From Mechercharimyces sp. CAU 1602 (lineage in GTDB: Bacteria > Bacillota > Bacilli > Thermoactinomycetales > JANTPT01), in contig NZ_JANTPT010000001.1 of assembly GCF_024753565.1 (NCBI RefSeq), positions 248,001 through 312,000 on the forward strand: a DNA stretch of 64,000 bases, written 5' to 3'. Both the position numbers and the translations under genes were made by a program. Position 1 is the stretch's first letter, and every line of letters begins with the position of its first letter. Below the pieces are notes generated by a model, which saw only the letters and a program-made list of their open reading frames with translations, searched no databases and was not told the DNA's origin. Shown piece by piece: positions 1-64,000 of the stretch.

Positions 1-299
1 AATCATATCAACAAATTTGAATAACTTAATAAAAGAACTGTGGATCGGAGTAGAACTGGGAGCACTGGGAGGATATGATTGAAAAACTATTACCGGAATC
101 AGAAATTATTGATTTTGGAGAAGCATAATATTTCCCTATCTCATATAGTACCATTTTTGAGATCGGAAATAACAGATAATGGCGGGTGGGGTAATGAAGT
201 TAGTGAAGGTTTCTTTAAAGGACAATGATACAAGGTTAGAGTGTAAGGATAAATCAATAATAACTGGATGTTTGGGCGCTAGGAGTGCGGTGGAGCGCA
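1..299. other. Decayed non-coding stretch at left edge
   Basis: No intact gene is visible. Two short open tails in different frames end at about 82 (reading ...LWIGVELGALGGYD) and at 128 (reading MIEKLLPESEIIDFGEA from 75). They could be the frameshifted end of one gene that starts outside the window, possibly a further immunity gene of the toxin locus that follows. The function is not recognisable. The rest of the stretch shows no ribosome site or long frame. Confidence 0.35.
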
Positions 300-574
300 C
301 TATCTAAAAGAAAAACAAACCACGGTCTAAACCTTAAAGTGAAGGACTTTCATACGTATTTCGTATCGAATCTGAAGATCTTTGCGCATAATGGTGTGGA
401 GATGGTTTTCTTTAGGTGACAAATAAAAAGAGTGATTGGGATGTTGATCACCAATCTAAGTGGACAAATCGAAGATTCCCTAGTAATGTAAAATTGAGAG
501 AAGTATTAGATGATTATCAAAGAGGGACTAGGTTGGGGTGTTCTTCATGTAATCGGAGTAGAGGGAATAGCTGA
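300..574 (+). pseudogene. Polymorphic toxin 3' remnant (HINT end + HNH-like nuclease), frameshifted
   Basis: Two frames must be joined to read this remnant. The frame from about 336 to 419 reads VKDFHTYFVSNLKIFAHNG, which matches the usual end of the HINT autoprocessing domain of polymorphic toxins (V..FHTY.VS.L.I..HN). After one frameshift, the frame from 431 to 574 reads SDWDVDHQSKWTNRRFP, then a VLDDYQ helix, then CSSCNRSRGN before the stop. D-x-D-H followed by C-x2-C-N-R-S is the arrangement of an HNH/His-Me-finger nuclease toxin tip. The upstream part has further stops. The SUFU immunity gene begins 18 bases after the stop, the usual toxin-immunity spacing. Family assignment is from motif memory; the exact toxin family (GH-E or another HNH class) is not certain. 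Confidence 0.65.
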
Positions 575-592
575 AAAAGGTTGTGGAATTGA

Positions 593-1162
593 ATGGGAAG
601 CTATATTGATTTTTTAGAGGTACACTTAGGTGAAATAGAGGGTGGCTACACTGTAGATTTTGAAGAAAGTCACTCTTGTCAAGTAGTTAAATACAAGAGA
701 GGCCCAATTAGAGGAACTGAGGTATACTCTACTTTAGGACTAAGTCATCATTACCTTGACTCACCTGTCTCTAAGAAAAAGATTAGGCATGAATTATTTT
801 TTATCGTGAGTAATGATTTTGAGAGCCAAGACACTATACCAGGTATTTTAGGGCAGTTAGCAATAGAAGCGTTGGAAAATCACATTGCTTATTTAGCTGG
901 AGATGTAATCGGACCGAGAGGGCCATTATTTACTGGTACAGACTTAGAGGCACTATATATATCAACGCCGGTATATTTCCCTGACTCATTTGGAATATAC
1001 TATGGAGAAAATGATCTACCAATTATTCAGGCATGGGTATTTCCCATCACGGCTAACGAAGCACTCTATGTAAAGCAAAACGGATGGGGTAAATTCGAAG
1101 ATTTACTAGAGAAGGTTAATCCTGATTTAGTTGATTTTAATAGATCAAGCATTGTTCTATAG
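593..1162 (+). CDS. SUFU-domain immunity protein
   Basis: A 189-residue protein of the suppressor-of-fused (SUFU) fold, used in bacteria mainly as an immunity protein that binds and blocks a cognate polymorphic toxin in the cytoplasm. The hallmark C-terminal part is present: PVYFPDSFGIYYGENDLPI, the W-x-F-P-I-T-x-x-E segment, then an LLEK-NPDLVDFNR end that closely matches the family's ...NPDLLDLNR signature. It follows directly on the tail of a decayed toxin gene, which supports an orphaned immunity role. The start at 593 is preceded by an in-frame stop and only a weak AAAGG site, so expression may be poor. The frame itself is intact. Family assignment is fairly secure; the toxin it once neutralised is inferred from position only. 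Confidence 0.75.
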   Translation: MGSYIDFLEVHLGEIEGGYTVDFEESHSCQVVKYKRGPIRGTEVYSTLGLSHHYLDSPVSKKKIRHELFFIVSNDFESQDTIPGILGQLAIEALENHIAYLAGDVIGPRGPLFTGTDLEALYISTPVYFPDSFGIYYGENDLPIIQAWVFPITANEALYVKQNGWGKFEDLLEKVNPDLVDFNRSSIVL

Positions 1163-1197
1163 TAAAGTTGTAGCACGATGGAGAATCCATCCCATCA

Positions 1198-1536
1198 GGA
1201 AAGGTCGAGATGATTCAAGAAGAAGGGAACTCGGTCGCAGAAAGCCAGTACGCCTCTCATGAATACCAAGATCGTCTACAGCAATACGGGATGCACGGGA
1301 GCATGAGCCGAAAAGGAAACTGTTATGATAACGCTTGTATCGAGTCCTGTCATAGCATCATCAAACGTGAGCTTGTTTACCTCTCCACCTTTCTAACACG
1401 AAAACAAGCGGAACGAAGCGTCTTCGAATACATCGAATGTTTCTATAACAAGAAGAGAGTCCGCTCATACATTGATTATTGTACACTATGTGAGTACGAA
1501 CAGCTTTATTATGAATCTCTATCCCCAGCCGCATAA
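1198..1536 (+). pseudogene. IS3-family transposase C-terminal fragment, inactivated
   Basis: This is the C-terminal integrase-core piece of an IS3/IS150-type OrfB. It aligns with the family through SQY.SHEYQD, then SMSRKGNCYDNACIES, where the final E is the third catalytic acid, then F.NKKR and an EYEQL end. The segment NSVAESQY corresponds to HSDRGSQY, so the second catalytic aspartate has become valine. The normal R.HS.IGY.TP.EYE end is also altered (SYIDYCTLCEYE). The first two thirds of the transposase are missing. About 1540-1580 reads TTGTGTCTAATCTATTGACC, which resembles an IS3-type right terminal repeat. The element cannot move by itself. Confidence 0.8.
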
Positions 1537-1614
1537 ACATCTAGATTTCTTGTGTCTAATCTATTGACCTAATACCAGTTCAAGCAAGATTTTAGAGGAA
1601 AAGAGGAATTGAAA

Positions 1615-2346
1615 ATGAACAATACACAAATTGTAATTGGCATACCAGGGGTTTGGAAGAGTGGAAGAGTAGTGCTGGAGCAACTCTTAAATGCTGAGAT
1701 CGGCAGGTATACTTATTCTGAGGGAATTATATTTGATAAAACAGTGAGTAAAAGATTCCAATTTACTATTACTGGATATGACTCGGAGTTGTTGGAAGCA
1801 TATAAGTATGCTAGTGTAGGGCGAATAGATGAGGGTGATTTAAATAAGATCTCTGACCATCGTAGTATTATTTACTTAATTACAGATACAGGTACAATTG
1901 ATGATATTAGAGGCATTATTCAGTTAGGTGCGAAAATTATTGATCTTGGTGGGATTGCGGTTAAAATTGAGACGACAGGGAGGGCATACTCTAAGAACGA
2001 TTGGTTATTATTGCACAATAATCTAGACTTGAACTCTATATACGATTATTTTGTCACGTATATCTCAGATGGTGAGAGATATTATACATGTGGGATGAAG
2101 TCTTTTGGTTTACCAGATACCATACTAAAAAATAGTAATGAGGAATGGTCTGAAGATGTATATAGTTTATTAGTAAACTTTAGTCTATATAATATAGTTG
2201 AGAATCCTCAGTTTGCAGATGGAGACAAGTTTAGTTTGAATGAAGGTTCGGGTGTCTATAGGGTTACGCATTCTGAGGACTTTCGGTATGATGAAAGCCA
2301 TGTTTTTTATAATTGTAGAGGTTTATTGGAGCTGGAGCTACTTTAA
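1615..2346 (+). CDS. DUF4261-like protein, possible immunity protein
   Basis: About 243 residues. The start is taken at ATG 1615, eight bases after AAGAGG; a TTG at 1609 is too close to that site. The N-terminal part begins NTQIVIGIPGVW and the C-terminal third reads CGMKSFGLPDTILKN, then VYSLLVNFSLYNIVENPQ.ADGD, a pattern I associate with DUF4261 proteins, where a conserved family-specific end follows a stretch asking whether a G/C-G-M..F gate is present. No catalytic motif, signal peptide or membrane segment is evident. It sits in the decaying toxin/immunity island between an IS remnant and a broken macro-domain gene and shares their AT-rich composition. An immunity role is inferred from context; the family call is moderate. 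Confidence 0.5.
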   Translation: MNNTQIVIGIPGVWKSGRVVLEQLLNAEIGRYTYSEGIIFDKTVSKRFQFTITGYDSELLEAYKYASVGRIDEGDLNKISDHRSIIYLITDTGTIDDIRGIIQLGAKIIDLGGIAVKIETTGRAYSKNDWLLLHNNLDLNSIYDYFVTYISDGERYYTCGMKSFGLPDTILKNSNEEWSEDVYSLLVNFSLYNIVENPQFADGDKFSLNEGSGVYRVTHSEDFRYDESHVFYNCRGLLELELL

Positions 2347-2364
2347 TTACTGCGATAGTTGGGT

Positions 2365-2907
2365 GTGAGGAGTTTGGGTATATACATAAATAATACAAGA
2401 CTGGTGTTTAAGAAAGGAGATATTACAAAGGAAAGCGTCGATGTTATTGTGAGTGCTGTAACTCGAGTTTATCGAGCGGTGGTGGAGTAATGGTGCGATT
2501 CATCGAATGGCAGGAGACGAATGAAAAGAGGACTGTCAAAAAATCCGCGCGAGACAAGGTGGATGTAAAGTAGGAGAGGCTGTTATAACCAGGGCAGGTC
2601 GACTGAATGGGAAATATGTCGTTCATGCAGTAGGTCCTGTTTGGAATGAGGGGAAAAATAACGAAGCAGAAGATCTGTACCATTGCTATCAAAAATCATT
2701 ATACTTAGCAGATAGTTATCAGGCGACGAGCATTGCTTTTCCGGCAATTAATACTGGTATTTATCGGTTTCCTAATGAAAAGGCGGCACGGATTGCGCTG
2801 GATTCCACTAGGGCCTATTTGCAAGCAACGAAAGTGGCATGAGAGAGGTTCGATATATTTTGTTTGACACAAGTTCTTATGAAATATATAAAAGGCTCCT
2901 TCCTTAG
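2365..2907 (+). pseudogene. Macro-domain (ADP-ribose binding) gene, multiply broken
   Basis: Reading across at least two frameshifts and one in-frame stop gives a complete YmdB-like macro domain. It runs FKKGDITKESVDVIVSAV, a disrupted glycine-rich GGGV-GAIH loop near 2475-2500, then GGCKVGEAVITRAGRLNGKY, VVHAVGPVW, YHCYQKSL, then SIAFPAINTGIYRFP and AARIAL, a stop near 2840, and a final ILFDTSSYEIYKRLL. Intact members bind or hydrolyse ADP-ribose and O-acetyl-ADP-ribose. No frame here is long enough to make the domain, so the gene is dead. The breaks suggest loss of selection on the whole 0.3-2.9 kb island. Confidence 0.88.
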
Positions 2908-2931
2908 CCGTCTTAGAAAGGAGAATCATAA

Positions 2932-3261
2932 ATGGATATCTTAATCACACCGCTGGCGGCAGCGCGTTTACAGTTGCTATTACGAGCAGAAGAAGAATCT
3001 GTGCCTTTAGCTATACGTATCGTCCCGCTTACATCAGGTTGTAGTTCGCCTTCTTATGCGATTGAAATAACGGAAAAGCAAAAAGCATATAAGGAATTAT
3101 GTGTTCAAGGTGTTCCGCTTGTATGGAATCCTGCTGATGAAAAGCAGATCAAGGGAATCCAGATTGATTTGGATCGGCAGACAGGAAATCTTACCCTCTT
3201 TCATCCCTCTCCCCCTCGGATCGAGTGTTGCCCACTAGATGATCGTGAGGGAGCGGTTTAG
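2932..3261 (+). CDS. HesB/YadR-like iron-sulfur biosynthesis family protein
   Basis: A 109-residue cytoplasmic protein of the Fe-S_biosyn (A-type carrier-like) fold: ITPLAAARLQLLL at the start, RIVPLTSGCSSPSYAIEI in the middle and IDLDRQTGNLTLFHP near the end. Only the middle cysteine (GCS) is in the expected place; the C-terminal C-x-C of true IscA/SufA is replaced by ECCP. It is therefore closer to the B. subtilis YneR/YqkB type, whose function is unclear, than to a proven cluster carrier. The start has a good AAAGGAG site at about 2918. This is the first intact core gene after the decayed island, and an imperfect terminator follows at 3299. Confidence 0.7.
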   Translation: MDILITPLAAARLQLLLRAEEESVPLAIRIVPLTSGCSSPSYAIEITEKQKAYKELCVQGVPLVWNPADEKQIKGIQIDLDRQTGNLTLFHPSPPRIECCPLDDREGAV

Positions 3262-3298
3262 CGAACCAAGTGATCTGCTTATAAGGAGTCTCAAAGTG

Positions 3299-3346
3299 AC
3301 ACGCATATCTTCTCCAGAGATCGAAGGAGGGATAGGCGTGTTTTGT
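3299..3346 (+). terminator. Intrinsic terminator after HesB-like gene
   Basis: ACACGC (3299-3304) pairs with GCGTGT (3336-3341), with inner TCTCC/GGAGG pairing, followed by a T tract. The hairpin is imperfect. Confidence 0.5.
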
Positions 3347-3361
3347 TATTAAATCAATATT

Positions 3362-4708
3362 TCAGCCGATCAAAGGGCTTTCTTCAGGATGTCGGATGAC
3401 AGACTTTTGTTGCCGTTGTAAAATAGCAAATGCTAAGGTTAACGGGCCAAGGCGTCCAGCAAGCATTGTCAGAGTAATGAGCAGTTTACCGGCAGCACTT
3501 AACTCAGGCGTAAGACCGAGGGTGAGACCGACAGTGCTTACAGCAGATACTGTTTCAAAAAAAGAAGTCGTCAAGTGGGTGTGTTCGGTTATGGTTAAAA
3601 GCATGGTGACGACGACCGTTAGCGAAAGGGTGAGAATCCAGATGGAGAGTGCCAAGTAGACCTGTTTATATGGAATTCTTCTTTTAAAGCTGACATTCTC
3701 GTCATTTCCACGGATCATATTCCATACTGCCAATACAACAATGATAAAGGTTGTAACCTTAATGCCTCCGCCTGTAGAGTTAGGGGCAGCTCCTATGAAC
3801 ATGAGCATGATCAGCATAAGTTGCGAAGCCGGATACATATCTGCAATGTTCAAGGTGCTAAAACCAGCAGTTCGGGGAGCGGCTCCTTGAAAAAAAGAAG
3901 CGGTTATTTTGTCCGCAAGTGATAATGGGCCAATAGTGTAGGGGTTACTCCACTCGATGAGCAGGAGAGAGAACGTTCCAATAATGAGCAAGAAGCTGGT
4001 TACTGATAGAACGAGTTTGGTGTGGAGATTGAGTCGTTTTGTGGTGCGATAGTGGTAGAGATCGGCTATAACGACAAACCCAATTCCACCTATGAGAAAC
4101 AAGGCAGCAATCGTCATATTGATCCAAGGGTCTCCTACATAGGTAGTTAAGCCACTAAACTCTGCTATATCTCCAAACAGGTCAAATCCGGCATTATTAA
4201 AAGAAGATATCGAGTGAAATAAAGAATAGTAGAGACCTGTTGTCCACCCCCACTCGGGTACCCACCGAACGGCGAGCAGTAGAAAACCTACACTTTCGAC
4301 GATGGCGGTAATGATTAATACTGACAGTGTTAGGCGTACCATTCCACGAATATGGGTTTGATGATAGGAAAGGCGGAGAGTTAAGCGTTCCCTGACACCA
4401 ATTGTTTTACCTAATAGGATTGCAAAGAAGATACTTATGGTCATAAATCCTAACCCGCCTAATTGAATTAAGATCAAAATGACGCATTCGCCAAATGTAC
4501 TAAATGTCGTGGCTGTATCTACCACCACAAGCCCCGTAACGCTGACAGCTGATGTTGCCGTAAACAAAGCGTTTATCAGGGAGAGTGGGTCTCTTGTTTC
4601 TGTAGCGATCGGCAACGATAATAACGCGGTACCGAAGAGGATGAGAACAGTAAAACCGAAAACCAAAAATTGAGGTGGGCTCAAGTATTGCAATAACTTT
4701 TTGTGCAA
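3362..4708 (-). CDS. ktrB: Ktr/Trk potassium uptake channel subunit (KtrB family)
   Basis: An integral membrane protein of about 448 residues that forms the K+ (Na+-coupled) pore of a Ktr system. The four pore loops can be seen: TSAVSVTGLVV, SSFNNAGFDL, APRTAGFST and SAVSTVGLT, each with the selectivity-filter glycine, separated by M1-P-M2-type hydrophobic helices. Length fits KtrB (about 445). The ATG at 4738 lacks a ribosome site; GAAAGGGG lies just upstream of GTG 4717 and 10 bases before TTG 4708, so TTG 4708 is preferred. The cytoplasmic KtrA/C gating subunit is not adjacent, as with the solitary ktrD of B. subtilis. Two short hairpins lie just upstream. Confidence 0.85.
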   Translation of the reverse strand: MHKKLLQYLSPPQFLVFGFTVLILFGTALLSLPIATETRDPLSLINALFTATSAVSVTGLVVVDTATTFSTFGECVILILIQLGGLGFMTISIFFAILLGKTIGVRERLTLRLSYHQTHIRGMVRLTLSVLIITAIVESVGFLLLAVRWVPEWGWTTGLYYSLFHSISSFNNAGFDLFGDIAEFSGLTTYVGDPWINMTIAALFLIGGIGFVVIADLYHYRTTKRLNLHTKLVLSVTSFLLIIGTFSLLLIEWSNPYTIGPLSLADKITASFFQGAAPRTAGFSTLNIADMYPASQLMLIMLMFIGAAPNSTGGGIKVTTFIIVVLAVWNMIRGNDENVSFKRRIPYKQVYLALSIWILTLSLTVVVTMLLTITEHTHLTTSFFETVSAVSTVGLTLGLTPELSAAGKLLITLTMLAGRLGPLTLAFAILQRQQKSVIRHPEESPLIG

Positions 4709-4738
4709 TAAGGTCACGCCCCTTTCTATGGGAGACAT

Positions 4739-5142
4739 ATGAGAGTGGGTTCTAAAAAACGAACCCGTCCACTGATGGACAAGTCCGCTTTAATTCTAGA
4801 TCGTGAGATTTGCATAGATGACTAGCTTACCAGTCTCCGATAACGTTTTAGATAAGAAAAGGTAATCTCCTAAGGTAATCTCCAATAATGAGATCTGAAT
4901 GGTGTCTTGGCGTCCCATTTACTCAAATGGATAGGGGTGATCCGTAGGCCATCAGTACTAACTCCTGCAGGCACAATCTTGTTAGTCGAGCCAAACGAAC
5001 AAGATAGACGAAACATATTCTTTCGTGTATTTTACTACATTTTGAATTGCATAGATAGGCGTACCTATCGTACGTTCCAAGCACGGAGATGTTTACTTGA
5101 CTGCTAAAAGTAAACACGACAAATAGGATAGGTGCCTTGCGC
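4739..5142. other. Intergenic region with repeats and hairpins, no gene seen
   Basis: No convincing gene. It holds several small symmetric elements: GGGTTC/GAACCC (4749-4768), GTCCA/TGGAC (4788-4801), a direct repeat GGTAATCTCC at 4861 and 4874, GATAGG/CCTATC (5054-5069) and a 9-bp stem TGTTTACTT/AAGTAAACA (5090-5116). Because ktrB reads leftward, the first elements would sit in its promoter or leader. Confidence 0.4.
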
Positions 5143-5177
5143 AACAAAAGAGGCTACCTTGAAAAACTTAGTAGCCT
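5143..5177 (-). terminator. Terminator of the SBBP-repeat gene
   Basis: AGGCTAC (5151-5157) pairs with GTAGCCT (5171-5177). On the reverse strand the stem is followed by CTTTTGTT. It lies about 30 bases beyond the stop of the reverse-strand gene. Confidence 0.65.
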
Positions 5178-5207
5178 TCATTCGTTTTATTCGATTTGCC
5201 ATAGTGA

Positions 5208-7337
5208 TTAACTGCTGCTTTCCCCTCCACCTATCCCCCGAGGTCCCCGTGCTCCCCGAGGTCCTCTTGGCCCTTGAGGTCCTGTTGGACCTGCCGGACC
5301 CGTTGGTCCTGATTGGGCAAGCGATCCTAATTTGAAGACGAAAGCCTGAGAGCTGAAGACACTCACTGGTCCAAAGGAGAGTTGAAAAGCACCAAAGCTA
5401 ACAGGGAAGTCTGTGGAGAGTGTAATCCCGGTGAAATAGATATTTTGTTGTGAGTCAATGGCAACTGCAGCGCCTTCGTCCGTATCATTTCCACCTAAGT
5501 ACGAAGAAAAGTTAATTCCCCGTCCAGAGTAACTAATTTGGGTCGTAAAAGCATCTGATACTCCTCCCATTCGATCTTGAAAGGCGTCCGAAGTGATAGG
5601 AAAATCCGTCGATGATGCGCAACCCGTAACCCAAGCGGTACCGAGGGCATCTACCGCAATCCCAAAGCCTTCATCATCCAATGATCCACCTAAGTAAGTG
5701 GAATAGAGCAACCGGCTTCCTCTGTCATTAAATTTCGTCACAAAGGCATCCAAGCTATCATTTAGTCTGGTTTGAAATGCGCCACGAGTTACCGGAAAGG
5801 TTACAGAGTCAGTAAATCCTGTTACATAAGCATTGTTCATACCATCGATATCAATGGCAGCCCCTTCCGTATTTCCGTTTCCTAATAAGGTAGAATAAAT
5901 AAGTCCACTACCAGCAGCATTAAATTTCGTTACAAACGCGTATGAATTGCCTGGAATCGCGATCGTTTGAAAGGCATTTGGTGTGACCGGAAAATCTGTT
6001 GATAACGTACACCCTACCACGTATGCTTGATTGCTCTTGTCAACAACGATGCCTCCGCTTTGATCAAGATTAATTCCCCCTAAGAACGTGGAGTAAGTTA
6101 GTGCAGAACCCGTTTCATTAAATTTGGTGACAAAGACATCGCTCTGGGTTAGAGTAGGGCCAATCCCTTTATATATCGTTTGAAAGGCACCTGGCGTCGT
6201 AGGGAAGTTATTTGCATTTGTGTTACCAGTAACATAGGCATTGTTAGACATATCTACTGCGATTCCATTGCCAGATGTGATGCTTGCAATACCAGAACCA
6301 CCCAAAAAGGTGGAGTAGATGAGAGAGGTACCTGTAGGATTTAACTTTGTCACAAAGGATTGATTATCTGCATTCATAAATTGGGTTTGGAAGCTGCCAG
6401 ATGTAACAGGAAAGTCAGGGGATGTCGTCAGGCCGGTTACATAAGCATTCCTAGAAGAATCAACAGCGATCGCGTTCCCAAAATCAAACTGATTTCCAGC
6501 TAGGAGAGTAGAGTAAATAAGTGAGCTTCCTGTAGGGTTAAATTTCGTTACAAACGCACTTTCCTCTCCAATATTGATTGTTTGAAAAGCACCCGAGGTA
6601 ACAGGGAAATTAAATGGAGAGGCGGTAACACCTGTCACATAGGAATTTCCCATATCGTCCACGGCGATACCACACCCTGCATTTCTACCTGTTCCTCCTA
6701 AGTAGGTGGAAAATATGACTGCTGGATCAATAACAAGTACCTTTTCAGGGTCATAGGAAGTTGCGACATGAAAACCAAAGGAGTGGTCGGGATAAAGTTG
6801 GAATGAGCTTGGAACGATGATTTTATTACTCTGATCTTTTTGAAAGCTGATGGGATGTTTTTCACATAAGACCCCGTGGGGAGTGTAGACATACAAATCT
6901 CCCTCCTCACTACAGGTCATCGCCTCTGTCCCCTGGTAACTAAAACGAATATCTTCAATATCAGCTCCGGGATGAATGATCACATCGTATTTTAGTTGTT
7001 GCTCATCACCATAAAAGACCAAGTCAATATCCTTCCACACTCCTTGGCATAAGACTCGCTGATAACGAAGGAAAGGATACTCTGTTTCTTGAAACCAGCC
7101 GTCCTCGACTAATTTGTCTCCCATAAGAATGAGGTCCGTACATGGGTTCATCCAGAGTAACCTAAGTGGAGAAACCCTCTCTTCTCTATGTTTTTCTAAA
7201 GGCAACGTAAATTGCATCCCTTCAGGGTGAAAGGTAAACATCCCTCCTTGCCCATTGGCGATAAATTCCTGTCTCTTCCCTTTGCGATTTGTATTGGTTC
7301 GAAGACAACACTCGTCCAATTCATTTTTTTGCCCCAT
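5208..7337 (-). CDS. SBBP-repeat beta-propeller protein with C-terminal collagen-like tail
   Basis: About 709 residues. The start is moved to ATG 7337 because GGGGGAGG sits five bases before it, while the longer ATG at 7352 has no site. Residues 10-200 form a DUF7948-like N-terminal domain (LMGDKLVEDGW, WKDIDLVFYG, LKYDVIIHPGA). Then about eight SBBP repeats follow, each with FSTYLGG..., GIAVDxxGNAYVTG, DFPVTxGAFQ and AFVTKFNPTGS-like parts, predicted to build beta-propeller blades. The last 35 residues are nine Gly-X-Y triplets (GPTGPAGPTGPQGPRGPRGA...), then GGGESSS. No signal peptide or anchor is seen. Collagen-like tails in Bacillales occur on spore-surface (exosporium) proteins, so a spore-coat or exosporium filament is the best guess, by inference. 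It stands alone with its own terminator. Confidence 0.8.
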   Translation of the reverse strand: MGQKNELDECCLRTNTNRKGKRQEFIANGQGGMFTFHPEGMQFTLPLEKHREERVSPLRLLWMNPCTDLILMGDKLVEDGWFQETEYPFLRYQRVLCQGVWKDIDLVFYGDEQQLKYDVIIHPGADIEDIRFSYQGTEAMTCSEEGDLYVYTPHGVLCEKHPISFQKDQSNKIIVPSSFQLYPDHSFGFHVATSYDPEKVLVIDPAVIFSTYLGGTGRNAGCGIAVDDMGNSYVTGVTASPFNFPVTSGAFQTINIGEESAFVTKFNPTGSSLIYSTLLAGNQFDFGNAIAVDSSRNAYVTGLTTSPDFPVTSGSFQTQFMNADNQSFVTKLNPTGTSLIYSTFLGGSGIASITSGNGIAVDMSNNAYVTGNTNANNFPTTPGAFQTIYKGIGPTLTQSDVFVTKFNETGSALTYSTFLGGINLDQSGGIVVDKSNQAYVVGCTLSTDFPVTPNAFQTIAIPGNSYAFVTKFNAAGSGLIYSTLLGNGNTEGAAIDIDGMNNAYVTGFTDSVTFPVTRGAFQTRLNDSLDAFVTKFNDRGSRLLYSTYLGGSLDDEGFGIAVDALGTAWVTGCASSTDFPITSDAFQDRMGGVSDAFTTQISYSGRGINFSSYLGGNDTDEGAAVAIDSQQNIYFTGITLSTDFPVSFGAFQLSFGPVSVFSSQAFVFKLGSLAQSGPTGPAGPTGPQGPRGPRGARGPRGIGGGESSS

Positions 7338-7437
7338 AAAATCCTCCCCCATCCAAGCAAGATAGTTTATCCTATGCCGGCTTCAACTGGCTGTGACACC
7401 TACTTTTAAAGCTTTGCATGAGGTTATAGAGGGCTTA

Positions 7438-7713
7438 ATGTATCTGACTGAGATGAGCAAAATGCTGAATATGAATAGTGAACAAAAAGTTATGTATGAC
7501 AAAGGAGAGCTTAAATTTAACAGCCTGGAACAGGTAACGCGCATCAATAAGAAAACGTATGAGATAAGTACCGTAGATCAGGTAGTAGAAATGACGTCAC
7601 CAATGAATGGAATTGTTGTAGATATGAAAATAGACATCACTTCTACCTTTAAGCAAGATGGTAGCGAGATTGTCGTTCCTGAAGAAGTATTGTCTGAAGC
7701 TGGGACGAAGTAA
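7438..7713 (+). CDS. Hypothetical protein
   Basis: About 91 residues starting at ATG 7438, four bases after AGAGGG; a longer GTG start at 7393 has no ribosome site. The sequence MYLTEMSKMLNMNSEQKVMYDKG is followed by a beta-rich region (RINKKTYEISTVDQVVEM, GIVVDMKIDIT) with no recognised motif, signal peptide or membrane segment. It ends just before a strong terminator, so it is likely a monocistronic gene. Function unknown. Confidence 0.55.
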   Translation: MYLTEMSKMLNMNSEQKVMYDKGELKFNSLEQVTRINKKTYEISTVDQVVEMTSPMNGIVVDMKIDITSTFKQDGSEIVVPEEVLSEAGTK

Positions 7714-7726
7714 TAAATGAGTGGAA

Positions 7727-7765
7727 ACAGGTGCACCCAGGTATAACGGGTTCGCCTGTTTTTTT
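7727..7765 (+). terminator. Intrinsic terminator
   Basis: ACAGG-ACCC pairs with GGGT-CCTGT, followed by TTTTTTT. Confidence 0.75.
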
Positions 7766-7872
7766 ATCCCACCACATGCTCCTTAACCCTCTTCCCCTGC
7801 CGTCCCCTCTCCCCTCAGGCATTCATAGAATAAGTGAACGAGTATATGAAACGTTGAAGGGAGAGAAAGTAT

Positions 7873-8625
7873 ATGGGAGTTAGTATTCCTGATGCAATTG
7901 GCGGCAGTTTAAAAATGATCGAAGCGACGTGTGCGTCGACGACGTTGGCAGAAGCAGTTGATATTCAACACGGATTGGAGGATTATCCCCCGCTTAAGTA
8001 TGAGGCGGGTCAGGGGTTTATTCCGGCAACCAAAGAAGAGGTAGAGGCACAGATGAACCCGATGAACTCGCTTATGGGGGATAAAGTGCTTCAGCATCTC
8101 AATTTAGGTACAGTTCCAAGTGTAACAGCAGAGCAACTGGATTCCTTTTTGATGGGCAAGGGCGTGTTAGAGGGCATGGGATTAATCTTTTTGGTAGCGG
8201 GAATGGTTTATCAAGTAGACCCTATCTATTTGGTAATTCACGCGAATCTGGAGACAGGTGGGGGGACGAGCAACCTCGCCCGCGGGACGGTTCCAGGCTA
8301 TGAAGGATATCACAACGTCTATGGAATTAAAGCATATGACAGCAATCCGGAGGAGAACGGGGCTCGTTATGCCAAAGAGCAAGGATGGAGTTCGGTCTCG
8401 CGTGCGATTATGGGTGGGGTACGATACATTGCGGACACCTACATTCATGTGGGGCAAAACACGCTTTACAAAATGCGGTGGAATCCGGTTAATCCAGGGG
8501 TGCATCAGTATGCTACCGATATTGACTGGGCGAATAAGCAAGCGACGCGCATCGCAACCACTTATCTCGAATTTTTTGAAGAAGTAGAGGTAAGTTGGGA
8601 TCTCTCTTTTTATCAGACGGAATAG
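7873..8625 (+). CDS. N-acetylglucosaminidase (GH73, LytD-like)
   Basis: A 250-residue peptidoglycan hydrolase that cuts between GlcNAc and MurNAc. Residues 100-240 match the glucosaminidase domain of B. subtilis LytD/LytG: YQVDPIYLVIHANLETGGGT contains the catalytic Glu after the helix, followed by YHNVYGIKAYDSNP, GARYAKEQGW, VSRAIMGGVRYIAD and NTLYKMRWNP. The N-terminal 90 residues are not recognised and contain no signal peptide or cell-wall-binding repeats. It may therefore be released at mother-cell or phage-type lysis, or exported by an unusual route. Start 7873 has GGAGAGAAAGT upstream. Confidence 0.85.
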   Translation: MGVSIPDAIGGSLKMIEATCASTTLAEAVDIQHGLEDYPPLKYEAGQGFIPATKEEVEAQMNPMNSLMGDKVLQHLNLGTVPSVTAEQLDSFLMGKGVLEGMGLIFLVAGMVYQVDPIYLVIHANLETGGGTSNLARGTVPGYEGYHNVYGIKAYDSNPEENGARYAKEQGWSSVSRAIMGGVRYIADTYIHVGQNTLYKMRWNPVNPGVHQYATDIDWANKQATRIATTYLEFFEEVEVSWDLSFYQTE

Positions 8626-8722
8626 GAGTGGAAAAAGACGATGGCAAGTGAAGCATTTTACCTTGCCATCGTACATAGGAGAGTTCTTCATCATCATAGA
8701 GGGTGTGATTACACCAGCCACA

Positions 8723-8902
8723 TTAACTGCGGTTTCTGCGTTGCGATTCCTGTGGTCGTGCAGGACCTGCTTGCTCCATCGAATCCTGGATCGCTTGAGT
8801 GGCACTTTCTTGTGCCTCTTCCATCGCTTCGGCACTGAGGTTATCGTGTGTGACCTTTCCATCTTGGAGCTCGCCCTCATGGAGGGCTTTCTTTTTGTTC
8901 AT
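8723..8902 (-). CDS. Small hypothetical protein (59 aa)
   Basis: A 59-residue, highly charged small protein (MNKKKALHEGELQDG, then AEAMEEAQESATQAI and a Q/R-rich end). The start at 8902 is strongly supported by AGGAGG nine bases upstream; longer frames starting at 8968 lack a site. The Glu/Ala/Gln pattern suggests a single amphipathic helix, as in small acid-soluble or spore-associated proteins, but no family is recognised. It is divergent from addB, and its promoter must lie in the 70 bases between them. Confidence 0.6.
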   Translation of the reverse strand: MNKKKALHEGELQDGKVTHDNLSAEAMEEAQESATQAIQDSMEQAGPARPQESQRRNRS

Positions 8903-8995
8903 GTTAGCAAACCTCCTATCTATGATAAAATGAAAGACACTAACTAAGGTGACCGTTATACGTGGCATTTATGTATGAGAAAGGAGAAACCGCAG

Positions 8996-11900
8996 ATGGC
9001 AGGAGGAACGATCTATCTTCATCCCGTACACGATCGGAAAGTGGGTATTGGGCAGATGAGTTTGTGGGGAGGGCCGTCATCAGCTAAGATCCATTATGTG
9101 GTGCCTGGAGTACGCATAGTGCGAGCATGGCAGCAAAGATTGACTGAATTGTCCCTTCCTCCTGAAGTGCGGATTGAGGTACAAACCTTTGACCAGTGGG
9201 TTCGTCGGTTATTGTCACACTCTTCAGTGCGGTTGATGACCTCGGTTGAGCAGGGGCTTATCATTCAACAAGCAGTTGAGCAGGTAGGGCAAGCACAAGG
9301 GTATCGTTATTTCCATGAAGCACAGGAACGTGCAGGTTGGCTGGAGCGGATGGAATTTTTTATTGGTGAGATGAAGCGATCGGGATTGCGTCCGACTCGC
9401 ATGGAGCATATGTGGCAGGACAAAGGGGAGAAGTATCAAGAGTTGGCTGCTATATATCGTGCCTATCATGATCAGCTTGCGCAACATGATTGTTGGGATC
9501 ATGAGGAGCCTTATTTTGCGTTGATCGAGCAGGTGAAAGCAGGCGAAATAGAGTTGCCCACCCGAGTGGTGCTCGAGCATTTTAACGATATATACCCATT
9601 ACAGGAACAACTTTTAATTCAATTAGTAACAGCAGGTGTCCAAGTAAACGTACACCTGGTGGCGGATCCAAAGCGACCGCAGTTGTTCGCGCAGACTTGG
9701 CGTACAGTGGAGAAGTTGCAACAAAGAGGGTTTTATGTGGAGCAGATACAACTAGATGAAGAGCAACGAGTGCCTAAACAAAGCGCGCTTATCCAATTGG
9801 ACGAACAGTTATTTCGTTCACATCCGACTCAGTGTGAACGAAACGACGGGGCGGTACAGATTATACAGGGAACCAGCGTAAAGCAGGAAGTGGAACAACA
9901 AGTGGCGCACGTGAAGCGGTGGTTAAGAGAATCGGGAGCCTCACTGGCTGAGGTGGCTCTGGTGCTGACTGATCGGCAGCGATATGAATCACCTTTGCGA
10001 CATGCACTGGAAGAGGCGGGATTGCCGCTGGTAGAGTCGGAGCGGGTGGTATTACACTTTCATCCATGGATGCAAATGATTCTTTATGCTCTTCGGGCAG
10101 CTACTGGAGAACAGAGAGCATGGGGGCGTTTACTAGAAAGTCCTTATTTACCATGGGCACATGCCGAGAGCAGATCGCAGTGGCAACAGTGGAAGTCTGA
10201 TTTTACACAGATTAGTGGACGCTCTCAGTGGGATGAAACGTTAACAGCGATTGAGCGTCAGAGTGAGATGGAGTCGGAATTTTTAGCGCTAGAGCTTCTA
10301 CGGCGAGTGGGTGAATGGGTATATGAAGTGCCTGAACTGGCTACTAAGTCAGACTGGTTAACCTGGTTTCATACTTGGTTGACAGCGGTTCGTCCTCAGC
10401 TTTCTGCTGTGGAATTGAAGGATCAAAAGCGGATGCGTCTACGTTTGGAGGAGATGAATGCTTGGCAATCATTAATGGAAGTAACGAAGCAATGGCAATC
10501 GTTTATAAGAGAAAGTCAACAAGATGGTAAGAGTGAGCAGATGGAGGTGATAGATTTTATTCGCTTGTTGGAGCGAATGACAGAACGGGTGGAAGTGGAG
10601 CGACGCCCAGGTAGACGTGGAGGGGTACGTCTTCTTTCTCCCAATCAGCTACAGGCCGAATCGTACAGGCTGGTTTGTCTCTTTGGATGTGTGGAGGGGA
10701 GTTGGCCTCGCCCCTATCGTGACGATTGGCTCGTCCCGGATCAGGAGCGTCTGCGCCTGAGGGATGAGGGGGTGTGGCTTTCTACCTCAGACGAACTGCG
10801 CAGTAAACAGGCGTACCCCTTTTTTACTAGTGTTAACGCGGCCCAAGAAAAGTTACTGCTTTCGTATTCCGCATATACCGGTGCAGGACGAGAACAGCTC
10901 CCTTCTTTGTTTGTGGAAGAGGTAGAAAATGTGGTGGGTAGAATCCGGGATTCGCTTGCGAGGACAGAGGAATCTCATCTATTACCTATCTCGTGGGAGA
11001 GTGCTTTAACACCACATAGGGGGTTGGAACGAGCGATATCCTTGCTTGCTCACGCGCCCTCCTCTGCTGAATCGCACGCGGTACAGATGAGTAGAGATAT
11101 GTTGGAAGAGATGCGTCGGCGGGCTCCGAAGTGGATGAGGCGAGTCGAGGAACGGATTCAGATCGAACGAGCGCGGGAGCGAGGGCAAGCACCCGCTTTT
11201 GCTGGCGTGTTACAGCCTTATGCACATGAATCTCTCTTTGATGCCAGGGGACAGGAACGGGTGTGGAGTGCTTCCATGCTAAATGAGTTAGCCCGGTGCC
11301 GTTTTCGTTTTTTACTCTCTAGGGGTATGGGTTTACTGTCTTCGCCGGAAATGGGAGAAGGTTTGACTGCGCTGGCACGGGGGGAAGTGATCCACCGTAT
11401 GTTGTGCCGCTTTTGGAATGCTTACCGAGAGCATGCACTCACCCAGTGTGAACGTGAGCGTGCGCTGGAGCGTTTAGAGGCCGTCATGGATTCGACATGG
11501 ATTGAGGCGATGGAATATTATCATCTCGATCCTGATGGTATGGAGGCTCAGATTGAGTGGGGGCGTGTGCGTCAGCGTGTTCGTACAATGGTTGAACACG
11601 ACCTCGCTTGGCGTGAAGAGGAGATAAATGTGCGTCCGCGTTATTTAGAGTGGTCTTTTGGACAAGCAGTAGAGGAGGAAAAAGTGAAGCGTGGGGAAGT
11701 GGATCCCGCTTCTCTATCTATGCCAGTCCAGGTGCCGCTGACTGCTCACTTTTCTATCCTGCTGCGCGGAAAGGTAGATCGGGTAGATGTGGATAGGGAT
11801 GGTTTTTATACGATCTTTGATTATAAATCAGGTAGTGCCCCAGACAACGAAGAGATAGTGAAAGGGATGGATGTACAACTCCCTCTTTATTTGCGGGCAG

Positions 11901-12238
11901 TACAGGCAGGCTTCCAGTTGTCAGATGAACAGGCTGTAGGGGCGGCGTTTTTTGAAGGGGCACGGATGAAAGCGGGAAAGCCCCCAACTCATATACGAAA
12001 CAAGGGGATCTGGCGGAAGGAGGACGCTTCGCGCTTTGGTATTAGTGAGCGTGTGCGTACTCTTATGGCCATAGAAGCACGCGAGCAAGTTTTAGAGCAG
12101 GTAGGACGCCATGTGCAAACGCAGATTGAGAAGAGTGAGCAGGGAGATTACGCAGTTCAGCCGCATGGAGCGTGCCCAACGTATTGTCCATTCCAAACAG
12201 TGTGTCGCGTTCGCTTGGAGCATGGAAGGGGGGAATGA
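8996..12238 (+). CDS. addB: ATP-dependent helicase/nuclease subunit B
   Basis: About 1080 residues, partner of AddA in the AddAB enzyme that processes double-strand breaks and Chi sites. The helicase-like N-terminal half is degenerate: the expected Walker A is GGPSSAK, without the usual GKT. The C-terminal nuclease domain is clear: SASMLNELARCRFRFLL with the first cluster cysteine, RGEVIHRML, then KVDRVD...FTIFDYKSG-like catalytic D/D-Y-K, and the last three cysteines in ACPTYCPFQTVC. Together these form the Fe-S staple seen in AddB, here spaced C-x3-C-x5-C. Start moved to ATG 8996, nine bases after AAAGGAG. The stop overlaps the addA start region, so the two are translationally coupled. Confidence 0.93.
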   Translation: MAGGTIYLHPVHDRKVGIGQMSLWGGPSSAKIHYVVPGVRIVRAWQQRLTELSLPPEVRIEVQTFDQWVRRLLSHSSVRLMTSVEQGLIIQQAVEQVGQAQGYRYFHEAQERAGWLERMEFFIGEMKRSGLRPTRMEHMWQDKGEKYQELAAIYRAYHDQLAQHDCWDHEEPYFALIEQVKAGEIELPTRVVLEHFNDIYPLQEQLLIQLVTAGVQVNVHLVADPKRPQLFAQTWRTVEKLQQRGFYVEQIQLDEEQRVPKQSALIQLDEQLFRSHPTQCERNDGAVQIIQGTSVKQEVEQQVAHVKRWLRESGASLAEVALVLTDRQRYESPLRHALEEAGLPLVESERVVLHFHPWMQMILYALRAATGEQRAWGRLLESPYLPWAHAESRSQWQQWKSDFTQISGRSQWDETLTAIERQSEMESEFLALELLRRVGEWVYEVPELATKSDWLTWFHTWLTAVRPQLSAVELKDQKRMRLRLEEMNAWQSLMEVTKQWQSFIRESQQDGKSEQMEVIDFIRLLERMTERVEVERRPGRRGGVRLLSPNQLQAESYRLVCLFGCVEGSWPRPYRDDWLVPDQERLRLRDEGVWLSTSDELRSKQAYPFFTSVNAAQEKLLLSYSAYTGAGREQLPSLFVEEVENVVGRIRDSLARTEESHLLPISWESALTPHRGLERAISLLAHAPSSAESHAVQMSRDMLEEMRRRAPKWMRRVEERIQIERARERGQAPAFAGVLQPYAHESLFDARGQERVWSASMLNELARCRFRFLLSRGMGLLSSPEMGEGLTALARGEVIHRMLCRFWNAYREHALTQCERERALERLEAVMDSTWIEAMEYYHLDPDGMEAQIEWGRVRQRVRTMVEHDLAWREEEINVRPRYLEWSFGQAVEEEKVKRGEVDPASLSMPVQVPLTAHFSILLRGKVDRVDVDRDGFYTIFDYKSGSAPDNEEIVKGMDVQLPLYLRAVQAGFQLSDEQAVGAAFFEGARMKAGKPPTHIRNKGIWRKEDASRFGISERVRTLMAIEAREQVLEQVGRHVQTQIEKSEQGDYAVQPHGACPTYCPFQTVCRVRLEHGRGE

Positions 12239-12240
12239 GA

Positions 12241-15200
12241 GTGGCTATAAAGATGACAGCCGAACAAGAACAAGCAGTAAATGCGCTTGCAGTGGATTGT
12301 ATTGTTAGTGCGGGGGCAGGGTCAGGAAAAACGCGCGTCCTAGTGGAGCGATATCTCAATTTGTTAGAATATCACCGAGATGATTGTAGGATCTTAGAGC
12401 AAGTTGTCGCAATTACGTTTACGGAAAAAGCGGCAATAGAAATGAAAAAGCGTATCCGTGTAGGGATGCGTAAGCGCATGGAAGCATGTTTAGCACAATC
12501 TCAGTTACATCAAGCAGAGCAATGGAGTCAACGGATCGCTGAGTTTGAGCGTGCCCATATTACAACCATCCATGCTTTTTGTCGTCATTGGCTATCTCAA
12601 TTCCCCATCGAAGCAGGAGTAGATCCGCAGTTTACGGTACTGGAGGAAGTAGAGGCAAAACATTATCGTGAGCGTGCGGCCGAAGCAGCCTTAAAAGAAT
12701 TGTTTCACCCTTCAGATGAGGAAGAGGGGGCAAAAGCTGTCCGAAAGATGGTAATCGCTTGGGGAAAAGAAGAAGCGATTCAGGTGTTAAGTCATAGCGT
12801 GGCAGAGCGGATGGGAAGTGGACAGACACTGGAAGAATGGAAGGAGGTGACCACGTCTCAGTTAAACGAATTGGAGAGTCAGTTAGACGAATGGCAACAA
12901 TCTTCGCTGATACTTCTGCTGGAGACGGCGACCACGCTAGCACTCCTACAAGGGATTAAGAGTAAGAAATTATCGCAATTTCAAGCTTGGTGGCAAGATC
13001 AAGGATCGGGTTTCGTACATGGCGACCGTAAGCCGCTCGCCTTATTGCCACTGTTGGAGGATCTTCTCCATTTGTTGAAAGGAAACTGGGGCAAGAAGGA
13101 GGAGGTTTTAGTTCCGCGCGATCGCTTAAAAGAGGAAGTAGAGAAGCTGATTCATCAAACGCGTGGCAGAATGACACTTCCGCAAGAAAGAGCGGCACTA
13201 GGGGTCTGGTTTGCATTGATGCACCGTACGGAGGTGCACTATGAGGAATCAAAGAAGGAGCTCGGAGCGCTTGACTTCGATGAGTTGCAATGGCGTATGG
13301 ATGGATTGCTACGAGAACATCCTTCTATATGTAAGCATATTGGTCGTAGCATTCGGTACTTGATGGTGGACGAATTTCAAGATACGAATCCGATGCAGAT
13401 GAAAATCCTCACTCAGCTCCGTGCAGTGGAAACCACTCCAGGTAAATGGTTTGTGGTGGGAGACCCAAAGCAATCTATTTACCGTTTTCGCGGGGCAGAT
13501 GTTTCACTTTTCCAAGAGGAGAGGGAAAGAGTCATTTCTAGTGGAGGCATCGAGGTGGCATTGGCAACCAATTTTCGCTCAAATCCCAATTTGATTCACT
13601 TCTTCAATCTGTTTTTTCCTACCTTGATGAGAGATGAGAAAGGGTTTCAGCGTTATCAGCCTGTACTAGCAGAGCCAGGAGCAGAAGGAAGGGTAGATGG
13701 TATTCAATTCATGCCTATTCCCGATAAGAAAGAACGGGAAGACGAACGTACGGATCAAGAGGTGGAAGCAGAGTCGCTTGCTATTCATATTACTCAACTG
13801 TGTCAGGAAGGATGGCATCCAGGGCAGATGGGTATTCTCCTACGTAAAATGACACACATCAAGGTGTATGAGCATGCGCTTCAACAACAGCGCATCCCTT
13901 ATCAGGTGGTAGGTGGACGAGGTTTTTTTTCGCGCCAGGAAATTGTGGACGTACTTCACTTCCTACATTATCTCGCGGATCCAAAAGATGTGCTCTCTCT
14001 CGCTGGGGTATTGCGCTCCCCTTTTTGTGCGATCTCCGATACGACTTTGGTTCAGTTGACAGAACGTCTTCAACAGGGCGGAACATGGACAGCGATACTT
14101 ACAATGGACGAGGGTGTTTTGCCGACAGCAGAACAAGAAAAACTAGATGATATCGTTCATTTGTTTACAGAGGCATTTGATCGATTGGGACGGATTCCTC
14201 TCGCCGAGTGGCTTACGTGGCTCCTAGACAGAAGCGGGTATCGTCATACCTTGTGGGCAACAACTGGAGCGGAGCGCGCGCAAGCCAATATAGATAAATT
14301 GATCGAGAGCGCGCGGCAACGACCGCCACAACAACAATATTCGCTCCACGCTTTCTTATTATATATTGGGGAGCGAATGAAGCAAGGGGAGGAGATGGAG
14401 GCGCCCGTAGCGCTTGATGAGCGGGATAGCGTACAAATCATGACGATTCATCAAGCAAAAGGGTTAGAGTTTCCTCTTGTCTTCGTTCCAGATATGGGGC
14501 AAAAGCTGAGCCGCAACAGTGATGAGATCTTGTTTGATCCCAAACAGGGGATTTCTTTACGCTTGCGCAATGATGAGGGAGAAGTGATAGAGACTTACCG
14601 TTATGTGGAGATGAAAGAGGCGCACGATCGCCTTGATCAAGAAGAGCGTGTGCGCCTTCTTTATGTAGCATTGACACGAGCAGAGGATCAACTGCTGTTA
14701 AGTGGTATACCCAAAACATATATAGAGAAAGAGGGGCGTTCTCTGATTGCAGCTGAATCGTGGAGTCATTGGCTCGATGCGATAATCGGCTATAATCATA
14801 TAGATGAGACAAGGGGGCGGTGGCCGTTTAGAGAAGGAATACAGCTGAAGGTAATCACTCCTCTCCGCATCGAAGACGGTGGGCAGTCTAGTGAAGAGAA
14901 AAGTTACTTGGATGCTTATTTGCAAGAAGCAAGCGATCGTGAGCCGCCTCTTGAAGCAGAACATTTCTCATGGCTAGAGCCTTATGGGCTAACAGAAGCA
15001 GATGCGCTTCAGATTAGTGTGACTGAGTTAATGAAGCTTCAAGAATGTCCGCGAGCCTATTATTTACGCTATGTGTTGCGCTTGCCCTCTCTGGAACAGG
15101 ATCAGTTTTCAGCACCGGTAGAGCGAGAGCGGCGTCCACTTTTATCTCCAGCTGAGAGAGGGACGCTTATTCATCGGATAGCAGAAGAATTATCTCTTGT

Positions 15201-15801
15201 TGAAGCTGAGAAGGAGGGTATGATTCACACAATTATTTCCCAGGTAATTGGAGAATGTGTTCCTCGAGCGGCTGTGAGGAAAGAAGTTGAACGTGAGATC
15301 AGACCGCTTGTAGACACATTTGTTCAGAGCCGATTTTATCGTGAGCGACAGGGGATCCATTTACGTGTAGAGGAGCGCTTTCTATATCATTTAGGTACGA
15401 TGAAAGTGGAAGGAGTGATCGATCGTCTGCAACGTCTCCCTTCAGGTGAGTGGGAATTGGTTGATTATAAGACTAATGCGATCAGTAGTGAAGAAGTATG
15501 GGAAGTCGCTCAAACCTATCTTGCACAGATGCAACTATACACCTTGGCGATGCAGGATCTTTACAAGTTGAACATTGCTCGCGCTACTCTCTACTTTATC
15601 ACTCCAGATGAGGAGGTATCCTTTACGGTCGATGAAGACTGGTTGCAGGGCGCGCGAGAAGAATGGAGTCAGATGGCGAAGCGATTACATTTGACAGACG
15701 ATCCAACCTACTTTCCTGCACAGGTAGGGAGGGCATGTCAATATTGCCGCTATTTGTCTGTATGCGAAGAAGGTATGAAAGAACGAAATATGGTAGAATA
15801 G
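12241..15801 (+). CDS. addA: ATP-dependent helicase/nuclease subunit A
   Basis: About 1186 residues. A UvrD/Rep-type SF1 helicase fused to a RecB-type nuclease; the 3'-5' motor of AddAB. Motifs in order: Walker A SAGAGSGKT (about 23-31), AITFTEKAA, DEFQDTN, GDPKQSIYRFRGAD, ATNFRSN, IMTIHQAKGLEF and LLYVALTRAED. The nuclease has GTLIHRI, GVIDRLQ and ELVDYKTN. Unusually, ISVTELMKLQECPRAYYLRY and the last residues CQYCRYLSVC supply four cysteines spaced like the Fe-S staple of AddB. The ATG at 12235 overlaps the addB stop, but AGGGGGG is ideally spaced for GTG 12241, which is used here. Confidence 0.93.
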   Translation: MAIKMTAEQEQAVNALAVDCIVSAGAGSGKTRVLVERYLNLLEYHRDDCRILEQVVAITFTEKAAIEMKKRIRVGMRKRMEACLAQSQLHQAEQWSQRIAEFERAHITTIHAFCRHWLSQFPIEAGVDPQFTVLEEVEAKHYRERAAEAALKELFHPSDEEEGAKAVRKMVIAWGKEEAIQVLSHSVAERMGSGQTLEEWKEVTTSQLNELESQLDEWQQSSLILLLETATTLALLQGIKSKKLSQFQAWWQDQGSGFVHGDRKPLALLPLLEDLLHLLKGNWGKKEEVLVPRDRLKEEVEKLIHQTRGRMTLPQERAALGVWFALMHRTEVHYEESKKELGALDFDELQWRMDGLLREHPSICKHIGRSIRYLMVDEFQDTNPMQMKILTQLRAVETTPGKWFVVGDPKQSIYRFRGADVSLFQEERERVISSGGIEVALATNFRSNPNLIHFFNLFFPTLMRDEKGFQRYQPVLAEPGAEGRVDGIQFMPIPDKKEREDERTDQEVEAESLAIHITQLCQEGWHPGQMGILLRKMTHIKVYEHALQQQRIPYQVVGGRGFFSRQEIVDVLHFLHYLADPKDVLSLAGVLRSPFCAISDTTLVQLTERLQQGGTWTAILTMDEGVLPTAEQEKLDDIVHLFTEAFDRLGRIPLAEWLTWLLDRSGYRHTLWATTGAERAQANIDKLIESARQRPPQQQYSLHAFLLYIGERMKQGEEMEAPVALDERDSVQIMTIHQAKGLEFPLVFVPDMGQKLSRNSDEILFDPKQGISLRLRNDEGEVIETYRYVEMKEAHDRLDQEERVRLLYVALTRAEDQLLLSGIPKTYIEKEGRSLIAAESWSHWLDAIIGYNHIDETRGRWPFREGIQLKVITPLRIEDGGQSSEEKSYLDAYLQEASDREPPLEAEHFSWLEPYGLTEADALQISVTELMKLQECPRAYYLRYVLRLPSLEQDQFSAPVERERRPLLSPAERGTLIHRIAEELSLVEAEKEGMIHTIISQVIGECVPRAAVRKEVEREIRPLVDTFVQSRFYRERQGIHLRVEERFLYHLGTMKVEGVIDRLQRLPSGEWELVDYKTNAISSEEVWEVAQTYLAQMQLYTLAMQDLYKLNIARATLYFITPDEEVSFTVDEDWLQGAREEWSQMAKRLHLTDDPTYFPAQVGRACQYCRYLSVCEEGMKERNMVE

Positions 15802-15841
15802 CCACTTAGATTAGAAGAAGAGGACAGAGGTGTAATGACGC

Positions 15842-17890
15842 ATGAATAGGTCTTCATTTTCCATTAAGCAAGGGTTGAAGCAATTGTGGAAGCATTCGTG
15901 GTGGATGCGCCTCTTTCTTGTCGTGCTTCTTCTTATTATGCTATTTTTTCTTCTATTACATGGAGCAACACTATTTCTCTCTGTAGAAAAATTGGAGGAA
16001 CTAAACGCTCGCCCTACCAAGATATACGATAAGAACGGAGAATTAGCAACAACCATTTCAGCTACCAATGTGAAGTGGGTGGGATACGATCAGTTTCCTA
16101 CACACCTGGTACAGGCGGCTGTGGCGACGGAGGATCAGCGTTTTTTTTATCATTCTGGTGTTGATGTAATAGGTTTAGTGCGTGCAACCTTGACCAATAT
16201 GCTCGCCGGTGAGGTGGAGCAGGGGGGAAGTACCATTACGCAACAATTAGTGAAAAACGTAATATTAAGTCATGAACGTACGTGGGAGCGGAAGGCGAAG
16301 GAAGCTCTATATGCATACAAAGTTGAACAGGAATATGAGAAAGAAGAGATTCTGGAGCTATATTTGAACTCCGTCTACTTTGGTGAAGGAGCGTGGGGAA
16401 TTGGGCAGGCGGCTGAAATTTATTTCGGTAAAGAAGTAACGAAGTTGTCTGCTAGTGAATCTGCTCTGTTGGTGGGGCTCTTGCGTGCACCCTCCACCCT
16501 ATCTCCCTTTAAAAATGATGAAGCTGCGATCAAACGGCGCAATCTTGTTCTTGATCTCATGGAAAAGCAAGGGTTTTTGGAGCGAGCAGAGGTACAAACA
16601 AGCAAAGAGAGTGAACTGATCTTACAAGGTAAAAAATTAGACGCATATGAGGGGAAGTACCCTTACTATGTCGACTATATTTTGCAGGAAGCTACAGCTC
16701 GCTATGGGTTAACGGAAAACGAAATGTTGGCTGGAGGTTATTCCATTTATACTGAACTAGACCCCCGGATGCAGGCAGCTGTAGAAAAAGTGTATGCTAA
16801 TGCAGACCACTTTCCTGCGAGTACCTCTGATCAGCTTTTGCAAAGCGGCTCTGTCTTAATGGACCCTATGAGTGGTGGAGTCCGAGCTTTGGTAGGAGGA
16901 AGAGGAAAGCATGTGTTTCGTGGCTTTAACCATGCGACTCAGTTACGGCGTCAACCTGGCTCCACGCTCAAGCCACTGGCTGTATATACCCCTGCTTTGG
17001 AACAAGGGTATTCGCTTTACGCGCCCCTAAAGGATGAACCCATTAACATAGGAGGCTATGCCCCAAATAATGCAGATGGTCAGTATCGTGGTGAAGTGAC
17101 AATGAAAGAAGCGGTGGTCCATTCGTACAACATACCGGCTGTGTGGCTATTGGATCAGATAGGTTTGCAACAGGGGATGAATGCAGTAGAACGCTTTGGT
17201 ATTCCATTGACAGCAGAAGATCAGCGCCTCGGTCTTGCATTGGGTGGGATGCAGGAAGGAACCTCGCCCTTACAGATGGCACAAGCGTATGCGACCTTTG
17301 CTAATAAAGGAGTGCGAGTGGAAGCGCATGCGATATTGCGAATTGAGGATAAAGAAGGTCACATTTTGGCGAAATGGTATAAAAAATCGATTCGCGTAAC
17401 TACAGAGCAGGTGGCTCAAGAGATGACCGCGCTATTACAAGGCGTGATTCAGGAGGGGACGGGAGAAAAAGCGGCTATACCGGGCTATGCATTGGCAGGT
17501 AAAACCGGTTCGACAGAGGCTCCGCGAGGTTGGAGTGGAGATAAGGATCATTGGTTCGTCGGTTATACCCCTACTCTTGTCGGTGCAGTATGGTTGGGCT
17601 ATGATCAGACAGATGAGAAGCATGTGCTCTCCTCGTCCAGTAGTGAAACAGCAACCTCTCTTTTCCGTGAAATGATGAGCGACGTGTTAGAGGGTACAAA
17701 GGCACAAGCGTTTGATCAGTCTTTGGTAACGGAGCAAGAGCCTCCTCAAGAACAAGAGAGAGAAAAGGAAAAAGAGAAAATGCGCGATGAACTTGAAAAG
17801 ACGAAAGAGAAGCTTAAAAAAGAGTGGGAAAAGCGGAAAGGCAAGTGGGAAAAAGAGCTAGAGGATTTATGGGATAAATGGAATTATTGA
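15842..17890 (+). CDS. Class A penicillin-binding protein (glycosyltransferase/transpeptidase)
   Basis: 682 residues, a bifunctional peptidoglycan synthase of the PBP1A/PbpF-PbpG kind. One N-terminal membrane helix (residues 20-45) anchors it. The GT51 domain has ATEDQRFFYHSGVD (catalytic Glu97), GGSTITQQLVKN, ELYLNSVYFGEGAWGI and GLLRAPS. The transpeptidase has S-T-L-K (Ser374), S-Y-N and K-T-G-S (Lys554). The last 60 residues are almost wholly Lys, Glu and Trp and should form a charged coiled coil outside the membrane, replacing the FN3 or PASTA ends of other members. It starts 40 bases after addA and may be cotranscribed with it. Confidence 0.92.
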   Translation: MNRSSFSIKQGLKQLWKHSWWMRLFLVVLLLIMLFFLLLHGATLFLSVEKLEELNARPTKIYDKNGELATTISATNVKWVGYDQFPTHLVQAAVATEDQRFFYHSGVDVIGLVRATLTNMLAGEVEQGGSTITQQLVKNVILSHERTWERKAKEALYAYKVEQEYEKEEILELYLNSVYFGEGAWGIGQAAEIYFGKEVTKLSASESALLVGLLRAPSTLSPFKNDEAAIKRRNLVLDLMEKQGFLERAEVQTSKESELILQGKKLDAYEGKYPYYVDYILQEATARYGLTENEMLAGGYSIYTELDPRMQAAVEKVYANADHFPASTSDQLLQSGSVLMDPMSGGVRALVGGRGKHVFRGFNHATQLRRQPGSTLKPLAVYTPALEQGYSLYAPLKDEPINIGGYAPNNADGQYRGEVTMKEAVVHSYNIPAVWLLDQIGLQQGMNAVERFGIPLTAEDQRLGLALGGMQEGTSPLQMAQAYATFANKGVRVEAHAILRIEDKEGHILAKWYKKSIRVTTEQVAQEMTALLQGVIQEGTGEKAAIPGYALAGKTGSTEAPRGWSGDKDHWFVGYTPTLVGAVWLGYDQTDEKHVLSSSSSETATSLFREMMSDVLEGTKAQAFDQSLVTEQEPPQEQEREKEKEKMRDELEKTKEKLKKEWEKRKGKWEKELEDLWDKWNY

Positions 17891-17965
17891 CCAATATGTT
17901 GTATATTGTTGCTATGATGAGCCTGCACAGGAGTGAGGGCAAGAAATAGAAGGAGCGAGAGAATA

Positions 17966-18304
17966 ATGGAAGTAATACAGGAGTTTTTCTCGAAGATGAT
18001 TTCGGGATTCGCTTGGCTGGGATTATTTGTTTTTGGGATTTGGATGGTTTCTTTATTCGTGTTATTATTTCGTGAACTTTTTACGCCTGGTGAGTTATAT
18101 TTTAAAGAGTATATTGTGAAGGTATGGAAAAAATTGATTTTTTCGTTTGAAGTCACGGGGTATGGGGGTGTGGTGATCGCGCCTATCCTTATGTTTACAA
18201 CTGGAGAGGTATATTTAAATATCATGATTTTCTTTGCCGCGATTGTGTTTAGTGCCATCTCTATCACGGTACGCAAAAAAAATGGGAGCACGCTTTTCTC
18301 CTAG
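17966..18304 (+). CDS. Small membrane protein, unknown
   Basis: About 112 residues starting at ATG 17966, ten bases after AAGGAG. Two to three hydrophobic segments are visible: WLGLFVFGIWMVSLFVLLF, GYGGVVIAPILMF and IMIFFAAIVFSAISI. The tail is basic (VRKKNGS). No family recognised. It lies between the class A PBP and a terminator, so it is the last gene of that transcript. Envelope function is likely but unproven. Confidence 0.6.
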   Translation: MEVIQEFFSKMISGFAWLGLFVFGIWMVSLFVLLFRELFTPGELYFKEYIVKVWKKLIFSFEVTGYGGVVIAPILMFTTGEVYLNIMIFFAAIVFSAISITVRKKNGSTLFS

Positions 18305-18331
18305 GATCATATAGTATACAGGTAATCAAGT

Positions 18332-18357
18332 ACCCGTCCTCAGTGGCGGGTCTTTTT
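18332..18357 (+). terminator. Intrinsic terminator
   Basis: ACCCG (18332-18336) pairs with CGGGT (18347-18351), followed by CTTTTTT. Confidence 0.65.
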
Positions 18358-18448
18358 TATCGTTAGAATCCCCTGATACCTATAGGAAATAGGAAATACT
18401 GTAGAATAATAATTTTTACTATTCGACAAAAGGTGATAAATAATGCTA

Positions 18449-18476
18449 TTGAATATAATTGTAATAGCAATATAAT
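18449..18476 (+). promoter_or_regulatory. Sigma-A-like promoter for the fusion gene
   Basis: TTGAAT (18449-18454), 16-base spacer, TATAAT (18471-18476). It lies about 80 bases before the start. GCTATT/AATAGC flank the spacer and could be an operator. Confidence 0.55.
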
Positions 18477-18554
18477 TATTCTCGTAAGTATAGTAGTTAT
18501 TATTTAAGAGAGTCTCTATAGGGCAAGGAAAATTAAAGTAGGAGGTGGAGGAGT

Positions 18555-20450
18555 ATGAAGCGGTTTCAATCATATTTGCGAAGCTTTTCAACATTGCTAG
18601 GGTACTTAGTTGGGGTACTGATGTATGTAGCTTATGCTTACCCCAATCAAGATTGGTTTAATGCAGGGTTGGTATCTGTCTCCTTATTCGTAGCTATATT
18701 TCTTCCATACTATTCGCGTATCAGCAATAAGATTGATGAATGGCTTTGTTTTAAAACCGCTTTTGTTACCCCAGGGCGTGTAGGACGGTTTGCTGCACAA
18801 TGGGTATTTAATCTGGTTGTTTTTTATGTGTTCTTGGCTAGCGGTGTGATTACGGTGGCAAATGCAGATGCACTGGGTGGAGTGTTGGGTATCTCGTTGT
18901 TGACAACTGCTGCCTCACAAGGGATTCAATATGTGGCGATCACCCTAGCCAACCGTGAAATAGGTAATGTGAATCGTAATGTGGCATGGGGGTTAGCGTT
19001 TAATATTTTAGTTACCGCCGCTGCGGCACTTGGGATTGGCTGGATGCGTCCTGTTTTCATTTTCTCGGGGTTGCTGTTTGGTGCGTTAGTATTTGGTATC
19101 GGAATGTTATCTGATCTGCGTTCGGTAATTCCGCGCAAAGGCGGGATCGGAATCTTCTTCGGTACTTTCAATCCTTTTCATAACACTCATCTGGCAATTG
19201 TAAAGCAAGCGATGGAAGAACGAGGATTGGAGAAGGTGATCATTCACTCTACCGTGGTTCCTAAATTGCATGCAGATGCATTAGCCAAAGGAGAAATTGT
19301 GATAGCTGAACGGCAGCAAGGTATGCGGGTTTATGGTCGTACATCGAAAGCAGATGTGCATGTTAACTACTTCCCCACAGGTAACCGCTTTTATGAGTTT
19401 GATACACGTAAACAAATGATGGAGTGGGCAGTTGCTGAAGCAGGCTTACAAGATAAAATTGAGGTGCTCGCTTATGAGGATACCTACTTACACCATGGAT
19501 TTTACGGTATCATTCGTAAAATAAAAGAGCATAACCCTGGAAAGCGGCTCCATGGCATTCATGGGAGCGACCTCGGGGGAATGTGGGTGCGCCGCATCTA
19601 TGATGAATCGGGATGGATATATCCCTATGCGGTTCGCAGAGTAGATAAGGTGTCGGCCACTGCTATTCGTAATGGAGCAGAAGGGATGGCCCCACGTGTG
19701 ATTGAGGATATTTTACGCTCGTTCCGAGAATCAGCCGCTACCGTTCAGGTGAACAATCACACTTATCGGTTAAGCGAGGGATTGTTGCAGGAAGAGGAGC
19801 CTCTTACCCCATCTGGTTCGATCCAGTCTTCTTCCCTTTCCTCAGAGGAGGATGAATTAATTATTAAGGTAGTAGAAAATGAAGAAGAGAAACAAAAAGC
19901 ATTTATGATCCGCGCGATTGTCTATATGCACGAGCAACATTGTCCTTATGAAGAAGAATTTGATTTAAACGATTATTCAGCGACCCAAGTGATTGGGCTC
20001 TTGGGCGAAGAACCTGTCTTGACCGCTCGTATTCGTTATTTACCTGAGGTGGCGAAATTTGAGCGCTTATCGATTCGGCCTGAGTATCGTGGTCGTGGCT
20101 ATGGTCATCAACTGTTTCGCTTCTTACTGCAGTTTAGTCGCAAGAAAGGATACAATCGCTTCTATCTTCATGCCCAATCACGACTCGCTTCTTTTTACGA
20201 AGGGTATGGGTTTCGTGTTGTGGGGGATACTTTTGCTTTTTCCGATCATGAATATGTTGAGATGGTAGCCGACGTTTCGGATCTCACTCATATCAGTAAT
20301 GATGTAGATCTTACTTCACACATTGGTATAGAGCCGATGCATCTAAACCGACCAGAGGGTCGTCTGCATGAACCAGGTCCCTTGGAGGAGTCGATGGAAC
20401 GAATGCTCCGAGAGCAAGGAGATAAAAAGAAGAAGAAAGAAAAAGTATAG
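18555..20450 (+). CDS. Membrane-anchored nucleotidyltransferase-GNAT fusion protein
   Basis: 631 residues with three parts. Residues 1-190 hold about five hydrophobic helices (GYLVGVLMYVAYAY, VSLFVAIFLPYY, FNLVVFYVFLASGVI and others). Residues 195-390 are a NadD/NMNAT-like nucleotidyltransferase: IGIFFGTFNPFHNTHLAIV is the G-x-F-x-P-x-H-x-x-H motif, and KVSATAIRNG matches the I-S-S-T-x-I-R motif. After a Ser/Glu linker, residues 435-570 are a GNAT acetyltransferase: FERLSIRPEYRGRGYGHQLF is the acetyl-CoA loop, followed by FYEGYGFRVVG. The last 40 residues are charged and end in a lysine run. The start has AGGAGGTGGAGG. Substrates are unknown; it need not make NAD. No neighbour points to a pathway. 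Confidence 0.85.
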   Translation: MKRFQSYLRSFSTLLGYLVGVLMYVAYAYPNQDWFNAGLVSVSLFVAIFLPYYSRISNKIDEWLCFKTAFVTPGRVGRFAAQWVFNLVVFYVFLASGVITVANADALGGVLGISLLTTAASQGIQYVAITLANREIGNVNRNVAWGLAFNILVTAAAALGIGWMRPVFIFSGLLFGALVFGIGMLSDLRSVIPRKGGIGIFFGTFNPFHNTHLAIVKQAMEERGLEKVIIHSTVVPKLHADALAKGEIVIAERQQGMRVYGRTSKADVHVNYFPTGNRFYEFDTRKQMMEWAVAEAGLQDKIEVLAYEDTYLHHGFYGIIRKIKEHNPGKRLHGIHGSDLGGMWVRRIYDESGWIYPYAVRRVDKVSATAIRNGAEGMAPRVIEDILRSFRESAATVQVNNHTYRLSEGLLQEEEPLTPSGSIQSSSLSSEEDELIIKVVENEEEKQKAFMIRAIVYMHEQHCPYEEEFDLNDYSATQVIGLLGEEPVLTARIRYLPEVAKFERLSIRPEYRGRGYGHQLFRFLLQFSRKKGYNRFYLHAQSRLASFYEGYGFRVVGDTFAFSDHEYVEMVADVSDLTHISNDVDLTSHIGIEPMHLNRPEGRLHEPGPLEESMERMLREQGDKKKKKEKV

Positions 20451-20569
20451 AGTTGCAAAAGAAGATGGAAACCTGATGGAGACAAAAAAATATCTCTTCT
20501 TAGTATTCATTTATTTACTTTTCAAAGAAAATGATCGCGCTATTACTAGAGAGGGTGAGAGGATTGTCA

Positions 20570-21820
20570 GTGAAGAAACGATCGTTGGTCCGTCCGTTAC
20601 AGTGGGTATGTATCATGGCACTTGTTGCATTAGGGTTGATACAGCCATCCGCTTCCGCGCAGGAAGCAACACATACATTACCTCGAGTAGCAGGAATGGA
20701 AGAGCGTTGGATAGAGGTTTTACGGGAGTTAGTAGAAACCAATTCGGGCTCTGCCAATCCGGATGGACTGGAGAAAAATAGAGAAATTTTAATCGATGCG
20801 TTTGCTTCCATCGGTTTTCAAGCAACAGAGCATGATGCTGGTAATGGACACAAAGTTTTATCGTTTGAAAAAGAAGGGGCAGAACCAGAGTTGGCTCTAG
20901 TAGGTCACCTCGATACAGTGTTTGAAGAGGAAAGTTCGTTCCAAGAATTGCGCATCGAAGGAGATCGTCTCATCGGTCCAGGTGTAATAGATATGAAGGG
21001 TGGTTTGGTCATGATGCTCGACCTCGCCGAGCGTCTTAACCAAACTGATTCCGAATTAGCAAGTAAAGTACGAATTGTTATCAATGATGATGAAGAGACT
21101 GGATCGGTTTACTCTAAGTCCATTTTGAAAGAATTGACGAAAGATTTATCATATGCACTCGTGTTGGAACCAGGTCTACCAGATGGTTCCGTTGTAACTG
21201 CTCATATGGGAGTGCGGTGGCTACAGATCGATGTGAAGGGAAAAGCAGCTCATGCCGGAATGGAGCCACAGCAAGGAATAGATGCATGTACAGAAGCAGC
21301 ATATAAAATGACCAAAATGGTGAAAATGACCAACTATGACGGTGGTCCCTATGTTAATCCGGGGGTAGTAGAAGGTGGTACGAAACCAAATGTTATTTGT
21401 GAGGAAGCTTCAGTCAAAATTGATGTACGCTATGTAGAAGAGAAGGATCTGAAGCGTGTTATGAAGAAATTAGGGAAAATAACTGATCGTAGTTATGTAT
21501 ATAATCCTGTGCTAGAAGAGGGAACCACCTCAACTTTGAAACAGCTCGCCGCGCTACCAGCCATGCCCCCTGCTTCCACCGATGAACTATTTGCGATTGC
21601 CCAAGCGGCAGGGGAAGAACTGGGGCAGACGGTAACGGGTCAAGCAGTGGGATACGGCAGTGATGCAAACCACCTGGCAGAGACAGAGGTTAATCTACTA
21701 GTTGGATTAGGTCCATACGGTGGGGCGATGCATACAGATGAAGAATATATGTTGATCAGTTCGTATGTATCGCGCTTACAATTAAATGAAGCAATTATTC
21801 GTAAAGCGTTAACCGATTGA
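20570..21820 (+). CDS. Secreted M20 family metallopeptidase (carboxypeptidase G2-like)
   Basis: About 416 residues. GTG 20570 is chosen, six bases after GAGAGGA; the longer ATG at 20531 lacks a site. A signal peptide is clear: KKRSLVRPLQ, a hydrophobic core WVCIMALVALGLI, and cleavage near ASAQEA. The zinc-site residues are present: H-x-D in LVGHLDTVF, the bridging D in GPGVIDMKGG, catalytic EE in NDDEETGS, E in LEPG and H in AMHTDEE. The dimerisation domain holds AAHAGMEPQQG. It probably removes C-terminal glutamate or similar residues from peptides outside the cell. The isochorismatase-like gene follows 12 bases later, suggesting an operon. Confidence 0.88.
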   Translation: MKKRSLVRPLQWVCIMALVALGLIQPSASAQEATHTLPRVAGMEERWIEVLRELVETNSGSANPDGLEKNREILIDAFASIGFQATEHDAGNGHKVLSFEKEGAEPELALVGHLDTVFEEESSFQELRIEGDRLIGPGVIDMKGGLVMMLDLAERLNQTDSELASKVRIVINDDEETGSVYSKSILKELTKDLSYALVLEPGLPDGSVVTAHMGVRWLQIDVKGKAAHAGMEPQQGIDACTEAAYKMTKMVKMTNYDGGPYVNPGVVEGGTKPNVICEEASVKIDVRYVEEKDLKRVMKKLGKITDRSYVYNPVLEEGTTSTLKQLAALPAMPPASTDELFAIAQAAGEELGQTVTGQAVGYGSDANHLAETEVNLLVGLGPYGGAMHTDEEYMLISSYVSRLQLNEAIIRKALTD

Positions 21821-21832
21821 GGAGGAATGATG

Positions 21833-22360
21833 ATGGAAAAGAAAAAGGCTCTCATTATGATTGATGTGCAAAAAGAATATATTACAGACGGTCGCCCTTT
21901 CTGTATTGAAACGATTGGACCTTCTTTAGAAAAAGCGAAAGAAGCGTTAGAGCATGCACGTGACGAAGGCTGGACCATCTTGCATGTGCGCCATCTCCAA
22001 GAAGGATCTATTTTTCATCCTGATTCTGAATATAGTCAGTTCGTATCTGGCTTTGAACCTCTTCCAGATGAACACTCTTTTATTAAAGGCGACTTTTCTT
22101 GCTTCTCAAGTAATGAGTTTAAGGAATTTATGGAGTCACTTAAAGGGCACGATATCTATATCGCTGGATATGGCTCGACGATGTGTTGTTTAGCTACGAT
22201 AATTGACGGTTATCATCGTGGTTTCACCTTCACTTTTATCCATGATGCTTCTTCATCTAAGCGCTCTGATCAATTTGATGAAGTAACCCGCCATCAACAT
22301 GTTATTGACCACTTGAGCACATTCGCACAAATGGTAACGACGGCGGAAGTAAAGAAATAA
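21833..22360 (+). CDS. Isochorismatase-family cysteine hydrolase
   Basis: About 175 residues. The catalytic triad of the cysteine-hydrolase superfamily is visible: Asp in ALIMIDVQKEY, Lys in FIKGDFSCF and Cys in GYGSTMCCLAT. Relatives hydrolyse isochorismate, nicotinamide, ureidoacrylate or other amides; the substrate cannot be read from sequence. Three ATG codons lie in line (21827, 21830, 21833); the last is best spaced from GAGGAGG. It follows the M20 peptidase closely and ends at a strong terminator. Confidence 0.85.
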   Translation: MEKKKALIMIDVQKEYITDGRPFCIETIGPSLEKAKEALEHARDEGWTILHVRHLQEGSIFHPDSEYSQFVSGFEPLPDEHSFIKGDFSCFSSNEFKEFMESLKGHDIYIAGYGSTMCCLATIIDGYHRGFTFTFIHDASSSKRSDQFDEVTRHQHVIDHLSTFAQMVTTAEVKK

Positions 22361-22370
22361 TTGTTCTTCT

Positions 22371-22400
22371 AGCCCGGCTGTTTACGGCCGGGCTTCGTTT
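22371..22400 (+). terminator. Intrinsic terminator
   Basis: AGCCCGGC (22371-22378) pairs with GCCGGGCT (22387-22394), followed by TCGTTTTT. Confidence 0.85.
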
Positions 22401-22674
22401 TTATTTGAGGGTCTCGACCTTTGATAAGACGATGGTCTTACAAACGAAGATGAAGCTCGACGCTTTACATAGGATAAATTACACACAAAGTATAGCTGCA
22501 TAGTTAGTCCTCCACTATATTTTAGGGCGCTTTTAAACCAATACTCACTATCTCCTAGACAGCAGACCTCTGCTGTGATATTTCCGTATCCCCGGTGGTT
22601 TACTTTCTCGTACTCTTGTCCGATAATAAAGGGAAAACCATAAATAATATGTTTAGTTCTGGGTGGAATGTACC
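22401..22674. other. Intergenic region before rel
   Basis: No gene is visible. It must hold the rel promoter, but no convincing -35/-10 pair was identified. One small hairpin CAGCAGA/TCTGCTG lies near 22560-22577. Confidence 0.4.
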
Positions 22675-24825
22675 ATGTCGATCGAATCACTACAAGAAAA
22701 AGCGAGTTACCTGAGTGAAGAAGATAGGGAACTTCTTTACCAGGCTTATTTATTTGCGAGCGAGGCACATCGGGAGCAAATACGAAAATCGGGAGAGCCA
22801 TACATCCTGCATCCACTTGCCGTAACGGAAATTTTGGCAGAGTTAAAGATGGATGCGACTACTCTTGTCGCAGCCTTACTTCATGATGTCGTCGAAGACA
22901 CGGGCACAACTTTAGAAGAAATTGCTACTCATTTCGGGGAAACAGCTGCACAATTGGTTGATGGTGTAACCAAGTTGAAGAAACTAAAATACAAGTCAAC
23001 CGAAGAGCACCAAGCAGAAAATCACCGTAAAATGTTTCTCGCGATGTCGGAAGATATTCGTGTCATTATGATTAAACTGGCGGATCGGCTTCACAATATG
23101 AGAACTCTTAAATATCTTCCGGAGGCGAAGAGGAGACGAATTGCCAATGAAACGTTAGAGATATTTGCCCCGATTGCCCATCGCTTGGGGATCTCACGGG
23201 TGAAGTGGGAATTAGAAGATACGGCACTACGCTATCTTAACCCTTATCAATACTATCGTATCGTCAACTTGATGAAACAGAAGCGAGCTGAACGGGAGCA
23301 GTATGTAGATGAAGTGATCCAGCAACTGCGTGAGCGTTATGCACAAATGGGGGTGGAAGCGGAAGTATCGGGTCGACCCAAACATATATATAGCATTTAT
23401 CGCAAAATGGTGAAGAAGAATAAACAGTTTAACGAGATCTATGATTTATTGGCGATTCGTGTGCTGGTAAACAACGTCAGAGATTGCTATGCCGCTCTAG
23501 GTACCATTCATACAATTTGGAAACCAATGCCAGGTCGCTTTAAAGATTATATAGCCATGCCTAAGGTGAATATGTACCAGAGTCTTCATACGACTGTATT
23601 GGGTTTACGTGGAGAACCGATCGAAGTGCAAATTCGCACTCACGATATGCACCGAACGGCGGAATACGGGATTGCGGCTCACTGGGCATATAAAGAAGGT
23701 GCTGAAGTAGACAGTGGCACCTTTGAAGAGAAATTGCAATGGTTCCGAGAGATTATGGAATCACAACAGGAAACAAAAGATGCACAAGAGTTTGTTGAAA
23801 ACCTCAAGATGGATTGGTTTTCCGACGCTGTTTTTGTTTTTACCCCCAAGGGTGATGTGATTGAATTGCCAGCAGGTTCAATCACTCTAGACTTCGCCTT
23901 TCGTATTCATACAGAAATCGGGAACCAGTGTATCGGTGCAAAGGTGAATGGAAAGCTGGTTCCGTTAGACTATAAGCTAAAAACAGGGGACATTATTGAG
24001 ATTCTCACCTCGAAACACAGCTATGGTCCTAGCCGCGACTGGCTTAAAATTGTGAAGTCTTCCCATGCGCGCACGAAGATCCGCAATTGGTTTAAGAAGC
24101 AACAACGAGAAGAGAGTGTTGCCAAAGGAAAAGAAATGATTGAAGCGTTATTGAAAAAACATGACTTTCACCCTAGTGAAGTGATCACTTCTGAACGCCT
24201 GAAGGTCGTGGCCGATAAATTTAACTTCTCAGATGAGACGGATATGTACGCAGCGGTTGGTTATGGTGGAATTACGACGGCACAAGTCGTAACTCGCCTC
24301 ACCCAAGGACTTACACCGGAAGAGAAGAAAGAGACGATCACCCTTCCCGATATGAAGGCGATGCCAGAACGACGCCGCGTTTCACACGGTGTGCAAGTAA
24401 TCGGGGTAAGCAACCTCTTGGTGCGTCTTTCTCGTTGTTGTAATCCTGTTCCAGGTGATGATATTGCCGGCTTTGTGACCCAAGGTCGGGGCGTTTCCGT
24501 ACATCGTGCTGATTGTCCAAACCTGAGTTCAGTTGAAGAGGAACGCCTTATCCCTGTGCAATGGGAAGGTGGCGGCGTGAGCAAGGCTTACAACGTGGAT
24601 ATTGAAGTGAGTGGGCTCGATCGTACGGGTCTTCTTAACGATCTATTGCAAGCGATCTCGGAGAAGAATGTAACGTTGACTGCAGTAAGTGGAAAAGCGG
24701 ATCGACGAGGAATGGCTCGTGTCCATCTTTCGATTACGATTGAAAATATTAAGCATCTGCAAGCTGTTGTGGAACGAATTAAAAAAGTAAAAGATATATA
24801 TAGCGTTCGACGATTGATGCAGTAG
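22675..24825 (+). CDS. relA: Bifunctional (p)ppGpp synthetase/hydrolase
   Basis: About 716 residues, the long RelA/SpoT homologue of Firmicutes that makes and degrades (p)ppGpp in response to starvation. Domains in order: HD hydrolase with [11 protein letters not shown]; synthetase with [23 protein letters not shown] and [22 protein letters not shown] domain ([14 protein letters not shown]...AFRIHTEIG); conserved [11 protein letters not shown] cysteines; and a C-terminal ACT domain. ATG 22675 is chosen over GTG 22663 because GGGTGG is eight bases upstream. The dtd start follows 11 bases after the stop, the same arrangement as in B. subtilis. Confidence 0.96.
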
Positions 24826-24836
24826 AAAGGGTAGCT

Positions 24837-25292
24837 ATGCGCGTATTATTACAAAGAGTAACTGAAGCAAAGGTAACAGTGCAAAACGAGACTGTAGGGA
24901 GCATTCAACAGGGGTTACTGCTCTTGATCGGTGTGACCCATGGCGATGAAGCGCAGGATGTGGAGTATTTAGCGGATAAAGTAGTACATCTACGTATCTT
25001 TACAGATGAAGAAGGAAAGATGAATCGCTCACTGCTTGATATTGGGGGCGCTGCTCTCTGTGTCTCACAATTTACCTTGTACGGAGACTGCCTTAAGGGT
25101 AGACGACCCAACTTTATGGAAGCGGCCTCCCCACAGGAAGCGGAAGTGCTGTATGAACAATTTAATGAGCGCTTGCGTTCCTTTGGTGTACACGTGGAGA
25201 ATGGACAGTTTGGACAGATGATGGAAGTCTCCCTAACTAACGACGGTCCAGTTACATTGATGTTAGAAAGTCATCGTGGACAGCGGGGATAA
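24837..25292 (+). CDS. dtd: D-aminoacyl-tRNA deacylase
   Basis: 151 residues, full length. It removes D-amino acids (and Gly from tRNA-Ala) from mischarged tRNA. Conserved motifs are present: [13 protein letters not shown] at the start, SQFTLYGDC in the middle and NDGPVT near the end, which together form the RNA-based catalytic pocket with its Gly-cisPro-type loop. It is cotranscribed with rel, 11 bases downstream, as in many Bacillales. Confidence 0.96.
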
Positions 25293-25406
25293 CGGGAGAA
25301 TAGAGTAGGTGTTTCGCTACATTATATAAATGAAGACCACCGATGTGCTATAATAGCCAACGAATAGGTATACTTGGTTTAAATATGAAGGAGGAAGACG
25401 ATTCCG

Positions 25407-27419
25407 ATGACACCACGCCAGTCGATTGACGATCTAGCAGTAAATACGATTCGTATGCTTTCTATCGATGCGATTGAAGAGGCTAACTCTGGCCACCCTG
25501 GACTTCCGATGGGGGCGGCTCCAATGGCCTATGTCTTATGGTCCCGCTTTCTTAAACATAATCCAGCTAATCCCGAATGGTTTGATCGCGACCGCTTTGT
25601 CTTGTCTGCTGGCCATGGCTCCATGCTGCTTTACAGCTTGCTCCACTTGAGTGGGTATGATTTATCCTTAGAGGAAGTAAAAGCTTTCCGCAAGTGGGGT
25701 AGTCGCACTCCAGGTCACCCCGAATTTGGTCATACTCCTGGTGTGGAAGCGACCACGGGCCCCCTTGGACAAGGGCTTTCCAATGCAGTAGGGATGGCGA
25801 TGGCAGAAGAACATCTGGCTGCTCTTTATAATAAGAATGAGTTCAAAGTAGTTGACCATTATACGTATACATTGTGTAGTGATGGTGACCTGATGGAAGG
25901 CGTCGTAGCTGAAGCAGCGTCGTTAGCAGGGCATCAGAAGCTAGGTAAGTTGATTGCACTGTACGATTCTAATGATATCTCCTTGGATGGAGAAACCTCA
26001 CATGCCTTTACAGAAGAGGTGCGACAGCGCTTTGAAGCATATGGATGGCAAGTATTGCGGGTGGAAGATGGAAACGATCTAGACGCGATCGAGGCAGCTA
26101 TTCGTGAAGGACAAGCTGATACCCAGCGTCCTACTATGATCGAAGTTCGTACCGTAATCGGATACGGTAGTCCTAATAAGGCGGGAACGAGCAAAGTACA
26201 TGGTGCTCCACTTGGAAAAGATGAAGTTGAAGAAGTGAAAAAAGAGTACGGCTGGGCTGCGAGTGAGCCTTTTACCGTTCCCCATGAAGTATCTGTCCAT
26301 TTCGCAGAGTTGAAAGAGAAGGGATCGCAGACGGAGATCAAGTGGCAAAATATGATGGCCCGTTATCGTGAAGCATATCCTGAATTGGCACGGCAGTTAG
26401 AACAATCGTTGCAGGGAAAGCTTCCTGAGGGATGGGACAAGGAGCTCCCAACGTTTACCTCGTCGGATAAAGCGGTAGCTACACGCTCTGTTTCCGGTGA
26501 GGTGCTCAATGCATTGGCTAAGACAGTTCCAACATTATTTGGAGGATCGGCTGATCTGGCCTCATCCAATAAAACAACCATGAAAGATGCTGGTATCTTT
26601 CAAGCAGAAGATCGCAGTGGTCGTAACATCTGGTTTGGTGTGCGTGAACATGGTATGGGAGCCGCCCTTAATGGAATGATGTATCATGGGGGATTGCGGG
26701 CTTTTGGAGCTACTTTCTTGGTTTTCTCTGATTATCTACGACCGGCGATTCGTCTGGCGGCATTATCTCAGCTCCCTGTGCTCTATGTATTTACCCATGA
26801 CAGCATTGCTGTTGGTGAAGATGGGCCGACGCATGAACCCGTAGAGCAAATTCCATCTATGCGCCTGATCCCGGGGTTGTATACGTTCCGTCCAGCGGAT
26901 GGTAATGAGACAGTGGCTGCTTATCGCTTTGCTCTGGAACAGACAAAAGCCCCAGTTGCGCTGGCACTCAGTCGTCAAAACTTGCCTATTTTGGAAGGAT
27001 CTCAAGAGAAGGCGCAAGAAGGAACGAAAAAAGGTGCCTATATTCTTTCCGAAGCGAAAAACGGGGATCCTGAAGGAATTATTCTTGCTTCAGGTTCTGA
27101 GACGAGCTTAGCGATGGAGGCACAACAGCAGTTAGCTGACGAAGAGATTTATGTGCGTGTGGTTAGTGTACCTTGTCGCGAGTTGTTTGCTCAACAAACA
27201 CCATCATATCAAGAAAAAGTATTGCCAAAAGCGATCCAGGCACGTGTTGCTGTGGAGGCGGCTCATTCGATGGGATGGGAGAAATACGTGGGTGATCACG
27301 GTACCGTCATTGGGATGGATGGTTTTGGAGCCTCTGCTGCAGGTGAATTGGTAATGGAGAAGTTTGGCTTTACTGTGGACAACGTGACAGAAAAAATGAA
27401 GAAAACGTTAAAGAAGTAA
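25407..27419 (+). CDS. tkt: Transketolase
   Basis: 670 residues, full length. A thiamine-diphosphate enzyme of the non-oxidative pentose phosphate pathway. Motifs: [17 protein letters not shown] at the start; GDGDLMEG-type cofactor motif (SDGDLMEGV), with the ND of SNDIS downstream; VHGAPLG histidine region; then the pyrimidine-domain REHGMG (catalytic Glu) and [16 protein letters not shown]. The ribosome site GAAGGAGG is 12 bases from ATG 25407, and a TATAAT-like -10 sits at about 25350. A strong terminator ends the unit, so the gene is probably monocistronic. Confidence 0.96.
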
Positions 27420-27434
27420 GTGTAAATATACAAT

Positions 27435-27475
27435 AAAACCGCCCCCCTCACGCTATTAGAGGGGGGCGGTTTTTT
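27435..27475. terminator. Strong bidirectional terminator
   Basis: AAAACCGCCCCCCTC (27435-27449) pairs with GAGGGGGGCGGTTTTTT. It serves tkt on the plus strand and could serve the convergent carboxypeptidase. Confidence 0.92.
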
Positions 27476-27530
27476 AGCGGTGAAGATGATGTCGGTGGTA
27501 TCTTCCGTCAGCCTCTTACGTTTTTATAGG

Positions 27531-29039
27531 TTACAACGACAAGTTGTAAAGCTCTCCAAACTTGCTTTTTAGATAGCGAATATAGGGGTCGATCATCAAG
27601 GAACTACCTGTTGCTTTTTGCAGAATTTCATCTGCACTAAATTTACGGCCATGCTGGTAGATGTTTTCCTGTAGCCAGTTGTGTAGGACAGTGAAGTTAC
27701 CTTGAGAAATTTGTTGTGGGATATCAGGATGGCTACTTAGAGCTGCATCATAAAATTGCGCACTCATGATATTCCCAAGAGTGTAGCCTTGGAACGACCC
27801 ACCGATGGTATCCATATACCAGTGGATATCTTGTAGGACGCCATCCCGATCATCGGGCGCCTGGATTCCTAGGTCGGACTTGTAACGAGCATGCCAAGCC
27901 TCCGGTAGGTCGCGTACGGCCAGCTTTCCTTCGAGCATGGCAAGCTCTAAGTCGAAGCGAATGATCACATGCAAGTTATAGGTAACCTCATCTGCATCGG
28001 TACGGATGAGCGATCGCTGTACGCGGTTGATGGCGCGATAAAACGTGGTAAGTGATACATTGTTTAATTGCTCTGGGAACGCTTTTTGTAATTGCGGGTA
28101 ATAAAACTCCCAAAAAGGTAAGCTGCGTCCGACTAGATTTTCCCACAGACGTGATTGGCTTTCGTGCACTCCGGACGAGGTACCACTTGCCAGCGGTGTC
28201 CCTTCCAAACTACTATCGACACCCAGCTCATAGAGAGCATGTCCGGCTTCATGAATGGTACTAAAGAGCGAATCACTCAAATCATTTTCCTGATAACGGG
28301 TGGTGATTCGAACGTCATCTATAGAGAAGTTGGTCATGAAGGGATGGTGAGTGGTATCTAAACGTCCGCGCTCAAAGTCATAGCCCAATTTACCTACAAT
28401 ATCTTTGCAAACGGCTTCTTGATCTTGGATGGCGAAAGGTTGGTGGATACAAGCGGGATCAAAATCAGCTTGTTCCGTAATCGCTTGTACGAGGGGAACC
28501 AACTCTTTGCGTAACTGAGCGAAGACATTTCGAATTTCGGCTGTTTTCATTCCAGGGTCGACTTCAGCGATCAGCGGATCGGCAATATGTTCATAGGGAT
28601 GAAAAGAAGCGAGTTCGCGACTGTACTCTAACGTTTTTTCCAGATAGGGCAACACAGCGGCGAAATCATTTTCGGGGCGAGCTTTTGTCCATACTTGATA
28701 TGTTTCAGAGCTGTGGTTGTATAGCTTAGATACGAAGGAAGATGGAACGCGTAGAGCTTTTTCATACTGTTTACGGGCTAAACGGATCAAACTTGCTTCT
28801 GTACTCTCGTACGGCATGCTATCTTCGTATGTGGCGAGTGATTCTAGTAGGTTACCGATAGCGGGAGAAGTAAATTTCTCATGTGCTAGTTTTCCAATAG
28901 TAGCTAGCTGTCGACCACGAGCGGCTGCCCCCTTGACAGGCATATAGGTGGATTGATCCCAACTTAATACCCCTGCAGCATATTCTAAATCACTTACCTC
29001 TTGTAACAGTTTTTTAAGTTCTTGAAAATTCTTTTCCAT
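27531..29039 (-). CDS. Thermostable carboxypeptidase Taq-type (M32)
   Basis: 502 residues, full length for family M32. A zinc carboxypeptidase of broad specificity. The zinc motif is TIHEAGHALYELG (H-E-x-x-H), with the distal zinc-binding Glu expected in GVHESQSRLWEN. Other family blocks are DPGMKTAEIR, TTRYQENDLSDSLF and IRFDLELAMLEG, and the W-x-x-K-Y/H-S-DLG segment near the end. AGGAGG lies seven bases before ATG 29039. No signal peptide, so cytoplasmic. Confidence 0.94.
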   Translation of the reverse strand: MEKNFQELKKLLQEVSDLEYAAGVLSWDQSTYMPVKGAAARGRQLATIGKLAHEKFTSPAIGNLLESLATYEDSMPYESTEASLIRLARKQYEKALRVPSSFVSKLYNHSSETYQVWTKARPENDFAAVLPYLEKTLEYSRELASFHPYEHIADPLIAEVDPGMKTAEIRNVFAQLRKELVPLVQAITEQADFDPACIHQPFAIQDQEAVCKDIVGKLGYDFERGRLDTTHHPFMTNFSIDDVRITTRYQENDLSDSLFSTIHEAGHALYELGVDSSLEGTPLASGTSSGVHESQSRLWENLVGRSLPFWEFYYPQLQKAFPEQLNNVSLTTFYRAINRVQRSLIRTDADEVTYNLHVIIRFDLELAMLEGKLAVRDLPEAWHARYKSDLGIQAPDDRDGVLQDIHWYMDTIGGSFQGYTLGNIMSAQFYDAALSSHPDIPQQISQGNFTVLHNWLQENIYQHGRKFSADEILQKATGSSLMIDPYIRYLKSKFGELYNLSL

Positions 29040-29198
29040 TCTGCGCCTCCTGTCTATGTAATTGGTTCTCTTGTATCCTATGAGCGATGGTCTCTATTTA
29101 TTCTATCTTTTTTATTTGCGAGAGTACACCCATTTTCGATTGCGATTGGCTTACATAACTGCTTTAGAGGGTGATTAGAAATTTTGTTCCTTTTACAC

Positions 29199-29227
29199 TT
29201 GACATTTACGTATAGTTCCAGTATCAT
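29199..29227 (+). promoter_or_regulatory. Sigma-A promoter of hisS-aspS
   Basis: TTGACA (29199-29204), 17-base spacer, TATCAT (29222-29227). The T-box leader begins a few bases downstream. Confidence 0.8.
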
Positions 29228-29233
29228 TTCTAC

Positions 29234-29560
29234 ACAATAATACCCAAAAACTTGATACGTACCGGTGATGGGAAAAGTACTCGGATGTTCAACACAGCAA
29301 GAGAGGAGATGCCATAGGCTGAAAGCATCTCTTGTGTATCTGACCTGAGGAAAGACACCCGGAGGTTCTGGAGCGAAAGCAAGTACGGAAGTAGTGAGTA
29401 GACCCAGACGGTGACCAGACGATACCTGGTTCCTGCAAGTGGAAGAGTAGATCGCTTACTTTTCAATCAAGGGTGGCACCGCGGGTGTTGGAAGTTCATC
29501 AACCAATCTCTCGTCCCTGACAACGACATAGATGTCAGGGGTGGGGGATTTTTTATTTTT
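29234..29560 (+). promoter_or_regulatory. T-box leader of hisS-aspS, specifier GAC
   Basis: A tRNA-sensing leader. In stem I, GGG-AAAAGTA-CTC faces GAG-GAAAGACA-CCC, so the loop-E AGTA and the GAAA frame the specifier GAC (Asp, 29354-29356), followed by the unpaired A. A distal stem GAGATGC/GCATCTC is present. The T-box AGGGTGGCACCGCGGG runs 29470-29485 and the terminator is CCCTGACA...TGTCAGGG plus TTTTTT near 29515-29556. The UGGN base is C, which pairs with G73 of tRNA-Asp; bacterial tRNA-His carries C73. The specifier overlaps a CAC (His) triplet at 29356-29358. Confidence 0.92.
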
Positions 29561-29580
29561 ATACGGGAGGGGTAATGATT

Positions 29581-30852
29581 ATGCAGTTTAAAGTACCGCG
29601 TGGAACGCAGGATATCCTGCCGGGTGAAGTAGAGATGTGGCAGTGGATAGAAGATAATATTAGAAAGATATGCCGTCAGTACCACTATGCCGAAATTCGT
29701 ACGCCTATGTTTGAAAGCACGGAGCTGTTTAAACGGGGTGTGGGTGAGACAACGGATATTGTGGAGAAGGAGATGTACACCTTTGAGGATCGTGGGGGGC
29801 GTAGCTTAACTTTGCGTCCAGAGGGAACGGCTCCCGTGGTACGGTCGTTTGTCGAACATAAGACCTACGGAGAGCCACAGCCGACGAAGTTGTATTATGT
29901 AGGACCCATGTATCGATATGAACGTCCACAGGCAGGCCGTCAGCGGCAATTTCATCAGTTTGGTGTAGAGTTGTTTGGCACCTATGAGCCAGAAAGTGAT
30001 GCAGAAGTGATCACCTTAGGAATGGACTGGTTTGCCGCGGTTGGTCTAGAAGGAGTAACGGTAGAGATTAATAGCGTAGGTTGCACAACTTGCCGTCCCG
30101 TCCATCGCGCTAATTTAGTTGACTATTTTACTCCCTATCAAGAGCAGTTATGTGGAGATTGTCAATCCAGGCTTACTCGCAACCCATTAAGAATTCTCGA
30201 CTGTAAAAAAGAATCTTGTCAAGCGATTATTAAGGATGCACCTAGTATTGTGGAGGCATGGTGTGAGGAGTGTACGACACACTTTTCACAAGTAAAAAAA
30301 GAATTGGAGCTAGTTAACGTTCCTTATCGCCATAACGACCGGCTTGTGCGGGGCTTAGATTATTATACACGTACGGCGTTCGAGTATATGTTGGAGAACC
30401 GGCAAGGAGGGGGACAAGCGTCTACGATTGGTGGCGGTGGTCGCTATAATGGCATGGTAAAAGAGATGGGTGGCCCTGAGATGTCCGGGATTGGTTTTGG
30501 GATTGGTATGGAACGAGTTTTGCTAGCGTTGAAAACTTCAGAAAAAGAATTTCCGCAGATGACAACATTAGATGCGTATGTAGTTGCCTTGGGTGAACAG
30601 GCACAAGAGGAGACCACTCGTATTCTACATGAACTGAGGAAAGCTGGTTTGGCGGTGGAGCGTGATTTGTTAAACCGGAAGTTAAAAGGGCAGATGAAGG
30701 CGGCTGACCGGGCGGGAGCGCGTTATGTTGTCATTATCGGTGATGAGGAAATAAAGAATCAACGAGTGCGAATAAAAGAGCTAGCAAGTGGTGAGCAAAG
30801 TGAGGTTGGATTAGAGGAACTGACTCACATATTAAAAGAAAAGCAGATCTAA
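29581..30852 (+). CDS. hisS: Histidyl-tRNA synthetase
   Basis: About 423 residues, a class II synthetase. Motif blocks: [14 protein letters not shown] at the start, motif 2 [20 protein letters not shown], histidine-specific [15 protein letters not shown] and [10 protein letters not shown], and motif 3 [13 protein letters not shown]. The C-terminal anticodon-binding domain follows ([10 protein letters not shown]). ATG 29581 is preferred over ATG 29575 because of its spacing from GGAGGGG. Expression is controlled by the upstream T-box, and aspS follows 14 bases later. Confidence 0.96.
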
Positions 30853-30866
30853 TAGGGGGAAAGAGC

Positions 30867-32648
30867 ATGGAACAGCAGACAAGAACACATCATTGCGGAG
30901 AACTAGGAACCGCTTCGGTTGGTGAAAAGGTAAGGTTAACTGGCTGGGTACAGAAACGACGCGACTTGGGAGGGTTAATTTTTATCGATTTGCGCGATCG
31001 TTCTGGTCGGGTGCAGGTTGTTTGTCACCCCGAAGTATCAGCAGAGGCGGTGCAAGTGGCTGAGAAAGTACGACGCGAATTTGTGTTGGGTGTTGAAGGG
31101 ACCGTGGTGGCACGGGCAGAAGATGCGGTTAATCCCAACATGGAGACAGGAAAAATAGAAATTGAGTGTAAGCAGATCGAGGTGATAAACGAAGCGAAAA
31201 CCCCTCCGCTCGACATTGAAGATCATATTGATGTTGATGAAATGGTGCGCTTAAAATATCGGTATCTCGACTTGCGTCGTCCAGAGATGCAAAAAACATT
31301 GGTACTTCGTCATCGTGCTATGCAGATGATACGTTCCTACCTGGATGAAGGTGGATTTTTAGAAGTAGAAACCCCCATTTTGACTAAAAGTACACCCGAG
31401 GGTGCGCGCGACTATCTGGTTCCCAGTCGGGTGCAAGGAGGGAACTTCTTCGCTCTTCCACAATCACCACAGATGTTTAAACAGCTGTTGATGGTAGCAG
31501 GTTTAGAGAAGTACTTCCAGATTACACGTTGTTTCCGCGATGAGGATCTGCGTGCTGATCGGCAGCCAGAATTTACTCAAGTAGATATTGAAGCTTCTTT
31601 CCTTCCACAAGAATCGTTGCTGAAAATGATGGAAGAGATGATGATGAAGCTGTTTGAGGAAACGATTGGAGCACATGTGGAAGGGCCGTTTTTGCGCCTT
31701 ACTCACCAGGAGGCGATGGATCGCTTTGGCACAGACAAACCAGATATGCGCTACGGGATGGAACTGCGAGATTTATCGGGATTAGTTCACAACAGTGGCT
31801 TCAAAGTGTTTGCCACTACAGTAGCAGGTGGGGGACAGGTAAAGGCGATCAATGTAAAAGGATGTGCTGATTGGAGCCGTAAGGTGGTAGATGGTTGGGG
31901 CAAAGTAGCTCAAGAGCTCGGTGCTAAAGGACTTGCCTGGCTAGCAGTGCGTGCAGAGGGGAATAAGGGACCTGTAGCCAAATTTCTCTCTGCCGAAGAG
32001 TGGACAAAAATGGCAAAGGTATTGGAAGCGGAAGTGGGCGATATGATACTGTTCGTAGCAGATAAGCCGACAGTGGTTGCACAAGTATTGGGAGAAATAC
32101 GTACTCGCTTAGCTAAAGAACTGGACTTGATTCCACAAGGAAAATATAGCTTTCTGTGGGTAACTGATTTCCCATTGCTATCCTACGACGAGGAAGAAGG
32201 TCGTTATTTTGCAGAACATCATCCCTTCACCATGCCTGTTGCTGAAGATGTGGAGAAGTTGACGACAGATCCTGGGAGTGTGCGTGCACAGGCGTATGAT
32301 CTCGTTCTTAATGGGTACGAAATCGGGGGCGGCAGTCAGCGTATCTATCGTCGCGAAGTACAGGAAGCGATGTTTACAGCGCTTGGTTTTACGATGGAAG
32401 AAGCATACGAACAGTTTGGCTTCTTCTTGGAAGCTTTTGAATACGGAGCACCACCTCATGGTGGGATCGCCCTTGGGTTTGATCGAATTGTGATGTTACT
32501 AGCAGGACGTGATAACTTGCGTGATTGCATCGCGTTTCCGAAAACGAATCAAGCTCGATGCCTCCTCACACATGCCCCTACACCGGTGGATGAATCGCAG
32601 TTAAATGCTTTAGCGATCTCATTAGTCAAAAGCGAAGTGGAAGCTTAA
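30867..32648 (+). CDS. aspS: Aspartyl-tRNA synthetase
   Basis: 593 residues, bacterial type. The N-terminal OB-fold binds the anticodon ([20 protein letters not shown]). The class II core has [30 protein letters not shown] (motif 2), the inserted GAD domain (about 290-400) and the motif 3 region [13 protein letters not shown] with a preceding [10 protein letters not shown]. It is second in the T-box-controlled hisS-aspS operon. Whether it discriminates tRNA-Asn cannot be told from sequence here. Confidence 0.96.
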
Positions 32649-32682
32649 GGTACCCATTTATTTAGTAGCCACATTCTGACGC

Positions 32683-32711
32683 TTGAAATTGTAAAAGGCA
32701 AGTGGTATGAT
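32683..32711 (+). promoter_or_regulatory. Sigma-A promoter of 6S RNA
   Basis: TTGAAA (32683-32688), 17-base spacer, TATGAT (32706-32711), placing a start near 32718. Confidence 0.75.
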
Positions 32712-32717
32712 AATACC

Positions 32718-32913
32718 AACAAAGAGAGACGCTCTGAGATGCTCGTATCATCCTCAAGTTTTGAGCCAACACTTCCACAACGGGAGCTTGGTGTCATTGA
32801 TGGGAACGGATGCCTCCATCGTGTGGACCCGCAAACATCAGTGCAGGGCACCCACCTGCTTAGGCAGGTTCAAAACTAAGGATCTTACGGCACTCCCGGG
32901 GCCTCTTTTTTTT
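32718..32913 (+). ncRNA. ssrS: 6S RNA (bsrA-like)
   Basis: About 195 bases between a sigma-A promoter and a T8 tract, with no credible protein frame. The ends can pair (AAAGAG near 32720 with CTCTTT at the 3' end), giving the closed rod expected of 6S RNA, and the middle would leave an open bubble. In B. subtilis the 6S-1 gene (bsrA) sits at the same place, directly after aspS. 6S RNA binds the sigma-A holoenzyme and imitates an open promoter. The identity rests on position, size, promoter, terminator and end pairing; no covariance search could be run. Confidence 0.78.
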
Positions 32914-32986
32914 GTACATAAATATTGGTTTCATGATAAAATCTATAGTAGAGGCAAGGAAATCGGTATACAAAGGATGAATTCGT

Positions 32987-33562
32987 TTGAAAATTGGAAT
33001 TGATATTGATGGTACCATCAAACATACGCAAGAAGCTGCCGTAAAAGTGTACAACAAAGAATTACAAAAGGAGGTTCGTCCCGAAGATATCCGTGAATTC
33101 CACCTAGATAAAGCATATGGACTTACAGCCAAAGAAGGAAAGGCGATGTGGCGCCGGATGGAACACATCATTTATTCGATTGGGCACCCATTAATCGATG
33201 CGGCTCCGATTTTACACGATTTTCGTAACCGAGGACATGAGATTTTCTTTATCACCGCTCGTCCTGATATGAAAAATATTACAGAAATAACAAAGAAATG
33301 GTTAAATGAGAACGACTTCCCTTATGATGGGAAAAATTTATATATGGGTTCGCAAAATAAAGGGAAGATCGCTGTGGATTTAGGGATTGATCTCTTTTTT
33401 GAGGATGCACCGTATCACCTAGACTGTTTAGTTAAGAATGGTATTAAAACGGTTGTTGTTCACGCCAATTACAACGAAGATTATGCTCATGATCTGTTAC
33501 GCATTCGTGAGTGGAAGGAAGCGATTCCGATTGTGGAAGAGATGGAAAAAGAAAAGGCTTGA
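32987..33562 (+). CDS. HAD-superfamily 5'(3')-nucleotidase-like phosphatase
   Basis: 191 residues starting at TTG 32987 after AAAGGAT. The first HAD motif is KIGIDIDGTIKHT (D-x-D-G-T), the second is FFITARPD (T in S/T position), and the third includes Lys in NKGKIAVDLG with FFEDAPYHL (the acid pair). The NT5C/YqfW-type layout fits a nucleotidase or a related small phosphatase. It has its own terminator, and its TTG start suggests low expression. Confidence 0.82.
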   Translation: MKIGIDIDGTIKHTQEAAVKVYNKELQKEVRPEDIREFHLDKAYGLTAKEGKAMWRRMEHIIYSIGHPLIDAAPILHDFRNRGHEIFFITARPDMKNITEITKKWLNENDFPYDGKNLYMGSQNKGKIAVDLGIDLFFEDAPYHLDCLVKNGIKTVVVHANYNEDYAHDLLRIREWKEAIPIVEEMEKEKA

Positions 33563-33577
33563 AGTTTTAGAGGCGCG

Positions 33578-33606
33578 GGTGTGAGTCTTTTGATTCACAC
33601 CTTTTT
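33578..33606 (+). terminator. Terminator of the nucleotidase gene
   Basis: GGTGTGA (33578-33584) pairs with TCACACC (33595-33601), followed by TTTTT. Confidence 0.85.
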
Positions 33607-33616
33607 GATGTATAGA

Positions 33617-33649
33617 GAAAAAGCGATGAAGATTTCTCGTCTTCACCGC
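33617..33649 (-). terminator. Terminator of rarA
   Basis: On the reverse strand GCGGTGAAGA pairs with TCTTCATCGC (ten pairs, one G-T), followed by TTTTT. Confidence 0.8.
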
Positions 33650-33657
33650 ATACGCCA

Positions 33658-34983
33658 TCATCGTTTGCTTTTTTTCTTTATTTCTTCCCAATAGACTTGC
33701 ACCTTTCCTTCATATCCAATTGGGGACGGATGGTAAAATTGTTTACCCAGATGCTCATCCGGTAAGTACTGTTGCAAAACATAACCATGAGGGTAATCGT
33801 GTGGATAAAGATAACGGTCAGTTTGGTCCCCAGGTCGCCCTTTTTTGCCATGACTATCCCAAAGATGGGGTGGAACATCACCGCGTTCCTCTTTGTTTAC
33901 TGCTGTAAGTGCAGCATCGATGCCAGTTACCACTGCATTGCTCTTTGGAGCCGTTGAAATATATATAACAGCTTCTGCTAATGGAATGCGCGCTTCGGGC
34001 ATACCTACATATTCGACTGCTTGGGCGGCGGCAGTGGCTATTTGTAAGGCGCGGGGATCTGCGATACCCACATCTTCTGCCGCGTGTACGATGAGACGAC
34101 GGAGGATGAAGCGGGGATCTTCGCCGGCATGTAGCATCTTTGCTAGATAGTAAAGGGCGGCATCGGGATCAGAACCACGCATGCTTTTGATCCATGCCGA
34201 GACGGTATCATAGTGGATGTCGCCATTCTTATCGTAGTGCACACGCTTTTGTTGAATGGATTCTTCAGCGATCTCTAGAGTGATGCGTCGTTTTCCCTCT
34301 TCATTGGGGTGAGTGGTGAGCACGGCCAGTTCTAGCGCGTTGATAATATTGCGTGCATCTCCGCCTGCCACCTGAATGACGTGCTCCAGTGCGTCATGGT
34401 CAATCTCGACATGGTAGGAGCCAAGCCCACGCTCCTCATCAGCCAAAATTTTTGTGACAAGCTCGATCATCTCATTCGCTTCCAGAGGAACTAAAGTGAA
34501 AACTCGTGAGCGTGATAATAAAGCGTTATTTACCTCAAAGGAAGGGTTCTCAGTTGTTGCTCCGATTAAAGTAACGGTCCCTTCCTCGACATAGGGAAGC
34601 AGAGCATCTTGCTGAGATTTATTGAGACGATGGATTTCATCGATAAAGAGGAGTGTTTTTTCTTGATACATACTCCGTCTCTCCTTTGCTTCTTCAATGA
34701 GACGGCGAATATCGGCTACTCCCGCTGTTACCGCATTTAGCTGTTCAAAACGAGCTTGTGTAGTATTGGCAATCACCATAGCCAGGGTTGTTTTGCCTGT
34801 ACCCGGAGGGCCATAAAAAATGAGAGAGGAGAGTTGATCAGCCTCGATGGCGCGTCGAAGCAGTTTTCCTTGTCCGAGAAGATGCTGTTGACCGATGATT
34901 TCGTCCAGGTTCCGTGGACGCATGCGAGCAGCTAATGGGCGAGTTTGGTCGTGCTGTGCTTCTCCATATTCAAATAAATTCAT
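33658..34983 (-). CDS. rarA: Replication-associated recombination protein RarA (MgsA)
   Basis: About 441 residues, an AAA+ ATPase that acts at stalled replication forks. Motifs: RMRPRNLDEIIGQQHLLG at the start, Walker A FYGPPGTGKTT, Walker B LLFIDEIHRLN, sensor 1 GATTENPSF, then ALLSRSRVFTL. The C-terminal oligomerisation domain contains GSDPDAALYYLA and the PEARIPLAEA region. ATG 34983 is chosen because GGAG sits nine bases upstream; the longer frame back to 35115 would overlap cymR and lacks a site. It is divergent from cymR, as in B. subtilis (yrvN next to cymR). Confidence 0.95.
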   Translation of the reverse strand: MNLFEYGEAQHDQTRPLAARMRPRNLDEIIGQQHLLGQGKLLRRAIEADQLSSLIFYGPPGTGKTTLAMVIANTTQARFEQLNAVTAGVADIRRLIEEAKERRSMYQEKTLLFIDEIHRLNKSQQDALLPYVEEGTVTLIGATTENPSFEVNNALLSRSRVFTLVPLEANEMIELVTKILADEERGLGSYHVEIDHDALEHVIQVAGGDARNIINALELAVLTTHPNEEGKRRITLEIAEESIQQKRVHYDKNGDIHYDTVSAWIKSMRGSDPDAALYYLAKMLHAGEDPRFILRRLIVHAAEDVGIADPRALQIATAAAQAVEYVGMPEARIPLAEAVIYISTAPKSNAVVTGIDAALTAVNKEERGDVPPHLWDSHGKKGRPGDQTDRYLYPHDYPHGYVLQQYLPDEHLGKQFYHPSPIGYEGKVQVYWEEIKKKSKR

Positions 34984-35074
34984 GGAAGGTGCTCCTTCTA
35001 GTTGGCTGGATCTTGTCTTTTCGATACAATTAAAGGATAAAAGAAAGTGAAGCATATGGGAAGAGGTGTAATAG

Positions 35075-35497
35075 ATGAAAGTATCGACAAAAGGGCGGTA
35101 CGGGTTAACCATCATGATGGACTTGGCTCATCAGTGTGAAGGTAAACCGATTCCGCTCAAAAGCGTGGCCAAGCGCCATGGTTTATCAGAGCATTATCTG
35201 GAGCAGTTGATTGCGCCTCTCCGTAATGCAGGCTTAGTACGCAGTGTGCGCGGAGCGTACGGTGGATATGTATTGGCTCATCCTGCGGATAAAATTACAG
35301 CTGGGGATATTATCCGGGTGTTGGAAGGGCCGATCTCACCTGTAGAGCTAGATGAGGAAGTTAATGAAGCGCAGCGTGAATTGTGGGCACGTGTGCAAGC
35401 AGCAATTGAAAAAGAGCTGGATGAAACCACAGTAGCGGATCTTATTCGCACTTCCCAGGATGGGGATGAAAAAGATTATTATATGTTTTATATCTAA
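35075..35497 (+). CDS. cymR: Rrf2-family cysteine metabolism repressor CymR
   Basis: 140 residues, a winged-helix regulator. MKVSTKGRYGLTIMMDLA and the recognition region HGLSEHYLEQLIAPLRNAGLV match Rrf2/CymR, followed by the wing VRGAYGGYVLA. The three cysteines that hold the cluster in IscR-type members are absent, which fits CymR, whose signal is O-acetylserine through CysK. It lies 17 bases before the cysteine desulfurase, so the two are probably cotranscribed. Confidence 0.9.
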   Translation: MKVSTKGRYGLTIMMDLAHQCEGKPIPLKSVAKRHGLSEHYLEQLIAPLRNAGLVRSVRGAYGGYVLAHPADKITAGDIIRVLEGPISPVELDEEVNEAQRELWARVQAAIEKELDETTVADLIRTSQDGDEKDYYMFYI

Positions 35498-35514
35498 GGA
35501 TGAGGGTGAAAAAG

Positions 35515-36657
35515 ATGTCTATCTATCTTGATCATGCAGCTACAACGCCTCTGCATCCCAGCGTAAGAGAAGCAATGCTTCCCTTTCTAGATGAACATTT
35601 TGGCAATCCGTCTAGCTTACATGCCTATGGCCGGACGGCCCGTCATGCAGTTGATGAAGCACGACAACAGGTAGCAGAGGCAATTGGAGCTGATGCGGGT
35701 GAGATAATGTTTACCAGTGGTGGAACGGAAAGTGATAACGCAGCGTTGTGGGGCTGTTTGCTTGCTCAACGTGAACAGGGAAAAGACCATATTGTTACTT
35801 CAACAGTAGAGCATAAAGCTGTGTTAGAGTCGTGTCACTACCTTGAAACCCTTGGATTCCGCGTTACATATGTACCCGTAACCTCAAGCGGACAAGTTCT
35901 TCCTCAAGATATAGCGGAAGCTATCGAGGAAAAAACGGCCTTAATAAGTGTGATGTACGGAAACAATGAAGTAGGAACGGTTAATCCGATAAAGGAGATC
36001 GGAGAGATCGCTCGTCAACATCAGCTTCCTGTTCATACGGATGCTGTGCAAGTTATCGGAAAAAAAGAGGTAAATGTTTCCGTCCTCCCTGTGGATCTGC
36101 TCTCCCTTTCTAGTCATAAGGTAAACGGCCCCAAAGGGGTAGGAGCTTTATATGTGCGTATGGGTACGCATTTTCGTCCCATGCTATATGGGGGGAGTCA
36201 GGAGCGAAAACGGCGGGGAGGGACGGAAAATGTAGCTGGCATAGTTGGATTTGGAAAAGCCATTTCGCTTGCCACCTCTTCTACTGCGGCTGCGTTTGCA
36301 CGTCTAGCTGGATTGCGTCAGGCAATGATGACTGAGTGGGATCGATTGGGGCTTTCTTATCATCTCAATGGACACGAGAGAGATCATTTGCCTCATATTT
36401 TAAATGTTAGCTTTGTAGGAGTTGAGACGGAAACGCTTTTGATGAATTTGGACTTGGCTGGAATCGCTTGTGCTAGTGGTTCAGCATGTACATCGGGGAC
36501 ATTGGAGGTCTCACACGTGCTTGAAGCGATGAATCTGCCTATAGAAGAAGCTCGCTCCGCTGTTCGTTTTAGTTTCGGGATGGGTAATGAGGAAACCGAT
36601 GTGATTCGAGCAGCGCAAGTGACAGCGGATATAGTAGCACGCTTGCGTGGAGAATGA
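35515..36657 (+). CDS. iscS: Cysteine desulfurase
   Basis: About 380 residues, a PLP enzyme that takes sulfur from cysteine for tRNA thiolation and Fe-S clusters (YrvO/NifS type). MSIYLDHAATTPLHPSV starts it; HTDAVQ holds the PLP-contacting Asp; SLSSHKVNGPKG has the PLP lysine; and the mobile catalytic Cys is in ASGSACTSG. ATG 35515 follows GAGGGTG. In B. subtilis this gene is followed by mnmA (trmU), which uses its sulfur; here mnmA is absent and recD2 follows 24 bases later. Confidence 0.94.
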   Translation: MSIYLDHAATTPLHPSVREAMLPFLDEHFGNPSSLHAYGRTARHAVDEARQQVAEAIGADAGEIMFTSGGTESDNAALWGCLLAQREQGKDHIVTSTVEHKAVLESCHYLETLGFRVTYVPVTSSGQVLPQDIAEAIEEKTALISVMYGNNEVGTVNPIKEIGEIARQHQLPVHTDAVQVIGKKEVNVSVLPVDLLSLSSHKVNGPKGVGALYVRMGTHFRPMLYGGSQERKRRGGTENVAGIVGFGKAISLATSSTAAAFARLAGLRQAMMTEWDRLGLSYHLNGHERDHLPHILNVSFVGVETETLLMNLDLAGIACASGSACTSGTLEVSHVLEAMNLPIEEARSAVRFSFGMGNEETDVIRAAQVTADIVARLRGE

Positions 36658-36681
36658 GAGGAAGGCCTGAGGTGATGTGAA

Positions 36682-38940
36682 GTGGGGGATCCCTCATTTG
36701 ATAAACAGACAGACCACCCCTTCCTAAAGGGAATGCTAATACGAGAAATTTTTTATAACGAAGAAAATGGCTTTGGTGTTTTTATGATGCAGGTGAAAGA
36801 GTCGTCAGAAGCGTTGGATAAAAAAGAAGTGACGATTGTAGGGCACTTTATGCGTCCTCATCCAGACGAATTGTTGTTATGCCACGGCAAGTGGATCGAG
36901 CATCCCCGTTTTGGACGTCAATTTGAAGTGGTACATCTACAAAAAGAGATGCCATCTGGACAGCAAGCGATTGTTAAGTACTTATCTAGTGATATGTTTC
37001 ATGGTGTCGGATTAAAAACAGCTGAGAAGATCGTCCATCATTTGGGAGAGAATGCTCTGGAAAAGATTGTTGATAACCCTGATGTTCTTGTCGATATCCC
37101 TGGCATTTCTTCAGAGAAAGCTCACAGTATTGCTACAGGGCTACAGGGTCATCGCTCTTTGGAAAACGCTTTGGTCTTTCTCTACCGCTATGGAATTGGT
37201 CCCATATTAGCGATGAAAATTGTGCAAACATATAAAGAGCATACAGTTGACTTGGTTCGTGCTCACCCGTATAGGCTCATCGAAGATATTGAAGGGATTG
37301 GTTTTCATAAAGCGGATGAATTAGCACAGCAGGTGGGAGTAGCCGTTGATTCGCCCCAGCGCTTCCAAGCAGCTGTGCTATTTAGTATTTCGGAAGCTGC
37401 AATGGCGGAAGGACATGTTTTTTTGACACAGACACAGTTGGAAGATCGTGTGCGCGCTCTTATTCTTCGCGATTTTGATACGACCTTTCCAGAGGAACTG
37501 CGCGAGCAGTTGGTACAGGGGTTGGTCATGGAAGGGAAGTTGTTGGAAGAGGAAGGGCGGCTGTATCTTCCTTCTCTGTATTATGCTGAATATGGGATGG
37601 CAGCAAAGGTTCAACAATTGTTAAATCAGACTGAGGAAGAGTTCCCCGTTCATGAACCATATGAAATCTTAGGGCAGGTAGAAGAGTCGCTTAGCGTCTC
37701 TTATGCGGATAAACAGCGGGAGGCGATGCTGGCATCCATTCAATCCCCGTTGATGATTCTAACAGGGGGACCTGGAACCGGGAAAACAACTGTTATTCGG
37801 GGCATATGTCACTTGTTTGCTCAGCTTCATGAGTTCTCTCTTGACCCTAAGGATTATGAAGGCAAAGAGGAACCATATCCTATTCGATTGGCAGCTCCGA
37901 CTGGACGAGCGGCAAAACGCATGTCTGAATCGACAGGGCTACCTGCTATGACAATTCATCGGTTATTGGGATGGCGAGGCGAGTTTTTTGAACGGGATAG
38001 CGAACATCCGATTGAAGGTTCCCTTTTAATAGTCGATGAGGTTTCGATGATGGACATGTGGCTCGCCAATCAATTATTTCGTGCGATTCCTAAAGGGATG
38101 CAAGTATTATTGGTGGGGGATGCTGATCAACTGCCATCCGTAGGACCGGGAAAAGTGCTCCATCATTTATTAGACGTGGAACAGATACCACGGGTAGAAC
38201 TTACAGATATTTTCCGGCAGAAGGAAGGTTCCTCTATTATTCAGTTAGCACATGCGATGAAAGAAGGGGAGTTACCGGACGACTTATTACAACCTCTGCC
38301 AGACCGTCGCTTTTTTTCTACCACACGTGAGCAGACGTTGCCGGTTGTTTTGAAAACGTATGAAGAGGCATTGCACCGTGGTTATACATTATTTGATGTG
38401 CAGGTGTTGGCACCGATGTACAAAGGAGAAGTGGGTGTAAACCGCATCAATGAAGAGATTCAAGCATCAATTAATCCTCCTCATCCTGGTAAGAAAGAAG
38501 TAAAGTGGGGAGAGGGTACCTTCCGATTACATGATAAGGTGTTACAGTTGGTCAACCATCCCGAATACCCTGTCTATAATGGAGACATGGGACAAGTGAT
38601 CGCACTAAATGAAGACGCTGTACAAGAGGATCCTGTCCTGTGGGTAAATTATGATCGACAAGAAGTGGCTTATAAGCGTAGTCAGCTGAATCAATTAAGT
38701 TTGGCTTACGCTTGTTCTATCCATAAAGCACAAGGGTCCGAGTTTCCGATCGTGATTATGCCGGTATTATCGGCGTATCGACGCATGCTGAAGCGAAATC
38801 TCCTTTATACGGGTGTGACACGCAGTCAGTCGTATCTGATTCTGTGTGGGGAGATGAAAGCGATGCGCTCAGGAATACGAGTGGCAGATGGGCAAGAACG
38901 AAATAGTTTTTTGGCGAATCTTATCCGAGAATGGCTATGA
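36682..38940 (+). CDS. recD2: ATP-dependent RecD2-type helicase
   Basis: 752 residues from GTG 36682 after GAGGTGATG. A 5'-3' SF1B helicase found without RecBC, acting in recombination and mismatch repair in Bacillus. The N-terminal OB-like and helix-hairpin-helix parts (IPGISSEKAHSIA, IEGIGFHKADELA) precede Walker A TGGPGTGKTT (about 361), LAAPTGRAAKRM, DEVSMMD, LLVGDADQLPSVGPG, LTDIFRQ and the C-terminal YACSIHKAQGSEFP and LLYTGVTR motifs. It corresponds to B. subtilis yrrC. Confidence 0.95.
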   Translation: MGDPSFDKQTDHPFLKGMLIREIFYNEENGFGVFMMQVKESSEALDKKEVTIVGHFMRPHPDELLLCHGKWIEHPRFGRQFEVVHLQKEMPSGQQAIVKYLSSDMFHGVGLKTAEKIVHHLGENALEKIVDNPDVLVDIPGISSEKAHSIATGLQGHRSLENALVFLYRYGIGPILAMKIVQTYKEHTVDLVRAHPYRLIEDIEGIGFHKADELAQQVGVAVDSPQRFQAAVLFSISEAAMAEGHVFLTQTQLEDRVRALILRDFDTTFPEELREQLVQGLVMEGKLLEEEGRLYLPSLYYAEYGMAAKVQQLLNQTEEEFPVHEPYEILGQVEESLSVSYADKQREAMLASIQSPLMILTGGPGTGKTTVIRGICHLFAQLHEFSLDPKDYEGKEEPYPIRLAAPTGRAAKRMSESTGLPAMTIHRLLGWRGEFFERDSEHPIEGSLLIVDEVSMMDMWLANQLFRAIPKGMQVLLVGDADQLPSVGPGKVLHHLLDVEQIPRVELTDIFRQKEGSSIIQLAHAMKEGELPDDLLQPLPDRRFFSTTREQTLPVVLKTYEEALHRGYTLFDVQVLAPMYKGEVGVNRINEEIQASINPPHPGKKEVKWGEGTFRLHDKVLQLVNHPEYPVYNGDMGQVIALNEDAVQEDPVLWVNYDRQEVAYKRSQLNQLSLAYACSIHKAQGSEFPIVIMPVLSAYRRMLKRNLLYTGVTRSQSYLILCGEMKAMRSGIRVADGQERNSFLANLIREWL

Positions 38941-39003
38941 TCTCCCAACATGAAATGCTCTCCTCCAAGTCATACTACTGGTAGCGGGAGGAGGAGATTT
39001 TCC

Positions 39004-39513
39004 TTGCGCAGTTCACAAGACATCATCGGTTTACCTGTCATCCAGCGTGTTGACGGCAAGAAGTTGGGGATTGTTCGTGATCTGCTCTTTGATGATCACC
39101 AGCAATGTTATGGACTCTTATTGGAAAGTGGCAAGTGGGTGAAGCGCGGTCAGTTTATCCCCGCAAATAGGGTGAGTGCTTTAGGACAAGATGCGGTGAT
39201 GGTTGAGGATTCTTCCGCGGCTCTTCCCTTGGATGAAGCCGTGGAGGAAAGTATGGGATTCTTCTCTGGCGATAAGAAATTAAAAGGTCGATCTGTTATC
39301 CAAGCGACGGGACAAGAGTTGGGGATGGTGGAGAATGTCTATATTGGAGAGGAACTGGGGAAGCTGATAGGGTATGAGCTTTCCGACGGATTGATTAGCG
39401 ATCTGACAGAAGGAAGAAAGGTACTGCATTCTCATCAACCTCTAACGTGGGGAGAGGATGTCCTCATTGCACCGTCCGTCGGGATCGAACTTGTGGATAA
39501 CAGGAGAAGGTAG
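39004..39513 (+). CDS. PRC-barrel domain protein (YrrD-like)
   Basis: About 169 residues from TTG 39004, six bases after GGAGGAGGAGA. Two PRC-barrel repeats are visible: SSQDIIGLPVIQRVDGKKLG...VRDLLFD and LKGRSVIQATGQELGMVENVYI. PRC barrels bind RNA or proteins, but the role of YrrD is unknown. The position after recD2 is the same as in B. subtilis. A TCTCCTCC at 38959-38966 can pair with the ribosome site GGAGGAGA (38990-38997), so translation may be reduced by a hairpin. Confidence 0.8.
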   Translation: MRSSQDIIGLPVIQRVDGKKLGIVRDLLFDDHQQCYGLLLESGKWVKRGQFIPANRVSALGQDAVMVEDSSAALPLDEAVEESMGFFSGDKKLKGRSVIQATGQELGMVENVYIGEELGKLIGYELSDGLISDLTEGRKVLHSHQPLTWGEDVLIAPSVGIELVDNRRR

Positions 39514-39521
39514 GGAGATTC

Positions 39522-39692
39522 ATGTTACGCTGTCCCAACTGCCATTCACACGATCTTGGTAAAGTAGGCTCTCATCAGTTTTACTGTTGGGGATGTTTTA
39601 TTGAACTGGCTGTGAAAGATGAACAGGTATCAGCTGTGTATCAAGTAGAAGAGGATGGAAGCTTGTCCTCGTTAGACGATTTGTTCTTGTGA
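39522..39692 (+). CDS. Small zinc-ribbon protein (56 aa)
   Basis: A 56-residue protein with two C-x2-C knuckles: MLRCPNCHSHDLGKVG (Cys4, Cys7) and QFYCWGCFIEL (Cys22, Cys25), a typical small zinc ribbon. The acidic C-terminal half ends DDLFL. The ribosome site TAGGGAG is a few bases before ATG 39522, and it lies eight bases after yrrD. Similar mini-ribbons sit at this place in other Bacillales; function unknown. Confidence 0.75.
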   Translation: MLRCPNCHSHDLGKVGSHQFYCWGCFIELAVKDEQVSAVYQVEEDGSLSSLDDLFL

Positions 39693-39724
39693 TCTTGCTT
39701 TTCATCCGCGAAGGGGGAATACCT

Positions 39725-39916
39725 TTGAAACAGAGAAAGTGGCTATCTACTCTGATTGTAGGAACCTTAATGACGTGGATGGTGCGAAGGCTGATGAGCC
39801 GACGCAGTCCCTGGGAGAAATTCAAGGGCAGAGTAAAAGGTAAACCGATGCGTATGGGCAATCAAATGATGTCTTGGGCGATGAAGCAACACTTTAAACG
39901 TCGTTTTGCCCGATAA
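39725..39916 (+). CDS. Small basic membrane-associated protein
   Basis: 63 residues from TTG 39725 after AAGGGGG. One hydrophobic helix (LSTLIVGTLMTWMV) is followed by a very basic tail (RRLMSRRSPWEKFKGRVKGK, ending KRRFAR). No family recognised. It is last before a strong terminator, in line with recD2-yrrD-zinc ribbon. Confidence 0.6.
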   Translation: MKQRKWLSTLIVGTLMTWMVRRLMSRRSPWEKFKGRVKGKPMRMGNQMMSWAMKQHFKRRFAR

Positions 39917-39937
39917 TCTCTAAGTTGTTCATCTTTG

Positions 39938-39966
39938 GATCCGGGCGAACTCGCCCGGATTTTTTG
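39938..39966 (+). terminator. Intrinsic terminator
   Basis: ATCCGGGCGA and CGCCCGGAT form a near-perfect hairpin followed by TTTTTT. Confidence 0.9.
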
Positions 39967-40032
39967 GCTTAATCCCGAGGGGTTGTACATATACTAGCAT
40001 TGAAACTGTCGTTGCTGGGAGGGGATAGATAT

Positions 40033-41097
40033 ATGAAGTGGATACCGAAAGAATCCCATATTCAAGTGGCACTCTTTGTCTTACTCCTTAGTGCGATTAT
40101 GTTTCTTCTGGTACAGATGAATCCCTTTTTTGCAGGTATTTGGCATTTTATCAAAACGATCTTTACTCCTTTTTTATTCGCAATTATTATCTCCTATCTG
40201 CTTAATCCCGTTGTTTCCGCTCTTAGTAATCGGGCAGTTCCTCGTTCAATTGCGGTTCTCCTCATTTACGCTCTCTTTATCGGTTCGCTTACAATTGTGT
40301 TTATGAATACAGCACCTCTCTTAAATCAGCAATGGGTGGAGTTGATGGAACATCTTCCACAGTGGCACAGTGAAATGCATGAATGGATGGATCAATATAA
40401 TCATAATAAAGAGTTATTACCAGAGAGTGTTCGTAATGGAATTGAGCAGTCCCTCGCTCAAGTGGAGGAGAAGATCTCCAATCTGATCAGCGATACCACG
40501 GGTGGTTTAGAAAGCACGTTGAATCAGCTCTTCATCGCGTTCATCATTCCATTTCTCGCATTCTATATGCTGAAAGACGTGGCTGTTATTGAGAAATCCA
40601 TGGTTTCCCTATTACCTGGTAAACAGCGTCGTGACATTTTACGGGTAGTAAAAGATATTGATCGTGCACTGGGTAACTATGTGCGTGGACAATTATTGGT
40701 TTGTCTTGTAGTGGGCGTTCTTTCCTACATCGGCTACTTAGTTATTGGCATGCCGTATGCATTGTTGTTGGCACTTGTTGTTGCCCTATTTAATGTAATT
40801 CCGTTCCTAGGACCTTTTATCGGGGCTATTCCTGCATTTTTTGTGGCACTAACCATTTCTTTTAAAATGGTGTTGCTGGTCATTGCTGTTAATCTGGTGG
40901 TGCAGGTATTGGAAGGGAATGTACTCTCTCCTCAAATCGTGGGTCGTTCGTTACGCATGCACCCCTTGTTTATTATCTTTGCTTTATTGGTGGGTGGGGA
41001 ATTAGGAGGCATTCTCGGACTGATCTTGGCTGTTCCTTTTTTTGCAGCCTGTAAGGTAGTTGTGGATCACTTGATAGCCCACTCTTTACGCTCCTAA
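40033..41097 (+). CDS. AI-2E family transporter (YrrI-like)
   Basis: About 354 residues, a membrane protein of the PerM/AI-2E exporter family. Eight or so membrane segments can be seen, including VALFVLLLSAIMFLLV, FLFAIIISYLLNP, SIAVLLIYALFIGSL, FIAFIIPFLAFYMLKD, LLVCLVVGVLSYIGYL, PFLGPFIGAIPAFFV, and VLEGNVLSPQIVGRSLRMHP with GGILGLILAVP, the conserved family end. ATG 40033 has GGGAGGGG eight bases upstream. The substrate cannot be inferred. In B. subtilis yrrI is also close to alaS. Confidence 0.88.
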   Translation: MKWIPKESHIQVALFVLLLSAIMFLLVQMNPFFAGIWHFIKTIFTPFLFAIIISYLLNPVVSALSNRAVPRSIAVLLIYALFIGSLTIVFMNTAPLLNQQWVELMEHLPQWHSEMHEWMDQYNHNKELLPESVRNGIEQSLAQVEEKISNLISDTTGGLESTLNQLFIAFIIPFLAFYMLKDVAVIEKSMVSLLPGKQRRDILRVVKDIDRALGNYVRGQLLVCLVVGVLSYIGYLVIGMPYALLLALVVALFNVIPFLGPFIGAIPAFFVALTISFKMVLLVIAVNLVVQVLEGNVLSPQIVGRSLRMHPLFIIFALLVGGELGGILGLILAVPFFAACKVVVDHLIAHSLRS

Positions 41098-41210
41098 GAG
41101 AGGGAATGGAGTAAGAAGAGAAGAATATAATAAAGATGTCGATCTTCTGATTTTCGAGTTACTATACAACTATTACATTACAATAACGTAGGGTTCCAGG
41201 AGGTTTGCAG

Positions 41211-42530
41211 ATGATAACAGTTTATCCTGAAAAAGCAGGAGAAATTATTCGTCGAATTAGAAAAGAAAAAGGATTGCGTCTTGAAGATGTGGCAGATGAC
41301 AATATTTCACCAGCGACAGTTTCCAATATTGAACGTGGTGTTCCTCATGTGTTGCCGGCTAAGGTGGCATATCTAATGGACAAGCTGTCGATTAATCAAG
41401 CTGATCTCAGCGCGCGTATGATGGGTGTGGAACAGGAACTTGGCTTTATGGAATTAAAAATGACATCGATTGAATCGTTGTTAGATCAGGGGAATTACGA
41501 CGTAGCCGAGAAAGGATTGCGCCAATTTGACGGGCTGGGGACGGAGCATCCGTTGTCTGCTATGGTTTGCTACCTTAAAGGTAAGCTGTTCATTTCGAAA
41601 AAAAACCTATTACGTGCGGAAAAAGAGTTTTTCAATGCTATACGATTAGCAGAGCGTAATCACAATGTAATAGACGTGGATGCCTATAACAGTTTAAGTT
41701 TTATAGCATATTTTAATAATGACTTGGAGTCAGCCTTAAAATATGTAAATAAAGGGTTGGATAGGTTTAGTATAAATGGTGATCGTGATCACCTGTATGA
41801 TGTTCTTATTATAAATAAAATAGCGTATCTGGAGAAATTAGATCGAATTGGTGAAGCGATATCGATTATCGGTGAGGTATGGGATCGCAAAGAGGATATT
41901 AAAAAGCCTGATTTATTGCTTCATTTGTATCATTTGAAAGTAAATCTTCTTTGTAAGACGGGATATTATGAAGAAGCGATAGAAGTTGGACTTGAAGGCA
42001 TTCATCGAGCGAGACTGACAAATGAGTATATTCGTATCCATCATATTTGGGATTCGCTTGGGGGTGTTTTCCTGAGAGTAAGTGATTTAGATAGCGCTGA
42101 AGTATGTTTGGAGCATGCGCTGTCACTTGAAGGGTTAATAAAAACTAAAAATTATTTTGTTACCACTTTAATCAAAAAAGGTATTTTACATATGAGAAGG
42201 GGTGAGCAAGAACAAGCTGACAAGTTCCTACATAGGGCTATTTCGCTAGGTAAAGAGGAAAAGGCAGATGTTTACTTACTGGATGCGCTAGCCACTATGG
42301 GCGATCTAAGGGTGAAGCAAATAAGGTATGATGAGTCGGTTGTTTATTATCGACAAGCACTAAGAATAGCTGAGAGATTAAAATTTAAACATAAACAACA
42401 TTCAATACTATTCCGCATTCTATTGTCTTTACAGGAAACAGGCTCGGAAGAATTTTCGACCGAGTTAACGAATATGTTTGAAGTTCAAAAAGAATTAAAG
42501 GAGAATCCAATGTTCAGTGAAATCATTTAA
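41211..42530 (+). CDS. HTH-TPR peptide-responsive regulator (RRNPP type)
   Basis: About 439 residues. Residues 5-65 are an XRE-type helix-turn-helix: EIIRRIRKEKGLRLEDVADD, then ISPATVSNIERG. The rest is a chain of TPR helices (for example LRAEKEFFNAIRLAERN, LESALKYVNKGLDRF, YDESVVYYRQALRIAERL), about seven to nine repeats. Size and layout match NprR/PlcR-like RRNPP regulators, in which the TPR groove binds a re-imported peptide and the HTH binds DNA. ATG 41211 is eight bases after AGGAGG. The small peptide gene starts inside its last codons, the usual layout for regulator and pheromone. It lies between yrrI and alaS, a place without such a gene in B. subtilis, so it is probably an insertion. 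Confidence 0.85.
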   Translation: MITVYPEKAGEIIRRIRKEKGLRLEDVADDNISPATVSNIERGVPHVLPAKVAYLMDKLSINQADLSARMMGVEQELGFMELKMTSIESLLDQGNYDVAEKGLRQFDGLGTEHPLSAMVCYLKGKLFISKKNLLRAEKEFFNAIRLAERNHNVIDVDAYNSLSFIAYFNNDLESALKYVNKGLDRFSINGDRDHLYDVLIINKIAYLEKLDRIGEAISIIGEVWDRKEDIKKPDLLLHLYHLKVNLLCKTGYYEEAIEVGLEGIHRARLTNEYIRIHHIWDSLGGVFLRVSDLDSAEVCLEHALSLEGLIKTKNYFVTTLIKKGILHMRRGEQEQADKFLHRAISLGKEEKADVYLLDALATMGDLRVKQIRYDESVVYYRQALRIAERLKFKHKQHSILFRILLSLQETGSEEFSTELTNMFEVQKELKENPMFSEII

Positions 42531-42639
42531 AATTTTATTCGTGGTAGTTATTTTCTCCTTTGGATGTATGACACTTCTATTGTCATTGAACTCTTATGAG
42601 TTAACAGACATAGATAAAGGGGATCCGAGCATATCTTAA
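42517..42639 (+). CDS. Candidate secreted signal pre-peptide of the RRNPP regulator
   Basis: A 40-residue product from GTG 42517, overlapping the regulator stop by 14 bases in another frame. It begins basic (MKSFK), continues with a hydrophobic export segment (ILFVVVIFSFGCMTLLLSL) and ends in a short polar tail (NSYELTDIDKGDPSIS). This is the layout of Phr, NprX and PapR precursors, in which the last 5-8 residues are the mature signal. AAAGGAG is 13 bases upstream, rather far, so translation may depend on coupling to the regulator. A terminator follows nine bases after the stop, so regulator and peptide form one transcript. The mature peptide and its import are inferred. Confidence 0.75.
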   Translation: MKSFKILFVVVIFSFGCMTLLLSLNSYELTDIDKGDPSIS

Positions 42640-42647
42640 ATTTAGGA

Positions 42648-42684
42648 AATAGAATCCATCTTCGTGTGAGATGGATTCTATTTT
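42648..42684 (+). terminator. Terminator of the regulator-peptide operon
   Basis: AATAGAATCCATCT (42648-42661) pairs perfectly with AGATGGATTCTATT (42669-42682), then TT. It ends on the -35 of the alaS promoter. Confidence 0.85.
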
Positions 42685-42710
42685 GACCTTGCGACAATCC
42701 ATGGTATAAT
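42683..42710 (+). promoter_or_regulatory. Sigma-A promoter of alaS
   Basis: TTGACC (42683-42688), 16-base spacer, TATAAT (42705-42710). Confidence 0.75.
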
Positions 42711-42716
42711 ACCGTT

Positions 42717-43012
42717 ACAACGTATAGGAAGATGATACTTAACAATTCGATGATGAGACCGAAGTACATGTAGCAACCGACAGAGAGAAGGGCCCATACT
42801 CTCTTATAAATAAAGGGAGAGTGTGGCTGGAAGGCCTTTTCGGTAGATGCACATGGAAAGCCAGTCTCTGAGTGCAGGTTAAACACCTGCCGGTAGCGAT
42901 GCCGTTATGAAATCAAGTGATTCATGTACTTAAGACCGAAGTGTGTGAATAAGCAGGGTGGTACCGCGGGAAACCTCTCGTCCCTATACAGGATGAAGGT
43001 TTTTTTTATTTG
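42717..43012 (+). promoter_or_regulatory. T-box leader of alaS, specifier GCC
   Basis: Stem I has GAGAC-CGAAGTA-CATG facing CATG-GAAAGCCA-GTCTC, giving specifier GCC (Ala, 42860-42862) in the same frame as in the hisS leader. The T-box core GGTGGTACCGCGGG is at 42957-42970 and its UGGU matches A73 of tRNA-Ala. The terminator stem ACCT...AGGT with TTTTTTT ends near 43008. Uncharged tRNA-Ala should switch alaS on. Confidence 0.93.
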
Positions 43013-43042
43013 TTCAAAGATCAATCGGGACGGTGATTAGAA

Positions 43043-45670
43043 ATGAGAACGCATGAAATTAGGCAGAAGTACCTAGATTTTTTTCAGGAGAAAGGGCATC
43101 GCGTTGAGCCGAGTGCTTCACTTGTGCCTGTAGACGACCCAACCCTACTCTGGATCAATAGTGGGGTAGCTACTCTGAAAAAGTATTTTGATGGTCGTGT
43201 TACCCCTGATAATCCGCGTATTGTAAATGCGCAAAAGTCGATTCGTACCAATGATATTGAAAATGTAGGGTATACCAAACGACATCATACATTTTTCGAG
43301 ATGTTAGGTAACTTTTCAATTGGGGATTATTTTAAAGAAGAGGCCATTTTGTGGGCATGGGAGTTCCTAACGAGTCCGAAGTGGATGGGTTTAAGTCCGG
43401 ACCGCCTTTCTGTAACCATTCATCTTGAGGACGATGAAGCGGAGAAAATTTGGCATGAACAAGTAGGGGTACCTAAAGAGCGTATCGTTCGATTGGAAGA
43501 AAACTTTTGGGATATTGGTGAAGGTCCGAGTGGTCCAAATACAGAAATTTTTTATGATCGTGGTGAAGAGTTCGGAAATCTAAGTGATCCGGAGTGCTAC
43601 CCTGGCGGGGAGAACGAACGTTATTTGGAAATATGGAATTTGGTATTCTCACAGTTTAATCATAATCCGGATGGCAGCTACACTCCGCTACCGAAGAAGA
43701 ATATTGACACCGGTATGGGACTGGAGCGAATGGCATCAGTGATGCAAGATGTACCTTCCAACTTCGATACGGATGGTTTTCTACCGATTATCCAGGCTAC
43801 ATGTAAGGAAGCGGGAGTTAGCTATGGCGAGGATGAGGGAACTGATATTGCGCTCAAAGTAATCGCTGATCATGTTCGTACGCTGGTATTTGCAATAAGC
43901 GATGGAGTCCTCCCCTCTAATGAAGGGCGTGGTTATGTTCTGCGCCGCTTATTACGACGTGCGGTTCGTTATGGTAGAAAGCTGGGGATTCAACGGCCAT
44001 TTATGCATTTACTAACTGAAGTGGTAGTGGAGATTAGCAAGGAGTTTTATCCTCAACCATTGGAAAAGCAAGCATTTATCAGCCGTGTGATTGGACAAGA
44101 AGAAGAACGGTTTTTGGAAACATTGAGCGATGGAATCGCGATTTTGGAGCAATGGATTACACAAGCAAAAGCAGAGAAACGCTCGGAGATTTCAGGTCAT
44201 GAAGCGTTTAAATTATACGATACGTATGGGTTTCCTGTTGATCTGACAGAAGACTTTGCTCGCGAACAAGAAATGACAGTAGATCGTACTGGATTTGAAA
44301 AAGAGATGGAAGTTCAACGCGAACGTGCACGTGATGCACGACAAGATTCTACTAGTATGCAAGTACAAGGTGGCGTATTGACAGAGACAAGTGTTGAGAC
44401 AACTTTCGTTGGGTATGATAATCTAGAAAGTGAGAGTGAAGTAGTTCTCCTCATAGTAGATGAGCAAGAAGTAGACATGGTGGGAAGCGGCACTCAGTGT
44501 CTGTTACTATTAAAAGAAACACCATTCTATGCTGAAAGTGGTGGACAAGCAGCCGACTATGGGATGATCTCAGCTGCTGGAGTTCGTGCGCGGGTAGAAG
44601 AGGTGCAAAAAGGCCCCCGTGGGGAGCATGTTCATACCGTTGTGATAGAAGAAGGTGTTCTTCGCAAAGGCGATCGAGTGACAGCGACAGTAGACACTCC
44701 GACACGTTTAGATACGTTAAAAAATCATACAGCGACTCACTTGCTTCATCAAGCACTAAAAGATACGTTGGGTGAGCATGTGAATCAAGCAGGTTCGCTT
44801 GTGGCATCTGATCGTCTCCGTTTCGATTTCTCTCACTTTGGTTCGATGACGGTAGCAGAACTACAAGAGGTAGAGCGCCAAGTGAATGAACAGATATGGA
44901 AGAATACTCCTGTTAATATCTTGGAAAAATCGTTGAGCGACGCAAAAGCGATGGGCGCGATGGCTCTCTTTGGTGAAAAATATGGAGATGTGGTGCGTGT
45001 TGTGCAAGTAGGTGAGTATAGTATAGAGTTATGTGGAGGAACTCATGTAGCTAGCACTGCGGAGATCGGGCTGTTTAAAATCATGAGTGAAGCAGGCATA
45101 GGGTCTGGTATTCGTCGGATCGAAGCGGCTACAGGACGCCAGGCTGTCTCTTTCTATGAAACACAAACGTTACGATTAGAACAAATTGCTGGCCGCTTAA
45201 AAACACGTACAGAAGATGTGGTAGAGCGGGTTGATGGGATGCTTACCCAAATGAAAGAATTACAGCGAGAGAACGATTCCCTTTCCGCTCGCTTACATCA
45301 ACTGGAATCAAAAGAACTAGTGAACCATATACAGGAAGTAGATGGTATTCCTGTGCTCGCAGTTAAAGTTAATGCTGAAGATATGAATGGACTACGTGCG
45401 ATGAGTGATCAATTAAAGCAACAAATGTCAGAAGGTGTACTTGTTTTAGGTAGTGCTAGCAATGGGAAAGTGCAACTGGTGGCTACTGTGTCGGAGAAGT
45501 ATAGAAAACAAGGCATTCATGCGGGTAAGCTTATTAAAGAAGTGGCAACGATGTGTGGCGGAGGTGGGGGTGGTCGTCCTGATATGGCGCAGGCGGGTGG
45601 TAAAGACCCGGCCAAATTGGACAGTGCTCTCGCTAAGGTGACTCACTTGGTACGTCAACAAGGAAGTTAA
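43043..45670 (+). CDS. alaS: Alanyl-tRNA synthetase
   Basis: 875 residues, full length. Class II core with THLGY-like N-terminus ([28 protein letters not shown]), an editing domain with [11 protein letters not shown] (zinc H-x3-H) and [10 protein letters not shown], and the C-Ala domain ending [19 protein letters not shown]. It is controlled by the T-box leader directly upstream. ireB, ruvX and yrzB follow in the same order as in B. subtilis. Confidence 0.97.
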
Positions 45671-45732
45671 GGGTTGGAAAGCGAATGTTTTAACGGGGAA
45701 TAGGTCATTTTACGAAAGAGGTGCACGATTTT

Positions 45733-45981
45733 ATGGAAAAAACCATGAAATTTCACTTCCGTGGTGAGGAACCGGAAGGCAGTCCAAGAGATGTCTTATT
45801 CACTGTATATGACGCTTTGATCGAAAAGGGGTATGATCCGATTGATCAAATCGTAGGGTATCTGCTGTCCGGAGATCCGGCTTATATTCCGCGCCATAAG
45901 AATGCTCGTGCTACCATTCGCAAATTGGAGCGGGATGAACTGATCGAAGAGATTGTAAAAGAATACCTGAAGCGTTCATAA
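45733..45981 (+). CDS. IreB family regulatory phosphoprotein (UPF0297)
   Basis: 82 residues from ATG 45733 (GAGGTG upstream; GTG 45721 is a weaker choice). The sequence [21 protein letters not shown], then [27 protein letters not shown] is highly typical of YrzL/IreB. In Enterococcus IreB is phosphorylated by the IreK kinase and modulates cephalosporin resistance. Here it keeps the alaS-yrzL-yrrK order. Confidence 0.93.
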
Positions 45982-46042
45982 AGCGGATAAGAAAATGGAA
46001 CGCTCGTGATGTTGAGATGGAATGAGAAAGGGTTTAGTGCCA

Positions 46043-46477
46043 ATGGAACAAGTAAGAATCCTAGCTCTAGATATAGGAGAAAAGCGTGTTGGAGTAGCAA
46101 TCAGTGATCCGATGGGCTGGACAGCACAAGGGCTGGAAGTGGTACAGCGGGCACCCGATGACCAGTGGTTAGAACGGATTCAACAAGTGATTACAGATTA
46201 TGAAGTTGAAAAGATAGTGATCGGTCTTCCACGCAATATGGATGGCACGATCGGTCCGCGTGGAGAGGCATGCAAGGAGTTAGGAGAACATGTGCAACAA
46301 CGTTTTCAACTCCCTGTTGTAATGTGGGATGAGCGCCTCTCTACCGTTGCGGTAGAGAGAACACTGATCTCTGCAGATATGAGTCGAAAGAAGAGAAAAA
46401 AAGTGGTTGATCAATTGGCTGCTTCATGGATACTGCAAGGATACTTAGATGCCCAGAGGGGGAGTTTACATGACTGA
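46043..46477 (+). CDS. ruvX: Putative pre-16S rRNA nuclease (RuvX/YqgF)
   Basis: About 144 residues. An RNase H-fold nuclease thought to trim the 5' end of 16S rRNA. MEQVRILALDIGEKRVGVAISD holds the first catalytic Asp, VIGLPRNMDGTIGPR the second block and VVMWDERLSTVAVER the E, with SRKKRKKVVDQLAASWILQ at the end. ATG 46043 fits the family start better than ATG 46022. Its last eight bases overlap yrzB. Confidence 0.93.
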   Translation: MEQVRILALDIGEKRVGVAISDPMGWTAQGLEVVQRAPDDQWLERIQQVITDYEVEKIVIGLPRNMDGTIGPRGEACKELGEHVQQRFQLPVVMWDERLSTVAVERTLISADMSRKKRKKVVDQLAASWILQGYLDAQRGSLHD

Positions 46478-46769
46478 TCATAGTCCGGAAAAAGGGACTG
46501 AGTACGTAGTAATACCAAAAGAAGATGGTGAAGAGGAACGGTTTGAAATTTTATTCACCTTCGAACATGATGAAAATGGGAATAATTATATGGTTGTAGT
46601 ACCAGAAGAAGAAAATGAGGGAGAGTCACAGGACGTATTTGCGTTTCGCTACGAAGAAGATGGCGAGAACCTCGAATTGTTTTTAATCGAAGACGATAAA
46701 GAATGGGATATGGTAGAAGAGGTATTTAACACCATAATGGAAGAGTCTGACGAAGGTCTTGAGGACTAA
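46470..46769 (+). CDS. DUF1292 protein (YrzB-like)
   Basis: About 99 residues from ATG 46470, five bases after GGGGGAG, overlapping ruvX. Very acidic. The DUF1292 layout is visible: E.RFEILFTFEHDENGNNYMV, DVFAFRYEEDGENLELFLI, then EWDMVEEVFNTIME. Function unknown, but conserved between ruvX and mltG across Firmicutes. A second DUF1292 gene overlaps its end. Confidence 0.88.
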   Translation: MTDHSPEKGTEYVVIPKEDGEEERFEILFTFEHDENGNNYMVVVPEEENEGESQDVFAFRYEEDGENLELFLIEDDKEWDMVEEVFNTIMEESDEGLED

Positions 46770-47070
46770 CTTTAAGCCATCGGGGAAACGATGTGATCAT
46801 TTACGACAAAAGTATGGTTCACCATTGTTGTTAAGTGATTATGCTAGCCAAGAGGAAGATCAGCATATGCATTTGTTAGATGAGATCGAAGTGGACAATA
46901 AACATTATGCTGTGATGCAACCGCTTGGAGGAAGGGATGGCTATCTTTTCTTTGTTGATCATCAGCAGGAGAGTTTACACCTTCACCACATCGAAGATGA
47001 GGGGGAGTGGGAGCAGATTGCTGAGGTTGTGGATGAGATGCTATGCTACGATGAATATTCTTCAAAATAA
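46759..47070 (+). CDS. Second DUF1292-like protein
   Basis: 103 residues from TTG 46759, overlapping the first DUF1292 gene by 11 bases. The C-terminal half repeats the same pattern: LLDEIEVDNKHYAVMQPL, GYLFFVDHQQESLHLHHI and EGEWEQIAEVVDEML. The N-terminal 30 residues are basic and unrelated. It is probably a diverged tandem copy made to be translated by coupling. Function unknown. Confidence 0.75.
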   Translation: MRTNFKPSGKRCDHLRQKYGSPLLLSDYASQEEDQHMHLLDEIEVDNKHYAVMQPLGGRDGYLFFVDHQQESLHLHHIEDEGEWEQIAEVVDEMLCYDEYSSK

Positions 47071-47097
47071 CGGGGGATTTCCCCCGTTATTTTTTTT
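47065..47097 (+). terminator. Intrinsic terminator
   Basis: AATAACGGGGG pairs with CCCCCGTTATT, followed by a long T run. Closes the alaS-DUF1292 unit. Confidence 0.9.
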
Positions 47098-47172
47098 GTT
47101 TCATATGATAACATAGAATAGGAATAGAATAGTGTTTCTATTCGGTTACACAGGCATGAAGGGAGTAACGGC

Positions 47173-48216
47173 ATGAAGTGGGTGATCCGACTTCTACTAC
47201 TAGTGATACTGCTAGCCTCTTGGCTCATTTTGCTCTATCTATATGTGGATCATACATTGGGAGCTCCGCCTCGCAGCGAATCAATGTTGTTAGAAATCCC
47301 TGCAGGTAGTTCCAATGAGGAGATAGGTAGTATCCTGAAACAACATCAGTTAATTCGTGACGATCTCTTCTTTCGTCCCTATACGTACGTGAAGGGAAAT
47401 GCAAGAGGACTGAAAGCTGGCGTGTATGAAATTCCGGCGGATGCAGATTTGGAAAAGGTTTTAGAAATATTAACAGCGGGGAAAGAAAGTAGCCAATCTA
47501 TCACCATTCCAGAAGGATATACGGTGGAGCAAATGGCAGACAAGGTAAAAGAGTTAGGTATTGAGCGTGATGAGTTTCTTATGGAAGTGAACAAACGTGA
47601 TTACGATTTTACATTTGTTGATCAAATTCCAGACTCAAAAGAACGAGAATATGTATTGGAAGGGTACTTATATCCAAGCACATATTACTTACCAAAAAAT
47701 GAAATTTCAGCTCGTAAGTTGATCGAAATGATGTTAACTCAATTTAACCAACATCTAAAAGAGAACGAAGTAGCACTACAAAAAAGAGAGATCAGTGTGG
47801 ATGAATGGGTACGTATTGCCTCTATTACGGAAAAGGAAACGATGGTGGAAGCAGAGTTTCCGATGGTGACGGGGGTTATATTTAATCGTCTTCAAAGTGG
47901 AAAATTATTACAAGTGGATGCGACCATTCAGTATGCGTTAAGGGATACGAAAGCAAGATTAACGTATGATGATCTTAAAGTGGAAAGTCCTTATAACACA
48001 TATAAACATGAAGGGCTGCCGCCAGGTCCCATCTCCAATCCTGGGAAAGTAGCATTAGAAGCAGCAGCTAATCCTAAGAAACATGATTATATTTACTATG
48101 TGACGAAGAAAGACGGCACGCAGGAGCATTACTTTGCTCGAACTTATGATGAACATCTTCAAAATAAGTCGAAGAGCGAAAAGAACGCAGCTAATACCAC
48201 CAGTAGCAATGAATAA
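47173..48216 (+). CDS. mltG: Endolytic murein transglycosylase MltG
   Basis: 347 residues. One N-terminal membrane helix (LLLLVILLASWLILLYLYV), a LysM-like part (MLLEIPAGSSNEEIGSILK, TIPEGYTVEQMADKVKELG) and the YceG catalytic domain: VRIASITEKET with catalytic Glu about 220, FPMVTGVIFNRL, LQVDATIQYAL, SPYNTYKHEGLPPGPISNPG. It cuts nascent glycan strands and sets their length. ATG 47173 has AAGGGAG. Equivalent to B. subtilis yrrL, in the same place. Confidence 0.95.
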   Translation: MKWVIRLLLLVILLASWLILLYLYVDHTLGAPPRSESMLLEIPAGSSNEEIGSILKQHQLIRDDLFFRPYTYVKGNARGLKAGVYEIPADADLEKVLEILTAGKESSQSITIPEGYTVEQMADKVKELGIERDEFLMEVNKRDYDFTFVDQIPDSKEREYVLEGYLYPSTYYLPKNEISARKLIEMMLTQFNQHLKENEVALQKREISVDEWVRIASITEKETMVEAEFPMVTGVIFNRLQSGKLLQVDATIQYALRDTKARLTYDDLKVESPYNTYKHEGLPPGPISNPGKVALEAAANPKKHDYIYYVTKKDGTQEHYFARTYDEHLQNKSKSEKNAANTTSSNE

Positions 48217-48217
48217 C

Positions 48218-48258
48218 AAAGAAATCCTCTTACCCTATGGATAAGAGGATTTCTTTGT
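48218..48258. terminator. Bidirectional terminator
   Basis: AAAGAAATCCTCTTA and TAAGAGGATTTCTTT form a 15-bp perfect stem between convergent genes, with T-rich ends on both strands. Confidence 0.88.
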
Positions 48259-48272
48259 TTATTACTTGAGAA

Positions 48273-49664
48273 TTAGTCGACCATGGAGTGAACATCAAAT
48301 CCATAAGGTTGATATCCCCAACCATACCATTTCCAAAGTTTCTCATCTTTTTTATCTGAGGTATGCTGAGTAACATAGACATACTTTTGTCCCCAACGTT
48401 TTTGTACTTTAGATACAAAGGCCGCATGCTCATAGTCTCCATCGTCGGCTAAGTCGCCAATGACGATATCGCCAACTTTAAGTTGATCATAATCTTTGGC
48501 CTCCGCCCGCGCAACCATGTGGCGATAGAGATGATCGACATAATACCAGGAAGTAGAAGGTTTAGTATCATTGTAATACCAGTCAGGAATGTTTGGATCA
48601 TCTTTTACAAATCCGATTCCGCCTTCATGAATTACTTGGGAAACAAAGTTGGTGCAATCGTACCAGCAATCGATACCATCACCTGTACAGCCATATAATC
48701 TGTAGAGATAGCCGTAATCTTCGTTGTTGCGCTTATCCCACCATTCGTAAGCATAGTCACGCGCAGCGATTTCATCATAACCATCGGTATCATTGGTTTC
48801 AGGTGCATCTTGAGGAGGGTCTTCTACTGGTGTTTCAGTCGAAGGCACTTCATTTTCGGTACCTTCTTCACTACCAGTCTCTTCTTCACTGGTACCACCA
48901 TTGTTATTATTTGGTTCTTCTTCGGTGTTGCCATCGTTATTATTGTTGCTTTCCTCTTCGGTGTTGCCTTCATTGCTGTTGTTTTCTTCTTCAGTACTCT
49001 CTTCATTATTGTTGTTGCCATCATTATTATTGCCATCATTGTTTTCTATGGCTTCATCAGCTGGCAAATCTTTTGTAGGAATACCTTCTTTTTTCATCTC
49101 TAAACCAATACGATTAGGTAGAAGTGCACTTAGTTCTTCCAATTCTTTCTTATTTAGTTTTTTGCCAGATTCAAGCTTCTCTTTTAGCTTCTTGATTTGT
49201 TCATTTTTAAATTTGTTTTCATATAAGTCCATAACGATCGCTAACTGCTGTACACGTTCTAGATCCTTCTCTGGAAGAGCGGAGTTAACAGCTTGGCCGT
49301 AAATAAAATCACGGAATTCAGCATCATCGATATCTGCTTTTACCTTCACTTTTTTCTCTTGAGCTATTGTCTTAACTGTTTGAATCGCTTGTTCATTTTT
49401 GGAGACCACTTCTTCTTTACTTTGGGGCATTTCTTCGTACGTTTCTAACTCATTAACTAATTCATCAGGAGTTTGGTTAAGTTTTTCCAAGTCGAGAGAA
49501 TCGTCAGGAGTTGTGTGTGCTACTTCTTTCTTTTCTTCAGATTTTTTCGACTCTACTGCTGTAGAACTGGAACCAATTCCGGCTAATAGCTGCTGAGTGC
49601 CAAAAAAGCCAGCTATAATTGCCAATAGACCAGCCAGCGCGAATAATGCAATCTTTTTATTCAC
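48273..49664 (-). CDS. Surface protein with C-terminal amidase_6-like domain
   Basis: 463 residues from GTG 49664, eight bases after AAGGAGG. N-terminal signal or anchor: MNKKIALFALAGLLAIIAGFF. Residues 30-200 are charged and helical. Residues about 210-290 are a low-complexity linker of Asn, Glu and Gly with a repeated pattern (NNNNDGNTEEE, NNNNGGTSEEE). Residues 295-463 match the putative amidase domain: IAARDYAYEWWDKRN, WYDCTNFVSQVIHEGG with the likely catalytic Cys, STSWYYVDHLYRHMVAR, LKVGDIVIGDLADDGDYEHAAFVS with a candidate His. It is probably an exported cell-wall or peptide amidase, perhaps sporulation-linked. Confidence 0.82.
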   Translation of the reverse strand: MNKKIALFALAGLLAIIAGFFGTQQLLAGIGSSSTAVESKKSEEKKEVAHTTPDDSLDLEKLNQTPDELVNELETYEEMPQSKEEVVSKNEQAIQTVKTIAQEKKVKVKADIDDAEFRDFIYGQAVNSALPEKDLERVQQLAIVMDLYENKFKNEQIKKLKEKLESGKKLNKKELEELSALLPNRIGLEMKKEGIPTKDLPADEAIENNDGNNNDGNNNNEESTEEENNSNEGNTEEESNNNNDGNTEEEPNNNNGGTSEEETGSEEGTENEVPSTETPVEDPPQDAPETNDTDGYDEIAARDYAYEWWDKRNNEDYGYLYRLYGCTGDGIDCWYDCTNFVSQVIHEGGIGFVKDDPNIPDWYYNDTKPSTSWYYVDHLYRHMVARAEAKDYDQLKVGDIVIGDLADDGDYEHAAFVSKVQKRWGQKYVYVTQHTSDKKDEKLWKWYGWGYQPYGFDVHSMVD

Positions 49665-49773
49665 TTGGTTGCCTCCTTATTTGGGCGATAGTAATCTCCT
49701 AGATATCATACCTTTCAACCATGAAGCGCGTCAACAGTGAAGTTGAAACTGTATGTAAAAGGTTGAGATAGCC

Positions 49774-49809
49774 AAAAAAGTAGCCGGTGTAAATAAAGAT
49801 GACACCGGC
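49774..49809 (-). terminator. Terminator of the sulfotransferase gene
   Basis: On the reverse strand GCCGGTGT pairs with ACACCGGC, followed by TACTTTTTT. Confidence 0.8.
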
Positions 49810-49810
49810 A

Positions 49811-50557
49811 TTATGTGGAAGAAAGTAGTTGGATATGTTTTTTATATTGTTGGAGCTTCTCTTGATGGGCAAGAGATAGCTGTTGCAACTGTTGCTCAAA
49901 TCTACTTTGTGCATATTGATAAAGCTGAAGATCTAACTGATTTAATGCTACAATTTTATCAATAATGGATTGTGGAACCGCTGAGCGTGGTGGCCTTGTG
50001 TGGTTTACGTTTTCCTTTGTATAGGACGACAACTTCCAATTACACTTCTTATGGAGTAGAAAAACGGTTTCTACATAACGCTCAGTTAAACCGACAAGTA
50101 GATAGTGTGTTTGTAAATGTTTTTTCGCTAACATTAAGCAAGGTTCCGATTTTCCGCTCAGAAAGCGAGTTTGATGATTTGTAATTTGTTGAGTAATATT
50201 TGGATCATGCCAATTTACGTATTGCTCCAATGTTAATGACTGCGCAATTTCATAATGGGGATTTTGTGGCTGACTACGGATAAAATAGTAGGTAGAAATG
50301 ACGCGATCAATAGGGTCACGTAGAAGTGTGATGTACGTATAGGGTGAACGAAAATAACGATGACAACCAAAGCGACAATGCCCATAGACGAAATGAATTC
50401 GACGCTTATATGCAGGAGACAGTTTTTTTAGTAGATGCGCTTTTTCATGTGCAGGGTAATGGAGACTGTTAGAGCGACCCATCTTTTTTTTGAGAATTTG
50501 TGTGAGAGTGGATCCACCTGTTTTGGGGATATGGGAAAAAATCAATGTTCGTCTCAT
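49811..50557 (-). CDS. Sulfotransferase family protein
   Basis: 248 residues. LIFSHIPKTGGSTLTQIL is the 5'-phosphosulfate-binding loop and LLRDPIDRVISTYYFIRS the 3'-phosphate-binding motif of PAPS-dependent sulfotransferases. Between them lies the family's Y.GH segment (FVYGHCRFGCHRYF). A His/Gln-rich helical tail follows. No signal peptide. The acceptor is unknown; such genes in Bacillales often act on surface glycans. It stands alone between an amidase gene and a purine permease and is probably acquired. Confidence 0.85.
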   Translation of the reverse strand: MRRTLIFSHIPKTGGSTLTQILKKKMGRSNSLHYPAHEKAHLLKKLSPAYKRRIHFVYGHCRFGCHRYFRSPYTYITLLRDPIDRVISTYYFIRSQPQNPHYEIAQSLTLEQYVNWHDPNITQQITNHQTRFLSGKSEPCLMLAKKHLQTHYLLVGLTERYVETVFLLHKKCNWKLSSYTKENVNHTRPPRSAVPQSIIDKIVALNQLDLQLYQYAQSRFEQQLQQLSLAHQEKLQQYKKHIQLLSST

Positions 50558-50778
50558 TTGCAGTGATCATCCTTGTACTAGAGAAGTTATTCCTTAATCA
50601 GTGTATTGAATGAGGATGGCGGATGTTCGTTGTGTGGGTGAAAATGGTTATGTAACAGGGTAATTCCTGGATAGAAAAACGAGGAAATGAATTACGGTGC
50701 ATAGTGTGATATAATGCTTATTTGGTGTACAAGGGTACACGGGTGGGTGGAGGGATATGAGTAAAGAAGGGAAGCGTT

Positions 50779-52053
50779 GTGAAGTATTTTCAGTTGGAAC
50801 ATCATCAGTCGACTCTCAAAACGGAAGTGTTGGCTGGGATGACATCCTACTTTACGATTGTATACATTGTGGTGGTAAATGCGACAATTCTTGCAGATGC
50901 AGGAATCCCGTTGACTGCGGGTGTGATCGCCACGATTTTGACCTCACTAGTCGGTTGTTTGTTGATGGCTTTTTGGGCTAATGCACCCATTATTTTAGTT
51001 CCAGGTATGGGAGTAAATGCGTTATTCACCTATACGATTGTTCAGTCGATGGGATTATCGTGGCAGTCTGCTTTGATGGCCGTATTTATCTCCGGAATCC
51101 TGTTTATGATAACCGCATTTACTCGCTTAAGCAGGCTACTAGCGGTCGCGGTGCCCACATCACTTAAGGATAGTATTACAGTGGGGATTGGCTTGTTTCT
51201 CACCTTTATTGGGTTACAAAAAGGGGGATTGATCACGTCTAATTCCACTACATTTGTCACTTTGGGGGAATTAAGTGCTCCTTCTACCTTGTTAACCGTG
51301 TTTAGTTTAGTACTAACAATCTTTTTGTTTGTGCGTCAGGTACGTGGTCATTTTTTAATCGCGATTGTGGTAACAACACTTCTTTCGATCTTATTAGGGA
51401 TTCAACCGAGTGAAGTGTCAGCGGTACCCTCATTATCGTGGTCAGAGTATAGTACGGTCTTTGCAAGCTTTTCGATAGCGCAAATTCAAGATCTTACCTT
51501 TTGGGTAGCTACATTTTCACTTACGATGGTTCTTGTATTTGAAAACATGGGGTTAATATATGGTTTATTAGGTGAACAGGGTCAGAAATTTGGACGCGCC
51601 TATCAAGCAAATGCAATATCTGCTATGACTGCTGGATTATTCGGCACAAGCCCAACAGTCTCAACGGTGGAGAGTGCGGCTGGTATCGCATCAGGAGGAC
51701 GGACGGGACTTACCGCTTTAACGACAGGGCTGATGTTTCTGCTCGTTATTCCCTTTATTTCCTATATTCATTTGATACCTGATGCAGCGATTGCTCCCAT
51801 TCTGATCGTGATTGGTGGATTGATGTTACAACATGTAAAAAATATCCCTTTTGATGACTTGTCGGAGGGTTTTCCCGCATTTCTTATCATTGTTTTGATT
51901 CCCTTTACGTACAGTATCACTGATGGAATCGCCTTTGGCTTTATTGCATATCCATTGATTAAAGTGGCGATGGGTAAGGGAAAGGAGATATCGCTTCCGC
52001 TCTATATTATTGCGGGGATGTTTATCGCCTATTTTTTACTTCATGTCATATAG
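50779..52053 (+). CDS. NCS2-type purine permease (PbuG/AzgA-like)
   Basis: 424 residues, twelve or more membrane segments. The N-terminus KYFQLEHHQSTLKTEVLAGMTSYFTIVYIVVVNATIL, shortened here to its key E-x-x-A/G-x-x-T-F core, is typical of the AzgA branch for hypoxanthine, guanine and adenine. Other blocks: PGMGVNALFTYTIV, FGTSPTVSTVESAAGIASGG and FLIIVLIPFTYSITDGIAFG. GTG 50779 follows AAGGGAAG. An ATG at 50757 with a better site opens a different frame and was not used. An extended -10 (TGATATAAT) is at 50710. No purine riboswitch was recognised in the leader. Confidence 0.9.
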   Translation: MKYFQLEHHQSTLKTEVLAGMTSYFTIVYIVVVNATILADAGIPLTAGVIATILTSLVGCLLMAFWANAPIILVPGMGVNALFTYTIVQSMGLSWQSALMAVFISGILFMITAFTRLSRLLAVAVPTSLKDSITVGIGLFLTFIGLQKGGLITSNSTTFVTLGELSAPSTLLTVFSLVLTIFLFVRQVRGHFLIAIVVTTLLSILLGIQPSEVSAVPSLSWSEYSTVFASFSIAQIQDLTFWVATFSLTMVLVFENMGLIYGLLGEQGQKFGRAYQANAISAMTAGLFGTSPTVSTVESAAGIASGGRTGLTALTTGLMFLLVIPFISYIHLIPDAAIAPILIVIGGLMLQHVKNIPFDDLSEGFPAFLIIVLIPFTYSITDGIAFGFIAYPLIKVAMGKGKEISLPLYIIAGMFIAYFLLHVI

Positions 52054-52152
52054 ACGAAGAGAGGGCGTCAGATCCCTCTCTTCTTTACATATTTAATAGT
52101 GAATGGCTATTCATTTTCGTGTTATACTGTCCTAGATAGGAGGTAGGAATTG

Positions 52153-52560
52153 ATGAAACATGAGTATATATTAACGGTTCGTTCTACAGACGTGGATATG
52201 ATCGGTCATGTGAACAATGCCAAATACTTAGAGTATCTGGAGTGGGCACGTTTTGATTGGTTGAAGCAGCACGGAGTGACAGTGGAGTCATTCCGTAAGT
52301 GGGGTATATTTCCAGTTGTAGTCAATGTAAACATTAACTATCGTAAAGAGTTGTTATTTGACGAGGAGATCTTGATTACGTCGTATACGAAAAAGATGAA
52401 TACCCGCAGTGTAGTAGCACATCAGATTATCACCAACCAAGCTGGCGATGTAATAGCAGATGCGGATCTGACCATCGTTGCTATTGATGGTAAAAAACGC
52501 AAAGCGATCACTCTGCCTGATGATATGAAGACGATGTTTGAAAAGACGATCGTAGAATAG
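52153..52560 (+). CDS. Acyl-CoA thioesterase (4HBT hotdog fold)
   Basis: About 135 residues from ATG 52153 after GGAGG. RSTDVDMIGHVNNAKYLEYLEWARF carries the catalytic Asp and the H-x-N-N of 4-hydroxybenzoyl-CoA thioesterase relatives, and VVNVNINYRKELLFDEEI is the next strand pair. Such enzymes release free fatty acids or aromatic acids from CoA. The substrate is not evident. It ends at an unusually perfect terminator. Confidence 0.88.
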   Translation: MKHEYILTVRSTDVDMIGHVNNAKYLEYLEWARFDWLKQHGVTVESFRKWGIFPVVVNVNINYRKELLFDEEILITSYTKKMNTRSVVAHQIITNQAGDVIADADLTIVAIDGKKRKAITLPDDMKTMFEKTIVE

Positions 52561-52573
52561 ATAGCTAGTTGTT

Positions 52574-52620
52574 CTATATCAAAACACCCCCGCACAATGT
52601 GCGGGGGTGTTTTGATATAG
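52574..52620. terminator. Very long perfect terminator hairpin
   Basis: A 22-base arm (CTATATCAAAACACCCCCGCAC) in inverted repeat around AAT, 52574-52620. The T-rich part lies inside the stem, so it can work in both directions. Confidence 0.85.
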
Positions 52621-52708
52621 AATCGATGGGAGCATCGGTATAAGCAGCTGTTAGATTGACGAAGATGGGAGTAGTACAAAAAGGACGGGCAAGATAGGGG
52701 ATGCATGG

Positions 52709-54574
52709 ATGAGCAAGCGTCGCAGCTATGGCTGGGTATCGTTTTTAACTATATTTCTAGTGGTGATCATTTGTCGTCTGTCATGGTTACAATTAATCTC
52801 TACACCGTCAGCGGCATGGTTGGAGCAGGATATTGATCTGGTATCACAGGCACAAGATCAACAGGATCGGGAGTATGTGATAGACAGTGGAAGGGGAGAT
52901 ATTTGGGATCGACGGGGAAGGGTGCTTTCAGGTGAGCCCGACTGGCGCCTGGTGGTCTTTCCTATGACCGATGAGCAAGTGCAGCATCATCGGACACCGT
53001 TGGAACAGATCGGAGTCCTTATTTCCTATCCGCAAGAGGAGTGGATGAAGTGGGTAAGTGAAAATAATCAACCGCAAGCGGTTCGTCTACCCAGTGACAG
53101 CGATCCAATCGCTCTGGCTGAAGAGATAGTACAAGAGATTAAGGAACTTCATGTTCCAGGTGTGTATGTATTAAAAGCAGATGATCGTCTCAATTCCAAG
53201 AGATTGGCACGTCAAGTGTTAGGGCAAGTGGTGCGAAGCCCTTCTCTAGTACAGGCAAAACATCAAGAGGAATTAGATAATGGACAGTATCACCTCCAAT
53301 CTCTAATTGGGGTCAGGGGATTAGAAGCTAGCTTTGAGCCAATTCTTCATGGAGGAAAGGAACGTTCACTTCAGTATATAGTGGATGGCAAAGGTCAGTC
53401 AGTAAACGGGTTAGAAGCAAAAGAGAAGGTGTGGCTAGCAGAGGAACCCCACTCCCCTCAGCAAGTGTATACTTCGCTCGATCGCGATATCCAAGAAGTG
53501 GTGGAAAGAACCCTAGAGAAAGAACAGATAGCAGAAGGTGCTGTAGTGGTGCAAGAGATCAAAAGTGGGGATATTGTAGGGATGGGGAGCCGTCCGGCTG
53601 TGGATGAGACTGTTTTAAATGAGGAGATCAACCCGTGGGATAACCGGGCAGTTATGGAGGCAACACCAGGTTCCATCTTTAAGACCGTGATCGCAGTTGC
53701 TGCGCTGGATACTGGGTTGGTACGTTTGGAAGATCGCTTTCATTGCAAAGGAGATCTAGGGCGGTATGGATTGACGGATAGCAAGCATGGGGAGCTTTCT
53801 TTCGCGGAGGGCTATGCGAAGTCTTGTAATATTGTTTTCGCACAGTTGGCAGAGCAATTAGGTGCAGACGAGATCGAGAAGTATGCGGAAAAGTTGGGGT
53901 TGGGTCAACCGATTTTATGGCGGGGAAATTTTTATCATGAAAAGGAGTTTCAGCAACTCCCCGGGGAGCAGAAGGGGTTAATCTTTGCTTCACAGACGGC
54001 GAAGCATGAGAAAGGGGTGCTTGCACAGACAGGCATTGGACAGCGTGATGTAAAAATGACGCCGGTACAAGCTGTCAATATGGTGTCAGCTCTCTTTCAT
54101 GGAGGACAGACGATTACCCCCCGTGTGGTACGTGAAGTGCGCACGATTGATGGTGAGACCTCATTTGCATTTCCTCGACAAGCCTTAAAAACGGAAGAGC
54201 CGATTTCTAAGACGGCACTACAACAAGTGCAGACTTTGATGAAAGACGTAGTACAGACAGGGACTGGTATGGCACTTAAGGAAGCAACATGGTCGCTTGC
54301 TGGGAAGACAGGGACGGCGCAAATCGGGGTGGATAAAGACCGTTATAACAAATGGTTTGTCGGCTATGGTCCAACTGATTCTCCACGTTATGCCGTATCT
54401 GTAGTGGTCAATTCAGTGGAAGAGAGCGATGATCCACGCCATCTGCGTGTATTTAAAGAGGTAATGGATCAGATTGCTCAGTTGGAGAAAAAGTGGGTAG
54501 AAGCAGAGAAGAAAGTGAAGCAAGCGGAAGCGAAGAAGAAAGATTCTCTCGGGAAAGAAAAAGGGGAGGAATAG
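52709..54574 (+). CDS. Class B penicillin-binding protein (PbpI-like)
   Basis: 621 residues, a monofunctional transpeptidase. One N-terminal helix (FLTIFLVVIICRLSWLQLI), then a dimerisation domain (YVIDSGRGDIWDRRGRVL is the family R-G-x-I-x-D-R-x-G motif, LIGVRGLEASFEPIL). Transpeptidase motifs: S-I-F-K (Ser322) in TPGSIFKTV, S-C-N in YAKSCNIVFA and K-T-G-T (Lys533) in LAGKTGTAQ. A lysine-rich tail ends it. In B. subtilis pbpI (yrrR) lies shortly after mltG, so this is the likely counterpart; division or spore cortex use is inferred. Confidence 0.9.
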   Translation: MSKRRSYGWVSFLTIFLVVIICRLSWLQLISTPSAAWLEQDIDLVSQAQDQQDREYVIDSGRGDIWDRRGRVLSGEPDWRLVVFPMTDEQVQHHRTPLEQIGVLISYPQEEWMKWVSENNQPQAVRLPSDSDPIALAEEIVQEIKELHVPGVYVLKADDRLNSKRLARQVLGQVVRSPSLVQAKHQEELDNGQYHLQSLIGVRGLEASFEPILHGGKERSLQYIVDGKGQSVNGLEAKEKVWLAEEPHSPQQVYTSLDRDIQEVVERTLEKEQIAEGAVVVQEIKSGDIVGMGSRPAVDETVLNEEINPWDNRAVMEATPGSIFKTVIAVAALDTGLVRLEDRFHCKGDLGRYGLTDSKHGELSFAEGYAKSCNIVFAQLAEQLGADEIEKYAEKLGLGQPILWRGNFYHEKEFQQLPGEQKGLIFASQTAKHEKGVLAQTGIGQRDVKMTPVQAVNMVSALFHGGQTITPRVVREVRTIDGETSFAFPRQALKTEEPISKTALQQVQTLMKDVVQTGTGMALKEATWSLAGKTGTAQIGVDKDRYNKWFVGYGPTDSPRYAVSVVVNSVEESDDPRHLRVFKEVMDQIAQLEKKWVEAEKKVKQAEAKKKDSLGKEKGEE

Positions 54575-54582
54575 AAGGGCGA

Positions 54583-54615
54583 AAAGAGCTCTATCTATTA
54601 CCGATAGAGCTCTTT
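54583..54615. terminator. Bidirectional terminator
   Basis: AAAGAGCTCTATC and GATAGAGCTCTTT pair perfectly. It lies between convergent genes. Confidence 0.8.
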
Positions 54616-54693
54616 GTGAATATTTTCTTTAGGTAGGTGACAGGATTAACTGATCACTCATGTAGGGAGGAGATGGTGTCACACCGTAGCTAG

Positions 54694-55386
54694 TTACTGG
54701 TTGGTTATTTCTGATGCCACTATCTCTGCGATCTCATTGGAGAGATAGTGGTGAGTGCCAGTACGATCTAGTTGTGCAGTATGTACCATAGCTTGGGCAA
54801 CTGTTTCGCCTTGGATAGGGCGATATTTCTTTAGGGGGCCTTGAAATGCAAAGCCAAGCCCCTTCGCAAGCAATCCACCTATTTCTTCCCCCAGACGGAA
54901 TTCCTCCCGCTTTCCTAAAAGCAACGAAGGGCGGAAAATATGAGTGGCAGGTAGATGCAATGCTTCGAGCGCCTGTTCCAGTTCCCCCTTTACTTGATTA
55001 TAAAAAAAGCGGGAGGAAGGATCCGCTCCCATAGAGGAGACAAGCAGGTACCGTTTTGTGTTCATCTCTTTCCCCAATTGAGCCAATTGTAATGGATACT
55101 TATAATCTACCTGACGAAAGGCTTCCTTTGTTTTTGCCTTTTTCATAGTGGTTCCTAAACAGCAGTAGATTTCATCTACTTGAAAGCATTCCTTATAATC
55201 TTGCAGGTGGGCGAAATCAACCTGGATAACTTGTACTTTGGGATCTTCAATGGGCAGAGGGCGTCTGGTGATCACCCTAACCTCTTTGTATTGAGGGTGT
55301 GCAATGAGAGTCTGCATAACGTGATGACCGATTAATCCTGTAGATCCAGCAATTAATGCTGATTTCCTCGTAGCCAGGGTAGACAT
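54694..55386 (-). CDS. NAD(P)-binding oxidoreductase, TIP30/HTATIP2-like
   Basis: About 230 residues, an atypical short-chain reductase. ALIAGSTGLIGHHVMQTLI is the Rossmann G-x-x-G-x-x-G, VRVITRRPLP follows strand 2, IYCCLGTTMKKAKTK and VDYKYPLQLAQ match the HTATIP2 group, and YLLVSSMGADPSS with FYNQVKGELE supply the S...Y-x-x-x-K-like residues. The ATG at 55386 touches its AAAGGAG with no spacing; a CTG three codons later would be ideally spaced, so the true start is unsure. Function unknown. Confidence 0.82.
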   Translation of the reverse strand: MSTLATRKSALIAGSTGLIGHHVMQTLIAHPQYKEVRVITRRPLPIEDPKVQVIQVDFAHLQDYKECFQVDEIYCCLGTTMKKAKTKEAFRQVDYKYPLQLAQLGKEMNTKRYLLVSSMGADPSSRFFYNQVKGELEQALEALHLPATHIFRPSLLLGKREEFRLGEEIGGLLAKGLGFAFQGPLKKYRPIQGETVAQAMVHTAQLDRTGTHHYLSNEIAEIVASEITNQ

Positions 55387-55488
55387 CTCCTTTATGTGAA
55401 GTAGTTTAAATAAAGTGAGGTAAGTATATCACGGAAAGTGGTGGATAGCGATGCTCTTGTTAGGGTGAAGAGGGTGCGTTGAAAGTGT

Positions 55489-56283
55489 CTAGATTGTATG
55501 CTGTGTTTCATCTACTGAAGGTGAAGACGTATAGTGACTTTTCTTCACAAATTTTAGTTGCGCTACTATCAAAAAGCTTATGATGACAAGGAGAGCCCAT
55601 GAACTGATTTTCCCTAGTTCTACAATACTCCATCCTTGTTCTTGATGAGGGTATTGCCAAGCTCCGAAGAAGGTAGCAATATTCTCAGCGATCCAGACGA
55701 AAAATCCGATCAGTAAAAAAGAGATTGTAAGAGGTAGCCGCCATTTTTGATCATTTACCTTAAAGAAAACCCAGGTGTGACGGAAATGCCATAGCAACCA
55801 TAGAATTAAAACCCAACGCAAGTCATAAAAGAAGTGATGGGTAAAGAAATTTACGTAAATGGCAGCTCCAAGTAGCCATGTACTCATTTGAAATGGCCAT
55901 TGGTGTAGGTCGACGTGTAAGCGACGCCACGCTTGGCATAAGTAACTAGCAACACTGGCGTACATAAAACCACTATAAAGCGGTACACCGCCGATTTTGC
56001 TCCATGCCTCCTCCGGATAAGACCAAGAACCCATCTGTACCTTGAATAACTCCAATGCTAGTCCAATGATGTGAAAAAGAAGAATCACTTTTACTTCATC
56101 CCATGTCTCCATTTTGCTGGTGATCATGAGCACTTGTACAAGTATACATAGTAAGAAAATGAAGTCATAGCGATAGAGACCAGGTATGGTAATCATCTCT
56201 GAAGTAGCCAAGATAAGAAAGATTGCACCTGGAAAGAGGCAAGACAGTGCTTGATGATAGGTGAAGGTGGCAAGAAACCGCAT
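55489..56283 (-). CDS. DUF817 integral membrane protein
   Basis: About 264 residues from ATG 56283, seven bases after GGAGG. Seven or eight hydrophobic segments. Family signs of DUF817: LYRYDFIFLLCILVQ, VILLFHIIGLALELFKVQMG, SWSYPEE, GGVPLYSGFMYASVASYL and WIAENIATFFGAWQYP. Function unknown. The rest of its operon, if any, is not visible; the TIP30-like gene lies about 100 bases downstream on the same strand. Confidence 0.78.
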   Translation of the reverse strand: MRFLATFTYHQALSCLFPGAIFLILATSEMITIPGLYRYDFIFLLCILVQVLMITSKMETWDEVKVILLFHIIGLALELFKVQMGSWSYPEEAWSKIGGVPLYSGFMYASVASYLCQAWRRLHVDLHQWPFQMSTWLLGAAIYVNFFTHHFFYDLRWVLILWLLWHFRHTWVFFKVNDQKWRLPLTISFLLIGFFVWIAENIATFFGAWQYPHQEQGWSIVELGKISSWALLVIISFLIVAQLKFVKKSHYTSSPSVDETQHTI

Positions 56284-56416
56284 GATAGATCCTCCGTAGT
56301 GATGTAGCACATGGTATATTTGTCTAATCGGGTGAATGATATAAAGAGAATAGAAGTAAGTGTACCTATAGTATACTATGCTATACGGATCATAGCTGAC
56401 TAACCCAAACAGAATA

Positions 56417-56587
56417 ATGACGAATCACCGCCGGAGTTTTATCCCAGTCCAGATGAAAATAACCGGTATCCCACATGCTAAGGGATCTCCGGCTTATTTT
56501 TTGTGTAAACGATGTGATAAGGAAATAGAAAATAATGATGAAAAAATTATACATATTAGATCTGCAACTATACTGGGAATACGTTAG
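56417..56587 (+). CDS. Possible leader ORF before the efflux pump (56 aa)
   Basis: An open frame from ATG 56417 reads MTNHRRSFIPVQMKITGIPH, then GSPAYFLCKRCDKEIENNDE, and ends ATILGIR. It contains a C-x2-C and looks protein-like, but no clear ribosome site precedes it. A terminator hairpin (56463-56502) lies inside its codons, so translation through it would disturb the hairpin, as in ribosome-mediated attenuation. It could instead be a fragment of a lost gene. Confidence 0.35.
   Translation: MTNHRRSFIPVQMKITGIPHAKGSPAYFLCKRCDKEIENNDEKIIHIRSATILGIR
56463..56502 (+). terminator. Attenuator-like terminator before the efflux gene
   Basis: CCGG-ATCCC (56463-56472) pairs with GGGAT-CCGG (56482-56492), followed by CTTATTTTTT. 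An alternative upstream partner GCCGGAG...ATCCC (56430-56445) can pair with the same GGGATCTCCGGC arm. Nothing on this strand needs terminating upstream, so it is probably regulatory. Confidence 0.6.
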
Positions 56588-56637
56588 TGAAGACATTAAG
56601 TGGATAAATAAAGTGATAATATGCATGGAGGATAGGA

Positions 56638-56666
56638 TTGACATTAATTACAGATGCTTTTATTAT
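56638..56666 (+). promoter_or_regulatory. Sigma-A promoter of the efflux gene
   Basis: TTGACA (56638-56643), 17-base spacer, TATTAT (56661-56666). Near consensus, 42 bases before the start codon and downstream of the attenuator-like element. Confidence 0.75.
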
Positions 56667-56708
56667 TTTAATAAATGCATACCATGACAAGGAGTATGAG
56701 TAAATTCT

Positions 56709-58055
56709 ATGAATACATTGAAGCATGAAAATAAAATTATATTGTTATGGAGCGTGATGGTCTTACTTGTGGTGATGAACACTACTATGTTTAATGTAGG
56801 TCTACCAACCGTACTCCAGGATCTATCTCTAGCCTCCTCGACGGGGTCTTGGATCGTATCAGGATATTCGATAGTACTTGCCATTGCTACACTAACATTT
56901 AGTCGCTCATCCGATTTTATGCCAATCTCTCGTTTATTGTTCATTGGTGTAGTGTTGCTTGGAATGGCATCCGTTCTAGGTTGGTTTGCAGACTCTTTCA
57001 TAGAATTGTTATTCGCAAGGTTGTTACAAGCCGCGGGTGCTGGGGCAGTTCCAGGATTAGCGATGGTATTAGTGGGTAGATATATTCCTATATCAAGAAG
57101 AGGTAAAGCAATGTCAATTGTGTCTTCGACTGCGTCACTTGGTTTTGGATTAGGTCCTGTTGTCGGGGGGGTCATAACTCAGGCATTTGGATGGAATTAC
57201 TTATTTATTGTAACAAGCTTCACCGTATTGTTACTCCCTATTGTCTACAAGCTTTTACCGAAAGAAGAATCTCATAAGGTGAAGTTTGATTTCATGGGTG
57301 CATTGTTAACAGCACTTGTTGTCACATGTTTTTTGTTGTTTTTATCAACATTTGCTCTATATTACCTGATAATCAGTGGGGTGAGTTTAATTATTTTATG
57401 GAATCATATACATAAGTTTGCCATCCCATTTATTCAACCGACAATTTTGAAAAAGCGTCCATATATAAAATTATTACTGATTAGTAATATTGCATTTATT
57501 GCCCACTTTTCCACCCTGTTTATGATGCCGCTAATGCTTGCAAATGTATTTAACAAAGAAGCTGCGATGATAGGACTTATGATTTTCCCTGGTGCCATAC
57601 TATCTGCTGTTGCGGCTCAATTTATCGGTCGGGTTATTGACCGTCTTGGAAGTCGACCTATCGTTTTGGTGGGACAAACCTTATTACTTATATCTACTAG
57701 TTTATTTGTGCTCTTCTCCAATCTATCTCCCTATTGGATTATGTTGGCTTATGTATTTATGAGCGTCGGCTTTTCTGCCTTGTCGTCCAGTATTGCGAAC
57801 GAAGCATCGCAAATCTTACCCAATGAAGAAATCGGTACTGGAATGGGCATGTTTCAACTTGTTCAGTTTTTTGGTGGTGCTTTAGGAGTTGCGGTATCTG
57901 GAACGCTAATTGATTGGCAATCGAGCTTTGCTTACGAGGTTATATACCGCAATATCTTCATCATATTAATTGTTTGCTTGCTATTTTCGGTTGCCCTGTT
58001 TATCAGCTATAGGAATGGTCAGGGAACAACACTAGCTCATCAGAAAGTTTCTTAA
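56709..58055 (+). CDS. MFS drug efflux transporter, Tet(L)-like
   Basis: 448 residues, about fourteen membrane segments (DHA2-type proton antiporter). Motif C is GFGLGPVVGGVITQAFGW; motif D1 is FNVGLPTVLQDL; RLLQAAGAGAVPGLAMVLVG and RYIPISRRGKAMS closely follow Tet(L)/Tet(K) and B. subtilis relatives. The substrate could be tetracycline or another cation. GGAG lies 14 bases before the ATG, rather far; a ten-codon frame MSKFYEYIEA from 56696 overlaps the start and could couple translation. Two upstream control elements are described separately. Confidence 0.88.
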   Translation: MNTLKHENKIILLWSVMVLLVVMNTTMFNVGLPTVLQDLSLASSTGSWIVSGYSIVLAIATLTFSRSSDFMPISRLLFIGVVLLGMASVLGWFADSFIELLFARLLQAAGAGAVPGLAMVLVGRYIPISRRGKAMSIVSSTASLGFGLGPVVGGVITQAFGWNYLFIVTSFTVLLLPIVYKLLPKEESHKVKFDFMGALLTALVVTCFLLFLSTFALYYLIISGVSLIILWNHIHKFAIPFIQPTILKKRPYIKLLLISNIAFIAHFSTLFMMPLMLANVFNKEAAMIGLMIFPGAILSAVAAQFIGRVIDRLGSRPIVLVGQTLLLISTSLFVLFSNLSPYWIMLAYVFMSVGFSALSSSIANEASQILPNEEIGTGMGMFQLVQFFGGALGVAVSGTLIDWQSSFAYEVIYRNIFIILIVCLLFSVALFISYRNGQGTTLAHQKVS

Positions 58056-58056
58056 A

Positions 58057-58085
58057 CGGGGGAGATCACGATAAGATCTCCCCCG
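58057..58085. terminator. Hairpin between convergent genes
   Basis: CGGGGGAGATC (58057-58067) pairs perfectly with GATCTCCCCCG (58075-58085). T tracts are short on both strands, so it is a weak terminator. Confidence 0.6.
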
Positions 58086-58109
58086 ATAAGCCTAGTTTTA
58101 TAGAGAGTG

Positions 58110-58778
58110 TCAATATAGCATTCTTCGTTTAGCACGTTCTACTTCGCGATCCAGTTCAAACATACGCTTGTTAATCACATTATTATCCAATTTAAACTCT
58201 TCTAACGTTTGATCGATACTGTTTTTCAGTCGTCGTTGCGAATGGCTGATTTCAGAAAGGTTTTCATTTAGTCGTTCAAACGTTAGTTCTTGTGTACGCT
58301 CTATGGTTGAAAGTTGTTTTTGCACTTCTTGATGGGAAGCCATCAATTTTGAAAATAAATCAACTATTTCTTTTTGCTGTTTTTCTAGGTCGAGTTGTTG
58401 TTTCGACATTTGCTCTTGCTGTTCAAGTAATTGTTGTTGCTGGTGGGTTATTTGTTCTCCTTGAGTGTAGGAAGATTCATATTTATCGCTAAATTTCTGC
58501 AGCTGAGTCTGAATTTCATCCTGTTTTTTCCCTAAATTCTCGTGAGTTGTCAGCAGGTTTTGATAAGGTCCCTTAGCATCATTTAATGCATGATCAAGCT
58601 GGTTTTGCTTAATCCGCATGGCATCTTGCTTTTGGGCAAGCTCTTCTTGTCTTTCGCGTACATTGGACACCTTTTCATCCATTTCTTCCATGATGCGCTC
58701 AAATAACCCTTGTCGCTGTAGTACTTCCTCTTGTTTAACACTTATCTTTTTTAATTCCTCTAAGAGTTGATCCTCCAT
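58110..58778 (-). CDS. Long coiled-coil protein, unknown
   Basis: 222 residues, almost entirely heptad-type coiled coil from residue 1 to 215, rich in Gln, Glu, Leu and Lys (for example LLEELKKISVKQEEVLQRQ, HQQQQLLEQQEQMSKQQLDL). No membrane segment or signal. GGAGGGG lies eleven bases before ATG 58778. It follows the sigK 3' part in the same direction, so after excision it could be read with sigK. Function unknown. Confidence 0.7.
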   Translation of the reverse strand: MEDQLLEELKKISVKQEEVLQRQGLFERIMEEMDEKVSNVRERQEELAQKQDAMRIKQNQLDHALNDAKGPYQNLLTTHENLGKKQDEIQTQLQKFSDKYESSYTQGEQITHQQQQLLEQQEQMSKQQLDLEKQQKEIVDLFSKLMASHQEVQKQLSTIERTQELTFERLNENLSEISHSQRRLKNSIDQTLEEFKLDNNVINKRMFELDREVERAKRRMLY

Positions 58779-58837
58779 ATCTCTCGATCCCCTCCTTGTC
58801 GTGGGATAAGCAAGGGGTTGCCTGTACTCGTCCTTAC

Positions 58838-59125
58838 CTACTTGTTGGCAGAATTGAAACGGTAAAATTCATGATACAGTTTGATCAGTGCTCGTTTTTC
58901 TATACGTGACACGTAAGAACGGGAAATACCTAACTCTTTAGCGATCTCACGTTGTGTTTTTTCAGAGCCTCCCTGTAGACCAAAGCGTTTGCGAATTACT
59001 TCTTGCTCACGTTGATCCAATATATGCAAATTATTATATATTTTCTTTTTCTCAATCTTCAGCTGCACTTCATCAATCACTTCATCCCGTTCTGTTCCTA
59101 ATACATCGATTAGTGTAATCTCATT
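58838..59125 (-). CDS. sigK: sigK 3' portion (interrupted sporulation sigma factor K)
   Basis: The C-terminal part of sigma-[17 protein letters not shown], then [20 protein letters not shown], and region 4 helix-turn-helix [20 protein letters not shown], ending with [15 protein letters not shown]. The protein frame holds only up to the codons for N-E at 59125; to the right it meets a TAA and unrelated sequence. Regions 1-3 are absent from the window. This is the spoIIIC-type half-gene of Bacillales with an intact sigK intervening element, joined to spoIVCB in the mother cell by excision. A GTG at 59080 is not a real start. Confidence 0.9.
59121..59125 (-). other. Probable attachment-site core AATGA
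   Basis: AATGA on the reverse strand marks where the sigK reading frame is lost. I recall the same five bases as the crossover core of the B. subtilis skin element. The partner site must lie beyond position 64000. Confidence 0.7.
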
Positions 59126-59160
59126 AACGCTAACTCTTTATCTGTGTTAGATACAGTTCT

Positions 59161-60699
59161 CTACATTTTAGGATAAATGGACAAGGTGAATTGATCTTCC
59201 CGCTGCCATTTTTCTTTGCGATAGACGGCTTTCTCTAATACGCTTTTGAGGAGCGCATTCTTTTGTTTGGCATCATCCAGCTCCCAGTAGATCTCCAAAA
59301 CATGTTCTACTTTAGGGATGATGTTAACCTGTGCTTTTTTCCGTTCCTTTTCCTTCTCTAATTCCGCGGCAGCTACTTCTAATCCCGCATTGATTTCCTT
59401 GATTCGCTTGGTAAGGTTCTTGGAACGTTCCAAGTAGGTTTCTTCATCATATATGCCTCGCTCCAGGAAATCATGAAGCCGTCCTTTTTGCGAGTGGAGA
59501 TTCTTTAGCTCTGTTTGTAAATTATCCATGGCGGCTGCTTTGATCTCAATGGATTGGTAGGACTCTTGTGGGCGGTTCTTTACCTTCCATTCCAACTTGT
59601 ACTCAGTCAGCCACGTTTGTAGGGAGTAGAGAACCCGTTCCTCAACATAGTGGAACTTACTGCTGCGATTCTTACACAAACGATTGGCACAAATGCAGTG
59701 TGGGAGCTGATTGGGATAGGGGCGATAGGATAATGATTGCCCACACATGTCACATTTAATTAAACCTGCAAGGGGATTCGTAATCCCATTTAGGTGGTAG
59801 GGGACATGGGACTTCGTCTTCAGGGTGTCTTGTGCTTTCTGGTAAGTATCCATGGAGATAAGTGGTTCATGTTTTCCTTCTACATCAATCCAATCATCCG
59901 TTGGGCGGGTACGAACAACACGACGTTTATCAGCCTCCCTGGCGGCTTTACTCTCTTTTTTCTTCCATTGGATGCGGCCGACGTAGACAGCATTTTTAAT
60001 GATATTGAGGACAGAGGAATTATTCCACTTGTTCCCGCTATAGTTGGTATAGCCGAGGCGGTTTAATTCATTAGCAATCTTATTGCTTCCCATTCGTTGA
60101 TTGGGGTCTTCATGGATGTACCACTCAAAAATCATCTTGACGATCGGTGCTTGTTCAGGGTGTGGAACAAGGTAGCGACCGCGTTCATCTTTTTTGATGT
60201 TGTAACCATAGGGTGGGCGAGTAGCGATATAGTTGCCCTCTTCCACGGAGCGAACGCGTCCTCCTTGGAGACGGCGAGTAATGATTTTTAGCTCTTTTCG
60301 TGCCATGAATGCCTCAAATTCACTGTACTCCTCATCAAATTCGTCCGATAGGTTATAGGTTTTGCGAGGGGTTACAATCTTCGTGCCTGATTCCTGAAAG
60401 GTTTCCAAGATCGTTCCTTGCTCTTGCATCTTACCGCGACCAAGACGATCTATATCCATGACAAGAACGGCATCATACATGCCTGCTTCTACTTCTTTTA
60501 GTAACTCCATCATCTCGGGGCGATGGATAAGACTTTCACCGGAAGCAATCTCTTCACGAATTTTTATGATATTCAGGCTCTTCTGTTGGGCTACCTGCAT
60601 GAGAGCCTTTTTATGTTTGGCAAGCGTTTCTCCTTCACCACGTGCTTCCGCTTCTAAGTCAGCTCGACTTTTCCGTAGGTAGATACAGACTCTCTCCAT
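59161..60699 (-). CDS. spoIVCA: Large serine recombinase, SpoIVCA-like
   Basis: About 512 residues from ATG 60699, six bases after GAGGTG (GTG 60708 is an alternative). Residues 1-140 are the resolvase domain: RVCIYLRKSRADL with catalytic Ser11, IASGESLIHRPEM, then DAVLVMDIDRLGRG. The recombinase domain follows (RPPYGYNI...APIVKMIFEWY, SVLNIIKNAVYVGRIQW), then a zinc ribbon (CDMCGQSL...CANRLCKNR) and a long coiled coil (LQTELKNLHSQKGRLHDFL, LTKRIKEINAGLEVAAAEL). It lies next to the sigK half-gene and should excise the element in the mother cell. In B. subtilis spoIVCA has the same job. Confidence 0.92.
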   Translation of the reverse strand: MERVCIYLRKSRADLEAEARGEGETLAKHKKALMQVAQQKSLNIIKIREEIASGESLIHRPEMMELLKEVEAGMYDAVLVMDIDRLGRGKMQEQGTILETFQESGTKIVTPRKTYNLSDEFDEEYSEFEAFMARKELKIITRRLQGGRVRSVEEGNYIATRPPYGYNIKKDERGRYLVPHPEQAPIVKMIFEWYIHEDPNQRMGSNKIANELNRLGYTNYSGNKWNNSSVLNIIKNAVYVGRIQWKKKESKAAREADKRRVVRTRPTDDWIDVEGKHEPLISMDTYQKAQDTLKTKSHVPYHLNGITNPLAGLIKCDMCGQSLSYRPYPNQLPHCICANRLCKNRSSKFHYVEERVLYSLQTWLTEYKLEWKVKNRPQESYQSIEIKAAAMDNLQTELKNLHSQKGRLHDFLERGIYDEETYLERSKNLTKRIKEINAGLEVAAAELEKEKERKKAQVNIIPKVEHVLEIYWELDDAKQKNALLKSVLEKAVYRKEKWQREDQFTLSIYPKM

Positions 60700-60770
60700 A
60701 GTAAACACCTCTTGAATTCGTTGGCTAGTCCTTCAATCCTTGTCGCATAGGATATATTGAGGTGGTTCCC

Positions 60771-60923
60771 ATGCGTGAGGATATGACGTTACAGGTAGGT
60801 GGAACTACTATTAACATTATAGCACCGAAGATCACGGAAGAGGAAAGAGTGGAGCGATTGGATGAAGTCCAGCGAGTGATATGGAGGCTTTGGCTTGATA
60901 TAGAGCAGAAAATTCAGGATTAG
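60771..60923 (+). CDS. Small protein divergent from the recombinase, candidate directionality factor
   Basis: 50 residues from ATG 60771 with GAGGTGG six bases upstream. It reads MREDMTLQVGGTTINIIAPK, then ITEEERVERLDEVQRVIWRL, ending LDIEQKIQD: a short beta part and one charged helix. It starts 72 bases from the recombinase gene on the other strand. Small proteins next to large serine recombinases are often recombination directionality factors, as proven for the C. difficile skin element. CATAGGATA (60746-60754) matches the sigma-K -10 pattern CATANNNTA, but it would place the transcript start on the ribosome site. The role is inferred from position only. Confidence 0.6.
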   Translation: MREDMTLQVGGTTINIIAPKITEEERVERLDEVQRVIWRLWLDIEQKIQD

Positions 60924-60982
60924 CTCATTGCAATGGCGGGTATATTGGTATATGATGATGTCAAGAACATTATATTAAAAGA

Positions 60983-61004
60983 GACGGGTGCGCGAACACC
61001 CGTC
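60983..61004 (+). terminator. Hairpin after the 50-residue gene
   Basis: GACGGGTG (60983-60990) pairs with CACCCGTC (60997-61004); TTACGGTTTT follows, a weak tail. A second perfect stem GCATCCCGCTCG/CGAGCGGGATGC lies at 61061-61090. Confidence 0.5.
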
Positions 61005-61047
61005 TTACGGTTTTCGATTCCCGCCGATGGCTTGGCGGTGTTACGGG

Positions 61048-61203
61048 TTACCACTTGCTAGCATCCCGCTCGGTGCCACGAGCGGGATGCTTCTTGCTGT
61101 TTACTGTCTTTCGACTACGTAAGAGCCTTATCAATGAGATAAGGGCTCCTAACGCATAGTAAAAGACCTTCGCCAGCCAAAGAAGCCATTCTATGGCGAT
61201 CAC
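61048..61203 (-). CDS. Small hydrophobic peptide, type I toxin-like (start uncertain)
   Basis: Up to 51 residues: a membrane segment (IEWLLWLAKVFYYALGALI, SLIRLLRSRK) and a basic tail (KTVNSKKHPARG). AAAGGGGGTGATC, near-perfect anti-16S pairing, precedes it. The only standard start, GTG 61203, lies within that site, and a better-spaced codon is ATA 61194, so the real start is unsure. A minus-strand extended -10 (TGGTACAAT, 61288-61296) gives a leader of about 80 bases with strong hairpins, as in skin-encoded type I toxins such as TxpA. No antitoxin RNA is proven. Confidence 0.45.
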   Translation of the reverse strand: MIAIEWLLWLAKVFYYALGALISLIRLLRSRKTVNSKKHPARGTERDASKW

Positions 61204-61394
61204 CCCCTTTCATCAGGAGATGTCACACACCTCCCTTCAAGGAGATTCACCGCCGTCCGCTCGGGCGAATCTACTAACCGCACCTCCATTGTACCATAAA
61301 TCTTTCTCTACTGTTTGGAATTATGCTATAATTCAGTCGGGGCAATGGGAGAAGGTCTGGGGCGGCGACTCACCCCCCGAAGGGGGCTGACGCT

Positions 61395-61526
61395 ATGACA
61401 GCCGGAGAAACAATTATACTTTTATGCGGATTGTTACTGTCGGCTATTACACGTATGGCGTCGGAAAAAAGAAGTAATCTGCTTGACGGCCTAGGAACCA
61501 GTGGCGGATTACTTCTGGGATCTTAG
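61395..61526 (+). CDS. Small hydrophobic peptide, holin/toxin-like
   Basis: 43 residues from ATG 61395, eight bases after AAGGGGG. One membrane segment (AGETIILLCGLLLSAITRM) and a polar tail (ASEKRSNLLDGLGTSGG). An extended -10 TGCTATAAT (61324-61332) precedes it, with a structured leader (CCCCCCGAAGGGGG) over the ribosome site. The codons for the tail form an inverted repeat AGAAGTAATC/GATTACTTCT (61470-61516). Resembles the short toxins of type I modules; function unproven. Confidence 0.5.
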   Translation: MTAGETIILLCGLLLSAITRMASEKRSNLLDGLGTSGGLLLGS

Positions 61527-61581
61527 ACTGGGTTTAGTCAGGTCGCTTATCACGGCTGACTATCCGATTGTCCTATAACGG

Positions 61582-61608
61582 CGGGTGGGCTAATACCCGA
61601 CTCTTTTT
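61582..61608 (+). terminator. Terminator of the small peptide transcript
   Basis: CGGGT (61582-61586) pairs with ACCCG (61595-61599), followed by ACTCTTTTT. Confidence 0.65.
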
Positions 61609-61704
61609 ATCTTATGTCTATCGTAATTGATAATATAGTCTTTGTAAATTATGAAGTTAAATAAACATTGCGATGAATTAAATATACACGATCTCTAAAT
61701 AAAA

Positions 61705-61733
61705 TTGTCTGAAATAACATATTATGTTACAAT
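61705..61733 (+). promoter_or_regulatory. Promoter with palindromic operator before the helicase operon
   Basis: TTGTCT (61705-61710), 17-base spacer, TACAAT (61728-61733). TAACATA-T-TATGTTA (61715-61729) is a perfect palindrome lying between the two hexamers and touching the -10, a classic repressor site. Confidence 0.7.
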
Positions 61734-61769
61734 TTATACCGAGTAATGAACAAAAAGGAGTGTATACTT

Positions 61770-63770
61770 ATGTCAATTTTTTATCGGGTTAAGCCTAATA
61801 TCATGGGAAATACTCAACTTTTAAGACCTCAACGGGAAGCCTATGAAGCTACTATTTCACATTATCAGGAGTTTGGAGGTGATGAGTACAAAGAGATACT
61901 ACTTGTTTTACCTACTGGTACAGGTAAAACTGGTTTAATGTCGATTTTACCCTTTCAGCTAAGTAAGGGGCGAGTTTTAATCATTACTCCTGGCCGTATT
62001 ATTCGAAGGACGGTGTTTGAGGAATTTGATTCTGTTAATAACCCAGAGAAGACATTCTGGTATAAAAGAAAAGTTATTATTGGTAGAAAGGATTATCCTT
62101 TAAGCTACTTATATCAGGGATATGACCCTAAAAAAGAAGGTGAACAACTTCTCATTAAAAAAAAGCTAGAGGGATCGAATATTGTCGTGACTAATATACA
62201 TAAAGTTGTAGCAAGTAATGAAGAGGTGTCCTTGAAAAATATTATAGATGAAGATTTTTTTGACATGATAATTGTAGATGAGGCACATCACGTAGCTGCT
62301 GATATGTGGCAAGAGGCATTGACGTACTTTAATGTCAGCAAGATTATTAAGCTGACTGGTACACCCTTTAGGTCAGATGGTCAAGAGATATCCAGTAATC
62401 CTTATGACCCTGTTTATGAGTTTACTCTAGGCAATGCAATAAAAGAGAAATTAGTAAAGGATGTAATAAGACAAGAGGAAATACCGGATAAGCTTGTATT
62501 TGTACACCGTGAGACGGGTGAAGAATACAATTTAGAACAGTCAAAGAGAATATTTGGGAATGATTGGGTCAATAAAAATGTCGCGATGTCAGAACAGTGT
62601 TCTAAAGCTGTTATCCAGAATACTATTAAAATAATTGAAGAAAAGAGAAATAGCTATCCAGAGCATCAAGTTCTCGCAGTGGCATGTAATGATAAGCATG
62701 CACAAGATCTTACAAAATGGTTTAAGCAAGAAGGTTTAGATGCTACATATGTAAGTAGTCATCTAGGACAAAATGAAAATGAACAAAGGATAAATGACTT
62801 CAATAATGGAAAGTATGCTGTGATGATTAATATACAAATGTTAGGAGAAGGTTATAATAACCCTAATATATCTATTATATCTATTTTTCGCCCATTCAAG
62901 ACTTTGAATCCCTATGCTCAACTAATTGGAAGAGGATTGCGTAGGATACGAGAAGAAGGAGTAAGTGATGTAGATAATTACTGTAATGTGATTTATCATG
63001 CAGAACTTGGTCTAAACAAACTATGGGAAGAATATAAATATCAAAAGAAGTATGCAGATCTTAAAGGACGACAGCTTAGTTTTATTTACGAACAACTATC
63101 ATTAGATTTCGGAGAGTTGGGAGCTGTTGAGAAAAGGCCAGATGAAAAAATACTACTAAAACCTCAAGACACAGACTCAGATTTTTATGCCTACGAAAGC
63201 TCAGTAAATGATTACAAATCATCAGGAATTGGTAATGAAGATTCATTTACTCAAGAAGGGATTAATAAATACCGGATAGCTCTACAAGAGAAGGCAATAG
63301 AGAGGAATAAACAATTAGAAGAAAAAGTTGCTCAGTATGACTCCTTATTGGAGTCAGGAGGTTTAAATGAAGAGGAATACAACCTATTAGTTTCAAATGC
63401 AGAGGAACAAGGACAAGAAGTCTACGGTCAGGCTTTTAAAGAGGTCCATGACATGCTGATGGCTGAGACGATGAGGAATGATTTGGCTATTTGGTTAAAT
63501 AGCCAAATAGACCGTTTTTTTCAAAAATCAGTGCTAGACAAAGAGGGCTTTGAGCTATATAATGATTCAAAGATGCCTTCTCTAAGTGATAGTAGTCCAA
63601 TAAATAACATTGGATTTATAGTGAAGAATATACGACAATCCCTGTACTACTATACAAAAAAGCATAGTAGCCTCTACAACTCAAAAGATTTTGCCTTTGC
63701 TAAAAACCGAGCACTGGAGAAATTTGAGTTCTATTTAGATCAGTACGGCGTAAATGAGGAGGCGGATTAA
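61770..63770 (+). CDS. DEAH-box superfamily 2 helicase, possible defence component
   Basis: About 666 residues from ATG 61770, nine bases after AAAAAGGAG. The N-terminal part has RPQREAYEA, Walker A LPTGTGKTG, motif II IIVDEAHH, and motif III LTGTPFR. The second RecA domain has VACNDKHAQDLTKWF, VMINIQMLGEGYNNP and QLIGRGLRR. It resembles the ResIII/UvrB-like helicases of restriction and defence loci. Residues 450-666 are helical, charged and unassigned (EKAIERNKQLEEKVAQYDS). AT-rich codon use differs from the core genes. The next gene starts at the base after its stop. Confidence 0.85.
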   Translation: MSIFYRVKPNIMGNTQLLRPQREAYEATISHYQEFGGDEYKEILLVLPTGTGKTGLMSILPFQLSKGRVLIITPGRIIRRTVFEEFDSVNNPEKTFWYKRKVIIGRKDYPLSYLYQGYDPKKEGEQLLIKKKLEGSNIVVTNIHKVVASNEEVSLKNIIDEDFFDMIIVDEAHHVAADMWQEALTYFNVSKIIKLTGTPFRSDGQEISSNPYDPVYEFTLGNAIKEKLVKDVIRQEEIPDKLVFVHRETGEEYNLEQSKRIFGNDWVNKNVAMSEQCSKAVIQNTIKIIEEKRNSYPEHQVLAVACNDKHAQDLTKWFKQEGLDATYVSSHLGQNENEQRINDFNNGKYAVMINIQMLGEGYNNPNISIISIFRPFKTLNPYAQLIGRGLRRIREEGVSDVDNYCNVIYHAELGLNKLWEEYKYQKKYADLKGRQLSFIYEQLSLDFGELGAVEKRPDEKILLKPQDTDSDFYAYESSVNDYKSSGIGNEDSFTQEGINKYRIALQEKAIERNKQLEEKVAQYDSLLESGGLNEEEYNLLVSNAEEQGQEVYGQAFKEVHDMLMAETMRNDLAIWLNSQIDRFFQKSVLDKEGFELYNDSKMPSLSDSSPINNIGFIVKNIRQSLYYYTKKHSSLYNSKDFAFAKNRALEKFEFYLDQYGVNEEAD

Positions 63771-64000
63771 ATGCCATCCCAAGTAAGAGCAAGAAGTAAC
63801 TTGGTTTTTAAAGGAATTCATTATTTGGATCTCATTGCTTATAAGATAACAAAGGGAGCAAAATTGGAAGGTCTGGAGATACGGTTGGAAAAGAGGGTAA
63901 CTGAAGCTAGCATTAGTACAAGCTTTGCAGATGGGATGACTCATGTTACCGATCAATTGATCTACGAGAATGATTTGTTAGTTCGCTGGGAAATGAAATT
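63771..64000 (+). CDS. Partial gene, possible nuclease partner of the helicase
   Basis: The first 76 codons of a gene cut by the window edge. The start is fixed by GAGGAGG nine bases upstream and immediate contact with the helicase stop. It reads MPSQVRARSNLVFKGIHYLD, LEIRLEKRVTEASISTSF, TDQLIYENDLLVRWEMK. The segment D-Q-L then E-x-K resembles the PD-(D/E)xK catalytic arrangement, but 76 residues are too few to be sure. No family recognised. Confidence 0.6.
   Translation, partial: MPSQVRARSNLVFKGIHYLDLIAYKITKGAKLEGLEIRLEKRVTEASISTSFADGMTHVTDQLIYENDLLVRWEMK

Follow-up and report, generated by a model that had tools for sequence, protein, structure and literature searches.

A highly likely RRNPP-type receptor-propeptide pair in Mechercharimyces sp. 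CAU 1602 and the recurrence of its two-gene layout across the Thermoactinomycetales

The described system that best matches, in structure, the locus presented here is NprR-NprX of the Bacillus cereus group, in which a receptor with an HTH domain and nine TPRs is followed immediately downstream by its propeptide gene and the pheromone is SKPDIVG. Rap-Phr systems likewise pair a receptor of the TPR fold with a downstream propeptide. PlcR-PapR also resembles the locus in being an HTH and TPR transcription factor with a propeptide gene; PlcR has five TPRs (PMC12700828), and mature PapR (PapR7) is the C-terminal heptapeptide ADLPFEF, whose fourth residue from the end is proline (PMC4701985). The closest precedent for expansion throughout a lineage is AloR-AloP of the Paenibacillaceae, compared here by description: as in the present case, it is an expanded family of HTH-TPR receptors, mostly with a short downstream propeptide and with some orphans, and its mature signal is C-terminal. 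Alo propeptides are 32-50 aa in length, the mature AloP13 signal is SHGRGG, and a search of >38,000 genomes found AloR essentially only in Paenibacillaceae (PMC7425212). Candidate RRNPP systems in Thermoactinomycetaceae have been counted in a genome-wide survey, with four biosynthetic clusters near such systems (PMC10075063); these candidates probably include relatives of the receptor family described below, and the main text of the survey presents no receptor, peptide motif or layout. In those parts of the literature searched, no description of the peptides of these candidates was found, and cell-cell signalling in the group was without a description other than that one survey count.

The window analyzed here is a stretch of 64,000 nucleotides of the Mechercharimyces sp. 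CAU 1602 genome (contig NZ_JANTPT010000001.1, positions 248,001 to 312,000 of the forward strand). Numbered from the first base of the window, the features of the locus are as follows.

41198..41203, + strand: Shine-Dalgarno sequence AGGAGG of the receptor gene, 7 nt before its ATG (sequence).
41211..42530, + strand: receptor gene, encoding a 439-aa protein with an N-terminal HTH and nine TPR hairpins (ORF, Pfam, AlphaFold2, fold comparison).
42497..42503, + strand: Shine-Dalgarno sequence AAAGGAG of the propeptide gene, inside K-E codons of the receptor and 13 nt before the GTG; in the same place in close paralogs.
42517..42639, + strand: propeptide gene, 40 aa, GTG start, MKSFK followed by a hydrophobic export segment and a polar tail (ORF, family comparison).
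42517..42530, + strand: 14-nt overlap of the receptor stop region with the propeptide start (sequence); the offset, -13, is the one seen most often in the family.
42616..42636, + strand: predicted mature pheromone KGDPSIS, the C-terminal heptapeptide, with GDPSIS or DPSIS as further possibilities, from the family motif and repeat units.
42646..42684, + strand: hairpin that probably terminates the two-gene unit (folding).
42741..42988, + strand: alaS T-box leader (RF00230), the downstream border, outside the signalling unit.

The receptor ORF extends from ATG 41211 to a stop codon at 42528-42530 and was matched by Pfam to an N-terminal HTH and to TPR families, in keeping with a preliminary description of this DNA, which had reported an HTH-plus-TPR regulator ending inside a 40-residue frame. 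The AlphaFold2 model of the receptor (mean pLDDT 94.4, pTM 0.87) consists of the HTH and nine helical hairpins, the first of which is degenerate. When solved structures were ranked against this model by VIA-align, NprR (5dbk) was found at the top with Z 27.3 over 347 residues at 12% identity, followed by Rap in peptide complex (Rap-CSF, 4gyo) with Z 26.8; the NprR-NprX complex 4gpk scored Z 25.8. However, the eukaryotic LGN, a TPR protein outside RRNPP, came near NprR in fold score (Z 26.5 vs 27.3), and LGN proteins were placed ahead of NprR in the E-value order of Foldseek. Because LGN scores almost equal those of NprR, fold alone is no proof of RRNPP membership, and the assignment is therefore based on fold, HTH and peptide gene jointly. 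The most conserved part of the receptor was found to be its HTH residues, which are near-invariant across the family. This region resembles chains of Rgg2 and Rgg3 (named from their PDB codes, PMC9765709) weakly when searched as a single protein and better as a profile; NprR was absent among the 60 profile matches listed for the receptor, which were mostly other TPR proteins.

With an HTH and nine TPRs, the first degenerate in the model, the receptor has the composition of the NprR subfamily. It differs from PlcR, with five TPRs, in its nine helical hairpins and from Rap, which is without an HTH or other DNA-binding domain, in having an HTH. NprR itself differs in its low identity (12-13% to the solved chains over the aligned TPR part) and in the sequence of its pheromone, and the present receptor, by contrast to NprR-NprX, belongs to a large paralogous family within one genome. 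Its length of 439 aa, with a TPR domain of peptide-binding type (Pfam and model), falls inside the RRNPP (RRNPPA) range of 250-500 aa, and the 40-aa ORF directly adjacent to it, which recurs in homologs, lies within the 10-100 aa set for propeptides. Thus, we consider it highly likely that the locus is an RRNPP-type receptor-propeptide pair; the regulator and signal-peptide pair proposed in the preliminary description is supported by recurrence in homologs and by the NprR/Rap fold.

The propeptide ORF runs from GTG 42517 to TAA 42639 in a frame different from that of the receptor, and its first 14 bases (42517-42530) form the overlap noted previously. The basic start, hydrophobic segment and polar tail that had been read from the sequence were all recognized: the product begins with the basic MKSFK, continues with a hydrophobic segment of ~19 residues (peak 13-residue hydropathy about 2.8), and then reads NSYELTDIDKGDPSIS, with KGDPSIS as its tail. 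The GTG start and the 13-nt spacer are slightly unfavourable. A shared terminator had also been proposed and agrees with a hairpin 3' of the propeptide stop (-21.4 kcal/mol, z -5.7), although its U tail is just 4 in length.

To describe how often such peptide genes recur, 141 distinct homologous receptors from 42 Thermoactinomycetales genomes were compiled; these were the best listed matches, so the counts describe that sample, and the family tree was a quick one. A propeptide was scored as a short ORF with an N-terminal part hydrophobic by hydropathy that overlapped or abutted the receptor 3' end. By this approach, a hydrophobic-leader ORF was found at the 3' end of 76 of the 141 receptors compared to 11 of 219 unrelated control genes, and one of the latter 11 was a true family peptide belonging to a neighbouring family gene (L044, minus strand). 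Propeptide starts were at offset -13 in 28 cases and -16 in 27, i.e., 55/76. A Shine-Dalgarno-like sequence was present within the last codons of the receptor in 62/76 receptors with a peptide vs 11/65 without one. With the first seven codons set aside, related peptide pairs had a pS of 0.52 and a pN of 0.28, values that point to purifying selection. These comparisons argue that the pairing of receptor and peptide is more than chance; it is not universal, because 65/141 receptors were without a propeptide by the detection criteria. The preliminary description had staked its reading on conservation of the peptide frame beside orthologous regulators, and the place of the start, the ribosome-binding site and the motif at the C-terminus were found to recur across the order. 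That the overlapping ORF is an untranslated by-product of the conserved C-terminal codons of the receptor is scarcely credible: its start and Shine-Dalgarno sequence do lie inside receptor coding sequence and would be partly conserved through the receptor, but the motif, the repeats and pN<pS are all beyond the overlap and the Shine-Dalgarno sequence is mostly missing from peptide-less receptors.

The propeptide tails were found to share a common format. A [DEN]P pair was present in the last 10 residues of 56/76 tails compared to 13.4 +/- 3.2 for shuffled sequences, and the proline was exactly fourth from last in 51 of these 56. With any preceding residue, a Pxxx-stop ending was observed in 67/76, mostly as [S/G/D][E/D/N]Pxxx-stop. 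The ending [DEN]Pxxx-stop was found in 48 family ORFs vs 1/219 controls, the latter being a family peptide. The window tail KGDPSIS matches this format, its nearest paralog tails being RAEPSKS and SAEPSST, and PapR ADLPFEF corresponds in length and proline position to the xx[DEN]Pxxx-type tails. Several propeptides carry tandem units in 2-7 copies (QSEPGGL x4, NSEPGGL x3, SEDPGMS x3, SAFPGPT-type x6-7 and GDPIHT x2), which suggest that one unit comprises some seven residues. KGDPSIS, the C-terminal heptapeptide, is probably the mature signal, a refinement to about the last 7 residues of an earlier placement within the last 5-8. Apparently, the peptide format is specific to this lineage.

These features of the tail also bear on whether the small ORF instead encodes a membrane-acting small protein, such as a toxin or a membrane peptide that modulates the receptor, controlled by the overlapping regulator. 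The ~19-residue hydrophobic segment, the size of 40 aa and the two-gene layout, similar to that of toxin-antitoxin systems, would suit such a protein, but conservation is at the extreme C-terminus rather than in the hydrophobic segment, the tandem tails of several propeptides fit a released signal but not a toxin acting in the membrane, and the receptor fold is of the NprR/Rap peptide-receptor type. We therefore regard a membrane-acting product as improbable compared to a pheromone precursor.

Relatives were also compared for co-varying tails, a check that had been suggested beforehand. Receptor distance was found to correlate with tail distance (rho 0.25, a value reached in 0/400 permutations), and no such correlation was seen for leader distance (rho -0.04). 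Receptor divergence that tracks the tail and not the leader would be predicted for a receptor and tail that act as partners, with a contribution from shared descent. Several top positions of mutual-information covariation between receptor and tail were located in helices 194-209 and 233-249, in a raw ranking that still includes phylogeny. A functional receptor whose own peptide gene is decaying, and which senses paralog tails (RAEPSKS, SAEPSST, STPSE, ELDPSFP), appears very improbable; numerous family receptors are without a peptide gene, the tail core PS is common to paralogs of the same clade and the start is GTG, but the frame is intact and the conserved place of the Shine-Dalgarno sequence, the start offset and the proline position have all been kept.

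Five receptors for which no propeptide gene was detected (L042, L121, L133, L070 and L101) were observed to end in pheromone-like C-termini (LHSDPPGG, LHSDPPGS, IADPPTD, TDPEPDS), which could be built-in ligands. In the AlphaFold2 model of L042 this tail had a pLDDT of about 55, and its place is therefore not shown by the model.

The host genome (2.93 Mb) contained 13 matches to the receptor, of which 11 were strong. Homologs were detected in 42/42 sampled genomes of the order, covering 27 genera, with a maximum of 25 per genome. Across 300 evenly sampled genomes of the class, a match at E<=1e-30 was found in 27/27 genomes from the order and in 1/273 others, that one being marginal; named Thermoactinomycetales genomes in a second collection included Kroppenstedtia, Melghirimyces, Thermoactinomyces, Laceyella, Shimazuella and others. 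A single-protein search of a general genome-contig collection gave no receptor relative, and phage records gave none and plasmid records one distant relative. In the sample examined, the receptor subfamily is, as judged by sequence matches, confined to the Thermoactinomycetales.

The receptor and peptide genes had been described as a cassette inserted between yrrI and alaS. The alaS T-box was matched over its full length (E 4e-19; 84.7 bits, below the gathering score of 93). In 24/29 other genomes of the order yrrI was found upstream of the alaS leader, and in 0/29 was a receptor gene present <=1.5 kb upstream of alaS. The receptor (37.7% GC) and peptide ORF (31.7%) are AT-richer than the window (44.0%). 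The yrrI-alaS order elsewhere and the AT-rich cassette therefore indicate an insertion at the yrrI/alaS site, a reading that is well supported by these genome comparisons. No direct repeats of >=8 bases linking the two intergenic flanks of the cassette and no inverted repeat upstream of the receptor were found. By contrast to several Alo loci, which have a downstream spo0E-like target (PMC7425212), none was seen at the loci here; a spo0E-like neighbour sought beside the window's receptor was not found, and no neighbouring gene is an obvious target, alaS being equipped with a T-box leader of its own. Just past the window end, a truncated receptor-like stretch with an internal TGA (L013, G000:C1:312395-312946) was observed, probably a decayed paralog.

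Receptor and propeptide genes may be co-transcribed and translationally coupled. By analogy to known RRNPP systems, whose propeptides are exported by Sec, the propeptide would leave the cell via its hydrophobic leader, be trimmed extracellularly to roughly KGDPSIS and be re-imported by the oligopeptide permease (Opp); the peptide would then bind the TPR groove, altering DNA binding by the HTH and thereby transcription. OppA-type binding proteins in the host genome gave 7 matches at 6 places. The two-gene cassette with matching peptide tails is found in numerous copies throughout the order, and the pair is therefore very probably one of the channels of a peptide communication system that spans the order, in which each pair is probably a separate channel, as the paralog tails have diverged. 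A broader proposal, tentative and on balance doubtful, is that of an RRNPP subfamily specific to the order and with a signal grammar of its own, comprising heptapeptide tails in which proline is the fourth residue from the end, numerous receptor-signal channels in each cell, orphan receptors listening to others, and, in a few cases (L042, L121, L133, L070, L101), a receptor with a possible built-in ligand (SDPPGG, ADPPTD, TDPEPDS). The preliminary description had considered the pair likely to be new, and this stands for the description, the peptide and the genome; the pair is one of a large family and not a lone one, Thermoactinomycetaceae candidates had already been counted (PMC10075063), and the newness does not certainly extend to the subfamily. 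Exact short peptides (KGDPSIS, and others for the paralogs) are thereby predicted to serve this group of spore-formers as private signals, and the roughly one dozen receptors of a 2.9-Mb genome, many with matched tails, form a natural set for the study of partner change between TPR receptor and peptide.

Several further observations were made on the paralogs and their surroundings. A paralog with tail KTEPIVR (L287, G000:C1:352000-363000) lies beside prophage tail, holin and amidase genes and also near actin-like, FtsK-like and Replic_Relax genes, so that this receptor-peptide pair is probably carried by a mobile element. A distant paralog with tail YYEPDGP (L288, G000:C1:1147000-1158000) adjoins an actin-like gene and a weak match to a type IV secretion pilin, and may be part of a conjugative element. 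Upstream of a close receptor paralog, L282:15-1535 (G000:C1) encodes a protein in which DYNPPEYVPRT-type repeats occur five times, together with hydrophobic segments and, at the C-terminus, a Colicin-DNase/WHH nuclease domain. A promoter-region motif, ATTyCCA-N17-TAnnAT, was detected before many receptors of the order (60/125 upstream regions over threshold vs 27 in one shuffled control) and was not evident upstream of the window's receptor copy; it may be a receptor site or a promoter variant with an unusual -35 element. Finally, SEPGGL/SQPGGL-type systems were observed in five genomes (L028, L033, L032, L035, L038), and this locus looks syntenic across genera because the genes ~80-170 bp downstream mostly share the N-terminus IIEFIQKSEKKTPVKVHIKG.
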